Origin: a virus
DNA length: 42,560 nt
Direction: 5' to 3' (one strand)
IMG/VR virus record: IMGVR_UViG_3300042691_029354
Location: 1-42,560 of that record
Part shown: positions 1-42,560 of the stretch, in pieces
How positions within the stretch are numbered: the stretch's first letter is position 1
How the letters are laid out: every line of letters begins with the position of its first letter
Position numbers and translations under genes: made by a program
The notes under the pieces: model-generated
The model's database searches: none
What the model was told of the DNA's origin: nothing
Seen by the model: the letters and a program-made list of their open reading frames with translations, nothing else

Positions 1-631
1 CACTTGACGAATCTGTTAAGCCAAACGCACCAAGATTAACATCAGCGGTAGCCCCGACATAAGGAACAAAGTTTGTAGCATCGGCAGGGATGTATGGAAG
101 GGTAATTCTTGCTGCGGTATTATCGTCCCAATACAAAGTAATCGTCGCAGTATTTGTAAGCATTACCGCATAGATTTTAATGACAAGTCTATCAGTTGTG
201 AGAAGCGTTACATCGGCAGCAAGAGTGCCAGTAACGGTTTGTTGAATACGAGTATTAAGAGTCGTTGACGACGAATTGTCAGAGGTAAAAAGTAGCGTCT
301 CTGTACCAGCTAAAACTCTTTTATAAAGCTCAACATAAGTATAATAACCATGAGGCCCAGCGTCTTTTTGAGTCTCGTAGTGAAAACCATAGCTACCTGC
401 TACAAGCTTTGTAATATTTGGATAACCTACATCTGTAGCAAACTCTTCAATAATTGCAGGAGTAGTTGTTGCAGCAACCGCAACACTTTGCTCAGATGTT
501 GGTACAAATTGCGCAAGGGATTTAAGTGATTCATATCCAGGAATAGAAGAGTCAGTACCAGTTAAATAATATGTAAGACTAGTTCCACCAAAAGCAGATA
601 AGATGGGTCTAATTGCTGCAAAATAGCTCAC
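1..631 (-). CDS. Tail fibre-like protein, 3' end cut by window edge
   Basis: This frame is open from a GTG at 631 to the left edge, with no stop, so about 210 codons are present. The GTG overlaps the upstream TAG (TAGTG) and has GAGGG about 8 bases before it. The N-terminus reads VSYFAAIRPILSAFG. The middle is rich in Thr, Val and Ala with beta-strand patterning, and the visible end contains YVGATADVNLGAFGLT. That resembles the repeated 'Y-x-GAT-x-D-x-DLG' blocks common in phage fibre and collar proteins. It closes the head-gene cluster and on a circular map would run towards the lysis and tail genes. A fibre or virion appendage role is inferred from the motif and context. Confidence 0.7.
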   Translation of the reverse strand, partial: MSYFAAIRPILSAFGGTSLTYYLTGTDSSIPGYESLKSLAQFVPTSEQSVAVAATTTPAIIEEFATDVGYPNITKLVAGSYGFHYETQKDAGPHGYYTYVELYKRVLAGTETLLFTSDNSSSTTLNTRIQQTVTGTLAADVTLLTTDRLVIKIYAVMLTNTATITLYWDDNTAARITLPYIPADATNFVPYVGATADVNLGAFGLTDSSS

Positions 632-918
632 TACCAAGCCCTCACATATACGGTTCCACCAGAACCAGTGAGGTTTTTAATATACATCTGCCCAACCATC
701 TCATCAGAGTCGTGAACGTATGCCAAGCCTTCAGACACAACAATATGAGGGTCTCCGGCAGTACCACCAAACTGAATTGCAATGTCTCCATCGGTTAGAT
801 TTTGAACAGTAAACTCACGAATATTTGGAGTTCCGTCGATACCAGTAACAGCAGCATAGCTGGTATTAGAGTTAAATATTACTGTTCTTGCGTCTGATGG
901 TCCTTGAACGTATCTCAT
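631..918 (-). CDS. Small beta-rich putative virion protein (95 aa)
   Basis: This 95-residue protein starts with MRYVQGPSD and consists of alternating short hydrophobic strands and Gly/Asp turns (for example DIAIQFGGTAGDPHIVV). It has no signal peptide or membrane segment. It looks like a small beta-sandwich, as seen in capsid decoration or fibre-associated proteins. The start overlaps the upstream lipoprotein stop (TAATG), and its own stop overlaps the GTG of the fibre-like gene, so translation is probably coupled. It has a similar strand pattern to the 107-residue protein at 42017-42340. No family was recognised. Confidence 0.7.
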   Translation of the reverse strand: MRYVQGPSDARTVIFNSNTSYAAVTGIDGTPNIREFTVQNLTDGDIAIQFGGTAGDPHIVVSEGLAYVHDSDEMVGQMYIKNLTGSGGTVYVRAW

Positions 919-1361
919 TAATCCCCCAATTCAATCTCGTTCTTCTTGGTCATGCAATACGTTCCGGCCTCAACGAGAAACTTTTTATCTTTATCCATGT
1001 TGTAAATTTTGGTCGTGTACTGTTCCCAGCCAGTTGTAATGCCTAAGAACTTCTTCGCCCTATAAGCTTTTTGGCAGAATCCGTTCCCACAGATACCAAA
1101 ACGCTCACCATTAATTTTACAGACAAACTCTAGTTTTACAAGAACGGCATTGGTATCTGGATCTGAAAGTTTATATTCAGCAATGTCCCACCGCAAACAC
1201 TTATCGTCCTTAAACTCAGCACATGTCTGGTTTATTAGACCTTCAAACCTTGGATCAACACGTATCATAATATCCGATAGAGGACCGCGAACGAGGGGCT
1301 GCTTGTCGGAAACACAGCTAACCGCAAACATTAAAAGCAAAAGGAGTAAACTACCCCTCAT
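918..1361 (-). CDS. Putative lipoprotein (147 aa)
   Basis: The N-terminus MRGSLLLLLLMFAVSC is a signal peptide followed by a lipobox (FAVS|C, Cys16), so export and lipid modification are predicted. The mature part has six further Cys (two in the CKINGERFGICGNGFC stretch), which suggests disulphides in the periplasm. The start overlaps the upstream stop (ATGA). In a late operon of a Gram-negative phage such a lipoprotein could be an outer-membrane spanin subunit or a superinfection-exclusion protein. It is longer and more Cys-rich than a typical o-spanin, so the function stays open. The lipoprotein call is firm, the role is not. Confidence 0.8.
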   Translation of the reverse strand: MRGSLLLLLLMFAVSCVSDKQPLVRGPLSDIMIRVDPRFEGLINQTCAEFKDDKCLRWDIAEYKLSDPDTNAVLVKLEFVCKINGERFGICGNGFCQKAYRAKKFLGITTGWEQYTTKIYNMDKDKKFLVEAGTYCMTKKNEIELGD

Positions 1362-1588
1362 TCGCGCACCTTTAAACTACGTTGGAAGGCATCACGGACA
1401 ATGGCCATCTCTTTACGCAAAGACATAATCCGAACGTCGTCACGATCATCGTATTTAGCGTCAAGCTCTTTTTTAAGAGCCAATTCTAATTTCATGTATT
1501 CATCTGAATGCTTGCGAAGCTGTTGGGTATTGATGATCTGTGCGATCTCTCCGAGAAATTTTCCCCAACCAAATGTCAAATCAGTCAT
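1358..1588 (-). CDS. Small helical protein (76 aa), unknown
   Basis: This gene encodes MTDLTFGWGKFLGEIAQI followed by a charged, helix-forming stretch with heptad-like spacing (EYMKLELALKKELDAKYD). It is probably a short coiled coil. It has no signal peptide. A GGAGGGG ribosome site lies about 9 bases before the ATG, and both the site and the ATG fall inside an imperfect hairpin (1587-1620). The stop overlaps the start of the lipoprotein gene, so the two are probably co-translated. No family was recognised; a role in assembly or lysis with its neighbour is conjecture. Confidence 0.7.
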   Translation of the reverse strand: MTDLTFGWGKFLGEIAQIINTQQLRKHSDEYMKLELALKKELDAKYDDRDDVRIMSLRKEMAIVRDAFQRSLKVRE

Positions 1589-1620
1589 ACTGAGGCCCCT
1601 CCAATTAGAGGCCCCAGTAT
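1587..1620 (-). promoter_or_regulatory. Hairpin over RBS and start codon of the 76-aa gene
   Basis: ATACTG (1587-1592) pairs with CAGTAT (1615-1620), and GGCC (1594-1597) pairs with GGCC (1610-1613) after a 1x1 mismatch. The loop region carries the GGAGGGG ribosome site in the minus-strand RNA, and the ATG at 1588 sits in the stem. It may be a translation-control hairpin or a weak attenuator between the capsid genes and downstream genes. There is no T-run after it, so a simple terminator is less likely. Confidence 0.4.
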
Positions 1621-1627
1621 ATCATGT

Positions 1628-2113
1628 TTATGTACGGTCTTGGTAGAACCCAATTAACATTACATCAAGCTCTCCGCCGATTAATGCTGCAGTAGCGACA
1701 GTAAGAGTTGGAGTGCGCTCTGCTGTACAAAGTACGGCAGAAGCAGCGGTTCCAACAGGTATGCCAGCCACGATAGCATCAGCAGAAAAGGTAGCCACGG
1801 CTTCTGCTGTCTTGATGTCGTTTGCAGACTCAACTGCAAAAGCCAAGGTAGCAGATCCGCCAGATGTTACTGCGGTTTTTACCAAAATAGCGCTATCCCA
1901 AACTACAAATCCTGCAGGAATCTTGACGGCATCGCCGTTTTCATCCTTAAGATTGATGGCGCCAACGGCGCCACCATCTCGTGAGAATTTCCAATTGCAG
2001 GGAATGCACTGCATTGCGCGACCAAGTTCTCGACCAAGCTTCAGTTCAGATTTCAATAAACCAGGCGAAGCCAAGTGCTCAGTTGCTAATTGTTGTTGTG
2101 CTTTTGTTAACAT
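1628..2113 (-). CDS. Putative capsid accessory / head decoration protein (161 aa)
   Basis: The gene follows the major capsid gene after 27 bases and has a strong AGGAGGA site 8 bases before its ATG. The N-terminus is helical (MLTKAQQQLATEHLASPGLL). Residues from about 35 are a beta-rich domain with GAVGAINLKDENGD and many Ala, Gly, Val and Thr. Size, composition and position directly after the capsid gene fit a head decoration or capsid-stabilising protein. No specific family was recognised, so the role is inferred from synteny. Confidence 0.7.
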   Translation of the reverse strand: MLTKAQQQLATEHLASPGLLKSELKLGRELGRAMQCIPCNWKFSRDGGAVGAINLKDENGDAVKIPAGFVVWDSAILVKTAVTSGGSATLAFAVESANDIKTAEAVATFSADAIVAGIPVGTAASAVLCTAERTPTLTVATAALIGGELDVMLIGFYQDRT

Positions 2114-2140
2114 ATATTCATTCCTCCTATTTCACTTCAA

Positions 2141-3412
2141 TTAAGGTGTGAAATCTGGGATGGAGTGAACTACGCCACAGTACGAAGGACGGTTAAGTAC
2201 CAAGTCACCGAACAAGAACATGTCGATGATGTACTGATAACCAGTCGTAGCACGTTTAACGTAGTATTGGTTGCCATCAGGAGTAATTTGCTTACGGAAG
2301 AATCCATTTGAGTGGAACTTCAAAGCTCTCCAGTCGATGAAGAAGATCACGTCTTGATCCATCTCTTGGATACCAACTACTTTAAGAGCACCTTTCACGC
2401 CAACGATTTCAATCTCTGTCCATCCGTAGATAGAAGCTTTAGGAGCTTGAGAAACGCGGTAAGCACCTTTGCTGAGTTCAACCAATTTCATGATTGCGCC
2501 CAAGTTCTTATAGTTCATAAGAGCTTCTGCAGGATTTCCTTTTCCTAAAGTACGGCAAGTAACATAAGCATCAAACAATTTGCTTAAAATGTTTGCTGCG
2601 TTGATGGAAGATCCATCAATGTTGATTGCTTGCAAGAAAGGATAAGAAGCTTTGGTTTTTCCAGCAATGGTAGAAGCACCACCGTTAGCTGCGCTTAAAA
2701 GCTGTGTACGAAGCGATGTGAATTGGTTTGCACCAGTTTCAGCGCCAGGAACATAGATTTTAGGAGCATCAGCCAAGTCGAAAGTTGTTAAAGCATCGCC
2801 AGAAGCTGCAGTGTTAGATGCAGAGCCGCCACGAGTGTTAGAAACAGTTAATTTCTTAGTATTAACGTCGATTCCAACAACATAGAAGCTACCAGTGTTA
2901 GGAGTGCTATCAACGATAACAATCTTCTCGCCGATTTCAAAGCGATCAGGACGATCAACTTCAACGACACCAGTTGTGGTACCAGCATCAGCAGTTACTT
3001 TCGCTTTGTGAGCGCCGTTTAACAACATGATAGAAGCGTTGTTTTTGATAAGACCTGTGAAATCTTCAACAGCTCCAGGAAGAACTTTCAAGAATGATTT
3101 CTCAGTAACTTTTCCATCGTGTTGAACCAAATCTTTGTGGTTAAACACCATCGTGCCCCACAGTTCTTTGTAGGTGCTGATCTCGCCGCGCTGATAGTTG
3201 TCTTCAGACACGTCGGTATCGGCAGTCAAAGAACCCATAGAAAGAGAGCTAGCTCCAGCAGCTTTGAAGGGAACGATAAGTTTGCCGCCCTTCCAGCCGT
3301 CGTCTTTCTCAACCTTCATCAAAAGGTAATCTTTTTTAATTGTTTCTTCTTTAAGTAAGTCATACGTCAAATACTCGTTGAGCATTGCGTCGAATGATGC
3401 AGTTGTTGCCAT
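2141..3412 (-). CDS. Major capsid protein
   Basis: This 423-residue protein lies directly downstream of a scaffold-like gene and near the portal and terminase genes, the standard place for the major capsid protein. The N-terminal arm (MATTASFDAMLNEYLTYDLL) and the conserved-looking centre and C-terminus are interrupted at about residues 135-215 by a Thr/Gly/Val-rich beta segment that may be an insertion domain. It has no signal or membrane segment. The ribosome site (AGGAGGG) is excellent but lies inside an 11-bp perfect hairpin, which could time or limit capsid translation. I infer an HK97-type fold from context; the exact family was not identified. Confidence 0.88.
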   Translation of the reverse strand: MATTASFDAMLNEYLTYDLLKEETIKKDYLLMKVEKDDGWKGGKLIVPFKAAGASSLSMGSLTADTDVSEDNYQRGEISTYKELWGTMVFNHKDLVQHDGKVTEKSFLKVLPGAVEDFTGLIKNNASIMLLNGAHKAKVTADAGTTTGVVEVDRPDRFEIGEKIVIVDSTPNTGSFYVVGIDVNTKKLTVSNTRGGSASNTAASGDALTTFDLADAPKIYVPGAETGANQFTSLRTQLLSAANGGASTIAGKTKASYPFLQAINIDGSSINAANILSKLFDAYVTCRTLGKGNPAEALMNYKNLGAIMKLVELSKGAYRVSQAPKASIYGWTEIEIVGVKGALKVVGIQEMDQDVIFFIDWRALKFHSNGFFRKQITPDGNQYYVKRATTGYQYIIDMFLFGDLVLNRPSYCGVVHSIPDFTP

Positions 3413-3420
3413 TTTTAAAT

Positions 3421-3451
3421 CCCTCCTAGGATTTTCGCCTTCCTAGGAGGG
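3421..3451 (-). promoter_or_regulatory. Strong hairpin containing the capsid-gene ribosome site
   Basis: CCCTCCTAGGA (3421-3431) and TCCTAGGAGGG (3441-3451) are exact reverse complements with a 9-base loop. In the minus-strand RNA the 3' arm is the AGGAGGG ribosome site of the capsid gene, 8 bases before its ATG. The stem lies wholly between scaffold and capsid genes. It may sequester the site, serve as an RNase III type processing signal that stabilises capsid mRNA, or attenuate read-through. No T-run follows, so it is not a standard terminator. Confidence 0.7.
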
Positions 3452-3462
3452 TTGCTTAAAAG

Positions 3463-4461
3463 CTAGTCCTCGTAGGATGCGGCGATCTTTTGAATTTGTG
3501 CCAATGATGTGATTTTTGGTTTGCCAGGCGAAGATGATCTTGCACTAACATTTGGGATTACCTTAACCTTCTCTCCAGTTTTGGTTTCCACCGCCCTTGG
3601 AGCATTTTGATTAAATAACGGTCCAAACTTCTGCATGACCTGTTGTACCGCCTCTGCTGGAGCTAGATCCCTCTGCTGCAACTGATAAGCGTATCTGCCT
3701 GTATTAATAACTTCCTGTCGAAACGCTCCATTTCCATAGATCGAATCGTACTTGGATTGAAAATCCTTGACATCGGCTGTCCCCAGCGTCTGATCAAGTT
3801 CAAAAACGCGTCGCTCGGTTCTTTCTTTCAAAAGTTCCTGACGATACATTTCTGTTTGTTGCTGATATTGCTCCCGCTCACGCGCAACTCTTTGTTGTTC
3901 ATTATATGCGTGGCGTTGTTCCGGCGTCAAGTCCTCCAACTGCAGAAGTTGAGCGGTATATTGCTTAACTACATTTGGATCCAAGGCCTGAAGTAGTTGT
4001 TGTGGCTGCAAGTCCATACGTTTTAGAAACTCATTAAAGTTTCCACGACGAAGTTGGCCAAGTTCTTCCAGCTCACCCATTAAGTTCTGATAATGAGGAA
4101 CAACCTCTTGATACTGAGAATAAGCCTCTTTGTATTTTGGAAAAGCTTCTCTAATCTCACAAAGCTCGCGAATTTGCTTTTCAGTTGTCTCATCCTTAAT
4201 CAAAGGACGAAACATCTCATCAATCTCTCGCTCTTCACCATTAAACTTATATTTAAAAGATGGCTGGTAAGCCGCTGGCATTGGTACTTCACCAGCTTCA
4301 ATCTGATCATTCTTTGCTTCTGGAGCTGCCTTTTGAGCCTCTTCCTCTTTGATCACGTCATCAATCGTCTTTGGCCCATCTTGAACCAAAGGCTCTGGCT
4401 GACCTGGCAAAATTTGATCGCTAAAATCACCATCATCTACAGTTGTTGTTTCTAAATCCAT
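3463..4461 (-). CDS. Scaffolding protein
   Basis: This 332-residue acidic protein is rich in Glu, Gln and Lys with a disordered N-terminus (about 60 residues with PGQPEPLVQDGP) and long helical, coiled-coil-prone stretches between about 70 and 260 (LGELEELGQLRRG, REREQYQQQTEMYRQELL). The C-terminus is basic and Ser/Pro-rich (VKVIPNVSARSSSPGKPK) before a short final helix. This architecture and its place between portal and major capsid genes are typical of podovirus scaffolds, which guide procapsid assembly and bind capsid through a basic C-terminal element. The start has an AAGGAGGA site. Confidence 0.85.
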   Translation of the reverse strand: MDLETTTVDDGDFSDQILPGQPEPLVQDGPKTIDDVIKEEEAQKAAPEAKNDQIEAGEVPMPAAYQPSFKYKFNGEEREIDEMFRPLIKDETTEKQIRELCEIREAFPKYKEAYSQYQEVVPHYQNLMGELEELGQLRRGNFNEFLKRMDLQPQQLLQALDPNVVKQYTAQLLQLEDLTPEQRHAYNEQQRVAREREQYQQQTEMYRQELLKERTERRVFELDQTLGTADVKDFQSKYDSIYGNGAFRQEVINTGRYAYQLQQRDLAPAEAVQQVMQKFGPLFNQNAPRAVETKTGEKVKVIPNVSARSSSPGKPKITSLAQIQKIAASYED

Positions 4462-4474
4462 ATTTCCTCCTTAG

Positions 4475-4500
4475 CCACGCCCCAATCCCTCAAGGCGCGG
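4475..4500 (-). promoter_or_regulatory. Hairpin between portal and scaffold genes
   Basis: CCACGCC (4475-4481) pairs with GGCGCGG (4494-4500), seven pairs including one G-U, with a 12-base loop. It is located in the only sizeable spacer between portal and scaffold genes, just upstream of the scaffold ribosome site. It lacks a T-run. With the hairpin before the capsid gene it may help set different translation levels in one mRNA. Confidence 0.4.
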
Positions 4501-4507
4501 TATCTAC

Positions 4508-6661
4508 TTAGGTAGAGGCAGAATTATTCATCTGCATGTATTGTGGCTCAGTTGCCACACTAGGGACATTCATCCCTAAATCATCATTAACAACACTTCC
4601 AGGCGTGGAAATAGGCTGCATACCGCCCATCGCCGCCTGATCTTGTGGATTAAGCTTATAAATATCAGCCATTCCAACACCCTGTTCCTCAATGCGCTTG
4701 ATAAGCCAAGCCATAGAGTCAGAAGGCACTCGCAAACGACGAGATTTTGCTGGATCTTTAGGGTCAGTCACATACATATCAACACCGATCATGGCACCAG
4801 TAGTAGGGATAAGACCCTTATTTTGAGCCGCAAGCTGCTCTTTTTGCTGATTTAATACTTCAGATCGCACTTGACGCTGTTTAGCGTATAAACCCTGAAT
4901 AAATGGATTCATAAGCCTAAAATCAGGCTGTCTCATGCGATCAGAAAGCCTTCCTAAGATATAAGCATTGTCATCTTCTGGGAAAACTTGTACTTCCTCA
5001 CCACGATCAAGCGCTAAAATAATGTTATCCGCAACACGACTATTTAAAGTCATGTCGTTAAACACCTCGCTCACCTGAGCAAACGGCATTTCCTTGATAA
5101 TTTTACCAATATCTTCCTTGCTCATTCCATTGGCAGCGTACTGAATGACAGAGTTAAGCACCATCTGCTTACCCATCTGCGAAGTGATATCATCAGAACG
5201 AGGCTTAACCTTAATCTGAAGCGATAAATCGCTTGCTGACTTGAACTCTTCAATGTTCACTCTCTCAGAGCGACCAATGTATGAAACGATGGTGTCATCG
5301 TTGAAATAGGTCTTCGCCATTCTGAAATAAAGCTTTGCAATCTTGATAATCATGTTTTCCAAACGACGAATATATCTAGAGAATGCCTTTTTCTGTCTTG
5401 CACTCATAAACAACATCGTGAATGGATCCTGACCTTGCTTAAACTCTTGATCCTCTTGAACCATAGCAACTTTATACATCTCCGCAATCTGTGAGAGCAT
5501 GTAATCCAAATACTGTGAACCATTGCGGCCAGGGATAACCGTAACTCCACCGCCATTAACAGAAAGATGGCGCACACCATTGGTCATACCAGCAGTGCTC
5601 ATCTTGTTCCCGTTGGTTGTGACAACCTTATCATCACCCAAAGTCATCTGGTGCTCGGCAATCTTGCTAGCACATCGGTTGATTTCAACCTGATAAGGAC
5701 GAAGCTGTTTAATTAGCGAACGACCACGAGGAGTCGTAGGAATCTTGTCCATATGCTGAACAATGATTGGAAAGATGTGCTTGCCGTCAAAGTCTTTTGG
5801 TAACTCCCCCTCGGCAAGCACAACGTCCTCAGTAAAGAGCGCAAAATATCCGTTGGGATAATCCGCACATGGCTTCTGATAATACTCAATGAGCATTGTC
5901 TCGTTCTTATCTGCCTTCCGATACCCGCCATCGGCGCCAAAATCGAACACCATGAACGTGCGATCTTCACTCTCCTTGATCTTATCTGCAGTGTCTGGAA
6001 AGGTTTTCTTCAAATCCTTTACCGACACCATTTTTTGGTAAAACAAATACGGACTCTCATCCATACTCTTCGCTTCTGGAGCACGTTTTAAATCGGCGCA
6101 GAAAATCTTCTCCACCATAATATCTCCAGAAAACTTAGGACTGCTATCATCAGGAATAGGCTGGCCCATTTCATCAAATGCTGGCTGACCCATGTCATCC
6201 ACGGCTTGGTTAAATCCAACCAAGTGTCCAGCGTTGGGATCAAAATACATTTTAATCGCCGTCTCACCTAAAAAGAAATCATCAGCAAGCTCTGAGAACA
6301 TCTCATCGAAATTGTGACGCTCTTTTGCGTCTTCCCAAATCGCCGAGTACATCTCAGCGGCTTTTCTATCCTGCATTTCTCCTGGGTTTTTGGCCTCGAC
6401 CACAATTCCAGGTGCTGCCGAAAGAAGATTGTTAGAATAGATCTTAGAAATAACCCCAATATGGTTTTTTGTAAGACGTACTTTCTGGTCCTTTGATAGA
6501 TCCTTGGTTTCTCTAATCCTCTCAAAACTTTTTTGATTAGTTTTTAAGTAGTGATCACCAGAAACAAGCAATACGTTTGATCTAATCTCGGCTGTCCAAG
6601 ACTTATCAGCCTCAGTCGCCTCACGGTGCATTGACACCAGTTCAGAAAGCTTAATACCCAT
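4508..6661 (-). CDS. Portal protein
   Basis: The 717-residue product matches the length of P22-like podovirus portals. It starts MGIKLSELVSMHREATEADK, has an early aromatic-charged region (RSNVLLVSGDHYLKTN), and a central helical region around residues 400-450 (DPFTMLFMSARQKKAF). The C-terminal 100 residues are Gln/Asn/Met-rich and probably flexible. Twelve copies form the vertex channel through which DNA enters and leaves, and the terminase docks on it. It is located between terminase and scaffold/capsid genes, as in related phages. Assignment rests on size, composition and gene order plus overall resemblance, not on a catalytic motif. Confidence 0.85.
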   Translation of the reverse strand: MGIKLSELVSMHREATEADKSWTAEIRSNVLLVSGDHYLKTNQKSFERIRETKDLSKDQKVRLTKNHIGVISKIYSNNLLSAAPGIVVEAKNPGEMQDRKAAEMYSAIWEDAKERHNFDEMFSELADDFFLGETAIKMYFDPNAGHLVGFNQAVDDMGQPAFDEMGQPIPDDSSPKFSGDIMVEKIFCADLKRAPEAKSMDESPYLFYQKMVSVKDLKKTFPDTADKIKESEDRTFMVFDFGADGGYRKADKNETMLIEYYQKPCADYPNGYFALFTEDVVLAEGELPKDFDGKHIFPIIVQHMDKIPTTPRGRSLIKQLRPYQVEINRCASKIAEHQMTLGDDKVVTTNGNKMSTAGMTNGVRHLSVNGGGVTVIPGRNGSQYLDYMLSQIAEMYKVAMVQEDQEFKQGQDPFTMLFMSARQKKAFSRYIRRLENMIIKIAKLYFRMAKTYFNDDTIVSYIGRSERVNIEEFKSASDLSLQIKVKPRSDDITSQMGKQMVLNSVIQYAANGMSKEDIGKIIKEMPFAQVSEVFNDMTLNSRVADNIILALDRGEEVQVFPEDDNAYILGRLSDRMRQPDFRLMNPFIQGLYAKQRQVRSEVLNQQKEQLAAQNKGLIPTTGAMIGVDMYVTDPKDPAKSRRLRVPSDSMAWLIKRIEEQGVGMADIYKLNPQDQAAMGGMQPISTPGSVVNDDLGMNVPSVATEPQYMQMNNSAST

Positions 6662-6667
6662 GGAGTG

Positions 6668-7045
6668 TTACCCGTTTTTCTTTCGATAAAACTCTTTTCG
6701 AGCCGCTGCATTCTCGTCAACATATCCAGCTTTTGAAAGCTCAGACTCATCTGTAAGTTGTTTAACGCGATTTTCAGCAGCAGGATTAAATACGCCAACA
6801 TCATCGCCAGTTTGAAACGTGTTACGAGCCTCTAATGACTCAACAGAACCATCAGCCTTAAGCTCTTGCTTCATCATCTTTGCCATAGAAGGACCAGATT
6901 CAGAAGATAGCGCCTCCGAAATTGCTTCTTTTACAAATCTCTTAATTGAAGGCCCAAGCTCTCCAACCATTTTCCCAGCATATTGCGATAAAGCCTTATT
7001 TAAAGACTCACTGTTTTCAGTAACAATAGATTTTTTAGCCTTCAC
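6668..7045 (-). CDS. Conserved-context small protein upstream of portal (125 aa)
   Basis: The gene uses a GTG start (reads MKAKKSIVTENSESLNK) that overlaps the 3' end of the preceding gene by 11 bases, and it ends 6 bases before the portal ATG. The protein is charged and mostly helical, with a possible amphipathic segment at about residues 25-50 and an acidic-basic C-terminus ending in EFYRKKNG. Position between terminase and portal suggests a packaging or portal-assembly accessory, but no family was recognised. Confidence 0.7.
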   Translation of the reverse strand: MKAKKSIVTENSESLNKALSQYAGKMVGELGPSIKRFVKEAISEALSSESGPSMAKMMKQELKADGSVESLEARNTFQTGDDVGVFNPAAENRVKQLTDESELSKAGYVDENAAARKEFYRKKNG

Positions 7046-7280
7046 GATGGTTCAATGCCTCCTCATAGGCGACAGGATCCGTTAAAATTAAATCCTGAAG
7101 CGCGTCTTCCATATTATCATCTTTTTCTTCCTTTGAAAGACTCACCTCAATATGCTTTTGAGGCAAATCGCCAAAACGAATCTCAAAATCGTCAAACTTC
7201 AAGAACTCAACACCCTGTTCCCTACAAATACCAATGATAGATTTGATTTCTGACACCGTTCTTTTACTTTTAGCTGCCAT
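7035..7280 (-). CDS. Small acidic protein (81 aa), unknown
   Basis: I place the start at the ATG at 7280 (MAAKSKRTVSEIKSIIGIC) because codons further upstream read as non-coding sequence with odd composition. The protein combines a helix (SEIKSIIGICREQGVEFLKF) with short strands and an acidic C-terminus (SKEEKDDNMEDALQDL). It overlaps the next gene by 11 bases, so the two are probably co-translated. The function is unknown; context suggests a virion-assembly accessory. Confidence 0.65.
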   Translation of the reverse strand: MAAKSKRTVSEIKSIIGICREQGVEFLKFDDFEIRFGDLPQKHIEVSLSKEEKDDNMEDALQDLILTDPVAYEEALNHREG

Positions 7281-7296
7281 GGTGTAAACATACCAC

Positions 7297-7599
7297 ATGC
7301 AATCTTGGAAAAACAATCTAACAACTAAACTTTCAAACGACGGTATATTTGTGGGCAAAGGCAAAGATCGGTTCACCAATATCAAAACTCAAACAATCGA
7401 AAAGAACGGTAAAAAGGTCGAAGTTACTCTTGGCCGAAATGCTCGCACCCAAAAGGTCGAAATCATCGACCACCGATGGACAGATGGTGAGCCGGAAGAT
7501 CTTATAAAGTTTATGATGACACCTATGCCATCAAATCATCCCAATACTCCATCTCCCGATCAATTGGGTCAGGAGAGGTTAGCGGATCCACACGAGTAG
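7297..7599 (+). CDS. Possible antisense-strand small protein (100 aa)
   Basis: An open frame on the plus strand fills the only gap in the minus-strand head cluster (7281-7522) and then overlaps the 3' end of the terminase gene by 77 bases. The product (MQSWKNNLTTKLSNDGIFVG) has ordinary protein-like composition for its first 75 residues: a beta-rich core with NIKTQTIEKNGKKVEVTL and an IIDHRWTDGEPEDL stretch. The tail over the terminase gene is Pro/Asn-rich and less convincing. No ribosome site is obvious (TAAACATACCAC before the ATG). It could be a real gene with its own promoter or a chance frame. Confidence 0.45.
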   Translation: MQSWKNNLTTKLSNDGIFVGKGKDRFTNIKTQTIEKNGKKVEVTLGRNARTQKVEIIDHRWTDGEPEDLIKFMMTPMPSNHPNTPSPDQLGQERLADPHE

Positions 7600-9049
7600 C
7601 ATTTGGCCGCGCCTGTTCGTACTTAGTCAACTCGCGCGGTCTATCAAGTTCCTTCAAATTAGTAATCACTTCCCAATTCCAGTTAATCTTTGCACAAGCA
7701 TAGCGTAGTGCGTCGCACAAGTCCTCGCCCACTTTATTCCCAATCAAGTAACTTTTGATCTCGTCTATCAGCAACTGATTGTCCTCGCTCTTTTCACCAA
7801 CCATAATCTTCAGCGCACCGCTTTTGAACAAAGTATTAAGTGTAGTCTCTCCAATGTCATGGCCCTTCTCGGCCTTCACAAACGACAAACCCAACCGATC
7901 TGCAACTGTTGCCAAATCCTTGGCAGCATAATCATAATATGCTTGCTGAACATTAAACCCTCGGCTCATCTCCAAAAACATCTTCACCACATCCTCTGCC
8001 GTCGTGTTAATCCCTGGCCGTCCTCTCCAGGACTTAATCACCCTGGCCTCGCTCATATCAGAATTCACACCAACCAAAATAACAGCACTAGGATGCGCCT
8101 TACCACCACTTCCATAATCAAGACCTGCGTAAACATTAGGATAATCCTCTAATTTAAAATCGCCCTGTATCACATTGCGCTTCTCATCAAAGGACTGATA
8201 AACCAATCCCTCATCTACAACAAACTTACCAAGCACACGACGCTGAACCTCGGCATCCGTCGAACATAAACTTATTGCATGCTTGATGGCCTTATCGTCC
8301 CAAGGACTAGCGCTTCCATCTTCATAGAACTTACTATCATATAGACTCACCTGCGTAACAAACGCTGGCTCCTCGCCATCCTCGCCATTCCAACGCTTTC
8401 TATCCTCAACAACCTCTTTCCAAAACTTCTGCCCTCGCGTTGCCGTAAACGCAGCATTGAAATATCCCTTCGTCGCGTTCATACGCATCAAAAGCTCGCT
8501 CATCAACTCTGCCGGAGGCTCCTCATCCAAACCCATCTCCCACACAGATCCCGACTGCAAATCCTGCGGATCCTGCTTATAAGCCTTAAACACAACATCC
8601 ACGCCAGAACGGAACACAATCTTCTCAATGAATCCGTTCTTCATCTTCTCTTCCCACCCATAGACTGGATGATCTTTCATCGAACCCTTTGGCAAAAACT
8701 GTTTCCACTTATACAAAAACTCCTGCGTGGCCACAGGAAAGCTTGGATAACCATACCAAAATGGGGTAGGCGCCTGTCCCGACGCAAGCTTTGGATACCA
8801 GATATGCCAATGCTCTGGGCTTGTGGCCCTCGTAATAAATCGCCTAATCATCGTCGAACTTTTAGACAACTGATTTGCAGCACAAAGAATATTGCGCTTG
8901 TTCATACTGTCATGAAACTTCCGCCCCCAAGTGTAGTGCTTATACAAATACAAGTGCGGCAACTCGTCGCGCTCTTTGAGCGCTTCCTCAAGCAGCCGCG
9001 CCTTCTCAGCTTTAAGTCTTACGAGTTCTTCTAGAATGTCGTCGGTCAT
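7523..9049 (-). CDS. terL: Terminase large subunit
   Basis: The motor and nuclease that cuts concatemeric DNA and pumps it through the portal. From the ATG at 9049 (AGAGGAACAG before it) the protein has 508 residues. The ATPase part has a Walker A-like AANQLSKSS at about 57-65, with Ser where Gly usually precedes Lys, and a Walker B LDEEPP at about 174-179. The RNase H-like nuclease part shows AGLDYGSGG (Asp311), YYDYAAKD (Asp373) and LCDALRYA (Asp446), the expected acidic triad. An earlier in-frame start at 9076 would lie inside the preceding small gene and is less likely. It stands next to the small terminase and portal genes. Confidence 0.92.
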   Translation of the reverse strand: MTDDILEELVRLKAEKARLLEEALKERDELPHLYLYKHYTWGRKFHDSMNKRNILCAANQLSKSSTMIRRFITRATSPEHWHIWYPKLASGQAPTPFWYGYPSFPVATQEFLYKWKQFLPKGSMKDHPVYGWEEKMKNGFIEKIVFRSGVDVVFKAYKQDPQDLQSGSVWEMGLDEEPPAELMSELLMRMNATKGYFNAAFTATRGQKFWKEVVEDRKRWNGEDGEEPAFVTQVSLYDSKFYEDGSASPWDDKAIKHAISLCSTDAEVQRRVLGKFVVDEGLVYQSFDEKRNVIQGDFKLEDYPNVYAGLDYGSGGKAHPSAVILVGVNSDMSEARVIKSWRGRPGINTTAEDVVKMFLEMSRGFNVQQAYYDYAAKDLATVADRLGLSFVKAEKGHDIGETTLNTLFKSGALKIMVGEKSEDNQLLIDEIKSYLIGNKVGEDLCDALRYACAKINWNWEVITNLKELDRPRELTKYEQARPNATRVDPLTSPDPIDREMEYWDDLMA

Positions 9050-9198
9050 CTGTTCCTCTCTATTAAAACAACACAAAGCAATTCATGTAACAACTCGTCA
9101 AACAACGCTTCTAGCTTGTCATTACCAATTTGCATCTCCAGATAATCGCGCCTTGCTTTCCTAACAAGGTTGAGTACTTGTTGGAGATTGGTGCTCAC
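9046..9198 (-). CDS. Hidden 50-aa gene between terminase-side genes
   Basis: A 50-codon frame begins with a GTG overlapping the stop of the upstream gene (GTGA) and ends with a TGA overlapping the terminase ATG (ATGA). It fills exactly what would otherwise be a 145-base gap. The product starts VSTNLQQVLNLVRKARRDYL and continues as an amphipathic helix with a Leu-rich second half (ALFDELLHELLCVVLIERNR). The double coupling argues that it is translated. No family was recognised; it could be a terminase partner or only a translational bridge. Confidence 0.6.
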   Translation of the reverse strand: MSTNLQQVLNLVRKARRDYLEMQIGNDKLEALFDELLHELLCVVLIERNR

Positions 9199-9494
9199 TT
9201 ACCCACCAACGCTTGCATCTGCTCCAAAAGCTCTCGCATCTCTTTGTTCTCCTGCTCCAGCTTTTGAATATACCCCTGGTCTTTAAGCTCCAACCGCACA
9301 GATCCAACAAGCTTAAACTTATAACTATCCGAACTTGGATCTATCTCACGCGCCAACATAGGCCCATCAGAATGAACCACAAGCAATCCCTTCTTCACCA
9401 AGTCACCGAGCTGATCCAAGATAATTTGCTGTGACTGCTGCATCACGTCCCTAATAACATCGCTGCCGTTCATAACTCCAGTACCACCAAACAT
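9195..9494 (-). CDS. Small coiled-coil protein upstream of terminase (99 aa)
   Basis: The ATG at 9494 overlaps the upstream TGA (TGATG); an in-frame GTG one codon earlier is possible. Residues 10-40 form a helix (VIRDVMQQSQQIILDQLGDL), the middle resembles a small beta hairpin, and the C-terminal 30 residues are a clear coiled coil (KLEQENKEMRELLEQMQAL). Position between small and large terminase genes suggests a packaging accessory. The function is unknown. Confidence 0.7.
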   Translation of the reverse strand: MFGGTGVMNGSDVIRDVMQQSQQIILDQLGDLVKKGLLVVHSDGPMLAREIDPSSDSYKFKLVGSVRLELKDQGYIQKLEQENKEMRELLEQMQALVGK

Positions 9495-10267
9495 CACTTC
9501 TTCTCCTCGCCTATGTAATCTATAACCTTACCCACAACCTTCGCACCAATGCTAATGTCATCGGCCTGTAACTGCTCAAGCCTTAGCTTCTGCTCCATCT
9601 CGGCTATCTTCTTCTCCAAATCACCAAGCGTTTGCCGATCCATCTTCTTGTTGCCAGAATCTATATCCTTATGAACAGTCAACTGCTTTTGCACAATGCC
9701 ACCATTGATACGCATATCCACAAACGCCGTCGCCTGAAGCACTAGCTTTGCCGCATCACTGTCCACCACAGTCTCCACCGTACCATCGTCATTCAACACC
9801 TCACGCTTAATAGGAAGTGTTAGTATCTCCTCACGGATCCTTCTTAGCCCATACATCAGCGCCTCTTGCAACTCGTTCTCGTAACTAGATGGTGGCACCA
9901 AGCAAAAAGTAAACGCCCCTGGCCTGTGCATTAGAATCGAACGCACATAATGCTCCGGCAACCCACAAAGCCCTGCCACCTTGCTAATAGAAATCGCCCT
10001 TCCAGTTATTCGAGCCGATTCAAACTCCTTCCAAAAAGCTATCCGAATCTTATACACCACTGGCTCAGGCTCAAGTCTGCGCTCAGCCTCTCGCTCCGAT
10101 AGATACAACATCTTCTTATTCACAAGCTCGCTTTTAAACACATTAGCCAAAGGTCTTGGCAATAGATTCACCAAAGACCTTGGATCCTCCTCATCAAACA
10201 ACTCTGCCGCCATTGGCAGGTCGTCCAGTGCTGGTACTGCTGGCTTATCGTCGTTTTCGTTTTGCAT
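9494..10267 (-). CDS. Putative terminase small subunit
   Basis: The start is placed at the ATG at 10267 (MQNENDDKPAVPALDDL), after an AGGGTGG site within the upstream gene. The 257-residue protein has an acidic N-terminus, a possible helix-turn-helix around residues 90-112 (ISISKVAGLCGLPEHYVRS), and a C-terminal coiled coil (LGDLEKKIAEMEQKLRLEQL) that could drive oligomerisation. These features and its place upstream of the large terminase fit a small terminase that recognises phage DNA and feeds it to the motor. The family itself was not recognised, so the call leans on gene order. Confidence 0.6.
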   Translation of the reverse strand: MQNENDDKPAVPALDDLPMAAELFDEEDPRSLVNLLPRPLANVFKSELVNKKMLYLSEREAERRLEPEPVVYKIRIAFWKEFESARITGRAISISKVAGLCGLPEHYVRSILMHRPGAFTFCLVPPSSYENELQEALMYGLRRIREEILTLPIKREVLNDDGTVETVVDSDAAKLVLQATAFVDMRINGGIVQKQLTVHKDIDSGNKKMDRQTLGDLEKKIAEMEQKLRLEQLQADDISIGAKVVGKVIDYIGEEKK

Positions 10268-10454
10268 GAACAATACCACCCTTGCCAGCAACAGAATCAA
10301 TTACCTGGCTTGCGTAAGCCGCCGCAAGCGTCTTTATGGCAGTGTCGATAACCTCGCGTGAATTGCGAAACCCATAATCCTCTTGCAGCCGCTTGATGTC
10401 CTGTAGTGTTGTCTTTGAAACACGCGTCAAAGTTGTCGATAAAATCTTAGCCAT
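10245..10454 (-). CDS. Ribbon-helix-helix type DNA-binding protein (69 aa)
   Basis: The product begins MAKILSTTLTRVSKTTLQDI, a basic strand followed by two helices (TLQDIKRLQEDYGF and SREVIDTAIKTLAAAY). This is the Arc/CopG-like layout in which a dimer of strands inserts into the major groove. The C-terminus is basic (HAKRKRR). It has no ribosome site and sits only a few bases after a candidate promoter containing GTTAACACT, so it may be near-leaderless and self-regulated. It overlaps the next gene by 23 bases. A role as late-gene or copy regulator is inference. Confidence 0.6.
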   Translation of the reverse strand: MAKILSTTLTRVSKTTLQDIKRLQEDYGFRNSREVIDTAIKTLAAAYASQVIDSVAGKGGIVHAKRKRR

Positions 10455-10465
10455 ATACGCAGTAG

Positions 10466-10492
10466 GCTATAGTGTTAACTACTGGGTGTCAA
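10466..10492 (-). promoter_or_regulatory. Candidate promoter for the ribbon-helix-helix gene and packaging genes
   Basis: On the minus strand an exact TTGACA (10487-10492) is followed after 15 bases by TATAGC (10466-10471). Between them lies GTTAACACT (10471-10479), a 9-mer that occurs in two other non-coding sites of this genome. Spacing is short for sigma70, so an activator or different start is possible. The downstream gene starts at 10454, giving a very short leader. Confidence 0.4.
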
Positions 10493-10495
10493 CCA

Positions 10496-10717
10496 CTATT
10501 GTTCGCCCATGAAAAACCAAGCGCTAGCGGGCTTTCTGCTGACCGCTGGCGTTACTGGCTCAACCCTTACCATGTTGGGGTCAGTGCTAAGAACAGGCAC
10601 CTTGCTTGGCCAGGGAGCCGGTGCTGGCTGTGGGTTCTCCAGACGGCGATTACGCTCTGCTTGCATGTCTGCATAGGTTGGTTGTCCGTCAAACCATGAT
10701 AGTAGGCGATCTAGCAT
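10496..10717 (-). CDS. Small Pro-rich protein (73 aa), unknown
   Basis: The frame encodes MLDRLLSWFDGQPTYADMQA followed by a Pro-rich, probably unfolded part (ENPQPAPAPWPSKVPVL). Its start lies within the 3' end of the HNH gene (29-base overlap). No ribosome site is seen. The opposite strand is also open, but the minus-strand frame has more protein-like sequence and agrees with the direction of its neighbours. No family was recognised. Confidence 0.5.
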   Translation of the reverse strand: MLDRLLSWFDGQPTYADMQAERNRRLENPQPAPAPWPSKVPVLSTDPNMVRVEPVTPAVSRKPASAWFFMGEQ

Positions 10718-11066
10718 GCTTGTAGTTTAGCAGATTTTTTTTGTAACATGTGCGCGCGTCTGTATTTTTATAGTTTTCATATGGCGTCACCAATCTTAAG
10801 TTTTCTGGACGATTGTCAGCCTTGTTACGGTTGATATGGTCAACATACATGCCTTTTGGTTGCACTTGGTTGTTGGCAATCATCCAGATTATTCTGTGGG
10901 CTGACAACCCCCTATGTCCGACGACATAGCCATACTTACTTTGTTTGCAGTAAATCTTGGTGCCGTCCTTTTTCCAAAGGAAGCCATCGACAACGCAGAA
11001 TGTTTGCTTGAGATATTCGATATCAATCATGTTGGTGGTGTTAACATAATTGCTTGTGTTAGTCAT
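10689..11066 (-). CDS. HNH endonuclease (125 aa)
   Basis: A homing-type nuclease. Residues 57-59 (HRI) and the block VDHINRNKADN at 75-85 followed by ENLRLVTPYENYKN form the HNH beta-beta-alpha metal site. The first 50 residues contain a short domain (FLWKKDGTKIYCKQSKYG) often found before HNH motifs in phage proteins. There is no AP2 or NUMOD domain after it; the C-terminus is short and basic. It is the first gene of the leftward block, next to the terminase genes, where HNH proteins may either act in packaging or be selfish. Only weak ribosome signals precede the ATG. Confidence 0.85.
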   Translation of the reverse strand: MTNTSNYVNTTNMIDIEYLKQTFCVVDGFLWKKDGTKIYCKQSKYGYVVGHRGLSAHRIIWMIANNQVQPKGMYVDHINRNKADNRPENLRLVTPYENYKNTDARTCYKKNLLNYKHARSPTIMV

Positions 11067-11195
11067 GCTTTTTTTGTTTTTTAAATTTTATGGATGCTCT
11101 AATAGTAAACTCTTTTTTTTCATTCATGACGCTACCCCCCCTATACGGAGAGTCTGGTTCCTGCTCTCATCTGCTCGCTGTCTGGGCATCGTGAC

Positions 11196-11259
11196 CTATG
11201 GTCATGGCAACATGTGGTCATGCGTGGCTATGGTCACTAGCACATATGGTCACTAGCGC
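11196..11259. repeat. Four 16-bp iterons with TGGTCA core
   Basis: Four consecutive 16-base units start at 11196, 11212, 11228 and 11244: CTATGGTCATGGCAAC, ATGTGGTCATGCGTGG, CTATGGTCACTAGCAC and ATATGGTCACTAGCGC. Each has TGGTCA at the same phase; the last two share 13 identical bases. A degenerate fifth unit may precede them at 11180-11195. They lie about 140 bp upstream of the early promoter -10. Direct iterons of this kind usually bind a replication initiator or regulator; there are no unique spacers, so this is not CRISPR. Confidence 0.75.
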
Positions 11260-11323
11260 TAGCGATAGAGAGGGAGAGATGGCTGGCATAGCAATTGCGT
11301 TGTGACGCAAATTGCGGTCAATT

Positions 11324-11345
11324 GTGACAAAAATTGTCACTTTTT
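11324..11345 (+). terminator. Palindrome with T-run: terminator or operator
   Basis: GTGACAA (11324-11330) and TTGTCAC (11334-11340) form a 7-bp stem with an AAA loop, followed by TTTTT. This is a small intrinsic-terminator shape on the plus strand. However, it lies upstream of the early promoter and is surrounded by more TGTGAC/TGTCAC boxes (11302, 11368), so it could instead be an operator. If it is a terminator it would insulate early genes from rightward read-through. Confidence 0.4.
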
Positions 11346-11376
11346 CGTGTCAGCTCTGCTTTACGCTGTCACCACA

Positions 11377-11404
11377 CTGGCATGGCGTTTGCTTGTAATA
11401 TAAT
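11377..11404 (+). promoter_or_regulatory. Candidate early promoter
   Basis: An exact TATAAT at 11399-11404 follows CTGGCA (11377-11382, 4 of 6 consensus) after 16 bases. Transcription would begin near 11411, giving a leader of about 30 bases that ends in AGAAGGAGA before the ATG at 11441. It is the only strong -10 in the divergent region and is oriented towards the long early gene chain. Confidence 0.6.
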
Positions 11405-11417
11405 AGCGCCATCTAGC

Positions 11418-11432
11418 GCAGATAGAAGGAGA
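11418..11432 (+). repeat. 15-bp leader repeat GCAGATAGAAGGAGA, copy 1
   Basis: The 15-mer covering the ribosome site of the first early gene recurs exactly at 12307-12321, before the gene at 12331. Both copies lie in leader RNA after a long intergenic region. A shared leader suggests duplication of an early expression unit or a common regulator of translation. Confidence 0.6.
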
Positions 11433-11440
11433 TAGATAAG

Positions 11441-11650
11441 ATGAGAAACAACGCTGAAACCATACTGAAACTTAGGCGGACCCTTGTAGAGGTTGACAAC
11501 GCGCTGGAAGAGATACCAGTCACAGCGCCCGACGATGCTCAAGGCAAGCTCGAATTTCTCTCCAAGGTACACGCAGCCCAATGGCGCGCGCTGTACGTAC
11601 TGGAGCGCCTAGACGACATGACCTCTAGAATATTGGAGCCGCGATCATGA
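11441..11650 (+). CDS. First early protein (69 aa), unknown
   Basis: This gene follows the best promoter and ribosome site (AGAAGGAG) of the control region. The product MRNNAETILKLRRTLVEVDN is a charged, all-helical protein without membrane segments, with a second helix (KVHAAQWRALYVLERLDDM). The stop overlaps the ATG of a small membrane protein gene (ATGA). First-expressed small phage proteins often act on host machinery or defence, but nothing in the sequence shows this here. Confidence 0.75.
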   Translation: MRNNAETILKLRRTLVEVDNALEEIPVTAPDDAQGKLEFLSKVHAAQWRALYVLERLDDMTSRILEPRS

Positions 11651-11772
11651 CTCTCCACCTGATAGCTAGCATCACACTATTGCTCACCGCGTCAATCGCG
11701 GTGGCCATTGTCTGGGGAGTAGTTGCCAAAGCTGAAGAGCGTCTTATAAGAAAGAGAAAGAAAAATTTATGA
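11647..11772 (+). CDS. Small single-pass membrane protein (41 aa)
   Basis: ATG at 11647 overlaps the preceding stop (ATGA). The 41 residues contain one clear transmembrane helix (LIASITLLLTASIAVAIVWG) followed by a strongly basic tail (RLIRKRKKNL), which predicts the C-terminus in the cytoplasm. The stop overlaps the next start in the same way. Coupling at both ends supports translation. Function unknown. Confidence 0.6.
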   Translation: MTLHLIASITLLLTASIAVAIVWGVVAKAEERLIRKRKKNL

Positions 11773-11843
11773 TCTTTGGACTTGCATCTCTACTTGTTTG
11801 GATCGGCTTCCTGCAATTGCTCGGCGAGTTAAACGATAGATAA
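11769..11843 (+). CDS. Membrane micropeptide (24 aa)
   Basis: ATG at 11769 overlaps the previous stop (ATGA). The product MIFGLASLLVWIGFLQLL plus a six-residue polar tail is one hydrophobic helix. It forms the last of three coupled genes before the long non-coding block. The small size makes the call uncertain, but start-stop overlaps on this chain are a consistent feature. Confidence 0.45.
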   Translation: MIFGLASLLVWIGFLQLLGELNDR

Positions 11844-11989
11844 TACCATACAGAAATCGAAAAGCGGCGATGCCCTTAAAAAGCGGCGCTTATGACGCAG
11901 CGAGACAAAATGAAGCGGCAGCCGCTTTGCCGCAGCGGCGTTGGCAACGCAGTAGGTTATGTTGAATGATATCAACAAGATAAGCCTTG

Positions 11990-12089
11990 TGACGCAGAGC
12001 GCATTGATAAAAAAGAGAGTATATAGAAGAATAATAAAAAAAAATAATAATTCTAACAACTTACTCCCTCTTTTTTCTTGACGCAGAGC
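11990..12089. repeat. TGACGCAGAGC direct repeats flanking an A/T-rich stretch
   Basis: TGACGCAGAGC occurs at 11990-12000 and 12079-12089 in the same orientation. The first eight bases also occur at 11893-11900, and a TGACGCAA variant at 11303-11310. Between the two full copies is an A/T-rich run with poly-A and AATAATAATT. The arrangement resembles initiator boxes around a DNA unwinding element. Confidence 0.55.
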
Positions 12090-12255
12090 ATGCCGCGCAT
12101 CGCCGCTTTTTGAAAGTCGCATATAATTTTGTAAGTAGTTGAAATTAGGTTCAGCTCGATTTTAAATAGGTTTGAGAGAAGATTTTTTAGTATTATATCA
12201 AGCGGCGAGGCGACATAGCGGCGATACCATACAAAACTAAAAAAAACTTGTAAAA

Positions 12256-12289
12256 AACACTTGCAAGTGTTAACAACTTGTGAGATAAC
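12256..12289 (+). promoter_or_regulatory. 16-bp palindromic operator over a candidate promoter
   Basis: AACACTTGCAAGTGTT (12256-12271) is a perfect 16-bp palindrome. It overlaps TTGCAA (12261-12266), a 4-of-6 match to a -35, which stands 17 bases before GATAAC (12284-12289), a 4-of-6 match to a -10. AGTGTTAAC (12266-12274), shared with two other control regions, extends from it. A dimeric regulator binding here would control the gene at 12331. Confidence 0.45.
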
Positions 12290-12306
12290 AACAACAGCCC
12301 ATAGAG

Positions 12307-12321
12307 GCAGATAGAAGGAGA
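12307..12321 (+). repeat. 15-bp leader repeat GCAGATAGAAGGAGA, copy 2
   Basis: Exact copy of the leader segment at 11418-11432. It supplies the AGAAGGAGA ribosome site of the gene at 12331. Confidence 0.6.
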
Positions 12322-12330
12322 ACAAATAAA

Positions 12331-12618
12331 ATGGAACAGCAGAAAACCATAACTTTAAACTTTCACCACGACGCAGGTCATGGATGGCTAGAAGTCCCTA
12401 AGCATTGGGTTGATGATCTTTGCCGCAAGGGGTTTAATCCGTTAAGCCGCTTTAGCTATTATTCGCGTTTACATGGCTGTTATTACCTTGAGGAAGATCT
12501 AGACGCTCCAAGATTCGAGTCGCTCGCTAAAGAACACCTAGGCGTTATTGTGGGCAGTATTAAAGAGATTAACGACGGCAGTCAGTCGCCTATTAGGCGC
12601 ATGGAAAGGGCTTTATAA
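12331..12618 (+). CDS. Early phage protein (95 aa), unknown
   Basis: The product MEQQKTITLNFHHDAGHGWL continues with VPKHWVDDLCRKGF and YYSRLHGCYYLEEDLDAPRF. The pattern 'F-HH-D-GHGWLEVP ... YLEEDxDAxRF' is familiar from small hypothetical proteins of many phages and plasmids, with no known function that I can state. Two His and conserved aromatic residues suggest a compact fold. A strong ribosome site precedes it, and its stop overlaps the next ATG (TAATG). Confidence 0.75.
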   Translation: MEQQKTITLNFHHDAGHGWLEVPKHWVDDLCRKGFNPLSRFSYYSRLHGCYYLEEDLDAPRFESLAKEHLGVIVGSIKEINDGSQSPIRRMERAL

Positions 12619-12941
12619 TGAGAGTCATCGAGAAAAAAGTTATTGGAGCATTCCTAAACGGCCAGAAATTAACCATAAGCAATACATCAACCAACGGTAG
12701 GAGCTTATTTCTACATGGCCATGAGATAGCGCGTTTTAGCGCCAAGAATGGCCTAGAATTGAATTTCTGCGGCTGGGTAACTCCTACAACCCAAAGCCGC
12801 CTAAATAGCTTATGCGAGCTTGTGTTGGATCGTAGGCCATTGAGCATAAAGCAAGGCACACCAAGAAGCGTAGTCAATGGCTTTGAGGTTCCGGCTTGTG
12901 AATTCTTCCCATTGGAAACACTAACCAAACAAAACACCTAG
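12618..12941 (+). CDS. Early phage protein (107 aa), unknown
   Basis: The product begins MRVIEKKVIGAFLNGQKLTI and has a 'SNTSTNGRSLFLHGHEIARF' strand-rich segment, then GWVTPTTQSRLNSLCELV and a C-terminal aromatic part. The order 'NTSTxG ... L-x-G-x-x-IA ... GW-T-x-TT-x-RLN' is typical of small conserved phage proteins found beside replication genes. Start overlaps the previous stop. The function is unknown. Confidence 0.75.
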   Translation: MRVIEKKVIGAFLNGQKLTISNTSTNGRSLFLHGHEIARFSAKNGLELNFCGWVTPTTQSRLNSLCELVLDRRPLSIKQGTPRSVVNGFEVPACEFFPLETLTKQNT

Positions 12942-12989
12942 CATAACGCTGGGCACAAACTAACAGCCTAAAGGCAGAAAAGAGGAACT

Positions 12990-13712
12990 ATGAAAATTAA
13001 ACGAACAACACTAGAGACATTGGCAAAGCTAGCAGAAAAGGCGACAAGTAAGGACAGCTTGCGCCATACGCTAACGCAAGCGCATCTTTTCGGAATGCAC
13101 GAGGGTAGACGCGAGCTTGTGGCATATGCAAGCGACGGCGTCAAGGCAGTGCGCTTTGAAAGCTTGCCAGATGCGCAGGAAGGCCCTTTGGCTGAGATTT
13201 TAGAGCAAAGACCGCTTCTAGTGTCACGAGAGCATGCAAAGCTTATAAAGAGCGTTTTAAAGGCTTCCTATAAGCTCCAAGAAGAGTTTGACGCTCGGCT
13301 TGAGGATAACAAGCTATTGGTCAAATCAGGCCTTGGCATTGGAAGCGAAGGCATTGAGGTCACTTGTGGCTATCTTCCAAAACAAAGCGGCGAGTACTTA
13401 GAACAGTCTGCTTTCGAGCGCTTGTTTAGAATCGACGGGACAGTGGCCAAGGATACGCTTGGAAATGCTGGGCTTGTCATTAGATCAAACACATGTCCAA
13501 CACTGGCCTTTAACGCCGAATTGCTGGCCGATATTCAAGACGTGCTTTTATTTGACCAAAAAACCAAGGGAATAACTTTAACACTTGCACAAGAACAAAC
13601 GCTTGGCAAAGACGGCAGCCAATGTTCAACAAGTAGAATGATGGTGAAGCCATTGAGTGTTGATGCGGCCAAACGCATAGGCGTTCTTTGCGGAATGCGA
13701 GCGTCGGTATGA
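12990..13712 (+). CDS. Two-domain sliding-clamp-like protein (240 aa)
   Basis: I read two regions resembling bacterial beta clamp domains 2 and 3. LETLAKLAEKAT followed by LVAYASDGVKAVRF matches the helix and 'TDGHRLA' strand of clamp domain 2, followed by PLLVSREHAKLIKSVL like the 'PRKGVIELMRML' helix. LAFNAELLADIQDVL matches the 'FNxxYLLDVLNAL' helix of domain 3, with strands ending at MMVKPLSV like 'YVVMPM'. At 240 residues it lacks one of the three beta-clamp domains, so it might form a trimeric ring. It would tether host or phage enzymes to DNA. This is a judgement by eye. Confidence 0.5.
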   Translation: MKIKRTTLETLAKLAEKATSKDSLRHTLTQAHLFGMHEGRRELVAYASDGVKAVRFESLPDAQEGPLAEILEQRPLLVSREHAKLIKSVLKASYKLQEEFDARLEDNKLLVKSGLGIGSEGIEVTCGYLPKQSGEYLEQSAFERLFRIDGTVAKDTLGNAGLVIRSNTCPTLAFNAELLADIQDVLLFDQKTKGITLTLAQEQTLGKDGSQCSTSRMMVKPLSVDAAKRIGVLCGMRASV

Positions 13713-13918
13713 CCGACACTTTTGATAGGCTAGAAGCCATAACAGACTACGTGCTCGAGTCAGAGCACGATGATTTTCAGGAATATCCAAGTGATAACCA
13801 TGTTTACTTTCACGCCTATGCTGTTTTCTATGGTGAGCTTGAGGCACGCAAGATGCTGAAACTGGCAGAAGAAAACAAGGAGCGCTGGGATGACGCCAAA
13901 AAACAATTGATCGGATAA
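13709..13918 (+). CDS. Small acidic protein (69 aa), unknown
   Basis: The ATG at 13709 overlaps the clamp-like gene stop (ATGA); the product starts MTDTFDRLEAITDYVLESEH. It is acidic, helical and rich in Tyr and His (NHVYFHAYAVFYGELEARKM). It has no signal or membrane segment. Coupling to the clamp-like gene suggests a related role, but no family was recognised. Confidence 0.7.
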   Translation: MTDTFDRLEAITDYVLESEHDDFQEYPSDNHVYFHAYAVFYGELEARKMLKLAEENKERWDDAKKQLIG

Positions 13919-13939
13919 AAATAAAATCAATGTATATGA

Positions 13940-13968
13940 TTGACTATGTACTATATACTGTTAACACT
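13940..13968 (+). promoter_or_regulatory. Candidate promoter/operator with GTTAACACT
   Basis: In the 73-base gap before the gene at 13992, TTGACT (13940-13945) resembles a -35. TAACAC at 13962 would be a poor -10 at 16 bases. GTTAACACT (13960-13968) is an exact copy of the 9-mer in the promoter at 10466-10492 and, on the other strand, at 12266-12274. It is most likely a regulator site or an activator-dependent promoter. Confidence 0.4.
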
Positions 13969-13991
13969 AACAAATAAGCAGAAAGGAAAGA

Positions 13992-14243
13992 ATGCAGATG
14001 GAAGTAAAATTAAAAACAGAGGATGGATTAACTTTTCGAGCGTGGGGAAGGCAGGACGTTGACCCGCAAGACGTAAACGGACCGCTACTAGGATTCGACG
14101 TTGATGAGTGGGAATTAGCTGGACCAGACGGGGAGCGCTGGGGTGCTGAGCATTGCGACTTTGAAGCTATAGTGGATTATTGCGACATTGTGGACGCAGC
14201 AGAAAGCAATTTCGATGACAGACTGGAGAAGTGGCGATGTTAG
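13992..14243 (+). CDS. Small acidic protein (83 aa), unknown
   Basis: The product MQMEVKLKTEDGLTFRAWGR carries a Trp/Asp/Gly-rich middle (FDVDEWELAGPDGERWG) and an acidic helix at the end. AAAGGAAAG precedes the ATG; the second ATG two codons on is an alternative start. It is probably a compact beta-alpha fold. It begins a new sub-operon after a 73-base spacer. Confidence 0.7.
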   Translation: MQMEVKLKTEDGLTFRAWGRQDVDPQDVNGPLLGFDVDEWELAGPDGERWGAEHCDFEAIVDYCDIVDAAESNFDDRLEKWRC

Positions 14244-14518
14244 AACAGTATGAAGAAAAAACGACAGGGCCATTTTTTGATTCGATAATTATTTCTGATA
14301 GTGGGTGGACTATGAATTTAAAAACATCCAAGCCGCATCGAGGGATTAGGGATTACGAGCGCACTGTAAGGTTTAAGTATGAGCCAAAGGCGCAGGAGAT
14401 TTTAAAGGCTATTGAGGAATGGATTAGCTATAAGAAGCCAGGGTGGACGCCGCTTATCACTCAAAAAATAACATCAACAACATGGAAATTTTATTGTACG
14501 GAGGATTCAAGTGACTGA
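14237..14518 (+). CDS. Small basic protein (93 aa), unknown
   Basis: I choose the ATG at 14237 (MLEQYEEKTTGPFFDS), which overlaps the upstream stop by 7 bases. The sequence has strands around SIIISDSGWTMNLKT, a basic centre (ERTVRFKYEPKAQEI), and a helix-strand end. It has no signal or membrane segment. No family was recognised. Confidence 0.65.
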   Translation: MLEQYEEKTTGPFFDSIIISDSGWTMNLKTSKPHRGIRDYERTVRFKYEPKAQEILKAIEEWISYKKPGWTPLITQKITSTTWKFYCTEDSSD

Positions 14519-14792
14519 AAACAAGCAAACAACAGAAGCCAAGGCGTTGGGGTTGACTGAGCAGCAGTATATAGATCTAAGCGCATTATTTATGATCGTG
14601 ATAATAGTTTACATTGTGGGGAGTATTTTGGTTAGCGCAGTTTCTGGCGCTTATTCATACTTTGTGACAAGGGCAGCGCTTAAGAAAGCTAAGAAAGAAA
14701 TGAAGGAGCTAATGTTAAGAATTCAGCAGGATTTAGGAAGAGAAAAAATACTAACACCAACAAAGCAAGGAGAAACACATGAAAAAAACTAA
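14511..14792 (+). CDS. Single-pass membrane protein with coiled coil (93 aa)
   Basis: A GTG start at 14511 is supported by GGAGG 7 bases upstream. The product MTENKQTTEAKALGLTEQQY has one hydrophobic helix at about 27-50 (LFMIVIIVYIVGSILVSAVS) and then a charged helical region (ALKKAKKEMKELMLRIQQ) likely to be cytoplasmic. It could anchor a complex to the inner membrane. Function unknown. Confidence 0.7.
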   Translation: MTENKQTTEAKALGLTEQQYIDLSALFMIVIIVYIVGSILVSAVSGAYSYFVTRAALKKAKKEMKELMLRIQQDLGREKILTPTKQGETHEKN

Positions 14793-15012
14793 GGAGGAAT
14801 TAACAACAACACTTAAGACAATGGAATTAGCAATAAAGGCAGCTCTTTATCACATTGAGCAGGATGATTATGCTGCGGCGTTTAGCGCTTTCGTATTTAA
14901 ACAAAATGATATTATGGATTCTATTAATCATAGTGGTAGCATGTCACTTGCGTGTTTAAAGGTAAGAGAAGAGATTTTTCACGCTATTACGCAGCCAAGG
15001 CAAGAAAGTTAG
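14779..15012 (+). CDS. Small helical protein (77 aa), unknown
   Basis: The ATG overlaps the end of the preceding gene by 14 bases after AGGAG. The product starts MKKTKEELTTTLKTMELAIK and is helical, with LYHIEQDDYAAAFSAFVFKQ as a second helix. No signal or membrane segment is seen and no family was recognised. Confidence 0.7.
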   Translation: MKKTKEELTTTLKTMELAIKAALYHIEQDDYAAAFSAFVFKQNDIMDSINHSGSMSLACLKVREEIFHAITQPRQES

Positions 15013-15025
15013 AAGGGAAAAGACA

Positions 15026-15379
15026 ATGAAATTTAAAAGGATAACAGCAAAAGACACTAAGGCTATTAAGGAATTCTTCGAGAAGAAAGGGTTGTATGTT
15101 GAGATTGATACTGACGACAGTGGAATTATGCAAATTGTTATTAACGACTCAAAGGGTGATGTGATTAAATTTACAAAAACACCTTATGACTCGATTTATT
15201 GTTATAAGCGAGAGTTGGTAAAAGAGAATTTTACAATAGTCAAATGGAAGATAGGAGCCGAGGAGTTCATAAGACAATTTCGAGAGGACGACTCGACAGA
15301 ATCGGATTTACTTAGAGAAGAACTGTGTTCAAAGGGAATTAGCTACGACGTTACTACGGAAGAAGTCGTTGTAGGATAG
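15026..15379 (+). CDS. Early protein (117 aa), unknown
   Basis: The product MKFKRITAKDTKAIKEFFEK has an initial helix followed by alternating strands (YVEIDTDDSGIMQIVIND), a Tyr/Lys-rich middle and an acidic helix. Charge is evenly mixed and no export signal is present. It has its own GAAGGGAAAAG ribosome site after a 13-base gap. The function is unknown. Confidence 0.7.
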   Translation: MKFKRITAKDTKAIKEFFEKKGLYVEIDTDDSGIMQIVINDSKGDVIKFTKTPYDSIYCYKRELVKENFTIVKWKIGAEEFIRQFREDDSTESDLLREELCSKGISYDVTTEEVVVG

Positions 15380-15394
15380 AAGGGAAAAGAGACA

Positions 15395-15589
15395 ATGAAT
15401 AAATTTGTAACATTCACATCAACAAAGAGCGACGCTAAGATGAGTTTTAGCATAGACAACATCACGCTAGTTATTGACAATGCTAGCGAGAATAATGGAG
15501 TTCCTACATTGATTATGGTCAATGGTTATAACGAGGCTTTCGGAGTTAAGGAAGATTACACGAAGGTTATGAGGGCAATTGGTGTATGA
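15395..15589 (+). CDS. Small beta-rich protein (64 aa), unknown
   Basis: The product MNKFVTFTSTKSDAKMSFSI is nearly all strand-forming (NITLVIDNASENNGVPTLIM). The GAAGGGAAAAGA leader resembles that of the preceding gene (15012-15025), which hints at a shared origin of these expression units. Its stop overlaps the ATG of the Sak4-like gene (ATGA), so it is probably co-translated with recombination genes. Confidence 0.7.
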   Translation: MNKFVTFTSTKSDAKMSFSIDNITLVIDNASENNGVPTLIMVNGYNEAFGVKEDYTKVMRAIGV

Positions 15590-16365
15590 AAATTCTATCA
15601 GCAAAAAATCTTCACCTAGACCAAGGGATCAAATGCGTTGTGTATGGAAAGGGCGGCGCAGGTAAGACAACGCTTGCGCAAACTTTATTGTCACATGGGC
15701 CAGTGTTGGTGCTTTCTGCAGAGAGTGGGATGCTAGCAGTAGCAGGTCAGGACATTGATATTATCGACATTACCAAGGACGATGAAGGCAAGGCACTAAA
15801 AACCGCTACTGAAAAGTTTAAGCGATTGGCAGAGTCTTTTAAATTCATCACTGAAACTCCTAATCTTCGCCACAAGACTATTTTTATCGACTCTCTTTCT
15901 GAGATTGCTGATATTATCTTCAATCACACCAAGGACGAGATCGAAGCCAGTGGTAAGGGCGATAATGGATTTAAAGTATGGGGCGACTACGCCAACCGCA
16001 TGAACACGATGCTTAAACGCTTTCGTGACATGGCCAAGTATAATGTGGTTTTCACATGCCTTGAGGACTTGGACAAGGATGAAACAGGCAAGATGTTTTA
16101 TCGCCCGATGGTTCCAGGAAAGGCAGCAAAGGAATTGATCGTGCCTATCTTTGACGAAGTGTTTCGATTGGTAATTACAGATGATAGCAAGGGAATTAGA
16201 ATGCTTTTAACAAGTCCTACTAGCACGAGCGATGCAAAGGATCGAAGTGGGGCACTTGAAAAATTGGAGTCGCCGAATCTTGATAAGATATTTGAAAAGA
16301 TTCGCACACACGTACAAAAGAAAACTGAGCAAACAGAATTAAAACTAGAACAGGAGAAGAAATGA
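15586..16365 (+). CDS. Sak4-type RecA-like ATPase, single-strand annealing protein
   Basis: GKGGAGKTT at residues 21-29 is Walker A and TIFIDSLSEI at about 98-107 is Walker B with the Asp-Ser of this group. The 259-residue size, RecA-like core (VLVLSAESGMLAV after Walker A), and the putative SSB gene two positions on fit the phage Sak4 family. Sak4 proteins anneal single strands, stimulated by SSB. The C-terminal 40 residues are charged and helical. With the exonuclease at 21582 it would form a recombination system. It begins within the preceding stop (ATGA). Confidence 0.8.
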   Translation: MKILSAKNLHLDQGIKCVVYGKGGAGKTTLAQTLLSHGPVLVLSAESGMLAVAGQDIDIIDITKDDEGKALKTATEKFKRLAESFKFITETPNLRHKTIFIDSLSEIADIIFNHTKDEIEASGKGDNGFKVWGDYANRMNTMLKRFRDMAKYNVVFTCLEDLDKDETGKMFYRPMVPGKAAKELIVPIFDEVFRLVITDDSKGIRMLLTSPTSTSDAKDRSGALEKLESPNLDKIFEKIRTHVQKKTEQTELKLEQEKK

Positions 16366-16643
16366 AAATTATAGGAACAACACAAAACGGATTTATCTTG
16401 GAGTCATCAGAGACAGAGCTTGCAAACATTGCAGGGTACTTCTCAAAGTTTTCTGGAGTAGTGGAGCAATTTAAGATTGGCTCTGAGATTACAGTGTCAG
16501 CGGTTTATCAGAAGCTTGATGCGCTTGCGAACGCTAAGACAGAACTCAAGTCAATGGAAGATAAGCTTCAAGCGATTGCACAAGAGTTAAAAGCTCTTCG
16601 ACAAGACGGACCAATTAAAAACTTAGTAAAGGCAGGAGTATAA
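16362..16643 (+). CDS. Small coiled-coil protein in recombination module (93 aa)
   Basis: The N-terminus (MKIIGTTQNGFILESSETEL) is a small strand pair, then ANIAGYFSKFSG and a basic linker. The C-terminal half is a coiled coil (NAKTELKSMEDKLQAIAQEL). It overlaps the Sak4-like gene (ATGA) and precedes the SSB-like gene by one base. Similar small proteins occur at this position in other phages to my memory; the function is unknown. Confidence 0.75.
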   Translation: MKIIGTTQNGFILESSETELANIAGYFSKFSGVVEQFKIGSEITVSAVYQKLDALANAKTELKSMEDKLQAIAQELKALRQDGPIKNLVKAGV

Positions 16644-16644
16644 C

Positions 16645-17151
16645 ATGGAGAATGATTTTTTAGCAGCAGCAATGGGAGCGTTTGAAGGCGCGACAGTTTC
16701 GGATGATGTAATTAACTGGGATGATGTAGATTCAGAACTTTCTGGAAAGAAAAAGGAACCACTTCCAAAGGGTGTGTATAATCTTATTGTGGATACAGCA
16801 GAGCTTACTGAGTCTCCAAAGGGATCAAAGCAGATTAAGTTTGTGTATAAGGTTATAGATAGCAATAGGTTGATTTGGGACAACGTAACATATAAAGATT
16901 ATCCTGGTTATGTGAAGCCAGAGAAGGCAAAGACTACGCCATCCAAAATGGGCTTGGCTCGCATAAGGGCTTTTATAGAAATTGCTGGGCTTGATTTGGA
17001 TACGTTTAAGTTTAATGATTGCTGGAAGTTTGTAGGCACTAAATTTACGGCTAACGTAGATATTGACACTTATAATCCAGAGAAGCCAAAAAACAAGGTT
17101 ACTAAGATCGAAAAACCAAAGGGGCAAGCTGCAGCAAAGCTTGATTTCTAA
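16645..17151 (+). CDS. Putative single-strand DNA-binding protein (168 aa)
   Basis: The domain begins near residue 38 with PLPKGVYNLIVDTAEL, followed by KQIKFVYKVID, KDYPGY and MGLARIRAFIEIAGL, and the strand GTKFTANVDIDTYNP. This order matches phage DUF669-like proteins, which are thought to be OB-fold SSBs. The C-terminus is short and lacks the acidic tip of bacterial SSB (ends AAAKLDF). Placement beside the Sak4-like gene supports the role, because Sak4 works with its own SSB. The stop overlaps the helicase ATG (TAATG). Confidence 0.65.
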   Translation: MENDFLAAAMGAFEGATVSDDVINWDDVDSELSGKKKEPLPKGVYNLIVDTAELTESPKGSKQIKFVYKVIDSNRLIWDNVTYKDYPGYVKPEKAKTTPSKMGLARIRAFIEIAGLDLDTFKFNDCWKFVGTKFTANVDIDTYNPEKPKNKVTKIEKPKGQAAAKLDF

Positions 17152-18743
17152 TGGAGTTGCGCGAGTACCAACAAGAAGCCGTTGATGCTTGCCTAAAGGA
17201 TTTGGGGGCGCACAGACGTGCGCTCCTTTGTCTGGCAACAGGTCTAGGTAAGACAGTAACAGCAATGGAAGTGATGAGAACAATGCAGTCTGGTTTGTTT
17301 ATTACAAACAAGATTGATTTGGCAGAGCAGTCTTTGGACAGATGGAAGGGTTACTACGGCGACGAGGGCAACGCAGGATTGTGTGTTGGATCGCGAGGAA
17401 GAAAAGAGATAAGCACGTTTACCTTTGCAACAGTACAGACGGCATCGAAGCTTAACATGAGTGGCTTTAAGGTAATTGTGATTGATGAGTCGCACGTAGA
17501 ACTTACAGAGGGCGCAGGATATTATAGAACATTATTACAAGCAGTTGGTGATACTCCAGTGCTTGGCTTGACGGCTACACCGTTTCGGACAAATAAGGGA
17601 TATATATATGGAAAAGGGAAATTCTACCCAAGAGTTACTTATGCAAAAGATATTAAATGGGGAGTTGGACATGGATTTTTGGTGGAGCCAAGAGTTAAAG
17701 CAGGGAAAGACCAGTTTAACACAGATTCGATTTCGACAAGGATGGGGGATTTTGACCTTGGTGAACTCGGAGACCTTGCATCTGATGGGGCCAAGGTCTC
17801 TCGCCAGGTTGCCGATGCCATATCGAGAATCAAAGAGCGCAGGTGCATTGCGTGGAGTTGTGTCAACATTGACCATGCCGATCTTGTGGCTAAAACGCTT
17901 GTGGATGAGCATGGTGAAGCGGCACTAAGTTATCACTCAAAGACAGAGTTTAGATCTGAGAGAATGGATCAATTTAGAGCTGGAAATTTTAGGCATCTTA
18001 CTTTCGTGAACACAGTAAGCGAGGGGTTTGATGCTCCAATGCTGGACACTATGGTGCTTATGCGACCAACAAGATCACCAGGAATGGCCATTCAGATGAT
18101 TGGAAGAACATTAAGACCAATGGAGGGCAAGAAGGACGCGCTGATTCTGGATTATGGTGAGGTACTAAAGAACATTGGTCCTCTTGACGATCCAATTATT
18201 AAGGGCAAGGGAGAGAGGATTAGTAGGCAGGAGAGATCAGACATTGCGGCAGCCTTGAAGGTTTGTGATGGATGTGCGGAGTACGTGCCAACAAGAGTTA
18301 GGATTTGTCCTGATTGTGGTTTTGATTTCTTTGAGGATCTGATCAAGAATGTAAAAGATAAGCCAGATTTTGAGGCCAAGCTTTTCTCAGGCGCAACAAA
18401 TTCACGCATTAAGTGGATGGCCGTGAACGATATTGAAGCAAGATTTAGACAGAGCACCAAGGGCAACAACATGATCGAGGTGCGTTTTAAGAAGAGCGTA
18501 TTTGATGGTCCCTTTGCTGGTATTCGGATGTTTGTGATGATGGAGCCATATAATCGGATGCGAGCTATAGCTCATATTGGAGCAATTTCTAGAAGTTCAA
18601 ATTGGAGTTTTGATAATATTCAAAGCTGCGTAGTGGCATTACAAAATAGTGATGTAAGTGAGATTCTAGTGGACGAAACTGGCCAGTGGCCTAAAGTACT
18701 TAGGATTAGGAAAAAAGATGGAAGGGAAGTGTTTGTCGGATGA
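17151..18743 (+). CDS. SF2 DEAD/DEAH-box helicase
   Basis: The 530-residue protein has motif Q-like RxYQQEA near residue 4, Walker A ATGLGKT (29-35), motif II DESH (112-115), motif III TATPFR (141-146), and motif VI QMIGRTLRP (315-323). After the two RecA folds comes a CxxC-x10-CxxC zinc element (Cys 372, 375, 386, 389) and a C-terminal domain. It resembles the UvsW/RadD-like helicases of phages that unwind branched DNA or help replication restart. Start and stop both overlap neighbouring genes, linking it to the SSB and primase genes. Confidence 0.92.
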   Translation: MELREYQQEAVDACLKDLGAHRRALLCLATGLGKTVTAMEVMRTMQSGLFITNKIDLAEQSLDRWKGYYGDEGNAGLCVGSRGRKEISTFTFATVQTASKLNMSGFKVIVIDESHVELTEGAGYYRTLLQAVGDTPVLGLTATPFRTNKGYIYGKGKFYPRVTYAKDIKWGVGHGFLVEPRVKAGKDQFNTDSISTRMGDFDLGELGDLASDGAKVSRQVADAISRIKERRCIAWSCVNIDHADLVAKTLVDEHGEAALSYHSKTEFRSERMDQFRAGNFRHLTFVNTVSEGFDAPMLDTMVLMRPTRSPGMAIQMIGRTLRPMEGKKDALILDYGEVLKNIGPLDDPIIKGKGERISRQERSDIAAALKVCDGCAEYVPTRVRICPDCGFDFFEDLIKNVKDKPDFEAKLFSGATNSRIKWMAVNDIEARFRQSTKGNNMIEVRFKKSVFDGPFAGIRMFVMMEPYNRMRAIAHIGAISRSSNWSFDNIQSCVVALQNSDVSEILVDETGQWPKVLRIRKKDGREVFVG

Positions 18744-21007
18744 GTAATATTGAGAGACTAAGATCTTTTGGGTTGTCTGTTATTCCATGTAATGGGAAGC
18801 GGCCAATGATTGAAGAGTGGCAGCAGTACAACAAGAAACTTCCAGATGAAGATTTGGTGGAGAAGTGGGCAGAGTTAGATCCACCAAACATTGGACTTTG
18901 TGTGGGGCCAGCAAGTGGTGTGATCGCAATTGATGTTGATATTGATGATAAGAAAATACTGGAGATTATTCCACCAACGCCTCTAACTAGAATGGGAAGA
19001 CCAGGGCGACTTGGTATGTTTTTCTATAGGTGGAATGGTGAGGAGAGTAAGCGAGCGCTACCAGGAGTAGATATTTATTATTCCAGTGGACAGGTTATTC
19101 TGACTGGCCAGCATCCAGAGGCACAGGTTCCTTATCGTTTGTTGATTGCAGGAGACATGTCTTTGGAGGAAGCGCTTGAGAATCTTCCAGAGTTGCCAGC
19201 GTCGGTGGAGCCAAGGCTTGTGAGTTATCTTGGAGAGCGAGCTAAAAAATCAGGGCAAGCAATGCAAGGCGAGGGTAGAAACAACAGGCTTACAAGTTTT
19301 CTCTATCGAGAAGTTTGCACGATGATGTGTAGGGATAAGATTCCAACAGAAGAAGATCTTGCTTTGGAGCTTTTAGAGCATGAAGCTGGTAGTTGGTTTC
19401 GAGATAAGTCAGAGCCACATGGAGGAAAAGACCCAAAGGGCGAGGCTCTCAAGATGGTAAGACGAACCATTAAGAAGGCAAAAGAAGTTGGTGACTTTGT
19501 TGACCCAACAGGTTTTGAGCTTGCGCTTCAAGAGATGGAACTTGAAACAAGTAAGGTGGTTGAGGTTAAGGAGCTTTTAAGTAGTGCTGATTACAAGAAG
19601 AGAAAAGCTGCTGAGAATATACGGCTTAACAACGATGCTTATATTAAAGCAAAGGCTCCACCAATTCCAGAAAGTGGAATGATCAGAGAGATTATAGACT
19701 TGAATGCCAGTTATTATTCCGAGTCAAAGCCGATTGCTCTGGCAAGTGGACTTTTAACTATGTCTGTAATGGCAACGCCAAGGTTTTTCTCTGGAGATGT
19801 TTCGGCGGCAGAATATTATTTTGTGATTGCACCAAGCTCTTCTGGGAAGGGGTATGCGCACGACGTAGTAACAAATAATCTGATACTTGAGAACACTTCT
19901 ATCAATCAGGGCATTGAGTTGGGAAGGCCAGTAAGTTTGCCAGCGATTTACCAGCAGCTTCAAGAGTACAGATATAGAACTTATATTTTGAAAGAGGCGG
20001 AAGTTTTTTTGGGACACGCGACGACAAGCTCTAAACATGGACAAGCATCAACCAGTGATGTTGGAGATGCGATCATGAGGCTTTGGGATAATAATTGGGA
20101 AGCCAAGTCTAGCTTTAGTCCAAACGTGTCGAAGGCTGCTATGGGCAAGGGCGGAACTGGTATCGCTAGAGTTGCTTATCCATTTGTAAATATATTTGGA
20201 TGTACGACAACACACCAGTTTAAAAATATGGCATCAAGTGATGCTTTAAGAAGTGGAATATTTGGTCGATTCCTAGTGTTCCCACAAAACTACAACAAGG
20301 CCAACATAGAGCCAAAGGATATGAGCGCAGAGTGGGAAGCGCTTAAGAGTAAACTTGGTCTTGTTGCAGTTGTAAATGATCCAATAAAGGTGAGAGATAT
20401 GGATGATGTTTTGCCAGAGGTAATGCAGCAAAGCCAGATTCATATTCCTATTGATATTCCAATATGGGATGTTGCAGGTTTTAGAAAGATGGTTGATCCA
20501 AGGGTGGATGATATTGCTTGTATTGGAGAAGAAGATCCGAGAAGGGCACTGGCTGGAAGGTTTGCTCAGCATGTGAAGAAGCTTGCGCTTTTATATTGTG
20601 TAAGCGAACTAACAGATCGAGTCGTTTGCGAGGATGATATTTTTGATAAAAGTGGGTTTAAATTTCGTAGAGCCAAAACACTTAGGATTATGCCTCGGCA
20701 TGTTGAGTGGGCGAGAAGTTTGTTTTTTTGGATGTTAGATGAAGTAAAAGATGTTTATGAAGAGATAGATATAAAAGCTGATAAGACTGCTACATTTTTA
20801 ACTACAGAAAAAGCTCATTCAGCAATTGAATACATAAAGCAGTTTGGTTCAATATCTTGGAGAGATTTATCTAAAAATCGACACATACCAGTTAGACACC
20901 AACAGGAGTTTTTAAAAGTATGCGGCGATTACGGAATAATAATAAAAGAAGTAACACATCCAGTGAACAAGCGTAAGACATTGGTTTTTGAATACAAAGG
21001 AGAATAA
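18740..21007 (+). CDS. Bifunctional primase-helicase (prim-pol type N-terminus)
   Basis: Residues 1-170 look like an archaeo-eukaryotic primase/prim-pol domain: SVIPCNGKRP, the PNIGLCVGPASG block, and the metal site AIDVD (63-67). GEGRNNRLTSFLYREV at about 177-192 matches the helical primase C-terminal domain. A second ATPase part has Walker A APSSSGKG (364-371) and an acidic KEAEVF element. The 755-residue protein is the likely replication initiator and replicative helicase-primase. No separate DNA polymerase gene is present, so it, or the host, must supply synthesis. The ATG overlaps the helicase stop. Confidence 0.82.
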   Translation: MSNIERLRSFGLSVIPCNGKRPMIEEWQQYNKKLPDEDLVEKWAELDPPNIGLCVGPASGVIAIDVDIDDKKILEIIPPTPLTRMGRPGRLGMFFYRWNGEESKRALPGVDIYYSSGQVILTGQHPEAQVPYRLLIAGDMSLEEALENLPELPASVEPRLVSYLGERAKKSGQAMQGEGRNNRLTSFLYREVCTMMCRDKIPTEEDLALELLEHEAGSWFRDKSEPHGGKDPKGEALKMVRRTIKKAKEVGDFVDPTGFELALQEMELETSKVVEVKELLSSADYKKRKAAENIRLNNDAYIKAKAPPIPESGMIREIIDLNASYYSESKPIALASGLLTMSVMATPRFFSGDVSAAEYYFVIAPSSSGKGYAHDVVTNNLILENTSINQGIELGRPVSLPAIYQQLQEYRYRTYILKEAEVFLGHATTSSKHGQASTSDVGDAIMRLWDNNWEAKSSFSPNVSKAAMGKGGTGIARVAYPFVNIFGCTTTHQFKNMASSDALRSGIFGRFLVFPQNYNKANIEPKDMSAEWEALKSKLGLVAVVNDPIKVRDMDDVLPEVMQQSQIHIPIDIPIWDVAGFRKMVDPRVDDIACIGEEDPRRALAGRFAQHVKKLALLYCVSELTDRVVCEDDIFDKSGFKFRRAKTLRIMPRHVEWARSLFFWMLDEVKDVYEEIDIKADKTATFLTTEKAHSAIEYIKQFGSISWRDLSKNRHIPVRHQQEFLKVCGDYGIIIKEVTHPVNKRKTLVFEYKGE

Positions 21008-21009
21008 GT

Positions 21010-21309
21010 ATGCACAAGACATTAACAGGGGTAGAACTAAAGTACGTTGTAAAGCACAAAGAGATTTTGCTGAGAAGATTGTCTTATCTTGAGGAAAGAT
21101 ATTTGCTTCGACAAAACAGTTTTGATGGAGCCGAGATCCAAGCACTTAAGCACTGTATCTGGCTATTGACTTTAGAAGAGGACAATGGAATTGTGTTAAC
21201 AGATGAGAAAACAAGTCGAGAGACAGCTAGTAGAGATACCGATTCTGGACAAGATAAACAGCGACCGAGAGTTTTATTGCGTAAAGCTTCGGAACGTGGG
21301 GAGTCTTAA
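21010..21309 (+). CDS. Small helical protein (up to 99 aa), C-terminus in doubt
   Basis: The first 65 residues (MHKTLTGVELKYVVKHKEIL) form a clear helical pair with RLSYLEERYLLRQNSFDGAE. Beyond that the frame overlaps the nuclease gene at 21203 by 107 bases and becomes Arg/Ser/Thr-rich (KTSRETASRDTDSGQ), typical of reading across another gene. Either the overlap is genuine or a base change has removed an earlier stop. The function is unknown. Confidence 0.6.
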   Translation: MHKTLTGVELKYVVKHKEILLRRLSYLEERYLLRQNSFDGAEIQALKHCIWLLTLEEDNGIVLTDEKTSRETASRDTDSGQDKQRPRVLLRKASERGES

Positions 21310-21580
21310 GGATGGAAAGTTCATCAAACTTCCTTACGGATGCGCCAAAGGTATTGCTGACCTACTTGTCATGCACAATGGTATATCGTTTTTTATCGAG
21401 TGCAAGGCTCCGAATGGAAAGCAATCTGATGACCAAAAGAAGTTTGAAGCGGCTATTCGCAAGAGAGGGATCAGATACTATCTCGTTCGAGATGTTTCGG
21501 AAGTAGATGCAATTATGCAAGAGATGAAAACTTACGCACAACACATACAAGATTGCTTGTGTGACCAGAGGAATCACTAA
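21203..21580 (+). CDS. VRR-NUC nuclease
   Basis: The core GIADLLVMHNGISFFIECK carries Asp53 and the E-x-K pair (66-68) of the PD-(D/E)xK fold, followed by QSDDQKKFEAAIRKRGIRYYLV, the usual VRR-NUC ending. At 125 residues it is a stand-alone VRR-NUC domain, common in phage replication clusters, where it probably resolves branched DNA. The chosen ATG gives VERQLVEIPILDKIN at the N-terminus; no clear ribosome site precedes it. Confidence 0.88.
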   Translation: MRKQVERQLVEIPILDKINSDREFYCVKLRNVGSLKDGKFIKLPYGCAKGIADLLVMHNGISFFIECKAPNGKQSDDQKKFEAAIRKRGIRYYLVRDVSEVDAIMQEMKTYAQHIQDCLCDQRNH

Positions 21581-21581
21581 G

Positions 21582-22469
21582 ATGAATTTATTTGAAGAGA
21601 AGTCGCAAGACGAACTAAAAGCCGAGTGGCATAAGAAAAGATCAATGGGAATTGGTGGCAGTGACATAGGAGTTGTTATGGGCGACTCTCCTTATAAGAC
21701 TCGCTACCAGCTTTGGCTTGAGAAGACCAAGCGCATACAGGCAGAAGATATAAGTGGTAAGTTTCACGTACAGCGTGGAGTTATGAATGAGCCAGTAGCA
21801 AGGGCTAAGTTTGAAGAAATGAGTCAGATGAGATTTGAGCCACGCTCATGGGTTATAGATGGCAAGGAATATCTTCGCTGTAATGACGACGGGTGGAATG
21901 ACCAGTTCAAGGCGATGTTAGAAATTAAAACGATGGGTGCTCGACCACACGCAGATGTGGCCAACGGAATTGTGCCACCACATTATCTTCAGCAGCTTCA
22001 ATACAATATGGGAATAGCAAAAGCCAATATTGGTTATTTCATTAGCTATCGTCCAGAGGATGGAACTCTTTATGCCGTGACAGTTCATCCAGACCTTGCG
22101 CTACAAGAAAAGCTTATGCAAGCTGCTGAAAAGTTTTGGCTTGACCATGTTATAGGAGATACGCCACCAGAATTAACTGATGGTGATTATCAGAACTGTC
22201 TTGATCCAGACTTTGAGGACGCATCAGAGCGCTATAAGCAGATTAAAGCGCAGATAAAACTTTTAGAAGAAGAGATGGAAGAAGTTGAGACAAGGCTTCA
22301 AGGCTTCCTAGGTAATGCTGGAGCTATTCGACAGAATGGATTACTAATCCAGAGAATTGTACGCAAAGGAAATGTTGAGTACACAAAGATTCCAGAGCTG
22401 CAAGGAGTGGATCTAGAGAAGTACCGTAAGCCGTCAACGACATATATAGCCATTAAAGGAGAAAGATAA
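21582..22469 (+). CDS. YqaJ/lambda-type exonuclease
   Basis: The ATG at 21582 has AGAGGA 11 bases upstream. The 295-residue protein has GIGGSDIG (residues 23-30), the NEP pair near 69-71, NDD near 101-103, and LEIKTMG (113-119), which are the metal and catalytic residues of the YqaJ/lambda exonuclease fold. QLQYNMGIA then matches the usual family helix, with the third conserved motif. A coiled coil (IKLLEEEMEEVETRLQ) follows. It would make 3' single strands for the Sak4-like annealing protein. Confidence 0.9.
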   Translation: MNLFEEKSQDELKAEWHKKRSMGIGGSDIGVVMGDSPYKTRYQLWLEKTKRIQAEDISGKFHVQRGVMNEPVARAKFEEMSQMRFEPRSWVIDGKEYLRCNDDGWNDQFKAMLEIKTMGARPHADVANGIVPPHYLQQLQYNMGIAKANIGYFISYRPEDGTLYAVTVHPDLALQEKLMQAAEKFWLDHVIGDTPPELTDGDYQNCLDPDFEDASERYKQIKAQIKLLEEEMEEVETRLQGFLGNAGAIRQNGLLIQRIVRKGNVEYTKIPELQGVDLEKYRKPSTTYIAIKGER

Positions 22470-22723
22470 TGAAACGACATTGCGATAACAGAGGAAAACC
22501 ATGGATAGAAGACACGTTTAAAGAAGGGCGAGCCTTGGAGCTGTATGCTATGGGCTTTGGTCCAGCAAAGATTGGGATAATGCTAGGAGTGGCTGCCAGT
22601 CGTGTTAATAAACTTCTTGAGGCGTCAAACGTCCTTAGGAAGGGAGTTACTCAAAGAGTAGGTAGAACTCTTTCAGCACAGGCGCATGAGAGACTGATGC
22701 GCGAGGGTTTGAGTAGGATATGA
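22469..22723 (+). CDS. Helix-turn-helix protein (84 aa)
   Basis: The basic protein MKRHCDNRGKPWIEDTFKEG has a likely HTH at about 25-55 (ALELYAMGFGPAKIGIMLGV then SRVNKLLEASNVLRKG), similar to homeodomain-like folds in resolvases and phage regulators. The basic C-terminus (QRVGRTL) supports nucleic-acid binding. It overlaps both neighbours by short start-stop overlaps. It could be a transcription regulator of late genes; the target is unknown. Confidence 0.65.
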   Translation: MKRHCDNRGKPWIEDTFKEGRALELYAMGFGPAKIGIMLGVAASRVNKLLEASNVLRKGVTQRVGRTLSAQAHERLMREGLSRI

Positions 22724-22923
22724 AGTTTACAATTGAGTGTGAAGAAAAAGAGGAATTTGAGGTTTACTACAATGGGCCAAAGTATTATGGAGTTTTAGAC
22801 GAGCTAAAGAACTGGATACGCTCAGAGCTTAAATACAACCCGAAGCTAAAGCCCTTAGAGTCAAAGACTTTGGAGAAGGTAAGAGAAAAGATTTTTGAGC
22901 TACAGAAGGAGTTAGAAGAATGA
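22720..22923 (+). CDS. Small charged protein (67 aa), unknown
   Basis: The product MKFTIECEEKEEFEVYYNGP has a short strand pair, then GVLDELKNWIRSELKY and an amphipathic coiled helix at the end (EKVREKIFELQKELEE). The pattern 'strand ... LD-x-L-x-N-x-IRSELKY' is common among tiny conserved phage proteins. No function known. Coupled to both neighbours. Confidence 0.7.
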   Translation: MKFTIECEEKEEFEVYYNGPKYYGVLDELKNWIRSELKYNPKLKPLESKTLEKVREKIFELQKELEE

Positions 22924-23204
22924 CCGACGAATACATGACATTACAAGAAGCACTTGCAACAGGCCTGCCGTTTAAGCATCAGAGTTGGGGCTATTACATG
23001 AAGCCGCATGAAGGAGTTAATATATACCCAATAAGCCTAGCCCTAAATAAAGAGTGGCAAGTGCAGCGCCCGAAGCCAAAAGTAAGGGTGTGGCAGGACG
23101 TTCGTTCTCATCTTATGTTTATGACCGACAGAGATTACAGTGCAGATGCGGAATATGTAGACGTGACCAACCAACTCAAAGAGATTTTGAAGGACGAAGA
23201 ATGA
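22920..23204 (+). CDS. Small Trp-rich protein (94 aa), unknown
   Basis: The product starts MTDEYMTLQEALATGLPFKH with SWGYYMKP, then SLALNKEWQVQ. The motif 'L-x-EAL-x-G-x-PF-x-x-x-SW' is widespread in short phage proteins that share a fold with DUF2829-type sequences, some of which block host defence. The match is weak and such a role here is speculation. The DVTNQLKEILKDEE tail is helical and acidic. Confidence 0.6.
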   Translation: MTDEYMTLQEALATGLPFKHQSWGYYMKPHEGVNIYPISLALNKEWQVQRPKPKVRVWQDVRSHLMFMTDRDYSADAEYVDVTNQLKEILKDEE

Positions 23205-23317
23205 AATATAAAAAACCAACAGAAATGAAAGACTTAATGAATATGGTTTGCTGGGGTATCTATGTAGCGTTTGGAATGTTTGTTTTTGCTGTTGTTAGAT
23301 ATTTGGTGACAAAATGA
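23201..23317 (+). CDS. Small membrane protein (38 aa)
   Basis: The ATG at 23201 overlaps the preceding stop (ATGA); the reading frame is longer upstream, but that part lies over another gene. The product MKYKKPTEMKDLMNMVCWGI continues with a transmembrane helix (YVAFGMFVFAVVRYL) and a short basic tail. Coupling to the next gene by ATGA supports it. Function unknown. Confidence 0.6.
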   Translation: MKYKKPTEMKDLMNMVCWGIYVAFGMFVFAVVRYLVTK

Positions 23318-23577
23318 CTCGTGAACAAGCCGAGAAAATAGCTAAACAAATTGCATCGGACTATGCAAAATACCAAAACACATCATGGTCACTTGTGGAA
23401 GCCATAACAGAAGCCCTCACCGCCACGAGCGTGAAGGTGCCGGAGTTAAAAGAAATTCAAAAAACATCTATTGAAACATTAGGATTACATGCGCCTTTTG
23501 CAAGTATCAATGCTTTTAATCAGGGTGCGCTTTGGGCCATCAAGAGGATGAGTAATGAAGAAAAAGAAATGTTATAA
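23314..23577 (+). CDS. Small helical protein (87 aa), paralogue-like C-terminus
   Basis: The product MTREQAEKIAKQIASDYAKY is mainly helical, ending FNQGALWAIKRMSNEE. The final AIKRM element and its DNA (17 identical bases) recur in the next gene. Such shared ends near the stop suggest recombination between early-gene cassettes. The gene overlaps the next start by 23 bases. Function unknown. Confidence 0.7.
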   Translation: MTREQAEKIAKQIASDYAKYQNTSWSLVEAITEALTATSVKVPELKEIQKTSIETLGLHAPFASINAFNQGALWAIKRMSNEEKEML

Positions 23578-23788
23578 AAAATACATTCGTCTTGAAAACG
23601 GAACCACTTGGCCAAAACCAGACCTAGAAGACGCAAACGAGTCTGAGTGTTTGGAGTGGAGGTTAAGGTATGACGTGCCTTCAAGAGAAGATTTGTTGAT
23701 GGCAGCGTCTTACTTAGCTGCATACAATTCACTGATATACACAACACAAAAGAATCGCAACTATGTTTGTGGGGCCATCAAGAGGATG
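23534..23788 (+). repeat. 17-bp direct repeat GGGCCATCAAGAGGATG (two copies)
   Basis: GGGCCATCAAGAGGATG is found at 23534-23550 and 23772-23788, each near the 3' end of a small gene and encoding AIKRM in frame, just before the start of the next gene. The copies are 238 bases apart. They may be remnants of cassette duplication or sites where small early genes are exchanged by recombination. Confidence 0.7.
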
Positions 23789-23809
23789 CAGGAGAATGAA
23801 GTGGTATAA
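23555..23809 (+). CDS. Small protein (84 aa), unknown
   Basis: The product begins with a lysine cluster (MKKKKCYKKYIRLENG), then TWPKPDLEDANESECLEW, a helix with LMAASYLAAYNSLIY and the shared end GAIKRMQENE. It overlaps the upstream gene by 23 and the downstream gene by 14 bases. It has no membrane helix strong enough to call. Function unknown. Confidence 0.7.
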   Translation: MKKKKCYKKYIRLENGTTWPKPDLEDANESECLEWRLRYDVPSREDLLMAASYLAAYNSLIYTTQKNRNYVCGAIKRMQENEVV

Positions 23810-24065
23810 GGGGCAGCAGGTGTTCTTTAAAGGATTAAATCCTGCCGTGGGGGAAGTGCAACGCTCATCAGACAACCATGGTTGGGTTGAGGTAAAATGG
23901 TATTATGGAAGCAAAACATACAGGTATTCTAAAAGCCAAATAGAGCCGCTCAATGGTGTTTTAAATTATTGGCTTTGCAAGGATATCGACTATCCAATGA
24001 CAAACGCCACCATTCCAAAGTCAGAATTAATTGCAGTGACGTCGAAGGAGCAGGAAAATGAGTGA
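23796..24065 (+). CDS. Small SH3-like beta protein (89 aa), unknown
   Basis: I place the start at the ATG at 23796 (MKWYKGQQVFFKGLNPAV), after AGGAG, rather than at upstream codons that lie inside the previous gene. GQQVFFKG, GWVEVKWYYG and TYRYSKSQIEPL form the strand pattern of a KOW/SH3-like barrel, as in many small nucleic-acid or protein-binding phage proteins. The rest is polar. Role unknown. Confidence 0.65.
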   Translation: MKWYKGQQVFFKGLNPAVGEVQRSSDNHGWVEVKWYYGSKTYRYSKSQIEPLNGVLNYWLCKDIDYPMTNATIPKSELIAVTSKEQENE

Positions 24066-24294
24066 AGAACCAAAGTCCGTTGTGTATTATGAATTGAGGG
24101 ACACCATAACCCAGCTTCGCCGCGAGAATGAAATCTTAAAACAAGCATTGTATCATTGCCAAACAGGTATGGGTGATGGCGGTAACAAAGCAGAGGACTA
24201 TGAAGGGTTAGACGAGCACGACTTAAGAGAAGACATTGCAAGTAGAGTTCGAGTAGCTAGAGCGGCCCTGAAAGACTGCGAGGAGTTGAAGTGA
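24058..24294 (+). CDS. Small coiled-coil protein (78 aa), unknown
   Basis: The product MSEEPKSVVYYELRDTITQL has a coiled coil (LRRENEILKQALYHCQ), an acidic Gly-rich linker (GMGDGGNKAEDYEG) and a final helix. It overlaps the previous gene by 8 bases and the next by 4. No family was recognised. Confidence 0.7.
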   Translation: MSEEPKSVVYYELRDTITQLRRENEILKQALYHCQTGMGDGGNKAEDYEGLDEHDLREDIASRVRVARAALKDCEELK

Positions 24295-24518
24295 GTGAAA
24301 GAATACCTGACTACCCAAGAATATCACTTGTAGCTAAAAACTTTGTTTACGACTTAGTCAAACGATGCGGCCATAATTTAACAATAAATGGATCAGCTAT
24401 AGAAACTATGATTAATGAGATTACGCTATTGCTTGACACACATCATTACCGACTTCATTTGGAAAACTACAATAAAAACAAAGAAGAGATAAGGCGCGTG
24501 TTGGATGGGCTGAAATGA
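24291..24518 (+). CDS. Small helical protein (75 aa), unknown
   Basis: A GTG start at 24291 overlaps the preceding TGA (GTGA), after AGGAG. The product MSERIPDYPRISLVAKNFVY is helical with a His/Tyr-rich segment (THHYRLHLENYNKNKEE). No motif was recognised. It overlaps the next gene by 4 bases. Confidence 0.65.
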   Translation: MSERIPDYPRISLVAKNFVYDLVKRCGHNLTINGSAIETMINEITLLLDTHHYRLHLENYNKNKEEIRRVLDGLK

Positions 24519-24862
24519 TTAAAACAACAACTGAAAGAACTATTACTGAAACACGTTGGGTTTTGAGACGCGAAGACTTTGGTGAAATTTTAAAAGATCT
24601 TGGCGATGATTACCAGATTGAAGATATGTCAAAGTTTTACGCAAAAAGACTTGAAGACAATGAAGTAGAAAAGAAGCTATGGGAAAGTGGGAACAAGTTT
24701 AGAGCTATGATGTTTATGTCTCCATTCCATCATGTTCGTGCAAACTATACACTACTCTGCGGTTTAATTGGAAGACTCTGGTTTAATGAAGGCGATAGCC
24801 TACTTAAAAAAGAAGGAGTTTATACAATTGAATCTGCTACTCTTGGTCCCGAAGAACAGTAA
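24515..24862 (+). CDS. Last gene of early chain (115 aa), unknown
   Basis: The product MIKTTTERTITETRWVLRRE is soluble, with SKFYAKRLEDNEVEKKLW as a charged helix and a His/Phe-rich part (MMFMSPFHHVRANYTLLCGL). It ends 26 bases inside the 3' end of the convergent glycosyltransferase gene. No terminator hairpin is evident at this junction, so the two opposing transcripts probably overlap. Function unknown. Confidence 0.7.
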   Translation: MIKTTTERTITETRWVLRREDFGEILKDLGDDYQIEDMSKFYAKRLEDNEVEKKLWESGNKFRAMMFMSPFHHVRANYTLLCGLIGRLWFNEGDSLLKKEGVYTIESATLGPEEQ

Positions 24863-26324
24863 ACGACACCCAATAATTGTAGGATGCAAAGAACACCGCT
24901 GGCAGGAAGTTATACCAAGGATAGGTGTTTGAGTGATAGATTGCAGCTCCAATAACCACGGCAGTTGATAAGCTTACCCAATAAAACATAAGAGTACGAA
25001 ACGCGTAGAACCTACCCACAGGCTTAGACTTGTTGCCAGTTGGAGACCACGGCATAAGGTCTCCTCTAAGCTTATCCACCAAAGCAAACAAGTGCGCGTA
25101 GTAGGTTATCATCCTTGCCCTCGGTGCATACCAGCCAAAGGGAGCCGTTGTCCAAATAGCCATGAATATAAGCCCAAATACGAACGATGGAATTGAGAAG
25201 AAAGCATTGTACCAAAGCACATACTCTGGAGCAAACAGCATCAAAACAAGTGATGGTACTATAGTTAAGAAAAGCCCTAGAGCCGTTGCTATGTAGTAGA
25301 GCATTCCAGAGAGGAAGCAAATCTTTTGCATGAAAGTAAGCTTGGATAGCCAAAACTCTTTGTTTAAAAACAGTGTAATTGAACCCATAGCCCAGCGGTA
25401 TTGTTGCGTGAAAAACTGTGGCATGGCATCTGGGCACACACCTTTAGCAAGATTTATGGGGAGATACCTAACCTTCCACCCACCTAGCATGACGTTAAAG
25501 CCAGTGTGAACATCTTCTGAGTAACCAATTTCAGCAGTTCCACCAAACGGAGCAAGAGCCTCTCGTCTATAGACAGCACAAGTTCCGACACAAATAGCAC
25601 CATCAAAGCGGTCACGGTTTACTTGGATTAAGCGATAGAAAAGTTCTTGAATATAGCCAGCACCTTGCTCAACCCATGTTTGCTCTTTTGCGACAGTAAA
25701 GTATTGAGGCGTTTGAACAATGGCAATGCTTTTGTCTTGGTGAAAGTATGGAATAGTTTCCTCGATAAAATCAGGACGTGGGCAAAAGTCAGCGTCGAAT
25801 ATTATAATAAACTCACCGCGAGTTAGATTAAAAGCATATCGAAGGTTTCCTGCCTTTTTAAGAACTCCTCTGTTAGGTCTTAAAATATACTTGAACCCAA
25901 ACTCATAAGCTGCTTGCTCAACCTCTGTGCGTCCAGAATCATCGAGAACATAAACCGACACAGGTCCATACCATTTTAATTTTGAAACATACTTGTAAGT
26001 ATTCCTGAGTAGTTCAATTGGCTCACCAGCGCATGGCAGAAAAATGTCTATCGAGCAACTTCTATCGAAGTCTTTGATAAGCTTTTGGTGTTTGTCGAAA
26101 TCAAAGTCACGACCAAGGAATCCTATGAAGTAGGATATTCCAAGATAGACTGTCATAAGAAGTGCGAAGAACCCAAACCACCAGAATGATGGATGGGCTG
26201 ATACGAACAACCACATGCCAGCGCACAACGAGAAGTATCCGATCAGTCCTATAGAGTACAAAAAGTACCTATTGGTTTTAAGATACGAATACTTCTCAGC
26301 ATCCGTTGGTGGCGCTGGCAGCAT
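24837..26324 (-). CDS. Cellulose-synthase-like processive glycosyltransferase (GT2)
   Basis: Inner-membrane polysaccharide synthase. From the ATG at 26324 (495 residues) there are two N-terminal transmembrane helices (about 20-70), then a GT2 domain with VLDDSGR (127-133), KAGNL (157-161), FDADFCP (176-182), the acceptor motif QTP (204-206), GTCAV (247-251), catalytic SED (269-271) and QQYRW (307-311), the Q-x-x-R-W signature of cellulose, chitin and hyaluronan synthases. Four further membrane helices follow. There is no PilZ domain as in BcsA, so c-di-GMP control is not expected. It overlaps no coding partner except 26 bases of the convergent gene and lies 2 bases after its upstream partner. 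Substrate unknown. Confidence 0.92.
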   Translation of the reverse strand: MLPAPPTDAEKYSYLKTNRYFLYSIGLIGYFSLCAGMWLFVSAHPSFWWFGFFALLMTVYLGISYFIGFLGRDFDFDKHQKLIKDFDRSCSIDIFLPCAGEPIELLRNTYKYVSKLKWYGPVSVYVLDDSGRTEVEQAAYEFGFKYILRPNRGVLKKAGNLRYAFNLTRGEFIIIFDADFCPRPDFIEETIPYFHQDKSIAIVQTPQYFTVAKEQTWVEQGAGYIQELFYRLIQVNRDRFDGAICVGTCAVYRREALAPFGGTAEIGYSEDVHTGFNVMLGGWKVRYLPINLAKGVCPDAMPQFFTQQYRWAMGSITLFLNKEFWLSKLTFMQKICFLSGMLYYIATALGLFLTIVPSLVLMLFAPEYVLWYNAFFSIPSFVFGLIFMAIWTTAPFGWYAPRARMITYYAHLFALVDKLRGDLMPWSPTGNKSKPVGRFYAFRTLMFYWVSLSTAVVIGAAIYHSNTYPWYNFLPAVFFASYNYWVSFTVLRDQE

Positions 26325-26326
26325 GA

Positions 26327-26671
26327 CTACCAAATCTTGTAGGTAAATTTAACGTGTACGTTGTGTTGGAACTTCTGATAAGGAAGAACCAAGAGAGCTG
26401 TGTATCCAGGAGAAATGGTTAGTTTGTCCCAGTACAAATCAAGATCGTGTTTGCTGGTGAGCCAGTGAACGCCGCCTTTTAAAACAGGCTGCTCTCCGTA
26501 TCCAGTCCAACCGTTGTAGGCAATGTGTCCTTGAATAAGTGGCTCATAGATTCCAAGTCCAATCATAGGAGTAACTTTATCTTCACCAAGCCAAAAGTTG
26601 GGTTGCAAAGTAAGTTTTCCTGAGGCCATTGCAGTTGTTGAGAGTGTTAAAAATAAAAATAGATTTCTCAT
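26327..26671 (-). CDS. Small exported, outer-membrane-like protein (114 aa)
   Basis: The N-terminus MRNLFLFLTLSTTAMASGKL is a signal peptide with probable cleavage after AMA or ASG. The remaining roughly 95 residues alternate polar and aromatic residues in short strands (KLTLQPNFWLGEDKV, HIAYNGWTGYGEQP, SPGYTALLVLPYQKF) and end with an aromatic residue (YKIW), as outer-membrane barrels do. It is too short for a standard 8-strand barrel unless it oligomerises. GGAGG lies 5 bases before the ATG. Its place just upstream of the synthase suggests it exports or holds the polymer, or modifies the envelope. Confidence 0.65.
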   Translation of the reverse strand: MRNLFLFLTLSTTAMASGKLTLQPNFWLGEDKVTPMIGLGIYEPLIQGHIAYNGWTGYGEQPVLKGGVHWLTSKHDLDLYWDKLTISPGYTALLVLPYQKFQHNVHVKFTYKIW

Positions 26672-26750
26672 GTTTCCTCCAAGCCAGCCATTTTATCTCA
26701 CATTGATATTTATTTGCGTTTATAGTATTCAATAAATTGACAGATATGAT

Positions 26751-27014
26751 ATGTTGTACCTTATGGATGTAATAGAAGTTCCTAGAGAAGATCCAAATAT
26801 ATTGGTCATAAAGATTGACCTTAGAACACCTTGGTATGCTCTTTTTGAGCAAATTGAGCGCAAGATTATCACCGACACACTAAAAGCCAATGGGAACAAA
26901 ATCGGTGTCGCTGCGGATACTCTTAAGATAAATCGCACCACGCTACATGAGAAAGTAAAAAAGCTAGGAATACCTAGACGTAAGCGTTTTAAAAACACAC
27001 TTAGGAAGGAGTAA
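26751..27014 (+). CDS. Fis/NtrC-C-terminal type HTH protein (87 aa)
   Basis: Residues about 27-77 contain LFEQIERKIITDTLKANGN, then KIGVAADTLKINRTTLHEKV, the Fis-type helix-turn-helix found at the C-terminus of NtrC-like activators; the 'L-x-x-NRTTL-x-x-K-x-x-x-L-G-I' ending is characteristic. There is no sigma54-interaction ATPase, so it is a stand-alone DNA-binding domain. Starts at 26751 or 26763 lack a ribosome site. It is divergent from the glycosyltransferase cassette (80-base gap), so it may regulate that cassette. Confidence 0.8.
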   Translation: MLYLMDVIEVPREDPNILVIKIDLRTPWYALFEQIERKIITDTLKANGNKIGVAADTLKINRTTLHEKVKKLGIPRRKRFKNTLRKE

Positions 27015-27019
27015 TCTAC

Positions 27020-27085
27020 ATGGCAAAAGCAAAAAAAGCTAAAGCAGTTAAAGCACCTGTTAGCAAACCAAAGAAAAAGAAATAA
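27020..27085 (+). CDS. Lysine-rich micropeptide (21 aa)
   Basis: ATG at 27020 follows AGGAAGGAG at ideal spacing; the site itself overlaps the end of the HTH gene. The product has 10 Lys in 21 residues and otherwise Ala, Val, Pro and Ser (MAKAKKAKAVKAPVSKPKKK). It resembles histone-H1-like tails and could bind DNA or RNA. The excellent ribosome site argues for translation. Confidence 0.6.
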   Translation: MAKAKKAKAVKAPVSKPKKKK

Positions 27086-27108
27086 TTATTAACCACTAAA
27101 CCGAAAGT

Positions 27109-27147
27109 ATAGCTCGTGGTCTTAACAAATCCCTGGCCGCGAGCTAT
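27109..27147 (+). promoter_or_regulatory. 13-bp hairpin between the two Lys-rich genes
   Basis: ATAGCTCG (27109-27116) pairs exactly with CGAGCTAT (27140-27147), and TGGTC/GGCCG extend the stem to 13 pairs with two G-U, leaving a 13-base loop. It ends 9 bases before the ATG at 27157, which has no ribosome site. It may be an RNA processing signal, a weak terminator (followed by TATTT), or a translation control element. Confidence 0.5.
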
Positions 27148-27156
27148 TATTTAACC

Positions 27157-27306
27157 ATGCCTCTTATTAAATCCAAATCTAAAAAAGCGATGTCTAAAAA
27201 CATATCAGAGCTTATACGTGCTGGTAAGCCCAAAGACCAGGCTGTAGCTATAGCGTACAGCGTATGGGATGAAGTTGATAAGAAGAAAAAGAAAGAGAAG
27301 AAATGA
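27157..27306 (+). CDS. Conserved small basic phage protein (49 aa)
   Basis: The product reads MPLIKSKSKKAMSKNISELI, then RAGKPKDQAVAIAYSVWDEV and a Lys-rich tail. The pattern 'MPLIKSxSKKAxxKNI-x-EL-x-x-AGKP-x-x-QA-x-AIAYS' is well known from short unannotated phage proteins in many genomes. The function is unknown; charge suggests nucleic-acid binding. It overlaps the kinase gene by 4 bases (ATGA). Confidence 0.8.
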   Translation: MPLIKSKSKKAMSKNISELIRAGKPKDQAVAIAYSVWDEVDKKKKKEKK

Positions 27307-27851
27307 TTATATTAATCTCAGGTCGTCTTGGTAGCGGCAAGAGTCGCCTCGCAGAAGAACTCACAAAATCTATTCCAAACTCTTGTATTGTGAAGTTCGC
27401 AGATCCTCTCTATGCCATTCATGAATCAGTAAGAGAAACGCTTAAATCATACGACTCAGACTTTAAAGGAATCAACCGTGATCTACTTCAAGATCTTGGT
27501 ATTTGGGGCAGAAAACAAGATGAGAAATTTTGGGTAAATATAGCAAGAAAACGTGTTGATAAAATTCTAAAAGAGCATCCAGACGCTACAGTAATTGCGG
27601 ATGATCTTCGCTTCCCAAACGAGTTTATGGCTTTTGCAGATGCTTTCACGATTAGGCTTAAGGCATCAGAAGAGTGTCGAGTAAGGCGCGCACAGAAGCT
27701 TGGTAATTTAAACCATGTTAGCGAAACTGCAATGGATGCGTTTTCAGACAATATGTTTAGCCTTATACTTGATACAGAACACGATTCTATAGAGGAAAAT
27801 GTGAGCAAATGCCTATCTGCCATTCAAAAGTTCGCCGCCTCTGGATTATAA
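27303..27851 (+). CDS. Deoxynucleoside monophosphate kinase
   Basis: The 182-residue protein has a P-loop GRLGSGKS at residues 7-14 and a 'DDLRFPNE' block near 100-107, the base-recognition motif of T4 gp1-like dNMP kinases, followed by a basic lid (EECRVRRAQKL). It phosphorylates dNMPs from degraded host DNA to dNDPs for phage synthesis. Its stop abuts that of the convergent peptidase-like gene, leaving no room for a terminator. Confidence 0.88.
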   Translation: MIILISGRLGSGKSRLAEELTKSIPNSCIVKFADPLYAIHESVRETLKSYDSDFKGINRDLLQDLGIWGRKQDEKFWVNIARKRVDKILKEHPDATVIADDLRFPNEFMAFADAFTIRLKASEECRVRRAQKLGNLNHVSETAMDAFSDNMFSLILDTEHDSIEENVSKCLSAIQKFAASGL

Positions 27852-28187
27852 TTAAGTACACTTTTTTGTGGACTCTTGCTTATTTTTCTTATGCGGTAAC
27901 TCTCCATAAGCGTCGAGCAATTCGGAGAGATCGTGATTCTTCTCAAACTTCTTAAACCATCGTTCAAGACCTAATACTTGCTTCTCAGTTAATCCTAATC
28001 GCTCGTCAAAAGATGCAGCATGGATTAGCTCATGAAACAAAGTATAGCGCATCTCTTCATCTGTTTCACAAAGAGCGATCTGCCTTGGAACCAAGGCACC
28101 ACTATTAAATCTAGTTTCACCATCGTTTTCAGGAAGCTCCTTGACGGTTACTATCTCCCAAAAGTGGCGACCTATTTTTATTCTCAT
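27852..28187 (-). CDS. Putative zinc metallopeptidase-like protein (111 aa)
   Basis: HELIH at residues 52-56 is a HExxH metal motif, followed by DERLGLTE (61-68), whose Glu could be the third ligand. The start is the ATG at 28187, which overlaps the upstream stop (ATGA). The N-terminal half is beta-rich. SprT-like and ImmA-like proteins of phages share this layout. Without a clear C-terminal zinc ribbon I cannot assign a family. It is the most distal gene of the leftward late block. Confidence 0.7.
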   Translation of the reverse strand: MRIKIGRHFWEIVTVKELPENDGETRFNSGALVPRQIALCETDEEMRYTLFHELIHAASFDERLGLTEKQVLGLERWFKKFEKNHDLSELLDAYGELPHKKNKQESTKKCT

Positions 28188-28558
28188 TTCTTTTGACGAG
28201 CCTTTCCACAATTCTCGTAAAGAGCCAGCCACCTTATATTATCAATCGTGTAACCTTTTTTGGGATCTATGCGATCAACTGTTGGCATAAGTCTGTGTTG
28301 GTGGTTTGCATTGTTCCATGCCTCAAAGATTTTAATTAGATCTTTGTTGCTCATAGACCAGTTGTAGAATTCTTCCTTGGTACATAAGGGAAGTTTTTGA
28401 TACGCCTTATTCATTTTGATACGGCGTTTGATAGTCGTGTAGCGTGTGCTGACTAGACTCTTAAGAATCGTCTTATTGCGCGTGGTCCTAAAATTAGGCT
28501 CACTTGGCGGATCACTGTCATCAACACGAGTGATCGTGATTAAAAATTTAAACTCCAT
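28184..28558 (-). CDS. HNH-like endonuclease (124 aa)
   Basis: The C-terminal PTVDRIDPKKGYTIDNIRWL (about 92-111) is the 'VDRID-x(4-5)-GY-x-x-DN-x-x-W' form of the HNH fold found in many phage proteins. The N-terminal 60 residues are basic and helical (TTRNKTILKSLVSTRY). The ATG at 28558 has GGGGAGGG 8-9 bases upstream; a TTG one codon earlier is less likely. As a free-standing nuclease in the late region it may be selfish. Its stop overlaps the next gene. Confidence 0.75.
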   Translation of the reverse strand: MEFKFLITITRVDDSDPPSEPNFRTTRNKTILKSLVSTRYTTIKRRIKMNKAYQKLPLCTKEEFYNWSMSNKDLIKIFEAWNNANHQHRLMPTVDRIDPKKGYTIDNIRWLALYENCGKARQKK

Positions 28559-28590
28559 CAAAACCGCCCTCCCCAGGGTGTCGTGACTAT

Positions 28591-29058
28591 TTATTTCTTA
28601 GGATAAACGCTTAGCTCATCCTTCATCGGAGCGCGATATTGAGGCGCAAACTGATAGCGCTGCTTATTTAAAATAATATCTAATGCTCCTTGCTGAGTGT
28701 TGTTGGTAACGCCTTGACCACGGCTAGGAATTCCTTGCATTTGATACTGGCCAGATGGAGGATTCATATATTGAGTTTGACCTCGTGGTAGAGAGTTACC
28801 AACATTCAAATCAGCCTTTCCAGCAAGTGCATCTAAAACAGTTCTTTGCTCTACATCAGGAGCTGTAATGTTATAACTACCTGGCCCTTGTGGAAGTGGT
28901 TTAGCATCTATGATTTTTCCGCTAAGAAGATCCATTAGATAAATCATCTTACCTTTTTGATCTACTATAAGCTTATTTCCAGCAGGATCACGATTTGCTG
29001 ATGGAACATCTCCTGCCGCACCAATATCATCCCAAGTTGGTCTAGTAGAGCCAGCCAT
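28591..29058 (-). CDS. Putative virion-associated protein (155 aa)
   Basis: The product MAGSTRPTWDDIGAAGDVPS is Gly, Pro and Gln-rich with low complexity (PRGQTQYMNPPSGQYQMQG) and a central block KGKMIYLMDLLSGKIIDAKP. It ends with QYRAPMKDELSVYPKK. Composition and its place at the end of the ejection-protein series suggest a virion component. No family was recognised. Start overlaps the previous stop. Confidence 0.65.
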   Translation of the reverse strand: MAGSTRPTWDDIGAAGDVPSANRDPAGNKLIVDQKGKMIYLMDLLSGKIIDAKPLPQGPGSYNITAPDVEQRTVLDALAGKADLNVGNSLPRGQTQYMNPPSGQYQMQGIPSRGQGVTNNTQQGALDIILNKQRYQFAPQYRAPMKDELSVYPKK

Positions 29059-29279
29059 TACTCGTACTCGCTCTCGTCTTCTTCATCGACTTCTTTTTTG
29101 CGCTCAATAAGATCTTGAAGAGATTTGATGGCAGAAAGTTTTCCTTCAAGGAAAGGCATAAGCTGAGCCATCTTCTTCTTGTCAGCCTTAATTTCTTCAG
29201 CCTTGATAATAGTGTCTGCGCACTGCTGAAGTTCCCATTTGTCCATTTTATCGCTTTTCTTTTCTTTCATTTCTTCCAT
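29058..29279 (-). CDS. Small charged coiled-coil protein (73 aa)
   Basis: The product MEEMKEKKSDKMDKWELQQC is almost wholly charged helix (EEIKADKKKMAQLMPFLEGK) with an acidic C-terminus (KKEVDEEDESEYE). Such proteins often act as assembly chaperones in phage late operons. It is coupled to the next gene by start-stop overlap. No family recognised. Confidence 0.7.
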   Translation of the reverse strand: MEEMKEKKSDKMDKWELQQCADTIIKAEEIKADKKKMAQLMPFLEGKLSAIKSLQDLIERKKEVDEEDESEYE

Positions 29280-29280
29280 T

Positions 29281-31290
29281 TTATTGCTCCTCGTTTGATT
29301 TTAAACCTTTAACGCCCAAAAAAGTAGATACAGTGGGTCTAGCCGCTGTTTTTAATCCCTTGTATGCCTTTGGTATGGCTTGATAGGCTTTTTTGCTGCT
29401 TAAGGCAGCTCCAGCGCCAAGACCACCCAACAACATTGCCAGGCTTCCAGGGCCTCCGTACATACCAGTTGCTGCCAATCCTCCCACTCCAAACCCACCA
29501 GCTATGGTTTTCAGGCTAGCGTTTAGTGTGGCCCACAAACCTCTGTTTTTAAAGTACTGCTTAACAGCAGGAGACCCCTTTTGGAATATCTCGCCAGCGT
29601 AGGCTTCTTGAGCATATTTAACAAATTTAGCCACATCATCTGGAGGAAGAACTTTAGATAAAGTTGCCGCAACAGAGCCATCATCTGTAGCAAGTTTTTC
29701 AACCACCTTAGCTATTTTGTCATCTGTTAATACTCTTGGGAATTCTACAGTTCCAAACAATGACTTGCTAACATTTGCTTTTTCAGTTTGAAGCTTGCCC
29801 CAAAGATCAAATGGTTTTCCAGATCCTGCAGGAAGTTCAACAATGCGTTCTTCTGGCAAAACACCACCGATACCACTTACAGCTTTTCTTTGAGCAGAGC
29901 CAATGGATCCAGCTACTTGCTCTAACAATGGTTGTTGTTTCTTTTTAAACAAACCAAATTCATCAACAATACTTCTTTTAATGTCTTGAGAATAGTTAGG
30001 GCTTACACTTGAGTAAGGACCAGGCTGAAACTCTTGGTACACGTTTTGCGGAGGAACATTTAATTGTTCGGAAACAACTTGTTCATATGGAACTTTGGTT
30101 TTAACTTCTACGTGCATAGCCTTGTCTGGATCATAAGGACGGCTTATTACAGTATCGTATTTTGTAACCTTTTTTTGACCAACAAGATCTTGATCTGGAT
30201 ACATGGTGAGAGACTTCTTAACAGCAGGAGCAAAATACTTATTTTTTAAACTAGTAAGTTCTGCTACTTGATTTAGCAAATCTTGAGAAGCTTCATCACC
30301 AGATTGTACTGCTAGATTTTTAAGTCTAGCAATTTCATCGTCGATAATTTTTACTGTTTCTGAAAGATCAACCCTAGCACCAGAGGACGTTGCCTCTGTT
30401 AAAACTTTATCAATATCTTCACCAATTGCCTTCCCTTTGGTGGCAATCATGTCTATTAATTCCTGAGCAACCTGTTCAGATTTTTTAGTAGTATTTAAAA
30501 CATTAGGATTCTCATAAATAGCCTCAGTAACAGCACCAGGTATGCCTCGCAACGTAGACCCTGCAGTCTTTTGACCACCTTTTAAAAGAGCAGCACCTGC
30601 AGGTAAAACAGAAGATAGTAATGCGCCCTGAGCTGCGCCACTAAGTCGAGACTTTAACTCATCATCAATATTAGTTACACCCTCTGGATTAGCAGTAGCA
30701 CCATAAATAGCTCCAACCGTGGGAACAGACGCTGCTCGACCAACGGCTGATTTACCAAATATATTTACAGGACCAGCAGCTACCTTTTGTGCTGCTTGAC
30801 CAGTCTTGCCGAGTGTTCCGGCTTTTGTAACAGTCTTACCAGCGACTCCAAATGGAGCAAGTAACTGTGTTCCGACACCTACACCAGTGCCAGTGTAGAA
30901 AGCGCCTGGATATTGTTCTTTTAAAACTTCTCTAAGCTGCTCGTCTTCACTTTTTTGTTGATAATAATCTTTTTCTGGATCAAGACCAGCACGAATAGCA
31001 GTACCAAGTTCCTGACCAAAGGGCAGAACTCCAGCAACGCCTTCACCATAAGCTTTAGCGCGGGATAATACAGGGCTATCTTCCAGCTCAAGCTTGATAA
31101 TATCTTTTTCTCTATCAAGAGAACGAATGAAAAGCTGAGCTAGGCCAGCACCCTCTTCTGACATTTTATCGACAATAGAATCTTTTGTTTTTTGGTCTCC
31201 AGACTCTCTAGCCTTTATAAATTGACGTAATAAGCCAGCATCTTCTTCAGATAACCTGTCAGCAATTTTAGATCTAAGATCTTTACTCAT
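29281..31290 (-). CDS. Large internal virion / DNA-ejection protein (669 aa)
   Basis: The N-terminus carries two related helical repeats (KIADRLSEEDAGLLRQF and SIVDKMSEEGAGLAQLF). A hydrophobic Gly-rich region at about 80-160 (GVAGVLPFGQELGTAIRA, GVGVGTQLLAPFGVAG) resembles the 'LGFGDE' segments of phage ejection proteins. A long Gln/Lys helical middle and a Gly-rich, membrane-like C-terminal part (GGLAATGMYGGPGSLAMLLG) follow. These suit a protein stored inside the head that forms part of a channel during injection. Assigned by composition and gene order. Confidence 0.7.
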   Translation of the reverse strand: MSKDLRSKIADRLSEEDAGLLRQFIKARESGDQKTKDSIVDKMSEEGAGLAQLFIRSLDREKDIIKLELEDSPVLSRAKAYGEGVAGVLPFGQELGTAIRAGLDPEKDYYQQKSEDEQLREVLKEQYPGAFYTGTGVGVGTQLLAPFGVAGKTVTKAGTLGKTGQAAQKVAAGPVNIFGKSAVGRAASVPTVGAIYGATANPEGVTNIDDELKSRLSGAAQGALLSSVLPAGAALLKGGQKTAGSTLRGIPGAVTEAIYENPNVLNTTKKSEQVAQELIDMIATKGKAIGEDIDKVLTEATSSGARVDLSETVKIIDDEIARLKNLAVQSGDEASQDLLNQVAELTSLKNKYFAPAVKKSLTMYPDQDLVGQKKVTKYDTVISRPYDPDKAMHVEVKTKVPYEQVVSEQLNVPPQNVYQEFQPGPYSSVSPNYSQDIKRSIVDEFGLFKKKQQPLLEQVAGSIGSAQRKAVSGIGGVLPEERIVELPAGSGKPFDLWGKLQTEKANVSKSLFGTVEFPRVLTDDKIAKVVEKLATDDGSVAATLSKVLPPDDVAKFVKYAQEAYAGEIFQKGSPAVKQYFKNRGLWATLNASLKTIAGGFGVGGLAATGMYGGPGSLAMLLGGLGAGAALSSKKAYQAIPKAYKGLKTAARPTVSTFLGVKGLKSNEEQ

Positions 31291-32543
31291 AATCCCTTCA
31301 AGGCTTCCTTGTTTTTTGATTTTGGTGCGGCTTGTTTTATGTTTTTATCTTGGCTCACAGGTCCACCATAAAGCTCTTCGGCCACTTGCTGGCTTCTTGT
31401 TTTGCCACTTCCCTCAGTGGTCTGATAATATTGTGCACCAAGTCGGCGACCTTTTTCTAATTCTGAAACCTTTTTAACAATTATTTCTCTAAGCCTACTT
31501 AAAGCAGCTCTAGTTCCTGCTGCATTTCCATCAACTATGGCACCTCTTACATTACCAACTGCAGTGTTAAAAGATTCTTTTTCATTGCCTGATAAAGTTG
31601 CTCCGAACTCTTTTGACCGGAATGGAATAATTAAGGCTTCAAATTCAGCGGCTAATTGTTTAGCTGTATCAGATTCTCCGGCCAAACTCCAATCGTCAGG
31701 GAGCCAGTTTGCATCTTTTCCAAACCCTGGATTGAATTTTTTATTTAAGCCAGGAATGGGAGAAGCGTCTTTTTCATCAAAAGCGTTTGGGATTAATGTG
31801 CCAAGCTTTTGTAGTGATACAGTCATTTCTGGTATTTTCATTTTTAATAAAGCATCAGAAGTTTCTTTGTTTTGCTTTATTGCTTCTTTTAGATTTGAAC
31901 CACTACCCCCTTTAGCTCTAGGCAAGTTGTCTTCTTTTCGTTCTGTATTCACCTTGCTACCAGTTTCAAATCCGCGAGTATCAGTTACCTTGGTTTTTCC
32001 AGTTAGTCGTGTTTTTAAGTATTCTTCAACCAATGTTTTTGGAACACCAGAAGTTGTGTACTCGTCAGCAAGCATCTTTAACTGGTCAGCATATTTTTGC
32101 TCAGGAGTAAGGGGAGCTTGAATAATGTCCTTATAACTCTGATCTCCAGTAAGGGAGGCTAATCCACGTCCAATAGTACCAGCAGCTCGCAAGTAGCGAT
32201 CTGTATCTTCACCTTCTTTTAAATATTTTAAATATCCTTGACGACCAGCGGTTTGAGCTTCCATAGCAGCCTTGATAGGGGCATACAAAGGAGACGCAAG
32301 AGATCGGTCCATAGCCTCTTGCTCAAGTTCAATTGGTAAAAGGGATTTTTGTTCATCATATTCAACGGTCCCTTGCTTGCTTCTTAAATAGTCCTCAATA
32401 GCCTGACTTGTTTGCTGATTGGGAAGCATGGCTGATCCAGGAATAATAGGCATGGGAAGTTGAGGCTGAACTCCAGGAAAGCCAGGAGCTGTCATTATTG
32501 GACCAGTAGCAAACCCCATTTCATAGATTGATTTCTTAGCCAT
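31287..32543 (-). CDS. Internal virion / ejection protein (418 aa)
   Basis: The product MAKKSIYEMGFATGPIMTAP has a Pro/Gly/Met-rich N-terminus, Gln-rich linkers and helical blocks (EKYADQLKMLADEY, SKEFGATLSGNEKESF, AALSRLREIIVKKV). The C-terminus is basic. It lies between two other candidate ejection proteins with start-stop overlaps at both ends. No enzymatic motif was found. The role is inferred from composition and position. Confidence 0.65.
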   Translation of the reverse strand: MAKKSIYEMGFATGPIMTAPGFPGVQPQLPMPIIPGSAMLPNQQTSQAIEDYLRSKQGTVEYDEQKSLLPIELEQEAMDRSLASPLYAPIKAAMEAQTAGRQGYLKYLKEGEDTDRYLRAAGTIGRGLASLTGDQSYKDIIQAPLTPEQKYADQLKMLADEYTTSGVPKTLVEEYLKTRLTGKTKVTDTRGFETGSKVNTERKEDNLPRAKGGSGSNLKEAIKQNKETSDALLKMKIPEMTVSLQKLGTLIPNAFDEKDASPIPGLNKKFNPGFGKDANWLPDDWSLAGESDTAKQLAAEFEALIIPFRSKEFGATLSGNEKESFNTAVGNVRGAIVDGNAAGTRAALSRLREIIVKKVSELEKGRRLGAQYYQTTEGSGKTRSQQVAEELYGGPVSQDKNIKQAAPKSKNKEALKGL

Positions 32544-33061
32544 TAGCGACCACCAGTTCCACCGTACATAGACCAGTGAACGGGACGAAGTCCACCAGGA
32601 TACATGTTTGCACTCATTGGTCGAGCAAATCCTACGCTTGCAGGAGCGCGACCAGCGCCACCAGCCATGCCAGCGTCGATGTTTTGTTGGATTTCGTTCA
32701 TGGCTCCTTGATTGCCAGTGCTAGGCATTGCCATCCAAGGATTTCCACCGCCACCAGCGCTGGTGATGTTTGTAATAGATTGAGCGCCTTCTGGCTTGTA
32801 TGCACGAGCAAGATCAGCAGATGCGCCAAGCCCTGTCATACCGCCCTTAATAATACCCTCGCCAACCATCGGAAGAAGGCCAGGTCGTTTCATTTGAAGC
32901 CTTGTTTGAATAGGAGATCCAGTGGCCCAAGCCCACGCGTTTTGAGTTGTGATATTTCTAGCATCATCTTCATAAGCTCTTTTGGCAGCAGGATATCCTA
33001 GAAGTTTTGAACTTCCACCAGCCAAACCACCGATTATCATTCCTGTTACTGGATCAATCAT
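32543..33061 (-). CDS. Internal virion protein (172 aa)
   Basis: The product MIDPVTGMIIGGLAGGSSKL has a Gly/Ala-rich hydrophobic N-terminus that could insert in a membrane, then an amphipathic stretch (AAKRAYEDDARNITTQNAWA) and a Gly/Met-rich, low-complexity C-terminus (SAGGGGNPWMAMPSTGNQG). This resembles small podovirus ejection proteins that contribute to a periplasmic tunnel. No family assigned. Confidence 0.65.
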   Translation of the reverse strand: MIDPVTGMIIGGLAGGSSKLLGYPAAKRAYEDDARNITTQNAWAWATGSPIQTRLQMKRPGLLPMVGEGIIKGGMTGLGASADLARAYKPEGAQSITNITSAGGGGNPWMAMPSTGNQGAMNEIQQNIDAGMAGGAGRAPASVGFARPMSANMYPGGLRPVHWSMYGGTGGR

Positions 33062-33070
33062 AAAATCTCC

Positions 33071-33712
33071 TTATCCAAAAAGTGTCTGCCCAAGTTGGTT
33101 AAATAATCCTTTAGATGGAGCTGCTTGCTCAGCCTGTTGTCTTGCTTGAGCAAGGCCGCCCTCTGCTTGCATTTTCTTTTCCCAAGCAGATAGATTGTAA
33201 GCATTTCGTGCTGCAATGTCTTGCGCCTTCAAACCAAAATCACGTTGACGAGCTGCGATTTGTTCTCCAGCTATATCGCGACCAAGTTGTTGTTGAGCAA
33301 TTTGTTTACCTTGCATAGATCCAGCAGTTGCTCGCTCACGAGCACTTTGATCTGCTCCACCAGACATTTGAAGCTGGTTAATGGCAACCCAAGGATTATA
33401 AGCACCTTGAAGTTCATCAAGCTGGCTTTGTCGCATTTGATCAATAGCAGCCATCTCATTTGGAAGATATTGCTCACTGTATGCTGACTCGTATCCTGGC
33501 ATACCTTCAATTGCCCCACGAACCTTGGCTTCCATTGCATCCCAAGCAGACATGTTTTTTGACGGATCAAAAAGTAATCCACCAGCTTGTTTAATGCTGC
33601 CAATTGGATCTTTAGCAAATTCCATCCCTCTTCTGGCAGTCCAGGTTCCTCCAGAATATGGAGCGCTTAAATAGTCAGTAGTTGTCCAGGGATCATCGTA
33701 TCGAATTGCCAT
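33071..33712 (-). CDS. Internal virion protein, gp14-like context (213 aa)
   Basis: The product MAIRYDDPWTTTDYLSAPYS is Gln and Ala-rich, with long helices (ERATAGSMQGKQIAQQQLGR, LKAQDIAARNAYNLSAWEKK) in the second half. Placement next to the adaptor gene and helix content resemble small internal core proteins of T7-like phages. The start overlaps the adaptor stop. Homology is not established. Confidence 0.65.
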   Translation of the reverse strand: MAIRYDDPWTTTDYLSAPYSGGTWTARRGMEFAKDPIGSIKQAGGLLFDPSKNMSAWDAMEAKVRGAIEGMPGYESAYSEQYLPNEMAAIDQMRQSQLDELQGAYNPWVAINQLQMSGGADQSARERATAGSMQGKQIAQQQLGRDIAGEQIAARQRDFGLKAQDIAARNAYNLSAWEKKMQAEGGLAQARQQAEQAAPSKGLFNQLGQTLFG

Positions 33713-34614
33713 TATGCCATTTCCTCCTCAAAGGAATTATCTAGTTCTATTTCGTTATCCTCATCCGGCGTCATTTCAGCCAGAGTATTAACCATTTGTT
33801 CTTGAAGCACTGTAAGTAATGCACTTTCAGGCTGCAGTCTTACGTTGCCAAGTTCTTTCTTTAAACATTCTACACGACAAAACTGAGCAATGAATTGGTA
33901 AAATTCAGGAATGTCGATTTTATCTGTGCTTGCCGATACCTTGTTCGCGTTTCGGATGTAATAGATAAGGTAGTCGTCTTCGATAAAAGAAAGAGCAGTT
34001 GCCGATCCAGCCGCTGTGGTGTTCGAGTCTATTGTGACAGTAGTTCCAACAACGCTTACCACTCGGCTATTGGCAGGAATACCAGTTCCAGACACATACT
34101 GACCAATGGCAATACCAGTGGCTGATGCGACGGTGATCGTAGGAGTTCCGCTAGTCCATGTTCCAGTGGTTGAGACTTGTGTGGTGGTTTCTTGAGGACG
34201 TGGGAACATACGGATTCGAGGACCAACCGTTGGATTGTTATTAATTATAAAATACTCATAAATGTTGCTTGTGGCATAGCGCTCATCAAGAGCTGCTTGC
34301 ACATAGCGAGAAAGCTTTTTCTTGCGACGAACCTCATAGGTTAGGTCAGACTTTTGGCACACAATACGCTTGATTTTGTTTGCGTAGATATTGGATGGCA
34401 GTGAATAGTCTTGATAACCAGCAGTTAGTGCCAAAGGAGCACATGCTTCAAAGTAGGTATCTTCACAACGAAACTTGTGAATCTCGGCTTCACAGAAGTC
34501 TATAGCTCGATTGGCTATGTTGTAGAATTCTGATTCGGTGACAAATAGATTTCCCTCAAGATTGAGATCTTTGAAGACTTCGTTTTTAAGCTCTTGAAAT
34601 GTCTTGAACTCCAC
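33712..34614 (-). CDS. Head-tail adaptor / tail tubular A-like protein (300 aa)
   Basis: The N-terminal helices (FKTFQELKNEVFKDLNLEG, ESEFYNIANRAIDFCEAEIH) and the YQDYSLPSNIYANKIKRIV strand are typical of phage adaptor proteins that sit under the portal. At about 138-212 a Thr/Gly/Val module (SGTPTITVASATGIAIGQYV) with a repeating beta pattern is inserted; a relative of this module is in the next gene. The C-terminus resumes with helical FYQFIAQFCRVECLKKELG and is acidic. Twelve copies would connect portal to nozzle. Confidence 0.75.
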   Translation of the reverse strand: MEFKTFQELKNEVFKDLNLEGNLFVTESEFYNIANRAIDFCEAEIHKFRCEDTYFEACAPLALTAGYQDYSLPSNIYANKIKRIVCQKSDLTYEVRRKKKLSRYVQAALDERYATSNIYEYFIINNNPTVGPRIRMFPRPQETTTQVSTTGTWTSGTPTITVASATGIAIGQYVSGTGIPANSRVVSVVGTTVTIDSNTTAAGSATALSFIEDDYLIYYIRNANKVSASTDKIDIPEFYQFIAQFCRVECLKKELGNVRLQPESALLTVLQEQMVNTLAEMTPDEDNEIELDNSFEEEMA

Positions 34615-35201
34615 TATTCATGTCTCCCCATATAGAATCTAACAGAAAGCGGAACGTAGGTAAATGAAGCCGCAGTTCCTGCGGCACCAGCCGTTGCGCG
34701 TTTGCTCATATAAATTGTAGTACCACTTATCCAAACAATGAAGGTGCCTTGAGGAATATTTGCAGAAACAATTCTTTGGCCAGGATAAAGGTTTGATGCA
34801 GACGATACAGTAGCGATTTCAGAGTTTATGGTAGTTGTAATCGTTGGTGTAGCTGTAGCTGTATAGGGCATTATGGCCGTCACAGAATAGTTTTGGTTTG
34901 TGAAAGCCTCAAAATTAAAAAACACCTGACAGGCAGCGTCTTGGCCCAAAAGCCTTGTTCCCCATATCTTCGTCATAATTATATCATTTGGAATAAAACC
35001 AAGACCATGTGGAAGCTCCTGAGTTAACACCTGAACACTTGACGATCCAGTTGTGAACTTATCAAAAGTAAGCTCGTACATCTGGTATTGCCCACGAAGA
35101 AGTGGATCAGCGTTTAAAAAGTCACGCATAAACTCAAGGCTTTGCCGAGTGTTTTTCTCTGCGATCTGCTCTACCAAAGGAAGCCTTAAAGCATTACCCA
35201 T
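34614..35201 (-). CDS. Virion protein with inserted beta module (195 aa)
   Basis: The N-terminus MGNALRLPLVEQIAEKNTRQ continues with LEFMRDFLNADPLLRGQYQM and a beta-sandwich start (HGLGFIPNDIIMTKIWG). Residues about 115-180 (TATPTITTTINSEIATVSSA and on to GTTIYMSKRATAGAAGTAAS) mirror the module in the adaptor protein. The C-terminus returns to a strand VPLSVRFYMGRHE. This fits a small tail or fibre-base protein in which a shared module interrupts a common fold. Confidence 0.65.
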   Translation of the reverse strand: MGNALRLPLVEQIAEKNTRQSLEFMRDFLNADPLLRGQYQMYELTFDKFTTGSSSVQVLTQELPHGLGFIPNDIIMTKIWGTRLLGQDAACQVFFNFEAFTNQNYSVTAIMPYTATATPTITTTINSEIATVSSASNLYPGQRIVSANIPQGTFIVWISGTTIYMSKRATAGAAGTAASFTYVPLSVRFYMGRHE

Positions 35202-37864
35202 TAGGGAGCCTCGCTGGAAGCATTAGCACTATAGACGCCTTGACCGCGACCAATTGGTTCAAAGTAAAGATCAATCTCTTGGATTACACAAACATCACCC
35301 TTGCGGAATCCCCAAACCTCACCATTCCATGAATCTGAAGCTGCAAGATCATTTTCTTTGTCAAACACATAAATAACAGTGTCAGAAACCCTGCTTAATA
35401 CATGAAACTTTCTTCCCTCAAAAAGATACTCAATCTCACCGTTTACTATCTGATAAAACTTCACATAGTAGCCAACAACTTGAGAATCCCACACAGCGGA
35501 ACCACCACCAAGAGTTAAAGACTTAACTGTATTTTCAAGGCCTGAGACGTTGCCAACCGTGAACTCAGATTGCATGTCACCACTGTTTTGAATCTTTACT
35601 ACTGCATTTGTTAAATGCACAGACTTATAGGTACAACGAAGACCCTGCTCTTCTGGCATCATTACCTCGTTGTCAATTACCTGTGAGAATGTAGAGAAAA
35701 GCGCAGACGACCCCCAATTCACCCCAGGATAACCCCACGGCGTATTGCTAGTGTCTTCAATATTTGTCGTGTCTACAGGAATGCCATTGGCATCATTTTC
35801 TGATCGAAGAAGAACCGACAAGTTGGTTTGAATTAAACCACTAAAGCGACTTTTAACAGTTGCACGACTAACCCATTTGCGAATATCACCGTAATCAAAA
35901 TCAGTATCAATAGATGCGTAATAGAACTTAATAGGAAGTAACTTCCAGTCAGCAGGATCAGACTTAGAAACATCAATAGCAGGATGCGTTCCAACGTTGC
36001 TCTTATGCTTCATCGTGTAACCACGAGTGTCTCCGTGGTACATAAATCCATCCATAAACGCTAGTGAAGAGGGCAAGAAAGACTCAAAGAAAACCCAAGT
36101 GTCTTTTGTGCCGTCAACACCCTTGCCGCTATAGGCTGTTGTAGCAGTTGCGTTTTCTGTCACATAGAACTCTGTGTTGGAGCCGTTAATCACAGGGTCA
36201 CTTGCAACGCGAGTCCCAAAAGAAAATCCAGAGCAGAAGAACACATCGCCCTTGGCAATCACTCCAGAAAGCGATGCGGTTGGAACACTTACAAGATCAC
36301 TGCCACTCGTTGTTGAGAAATTGCTTGCGCTAAACTCTACATCCTCGGTGCCGTCTTGATCTGTTACGTTATTATAACCAGACGTATGTGGACCAGTAAA
36401 TACGCCCTTATCAACGCTAAAAACAAACAAGGCGTTTGCCTCGTCGTCACCTTCATATTCATCATACTTTGCAGTCCAAACGATTTCTTTTTGGTTTGGA
36501 TTATAAGCTCCATAAATCAACGACTTCTTAGTAGAAGTCTCAACAATTTCCGCGTAGGTCTTAGAAAAGTTCTTACTAAGTTTTATCATTTGGAAACCGT
36601 CGGTAAAATAAAACCCATCGTTTCCTGCGAAATAAACGCCGTCCACGGTTTGAACAATTGAGTTATGGCTTACACAACCAGTTGTCTCACTGATACGTTT
36701 TGGAACCATTCCACCGCGACCAAAAGTATCTATAAGGCCGTCGATTCGATATACATAGTTTTCTGTGAAAACAATAGGAATAGATTTAGCAGAAGAAAGT
36801 CCAGTGATCGCTTCTTCGACTTCAGTATAAAAGTCTTGAGGAACAGATGCAGGAATACCAGGCACAGACTGCCAAATACGGTTTGAATAATAAGTATCGT
36901 CGTTGTCGTATGTAGAGCCAGTAAGTGTTTTAACACCATAACCATTGGCATAGTAAGCAACTTGAGTTGTCGCGTGAATAAACTGACACACTGGAGGACG
37001 CCATCCTTCAGCCACCCCACCAGTGGTGTATAGAGGAAGATTTGTGTTGATGGCCGCTGTTATTGTGCCAGCAGAGTTTGCTCGCTCACCATAATAGTAA
37101 TAAACAGTTCCGTTTACCTGAGTGCGGTAAGCTTCGATCTTTACGTTCGTAGTGTCGTAATGTTCTCCAGTTCCATTTGCCAGAACAAAGGCAGCAGGTA
37201 CAGAAATGTTCGTAGATCCTTCATCATCTAAAGATGCTCCAGGATAATACAAGGGACGACTTCTTATTGTGAAAGTTCTTCCATTCACAACATAACTATA
37301 AACATAACAAAATGCCCACAAATATCCAGAAGTAGCACCGCCACTTGCGGTAACGGTTCCAACGCTGGCAGCTCGATTTACAGCAGGAAGACCAGCAGTT
37401 CTAAGAATTGGTGTACCACTTGAGTTAAACCAAAACACAGGACGCTGATTAAGTTCAGAGTGAGTAGCATAATATTGTTCTAAGAATCTATACCACGAAT
37501 ATCTAGTAGCAGAATCTACTCCAGTTACAGCAAAGGCATCTGTAGATGCTGGCCCCTGAAGATTTACAAGAGAAGTTCCATTATTGTATTGGATCTTTTG
37601 TCCAACAAACTTAAATAGCGCTTTTGTCTTATTGGCTCCAAAATGAGACTCAACCATGGCACCAATACGTCTAACACCGTTAGCGTCGGCAGCTACTCTG
37701 TGACGAGCAGCAACTGAATCATCAAGTTCATATCCATAAACAGTTTCAAGCTTTCTGTCTTCTGTAAGACGAAAGTTTTGAGCGGCTTTAAATTGGTTTA
37801 AAGGAGCACCAGCTCCATCATCTTGTAATCCACCTGAAAAATCTTTGAATTGAGCTACTGCCAT
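35201..37864 (-). CDS. Tail nozzle / tail tubular B-like protein (887 aa)
   Basis: The start MAVAQFKDFSGGLQDDGAGA and then QFKAAQNFRLTEDRKLETVY matches the 'F-SGGL ... A-x-NFRLTE ... K-x-GY' opening of nozzle proteins in T7- and P22-like podoviruses. The remaining 850 residues are beta-rich with aromatic-Gly repeats, as in beta-propeller nozzle proteins (YFAGNDGFYFTDGFQM, IVWTAKYDEYEG). It would form the tip through which DNA leaves. The gene is between the virion protein gene and the collar-fibre genes, which fits. Confidence 0.78.
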   Translation of the reverse strand: MAVAQFKDFSGGLQDDGAGAPLNQFKAAQNFRLTEDRKLETVYGYELDDSVAARHRVAADANGVRRIGAMVESHFGANKTKALFKFVGQKIQYNNGTSLVNLQGPASTDAFAVTGVDSATRYSWYRFLEQYYATHSELNQRPVFWFNSSGTPILRTAGLPAVNRAASVGTVTASGGATSGYLWAFCYVYSYVVNGRTFTIRSRPLYYPGASLDDEGSTNISVPAAFVLANGTGEHYDTTNVKIEAYRTQVNGTVYYYYGERANSAGTITAAINTNLPLYTTGGVAEGWRPPVCQFIHATTQVAYYANGYGVKTLTGSTYDNDDTYYSNRIWQSVPGIPASVPQDFYTEVEEAITGLSSAKSIPIVFTENYVYRIDGLIDTFGRGGMVPKRISETTGCVSHNSIVQTVDGVYFAGNDGFYFTDGFQMIKLSKNFSKTYAEIVETSTKKSLIYGAYNPNQKEIVWTAKYDEYEGDDEANALFVFSVDKGVFTGPHTSGYNNVTDQDGTEDVEFSASNFSTTSGSDLVSVPTASLSGVIAKGDVFFCSGFSFGTRVASDPVINGSNTEFYVTENATATTAYSGKGVDGTKDTWVFFESFLPSSLAFMDGFMYHGDTRGYTMKHKSNVGTHPAIDVSKSDPADWKLLPIKFYYASIDTDFDYGDIRKWVSRATVKSRFSGLIQTNLSVLLRSENDANGIPVDTTNIEDTSNTPWGYPGVNWGSSALFSTFSQVIDNEVMMPEEQGLRCTYKSVHLTNAVVKIQNSGDMQSEFTVGNVSGLENTVKSLTLGGGSAVWDSQVVGYYVKFYQIVNGEIEYLFEGRKFHVLSRVSDTVIYVFDKENDLAASDSWNGEVWGFRKGDVCVIQEIDLYFEPIGRGQGVYSANASSEAP

Positions 37865-37865
37865 A

Positions 37866-38612
37866 TTAGTATTTTATAATCCAGTTCACAGCAACGTTCA
37901 CAGGTCGTGACTCATTGCTATTGGCTGATCCTTCCTTATAAGTTCCTGCTGTCATTCCAGTAACAGCATTTGAGCTAGCAGATAAAACACCGCTATCGCC
38001 ATGTTGACTAGCGCTAAATCCTACAGATCCAGAGTTGTCATAACCACGAGTCGAGCTAGTAAGAGCACCAGTGTGTGTGTGTTGTTTTACTTCATCTGCT
38101 TGATAAGATCCTACGTTGTCTCCAGTTGCCCCACCAGTTGCTATCGCAGTTCTAGTGGCCGCATTAGGATCGTTTCCAGCTCCGCGATCTCTTCCTCGTA
38201 AAAATAAGCCGCGCATGTCTGGAAGATTAAAAGTTGTCGAGCCATCGCCCTCACCCCAAGAAGTAGATATAATGGCAAACAAACCAGCGTAAGTAGTTCT
38301 ATTGACAGCAGCTCCATGACACAAAAGCCATCCAGATGGTGCTGACGTTCCAACATAAGAAACAACAGTCCCTACGGGAGCAATACCACCAGAAAACTTA
38401 GCTGCGCCAAGTCCAGCAAGCTTTAGTCTCAACTTGTTGCTGCCATCAACTTCAACAGTAGAGTTGTCAACGGCAGCAGAGGCTATCTTTTTTACTGGTT
38501 CACCCTTGTTGTTTGAGTGATCGTGAGCATCAATAGCATTAAGAGAACTCTCAAGTTTTGCCTGATAGTTTGTGTCTCCAACTTGAGGAATTTGTATATT
38601 TTCAATTGTCAT
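37866..38612 (-). CDS. Tail collar-domain fibre protein 1 (248 aa)
   Basis: One of three tandem paralogues. N-terminus: IENIQIPQVGDTNYQAKL, then a SLNAIDAHDHSNNKGEPV docking-like block. The collar domain follows: PSGWLLCHGAAVNRTTYAGL and FNLPDMRGLFLRGRDRGAG. A C-terminal part has VKQHTHTGAL, an HxH metal-site motif seen in T4 and lambda fibres, and ends ESRPVNVAVNWIIKY. Likely a receptor-binding tip. The ATG overlaps the preceding stop by 4 bases. Confidence 0.88.
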   Translation of the reverse strand: MTIENIQIPQVGDTNYQAKLESSLNAIDAHDHSNNKGEPVKKIASAAVDNSTVEVDGSNKLRLKLAGLGAAKFSGGIAPVGTVVSYVGTSAPSGWLLCHGAAVNRTTYAGLFAIISTSWGEGDGSTTFNLPDMRGLFLRGRDRGAGNDPNAATRTAIATGGATGDNVGSYQADEVKQHTHTGALTSSTRGYDNSGSVGFSASQHGDSGVLSASSNAVTGMTAGTYKEGSANSNESRPVNVAVNWIIKY

Positions 38613-39337
38613 ATTCTAATCCACCATGCGACAGCCATGTTTTTAGGACGAAATTCATTTCCACCGCTATTGTTTACTGTGTACGTAGGCGTTTGATTTC
38701 CCCAGTTTTGAGCACCACCAAAAGTAGCACCAGGGGTTGGACCACCTATACGCCAAGTTCTTGAAGAAGAAACTGTGTGCGTGTGAGTTTTCATAGCTCC
38801 CTTTTGCACACTACCAATATTGTCCCCACTGTTTCCACCAGATGCCGCTGCAGCACGAGAAGATGCGTCCGGATCTCGTCCAGCCGTAAGGTCAGCACCA
38901 CGAACAAACATACCAGTAAGATTTGGTAGATGAAATGTGGTTGTTCCATTTCCATTTCCAAACTTATCACCAATAACAGCATAAAGAGTTGCATAAGTAG
39001 TTCTACTTATCTGAGAGCCATCGCATCTTAAATATTCAGAGCCAGGAGATGCGTCGTTTAAATCAAAGTGGCTAATAATTGCACCAGTAGGAAGAGAAAG
39101 TCCAGTTGTGGCATAATCATTGGTGACGCTGCCATCCTTCACAGAAGCTACACCTGCCGCTGCAGTAATAGTAGAGTCGTCAGTACTACCTAAGTCTATT
39201 CTTTTAACTGGCAAACCAGCACCAGCAGCATGAGTGTGATCATCAATTGCGTTCAAAGAATCCGACAACTTTGAGACGTAAGATAGATCTCGTCCGTCTC
39301 CATTTTGTGGTGGATCTATTCCTGTAATGTTACTCAT
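38609..39337 (-). CDS. Tail collar-domain fibre protein 2 (242 aa)
   Basis: Second tandem paralogue. It shares the N-terminal SLNAIDDHTHAAGAGLPVKR block, the collar (EYLRCDGSQISRTTYATL and FHLPNLTGMFVRGADLTAGR), the HxH element MKTHTHTVSS, and the end EFRPKNMAVAWWIRI. The part between HxH and the end differs from copies 1 and 3 (RTWRIGGPTPGATFGG), which is where receptor specificity would lie. Overlaps both neighbours by 4 bases. Confidence 0.88.
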   Translation of the reverse strand: MSNITGIDPPQNGDGRDLSYVSKLSDSLNAIDDHTHAAGAGLPVKRIDLGSTDDSTITAAAGVASVKDGSVTNDYATTGLSLPTGAIISHFDLNDASPGSEYLRCDGSQISRTTYATLYAVIGDKFGNGNGTTTFHLPNLTGMFVRGADLTAGRDPDASSRAAAASGGNSGDNIGSVQKGAMKTHTHTVSSSRTWRIGGPTPGATFGGAQNWGNQTPTYTVNNSGGNEFRPKNMAVAWWIRI

Positions 39338-40041
39338 GTTTTTATTAAATACTCCACATAAACACTTTTAGGACGAGACTCTGTTACAGAGTTTTGATTG
39401 AGCAACGTAAAGTCTGTGTTGTTTGGATTCTGGTTGTTTGGACCAGATCCCGCAGTGTCTGAAGTGCTACCACCGTTACGAATAGCAGGAAATGAGACAG
39501 TGTGGTTGTGGGATTGAAGCTGATCAGTCTGATACGAACCAATCAAGTTTCCTGATCCACCATTATAAGTACGGCTAGCACTATCAGGATCAACAGTAGC
39601 AGACGTGTCGCGACCGCGAAGAAAATAACCACGAAGATCGGGTACTTTAAACGTCCCACCAGGCCCACCAGTTCCGCCTATTCGCGTCCCCATAAGAGCG
39701 CCAAGCGTTGGATAATCGTTATAGTTGTAAGTTGTTCCATCGCACAATAAAAAGCCCGATGGAACAGAAGCAGCGTTGGCAGCATAGGCAATAATAGTCC
39801 CAGGCGGTACAAAACCACCAAACGATGGGTGGAGCTTTGAGGCTCCAATCCCACCGTCTTTGACTCTTATTTGATTAGAAACCACTTCAAGAGAAGTTCC
39901 ATCAACAGCGTCAGAATGTATTCTTTCAACTGGATCATTTGAATGATCGTGATCATCAATCAAGTTTAAAGAACTAGTAACCTTCTGAACGTAAGTTTGT
40001 GGAGTATCTTCATTAAGCGGAATCTGAACTCCAATAGCCAC
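39334..40041 (-). CDS. Tail collar-domain fibre protein 3 (235 aa)
   Basis: First of the three in transcription order. It has SSLNLIDDHDHSNDPVERI, the collar (PSGFLLCDGTTYNYNDYPTL and FKVPDLRGYFLRGRDTSA), the HxH element LQSHNHTVSF, and the end ESRPKSVYVEYLIKT. Its tip region (SGPNNQNPNNTDFTLLNQNS) is distinct. Likely receptor-binding with its paralogues, or an older copy that specialises in collar attachment. Confidence 0.88.
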   Translation of the reverse strand: MAIGVQIPLNEDTPQTYVQKVTSSLNLIDDHDHSNDPVERIHSDAVDGTSLEVVSNQIRVKDGGIGASKLHPSFGGFVPPGTIIAYAANAASVPSGFLLCDGTTYNYNDYPTLGALMGTRIGGTGGPGGTFKVPDLRGYFLRGRDTSATVDPDSASRTYNGGSGNLIGSYQTDQLQSHNHTVSFPAIRNGGSTSDTAGSGPNNQNPNNTDFTLLNQNSVTESRPKSVYVEYLIKT

Positions 40042-40051
40042 AGGCTACCTC

Positions 40052-40237
40052 TTATTTCAAAGAGATTTTTTTAACAGCGTCTACTACTGCTTGAAGTGCC
40101 TTTTCTGGTTGTGCGCCAGGGATAAGGACAAACAATGCAATTAACGCTGTCAAAAGAGCAGAAACAGCTCCTAAAACAACAACAACTGCTTGCCAGATAG
40201 CAGGTAAGTTAGCGATTATAGGTAATAAATTTTCCAT
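40052..40237 (-). CDS. Small membrane protein, holin candidate (61 aa)
   Basis: The product MENLLPIIANLPAIWQAVVV has one to two hydrophobic helices (VVVVLGAVSALLTALIALFV) ending in LIPGAQPEKALQAVVDAVKK, a short amphipathic basic tail. The 'IPG-x-QPEK' motif is common in small phage membrane proteins near lysis genes. AGGAGGG precedes the ATG. It could be a holin or a tail-associated membrane factor; nearness to the M15 peptidase favours lysis. Confidence 0.7.
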   Translation of the reverse strand: MENLLPIIANLPAIWQAVVVVLGAVSALLTALIALFVLIPGAQPEKALQAVVDAVKKISLK

Positions 40238-40333
40238 TGTTAAACCCTCCTATAGGTTAGAGTCTAAAGCATATCATACTAAGGATAAAAGAAAAGCAAT
40301 GACACCTTAAAATAGTTTCGGTATCCATAATTT

Positions 40334-40825
40334 ATGGAAAAAATAATCTACTGCAAAAAAGATCCATTTGTTGTTTTAATTGATGATGAAGATGATCACA
40401 TATTTATGTCGTTAAAATGGAAAATCGATAGATTTCATAATGATGTTTATGCAACCCCAAAAGGTGCTGACGGTAAAATAAAATATACGGCTCTATCAAG
40501 AGAAATAATGAAGTGCCCAAAAGGGCTTGTTGTAGACCACATCAATGGAAATAGGTTTGATAATAGAAAGAAAAATTTAAGAATTTGTACACAGTCTTTA
40601 AATTCTAAGAATCAAAAAATATCAAAAAACAATAAGGCTGGGTACAAAGGTGTTTATTTAGATAAAAGACAGAATCTAACCAAAAGATGGGTAGCCCAAA
40701 TAAAAATTAATAGAATACATAAAAAAATAGGTTTTTTTATAACGGCGGAAGAAGCAGCAAGAGCCTATGACCTTTACGCAAAAAAAGCATGGGGTGAGTT
40801 TGCTAACTTAAATATTAAGGAATAA
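40334..40825 (+). CDS. HNH-AP2 homing endonuclease (163 aa)
   Basis: This is the only plus-strand gene in the late block. HNH part: LVVDHINGNRFDNRKKNL with RICTQSLNSKNQ (about 66-95). AP2 DNA-binding part: GYKGVYLDKRQNLTKRWVAQ then KIGFFITAEEAARAYDLYAK and WGEFANLN (about 103-160). The N-terminus starts MEKIIYCKKDPFVVLIDDED. It is A/T-rich with codon use unlike its neighbours, which fits a selfish newcomer. It overlaps the endolysin 3' end by 11 bases in opposite orientation. Confidence 0.93.
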   Translation: MEKIIYCKKDPFVVLIDDEDDHIFMSLKWKIDRFHNDVYATPKGADGKIKYTALSREIMKCPKGLVVDHINGNRFDNRKKNLRICTQSLNSKNQKISKNNKAGYKGVYLDKRQNLTKRWVAQIKINRIHKKIGFFITAEEAARAYDLYAKKAWGEFANLNIKE

Positions 40826-41213
40826 ATTCCGTCTTACCGCTTGGTGGCGGCCTCGTGCTTAAGTGTATCCAGCGCCCCTCGCGCTTCTCTGATTTATGAG
40901 TCACAGAAAGATGCTCAAAATGCAGCCCCTCTTGTTTAAGATAGGCCTCATTTGCACGACACCAAGTTCCTATGATTTTGTCGGGATCATATAGGTCAAT
41001 TGCCTCGCCTGTACAATGCGCAGAGTTACCAGAGCGACCTTTTTTTGATTCATACTTTTTACTTCTAAAACCGCTGGTAAGCTTTGTCTCGTATGGAATT
41101 AATGACAAAAGTGTACAAACTTTGGATAAAAGCTTGTCTGCGTTTTTTCTGATTTTTTCTGTTATTTCCTGAGAATCTTTAAACTGTCTGAAATAGTCTG
41201 AAGCCTGGATCAT
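40815..41213 (-). CDS. Endolysin: M15-family D-Ala peptidase (132 aa)
   Basis: Peptidoglycan endopeptidase. TSGFRSKKYE (46-55), NSAHCTGEAIDLYD (63-76; His66 and Asp73 as zinc ligands) and RWIHLSTRPPPSG (114-126; His117) match peptidase M15 enzymes such as VanY-type and phage endolysins. There is no signal peptide, so a holin is needed for release. It overlaps the upstream membrane protein by 4 bases (ATGA), consistent with a lysis cassette. Confidence 0.9.
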   Translation of the reverse strand: MIQASDYFRQFKDSQEITEKIRKNADKLLSKVCTLLSLIPYETKLTSGFRSKKYESKKGRSGNSAHCTGEAIDLYDPDKIIGTWCRANEAYLKQEGLHFEHLSVTHKSEKREGRWIHLSTRPPPSGKTEFIP

Positions 41214-41437
41214 TTACCTAGTTTAACGTGGGCTTCCTTAAGTTCAAGTCTTAGCTCTTTCATTTCTGCTCGAAGTAGTCTCAATTCATCTTTTAACTCT
41301 GTTTTTAATTCGGTAAGAGTTTGAGCATTGGCCTCGGATTTAAAATAAATATTTGTAATAAATCCAGAGGCCCCTAGTAAACTGATAACCAATCCTATTG
41401 TTATAGTGGTTTTATCAGTTATTGCGCTCATTAACAT
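41210..41437 (-). CDS. Small membrane protein with coiled coil, i-spanin or holin-like (75 aa)
   Basis: After MLMSAITDKTTITIGLVISL a single transmembrane helix runs to about residue 30 (GLVISLLGASGFITNIYF). It is followed by a long charged coiled coil (LTELKTELKDELRLLRAEMK, then ELRLELKEAHVKLGK). One N-terminal membrane helix plus coiled coil fits an inner-membrane spanin or XhlA-like lysis protein. GAGG precedes the ATG; an ATG at 41431 is an alternative start. It stands between a transglycosylase and the endolysin. Confidence 0.72.
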   Translation of the reverse strand: MLMSAITDKTTITIGLVISLLGASGFITNIYFKSEANAQTLTELKTELKDELRLLRAEMKELRLELKEAHVKLGK

Positions 41438-41454
41438 ATTTTAACCTCAAGATA

Positions 41455-42024
41455 TTATTGGCACAAGGTCTTAAGAGTTGCCTGTGCTTTTCCAGAGCGA
41501 AACACAGACCAGTAACGAGCAGCCCCAAGCCATCCTCTGTAGTTTTCACCAGATACAACACCGTCTCTTTGAACCCATGTGCGCATAATTTTGACGGCTA
41601 CTTCTATATTTTTATATGGGTCTTTTAATTGCTCTGTAGTTATGCCTGAGAATCCATATCCACGAGCAGACTCATAGCTAAGCTGGAAAAGACCAGTGCT
41701 GATAACATATTCTCCACGAGAATTTTTGAAAGTCTCTTTGTAAGTAAGTTCAGGTTTAAAATTTGACTCATTCTTTGCAATTGCTGCAAACAAGTGTAAC
41801 CAGTTTTCTCTGGTCAATCCCTTTGGACCACAAAGAGTAAATTCATCTTGCGCACGAGGCATATTATCAAGCAATTTCCAAAGGTAATCAGCCCACTCTT
41901 TTTTAGGAAATAAAGACTGCTCTGGATCTTTTTCGGTCACAGGCTCCGCTGCCTTCACAGGCTGTGTTGTTACAACCTGTGAACCAATAAATAGGCTTTT
42001 AAGCCAAAACCAAAATCTACTCAT
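41455..42024 (-). CDS. Membrane-anchored lytic transglycosylase (189 aa)
   Basis: The start is placed at the ATG at 42024 (MSRFWFWLKSLFIGSQVV), since longer forms run into the gene before it. A hydrophobic N-terminus may be an anchor. The SLT domain shows IAKNESNFK (Glu86 catalytic), STGLFQLSYESARGYG (109-124), and WLGAARYWSVF near the end, as in goose-type and SLT lysozymes. It cleaves the glycan strand of peptidoglycan and could act in lysis or in virion entry. Confidence 0.88.
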   Translation of the reverse strand: MSRFWFWLKSLFIGSQVVTTQPVKAAEPVTEKDPEQSLFPKKEWADYLWKLLDNMPRAQDEFTLCGPKGLTRENWLHLFAAIAKNESNFKPELTYKETFKNSRGEYVISTGLFQLSYESARGYGFSGITTEQLKDPYKNIEVAVKIMRTWVQRDGVVSGENYRGWLGAARYWSVFRSGKAQATLKTLCQ

Positions 42025-42340
42025 TAGCGCATTCAGTGACTGTAGCAACGCCATCGGCTGTGTTTCTAATAAACGCAATCTTGGTTCCAGCCGTTGGCAT
42101 TTTGAAATACTCAACCGTTCCTGCTGGCATGAAGTGATCGCTCACAGTGGCTGAAGTACCAAACGCCATATAGCAATCTGTACTCACAGCAACTCGCACG
42201 ACTTCGGTGGTAGAAGCCATTGCGTTTCCTGTGGCTGCAGATGCAACTGCTACTGCAACTTTTTGAACAGTACCAGGTACGAATACCTGCATAGCTGCTT
42301 GCATTGGTGATTGGCTAACTCGTAATGTTTTAACGCCCAT
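42017..42340 (-). CDS. Small beta-rich virion-like protein (107 aa)
   Basis: The product MGVKTLRVSQSPMQAAMQVF is almost all strand with Ala/Thr/Val (KVAVAVASAATGNAMAST, DCYMAFGTSATVSDHFMPA). It resembles the 95-residue protein at 631-918 in strand order and in ending with a xIxN motif (KIAFIRNTADG vs YIKNLTGSG). The start overlaps the preceding stop (TAATG) after AAGGAA. Probably a small decoration or fibre-associated protein. Confidence 0.7.
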   Translation of the reverse strand: MGVKTLRVSQSPMQAAMQVFVPGTVQKVAVAVASAATGNAMASTTEVVRVAVSTDCYMAFGTSATVSDHFMPAGTVEYFKMPTAGTKIAFIRNTADGVATVTECANE

Positions 42341-42489
42341 TATTTTTGTTCCTTCTCTTTAACTAGTTCATGAAGAATATTTAGCGCAATGTTGATCTGA
42401 GCGTGTTCCTTGCCAGTACCTTGAACCCTTTCCATAATTACGTTTGCGATAAAATCTAATGCTTGTTGTGGTGTTGGTTTATTTTCCAT
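42340..42489 (-). CDS. Small helical protein (49 aa), unknown
   Basis: I use the ATG at 42489 (MENKPTPQQALDFIANVIME), with AGGGGA 5 bases upstream; the frame is open further right but would read across the upstream gene. The product has two helices (ALDFIANVIMERV and HAQINIALNILHELVKE). Its 3' end overlaps the next gene by one base. Similar short proteins are common in podovirus late regions; the function is unknown. Confidence 0.65.
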   Translation of the reverse strand: MENKPTPQQALDFIANVIMERVQGTGKEHAQINIALNILHELVKEKEQK

Positions 42490-42490
42490 T

Positions 42491-42560
42491 TTATTCCCCT
42501 TGTGGTGCCAAAAGTGCGGCAATGTTTTCTACATTTACCTCTTGGACGCCACTAGCTTTG
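42491..42560 (-). CDS. C-terminal end of a gene cut by right window edge
   Basis: A frame open from the right edge encodes KASGVQEVNVENIAALLAPQ and two more residues before TAA at 42491. The acidic-aliphatic ending followed directly by a start codon (AATAAAATG) looks like a genuine gene end. On a circular map it would belong to the gene whose 5' part lies at 1-631, but simple joining puts the two in different frames. Confidence 0.55.
   Translation of the reverse strand, partial: KASGVQEVNVENIAALLAPQGE

Follow-up and report, generated by a model that had tools for sequence, protein, structure and literature searches.

Which process is served by an evenly spaced set of short repeats that lies between two divergent gene blocks of a phage genome? 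The window, i.e. the whole stretch of DNA analyzed, is the 42,560-base IMG/VR virus record IMGVR_UViG_3300042691_029354, which represents an uncultured bacterial virus. Its leftward block starts with an HNH endonuclease gene (10689–11066, minus strand), followed by two small open reading frames, a probable small terminase gene (TerS; 9494–10300) assigned by position alone, the gene encoding the large terminase subunit (TerL; 7523–9076, minus strand) and that of a portal-like protein. The first gene of the rightward early block (11441–11650, plus strand) encodes a protein of 69 aa with only a weak sub-threshold NCBIfam match and none at E≤0.001. The same block also encodes Sak4, a DUF669 protein, a helicase, a Prim-Pol protein and a RecE-type exonuclease. 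The two blocks are separated by 374 non-coding bp, and the repeats do lie inside this divergent region, as the first-pass annotation had stated. A possible 22-codon open reading frame (MNEKKEFTIRASIKFKKQKKHD; 11060–11128, minus strand) is located directly before the HNH start codon and could encode a leader peptide. Elsewhere in the window, a glycosyltransferase or cellulose-synthase-like membrane protein is encoded at 24837–26333, which is unusual for a phage of this size.

The array consists of four 16-bp direct repeats of the form TRTGGTCAY plus 7 variable bases (11197–11260, plus strand), with units starting at 11197 (TATGGTCATGGCAACA), 11213 (TGTGGTCATGCGTGGC), 11229 (TATGGTCACTAGCACA) and 11245 (TATGGTCACTAGCGCT). 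The four units, exact 16-base phase and constant core described previously were readily recovered, with TGGTCA at 11199, 11215, 11231 and 11247. The weaker fifth unit is likewise present as a degenerate in-phase copy (TCTGGGCATCGTGACC; 11181–11196, plus strand) with TGGGCA at 11183, matching 5 of the 6 core bases, and the next in-phase positions on either side of these five units match just 2–3 of the 6. Direct reading also revealed an inverted repeat, GTGACC-TAT-GGTCAT (11191–11205), formed together with the first good unit. All four cores are perfect and the remaining bases of each unit have diverged; judged from the sequence, this pattern argues for selection on the core rather than recent duplication. 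The GC fraction across the array is 0.53–0.55. A hairpin or other strand structure was rejected (fold z-score of 0.01), as were a coding repeat, since 16 is not a multiple of 3, and an Rfam element or tRNA.

We then considered how unusual such an arrangement is. Within the window, TGGTCA is the sole 6-mer with at least 4 in-phase copies (periods 8–60), and none of 340 first-order Markov simulations contained such an array. Real viral DNA provides a harsher control than Markov simulation: among periods of 8–40, 11 arrays were found in 849 kb of other viral contigs (approximately 1 per 77 kb), several of them coding or microsatellite, and arrays of this type are therefore uncommon but not rare. 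The array escaped Tandem Repeats Finder (TRF), as its units differ too much outside the core. The TGGTCA core shows no genome-wide enrichment (26 copies versus 19.7 expected), and the window contains no other stretch whose similarity to the full unit exceeds chance.

The repeats had been described as lying upstream of the early promoter. A promoter-like site, CTGGCA-N16-TATAAT (11377–11404, plus strand), followed by a strong ribosome-binding site (AGAAGGAG), is indeed present to the right. However, the early −10 box is 139 bp away and the start codon of the first leftward gene 131 bp away. With distances so similar on the two sides, the array cannot be assigned to the early promoter in particular. 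On the leftward side of the divergent region, no convincing sigma-70 promoter was found. Just upstream of the early promoter-like site are two operator-like, dyad-like sites (TTGTGACNNAAATTG) at 11300 and 11322, 22 bp apart (11300–11343, plus strand), the second of which contains a perfect 17-bp palindrome (GTGACAAAAATTGTCAC; 11324–11340, arms of 7 and spacer of 3). GTCAC/GTGAC half-sites form a cluster at 11191–11372, with 7 of the 49 in the window falling within 190 bp. No other 5-mer of the genome is so strongly enriched at a local scale, and the array units themselves contribute to the cluster, although 1 of 30 shuffles gave one nearly as extreme.

Our preferred reading, to which we assign slightly less than an even chance, is that the array comprises operator-like sites for a sequence-specific DNA-binding protein affecting one or both of the divergent promoters. 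Control elements built in this way are commonplace in viruses, and direct-repeat operators are established in bacterial promoters, e.g. that of RptR (PMC12255303). The exact phase absent from simulations, the perfect cores, the location between opposite blocks, the promoter-like and ribosome-binding sites on the early side and the GTCAC/GTGAC clustering at the same place all count in favor of this reading. Against it count the 139 bp to the early −10 box, which is far for a simple repressor, the lack of a convincing leftward sigma-70 promoter and the single shuffle that approached the 5-mer cluster. We infer protein binding, its transcriptional effect and the promoter served as follows. Protein molecules would occupy the GGTCAY cores in 16-bp steps. 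As had been calculated correctly before, 16 bp corresponds to about 1.5 helical turns, and neighboring proteins would thus sit on opposite DNA faces with every second unit in register (32 bp, about 3 turns), which could allow the proteins to assemble along the array into a short filament or a wrapped complex. Either repression or activation of one or both divergent promoters by this complex would follow, probably in concert with the GTCAC/GTGAC dyads beside the early promoter. The region would then be the single control region dividing the leftward packaging and structural block from the rightward early block.

The binding protein may be a phage-encoded Fis-type helix-turn-helix (HTH) protein, a ribbon-helix-helix (RHH)-like protein or a host regulator. 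An HTH protein and an RHH protein had both been suggested. The former suggestion holds insofar as the phage encodes a Fis-type (HTH_8) DNA-binding protein (26751–27014, plus strand; E = 4e-10), the only small DNA-binding regulator with profile support, but nothing ties it to the array. The latter referred to a 69-aa protein (10245–10454, minus strand) with an RHH-like pattern by eye. It matched no RHH entry in Pfam, NCBIfam or among solved structures, and no RHH_1 even at E≤10, and its single-sequence structure model was of low confidence; an RHH binder was therefore rejected as an established fact. An HTH fold was also rejected for an 84-aa protein encoded at 22469, whose model is not a clear HTH. 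Overall, the first-pass interpretation of the array is partly supported.

Known regulatory systems offer partial parallels. In RptR, three 9-bp direct repeats are found in a bacterial promoter, two of them overlapping the −10 box region (PMC12255303). The phage array is similar in being a short tandem motif in a promoter region, read as modular binding sites, but it has four units at 16 bp, a different sequence and a distance of 139 bp to the −10 box. Lambdoid CI/Cro operators share with it a control region between divergent blocks and, beside the early promoter, a 17-bp palindrome. On the other hand, the array is made of direct repeats rather than dyads and no CI/Cro gene adjoins it, the neighbors being the HNH gene and that of the 69-aa early protein without a match at E≤0.001, instead of a CI/Cro-type HTH as in lambdoid immunity regions. 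With regard to sites of Fis/NtrC-type regulators, the HTH_8 protein is encoded by the phage and the 17-bp palindrome is present in the region.

In cos phages such as HK97 and lambda, an HNH gene typically lies beside the terminase genes, with repeated terminase sites nearby. Since HNH and terminase genes begin the leftward block here, in the order described above, a real rival to operator sites is that the repeats are recognized by the terminase, as cosB- or pac-like sites to which the small subunit encoded just to the left would bind; we rank this next, albeit as unlikely. Like lambda cosB or phage pac, the array has repeated sites in the neighborhood of terminase and HNH genes, but no sequence relationship to them is known, and no physical end of the genome was found there, in a record that lacks an exact end overlap and whose ends are arbitrary or unknown. 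Moreover, the TerS gene is about 0.9 kb away, with the HNH gene in between. Ranked below packaging, and more doubtful, is a replication role, in which the repeats would belong to the phage origin and an initiator, for example the Prim-Pol protein, would bind them. The cumulative GC skew reaches its minimum near 10.6 kb, but this coincides with the switch in gene direction and so does not distinguish between the two causes. Iterons of replication origins have a period of about 17–22 bp. Like plasmid (PMC4980987) and lambda-type iterons, the array has in-register direct repeats close to genes for replication (Prim-Pol, helicase, Sak4 and RecE, all encoded in the early block next to it), but its period is 16 bp, no AT-rich unwinding segment adjoins it at the GC fraction given above and TTATCCACA DnaA boxes are missing. 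The longest non-coding stretch (11773–12330, 557 bp), located 0.6–1.0 kb from the array, fits an origin better. It holds 6 of the 8 AGCGGCG copies in the window and 3 of 3 TGACGCAG, as well as inverted copies, and these clustered GC-rich repeats surround an AT-rich core around 12020–12060 (40 bp at 10% GC). Given this more origin-like layout, the replication role suggested earlier for the array appears less likely there than at 11773–12330.

Alternatively, the repeats could be a neutral or transient tandem duplication with no binding protein. In-phase arrays do occur in other viral DNA at the frequency reported above, some of them in repeat-rich regions, but perfect cores among otherwise diverged units are the pattern expected from selection on the core, and we consider neutrality improbable, placing it behind the replication proposal. 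Far less probable than any of these is a partition (centromere-like) site to which, in a plasmid-like phage, an RHH-type protein would bind. RHH centromere proteins typically use short direct repeats and an RHH-like sequence is encoded nearby, yet that protein lacks a profile match, and no ParA- or ParM-like gene and no integrase or other lysogeny gene were recognized among the proteins scanned.

Having weighed these alternatives, we return to the operator-like reading and to the occurrence of similar arrays elsewhere. A scan of viral and bacterial collections for three TGGTCA-N10 units yielded mainly microsatellites and unrelated tandem repeats. With free spacing, three copies of TATGGTCA were found in 73 contigs, about half of which have spacings in multiples of 3, mostly within long open reading frames, and these are probably coding repeats. 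No array was found in 692 bacterial genomes, a result that is uninformative given so few bases. Arrays of TATGGTCAC were present in other viral contigs (L003, L215, L216, L217, L226, L259 and L273), at 16-bp spacing in L003 and L216 and at mixed or partly 16-bp spacing in L215 and L217, and 10-bp steps were seen in about a dozen others. The contigs with mostly 10-bp steps (L226, L233, L238, L241, L245, L249, L259, L263, L270, L273, L276 and L278) often mix TATGGTCAC with TATGGCAAC or TATCGTCAC variants and are mostly unrelated to each other, except that L241, L263 and L278 share genes. In L216 (2941–2965), two TATGGTCAC copies 16 bp apart are located between divergent HTH_3 (CI/Cro-like) genes, near one start codon, and the arrays of L259 and L273 also lie between leftward and rightward genes. 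These contigs thus resemble the phage array in the 9-bp core and, in some cases, in the divergent location, but differ in their mostly 10-bp spacing and have no genes in common. Because they were selected by the motif itself without a scrambled-motif control and no common neighbor gene family was found, they support just a weak claim of recurrence and are suggestive only. A broader idea is that TATGGTCAC arrays with 10- or 16-bp steps recur as a control element among environmental phages that are otherwise unrelated, the present array being one case, and that their reader is either a family of phage DNA-binding proteins not yet described or a conserved factor of the host. We give this a low probability, just below that of neutral duplication. 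Two further kinds of repeats were noted. Arrays of TATGGTCA at about 22 bp lie inside an initiator-like gene in L234 (7934–7985) and L257 (4477–4527), where the scanned set gave HTH_36 matches, and recall lambda O iterons. In Rhodopirellula-like (Planctomycetes) genomes (L102, L117, L156 and L166), tandem 16-bp repeats of the GGTGGTCAAAAAATGG type recur at numerous sites.

No close relatives of the phage were found in the collections searched (cultured phages and IMG/VR). Among cultured phages, blastn with the region gave no close relative, blastn with the array itself gave nothing convincing, and tblastn with the primase, TerL, portal, helicase and RecE proteins gave just remote helicase and RecE matches and one TerL at 29%. 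In IMG/VR, scans with Sak4, the 240-aa early protein and the helicase, and with helicase and TerL alignments, reached 25–33% identity at best, and no syntenic control region was seen among the matches.

In summary, the array points to where the control region of this phage, which has almost no sequence relatives, probably lies. Its four cores are a compact, testable target that can be scrambled without touching any gene. If the TATGGTCAC motif is truly common to phages, it would point to an unrecognized phage regulator.

Follow-up and report, generated by a model that had tools for sequence, protein, structure and literature searches.

Why should a tailed phage carry a gene for a cellulose-synthase-like enzyme, and what might that enzyme do in an infected cell? 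We study this question on an IMG/VR virus contig of 42,560 bases, the whole of which was analysed and is here called the window. A first-pass annotation had placed a GT2 glycosyltransferase (below, the GT) at 24837-26324; the coordinates are right, and the strand, which was not given, is minus. We find that the GT is the second gene of a pair, preceded by a gene for a small secreted protein (below, the partner). It is fairly probable, in our judgement, that the two form a phage cassette in which an inner-membrane polysaccharide synthase is combined with a small outer-membrane partner for export or anchoring. The features of the window that this reading draws on are listed here.

24837 to 26324, minus strand: GT2 of BcsA/cellulose-synthase fold, 495 aa (Pfam, NCBIfam, AlphaFold2 model)
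25938 to 25943, minus strand: DD, residues 128-129 (D128-D129; motif read and 18-member alignment)
25845 to 25856, minus strand: KAGN, residues 157-160 (motif read and 18-member alignment)
25788 to 25796, minus strand: DAD (DxD), residues 177-179 (motif read and 18-member alignment)
25512 to 25517, minus strand: ED (residues 270-271) of SED (residues 269-271; motif read and alignment)
25392 to 25406, minus strand: QQYRW (QxxRW), residues 307-311 (motif read and 18-member alignment)
25032 to 25049, minus strand: WSPTGN segment, residues 426-431, low pLDDT (model and alignment)
26327 to 26671, minus strand: partner gene, 114 aa, signal peptide, six beta strands, C-terminal aromatic (sequence, AlphaFold2)
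26676 to 26680, minus strand: GGAGG ribosome-binding site of the partner gene (read from sequence)
26751 to 27014, plus strand: Fis-type HTH_8 protein, divergent from the cassette across a 79-bp intergenic region

Starting from the motifs, the predicted fold, the pairing, the co-divergence and the phage location, we infer polymerisation, sugar, export, role and benefit in the following way. The first gene would yield a secreted six-stranded protein of outer-membrane type and the second an inner-membrane GT2 of cellulose-synthase fold. During infection the GT would polymerise a host UDP-sugar (partly phage-supplied in some phages) into a linear glycan, extruded through the GT's own membrane channel and free of c-di-GMP control. 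The small partner, in the outer membrane, would help this glycan to get through, to dock or to remain at the surface; that it exports or anchors the glycan is a claim we place slightly below an even chance. With this glycan the infected cell would acquire an altered surface, most plausibly one that hides receptors from rival phages. In its most general form, our proposal is that a minimal trans-envelope system for glycan secretion is common to many phages that are unrelated and for the most part virulent: a PilZ-free inner-membrane polymerase would act together with an outer-membrane protein from a new family, six-stranded and probably oligomeric, and the two would coat infected diderm bacteria with a phage-specified polysaccharide; taken as a whole, this is a tentative proposal.

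What would the phage gain? Exclusion of competing phages is, as the benefit taken singly, rather unlikely, and predator protection, cell clumping and progeny retention are alternatives to it. A reading in which the cassette alters or decorates virion or infected cell to one of these other ends (clumping, grazing protection or progeny retention, as proposed for chloroviruses) is possible, if somewhat doubtful. No benefit from exclusion has been demonstrated for the hyaluronan and chitin of chloroviruses, for which a number of these roles are proposed (PMC5408694). Most cassette phages also show no integrase (one is found in 2 of the 17 records searched), so that a role in prophage-type immunity is less expected.

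We now consider the GT itself. Its reading frame runs from an ATG at 26324 to 24837 and encodes 495 aa; an alternative TTG start at 26333 would add three residues and overlap the upstream gene. The GT2 motifs that the annotation had reported (KAGN, DAD, SED and QQYRW) are indeed present, and DD completes the set; because these catalytic residues are invariant or nearly so across 18 homologues, the motifs are not a matter of chance. Pfam finds only GT2-type domains and Cellulose_synt in the protein, and NCBIfam assigns it to CelA (E 2.9e-55); the equivalog cut-off of TIGR03030 is not reached (187.6 versus 699.1 bits). An AlphaFold2 model built from 14 phage and bacterial relatives (mean pLDDT 89.6, pTM 0.88) contains six long hydrophobic helices, at residues 19-43, 50-70, 331-353, 371-390, 437-464 and 470-492, in agreement with the six or so membrane helices expected earlier; a further helix, 399-420, we take as an amphipathic interface helix in this model.

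The first-pass annotation had suggested a comparison of the predicted structure with BcsA and hyaluronan synthase. In VIA-align the top match of the model is E. coli BcsA (9fnn), with Z 29.6, rmsd 3.3 and 451 aligned residues at 23% identity, model residues 18-495 corresponding to BcsA 195-690. Rhodobacter BcsA, plant CesA8 (Z 23.9) and Chlorella virus hyaluronan synthase (Z 23.8) come next among these synthases. As in the processive CesA/HAS/Chs class, the transmembrane core adjoins the catalytic domain, with QxxRW. The WSPTGN segment (WxPTG) is flexible and is placed as the gating loop of BcsA is, and we interpret it as gating-loop-like from the model. The QxxRW motif, the six membrane helices and the WxPTG segment in its flexible loop are the grounds on which we consider the GT quite probably processive, and the description of the gene as a BcsA-like, probably processive GT2 is upheld.

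This fold alone, however, is no proof of processivity. The archaeal PcManGT (6yv7) shows a cellulose-synthase-like fold in minimal form but is not known to polymerise, and it matches the GT model well (Z 25.7, 333 aligned residues). Like PcManGT or GtrB, the GT might therefore transfer one or a few sugars onto an inner-membrane lipid, LPS or a protein, with the partner acting as a receptor-masking outer-membrane protein, and modification of surface glycans by Gtr enzymes is common among phages (PMC11436027). We regard such a non-polymerase as unlikely: QxxRW is present in 18 of 18 cassette GTs, the C-terminal helices and loop match the whole BcsA core over those 451 residues, and no GtrA-like or flippase gene lies beside the cassette in the window, where the neighbour of the GT is a secreted beta protein. 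DPM-type structures, the non-processive class named in the annotation as the competing assignment, do not appear among the best 50 matches, which BcsA heads, an absence that does not by itself decide against that class.

A different point concerns regulation. The annotation had spoken of a loss of the PilZ domain, of which the absence stands and the loss does not. Pfam finds no PilZ domain in the GT, and the BcsA alignment stops before PilZ (model residue 495 equals BcsA 690). The nearest relatives of the GT, in other phages, actinobacterial-type loci and a Leptolyngbya plasmid, are also without PilZ, and in the tree the PilZ-bearing BcsA and gp158 of Synechococcus phage S-CBWM1 lie on a separate long branch. 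Since PilZ is missing from all sampled members of the branch, its absence is, as far as sampled, a trait of the branch and not a loss in the window phage. The cassette GTs do not form one clade in this tree (three changes; several deep nodes are weak).

Turning to the partner, we find that its stop lies 2 nt from the GT start. The partner has its own GGAGG site and no GGAGG-type site is found directly upstream of the GT, an arrangement that suggests coupled translation; the two genes are thus apparently translationally coupled. The divergent HTH_8 protein is a possible regulator, and promoter and terminator scans gave nothing better than shuffles. On the other side of the GT lies a 115-aa ORF on the opposite strand; neither flanking gene has a Pfam match, and no BcsB was recognised beside the GT.

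The signal peptide of the partner was identified by inspection of 18 members, and the mature protein has about 95 residues. In the window it ends in ...FTYKIW, and the C-terminal residue is W or F in all 18 partners except one, which ends in W-D. An AlphaFold2 model from nine sequences (pLDDT 82.6) has six beta strands and no helix, and its best structure matches are outer-membrane barrels (designed TMB, Z 9.1; OpcA, 8.8; KdgM, 8.7; Ail, 8.5; OmpA, 8.4), which at Z 8-9 stand barely above the stated noise level of Z 7-8 for this comparison. Streptavidin-type folds follow at Z 7.1-7.8, about 1-2 below, and six is a low number of strands for an outer-membrane barrel, to our knowledge lower than in any known monomeric one; both observations speak for a soluble beta-barrel in the periplasm, similar to streptavidin or a lectin, which would bind or modify the glycan as it grows. 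We give this soluble barrel only a small chance, because a C-terminal aromatic closes almost every member, the top structure ranks are held by outer-membrane barrels, and the alternating hydrophobic pattern of the strands fits a membrane barrel: strands 1, 5 and 6 are strongly amphipathic, with moments of 1.5-1.7 versus 0.66-0.75 in shuffled sequences (18 members). The partner is likely an outer-membrane protein of a new family, and we think it probable that the outer membrane is where it sits. No match to it was found in Pfam, PHROGs (best E 0.019), the PDB by sequence, phages or plasmids, and a search with the partner alignment gave no loci beyond those already having the GT. It is the more novel part of the pair.

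Is this pair truly one of phages? The window has the terminase, portal, helicase and primase of a tailed phage (profile matches), along with tail-collar fibre, Sak4-like and RecE-like proteins, and G+C is flat across the GT gene with no shift relative to its surroundings. No host-identifying relatives of the window TerL or primase were found; the window contains no tRNA and no Rfam match, and PADLOC matched neither the GT nor the partner. At 37866-40041 stand three tandem tail-collar-type proteins of similar size, one identified with a profile and two by eye; they may serve as alternative adhesins.

To follow the pair beyond the window, viral relatives were gathered with the pattern FFxQQYRW and an alignment search (alignment A4); single-protein GT scans of viral and genome contigs found no relative, a DADF...VQTPQ pattern had no matches, and a two-sequence GT alignment gave poor search patterns. 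The viral contigs recovered carry full-length GTs of 39-58% identity. A partner profile matches immediately upstream of the GT in the window and in 17 other dereplicated records, 18 in total; a search for phage homologues had been proposed in the annotation. The gap between the two genes is mostly -10 to +12 nt; it is 187 nt in L060/L061, and a methyltransferase-like gene stands between them in L014/L027. The GT occurs without the partner in one phage pair (L022/L028) and in the Leptolyngbya plasmid copy. Outside the pair, non-duplicate contigs have only 0-7 ORFs in common, which indicates that one cassette is found repeatedly on a range of backbones. Of the 18 records, 14 have a recognisable terminase gene, and in L021 the pair lies between the terminase and the portal/connector gene with ends overlapping or abutting. 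Partner and GT co-diverge (Mantel r 0.81; 0 of 5000 permutations as high), and dN/dS is well below 1 in both genes, as estimates with dS often saturated. The families phrog_30838 and phrog_22641 match 14 of 14 family members tested. That this is a real gene pair of phages is, for us, close to certain.

Two side observations come from these contigs. In G310, G311, G315, G309/G316, G011 and G016, the matches to terminase profiles run across in-frame stop codons (TGA, TAG or TAA), for which gaps, inserts, frameshifts or recoding are candidate explanations. In L035:5357-7827 (G005), the cassette adjoins genes that by eye resemble those for NMN-adenylyltransferase and nicotinamide phosphoribosyltransferase, a possible phage NAD+ salvage set.

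The strict pattern FFxQQYRWAxG is present in 11 of the 25 viral contigs that the shorter pattern had retrieved, whereas 84,980 bacterial and archaeal species genomes yield 4 loci with it. Only one of these 4 is a close relative (63% identity), at a Verrucomicrobiota MAG contig end (L055:17244-18290), internally deleted and out of frame before the C-terminus. Verrucomicrobiota have this broken GT copy in 1 of 289 genomes and no partner gene (the latter from a search without a positive control), and were rejected as host or donor on these grounds. Actinobacterial-type and cyanobacterial-plasmid relatives are 38-41% identical and lack the partner; the high-GC loci L018/L074, L024/L070, L077, L079, L080 and L081 were left out of the cassette set, being of actinobacterial type and having no partner. 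In L081:4815-8669 the GT runs into an acyltransferase/SGNH-like part within a single ORF (by eye). The broken Verrucomicrobiota copy notwithstanding, that the GT is misassembled host DNA, a doubt raised in the annotation itself, or a fragment of a bacterial gene with no role in the phage is extremely improbable, misassembly being ruled out by recurrence of the pair on 18 dereplicated phage backbones and by its placement in L021, with purifying selection and flat G+C pointing the same way.

Which sugar might be used? No sugar-nucleotide gene was recognised within the 42,560-nt window. UDP-sugar epimerase or nucleotide-sugar dehydrogenase genes lie near the pair in three other phages: in L060 the start of a GalE/TviC-like epimerase gene (6500-7516) overlaps the GT 3' end, a hint at the sugar used; both genes lie directly downstream in L025; and both lie a few kb upstream of the pair in L010. 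We see a parallel in chloroviruses, which encode UDP-glucose dehydrogenase alongside hyaluronan synthase (PMC5408694). In L038:15955-17736 (G013), a nucleotide-sugar dehydrogenase beside the cassette has an intein-like insertion (GGKC...HNCFPKDL).

The recurrence of the pair in at least 18 mostly unrelated viruses suggests that many phages make infected bacteria display a sugar polymer. Should the cassette reading hold, phages would share with chloroviruses the ability to remodel infected cells through a new polysaccharide, using a synthase/outer-membrane pair of very small size. Surface exclusion by virulent phages and polymer passage through the outer membrane could then be approached with just two genes, and a glycan synthase free of c-di-GMP control would become available, amenable to expression tests in laboratory E. 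coli. The cassette also suggests a function for phrog_30838 and phrog_22641, phage protein families listed without one.

How does the cassette compare with known systems? The GT shares with BcsA (TIGR03030) the GT2 core, motifs and membrane fold; it differs in having no PilZ, none of the first BcsA membrane helices and no recognised BcsB-like neighbour, and its cassette partner is a small beta protein. In PgaC/PgaA and BcsA/BcsC, an inner-membrane synthase is likewise joined to an outer-membrane protein, but these partners are large porins with TPR domains, in contrast to the roughly 95 mature residues and six strands found here. Phage GtrABC serotype conversion also uses phage-encoded surface-glycan genes with a GT2; it modifies O-antigen, its GtrB is without QxxRW, and the partners differ. 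Among viruses, the best structure match to the GT is M1HTG7 (47% identity, TM 0.96), which may be of the type of PBCV-1 A473L, a CelA-like chlorovirus GT2 of 517 aa with six TM segments described without function (PMC5408694, PMC9614988). A473L resembles the GT in being virus-encoded and in length and helix number, whereas it belongs to a eukaryotic algal virus and no outer-membrane partner is reported for it. The chlorovirus hyaluronan and chitin synthases are virus-encoded processive GT2s that coat infected cells (PMC5408694), but they share about 12% identity with the GT, act in a eukaryotic host and belong to a different branch. The putative cellulose synthase gp158 of S-CBWM1 is likewise a cellulose-synthase-like GT2, encoded by an isolated tailed phage; it is 28% identical to the GT and differs in that it has PilZ, stands beside a gene of efflux-pump type (HlyD-like) and falls with BcsA in the tree. 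Sponge viromes are a further reported source of CesA genes (PMC7532657), and the limited selection of literature searched held no description of the gene pair or the small-protein family. Virus-encoded polymerases are thus already known, from chloroviruses and S-CBWM1, and the pair of GT and partner appears to be a new variant.
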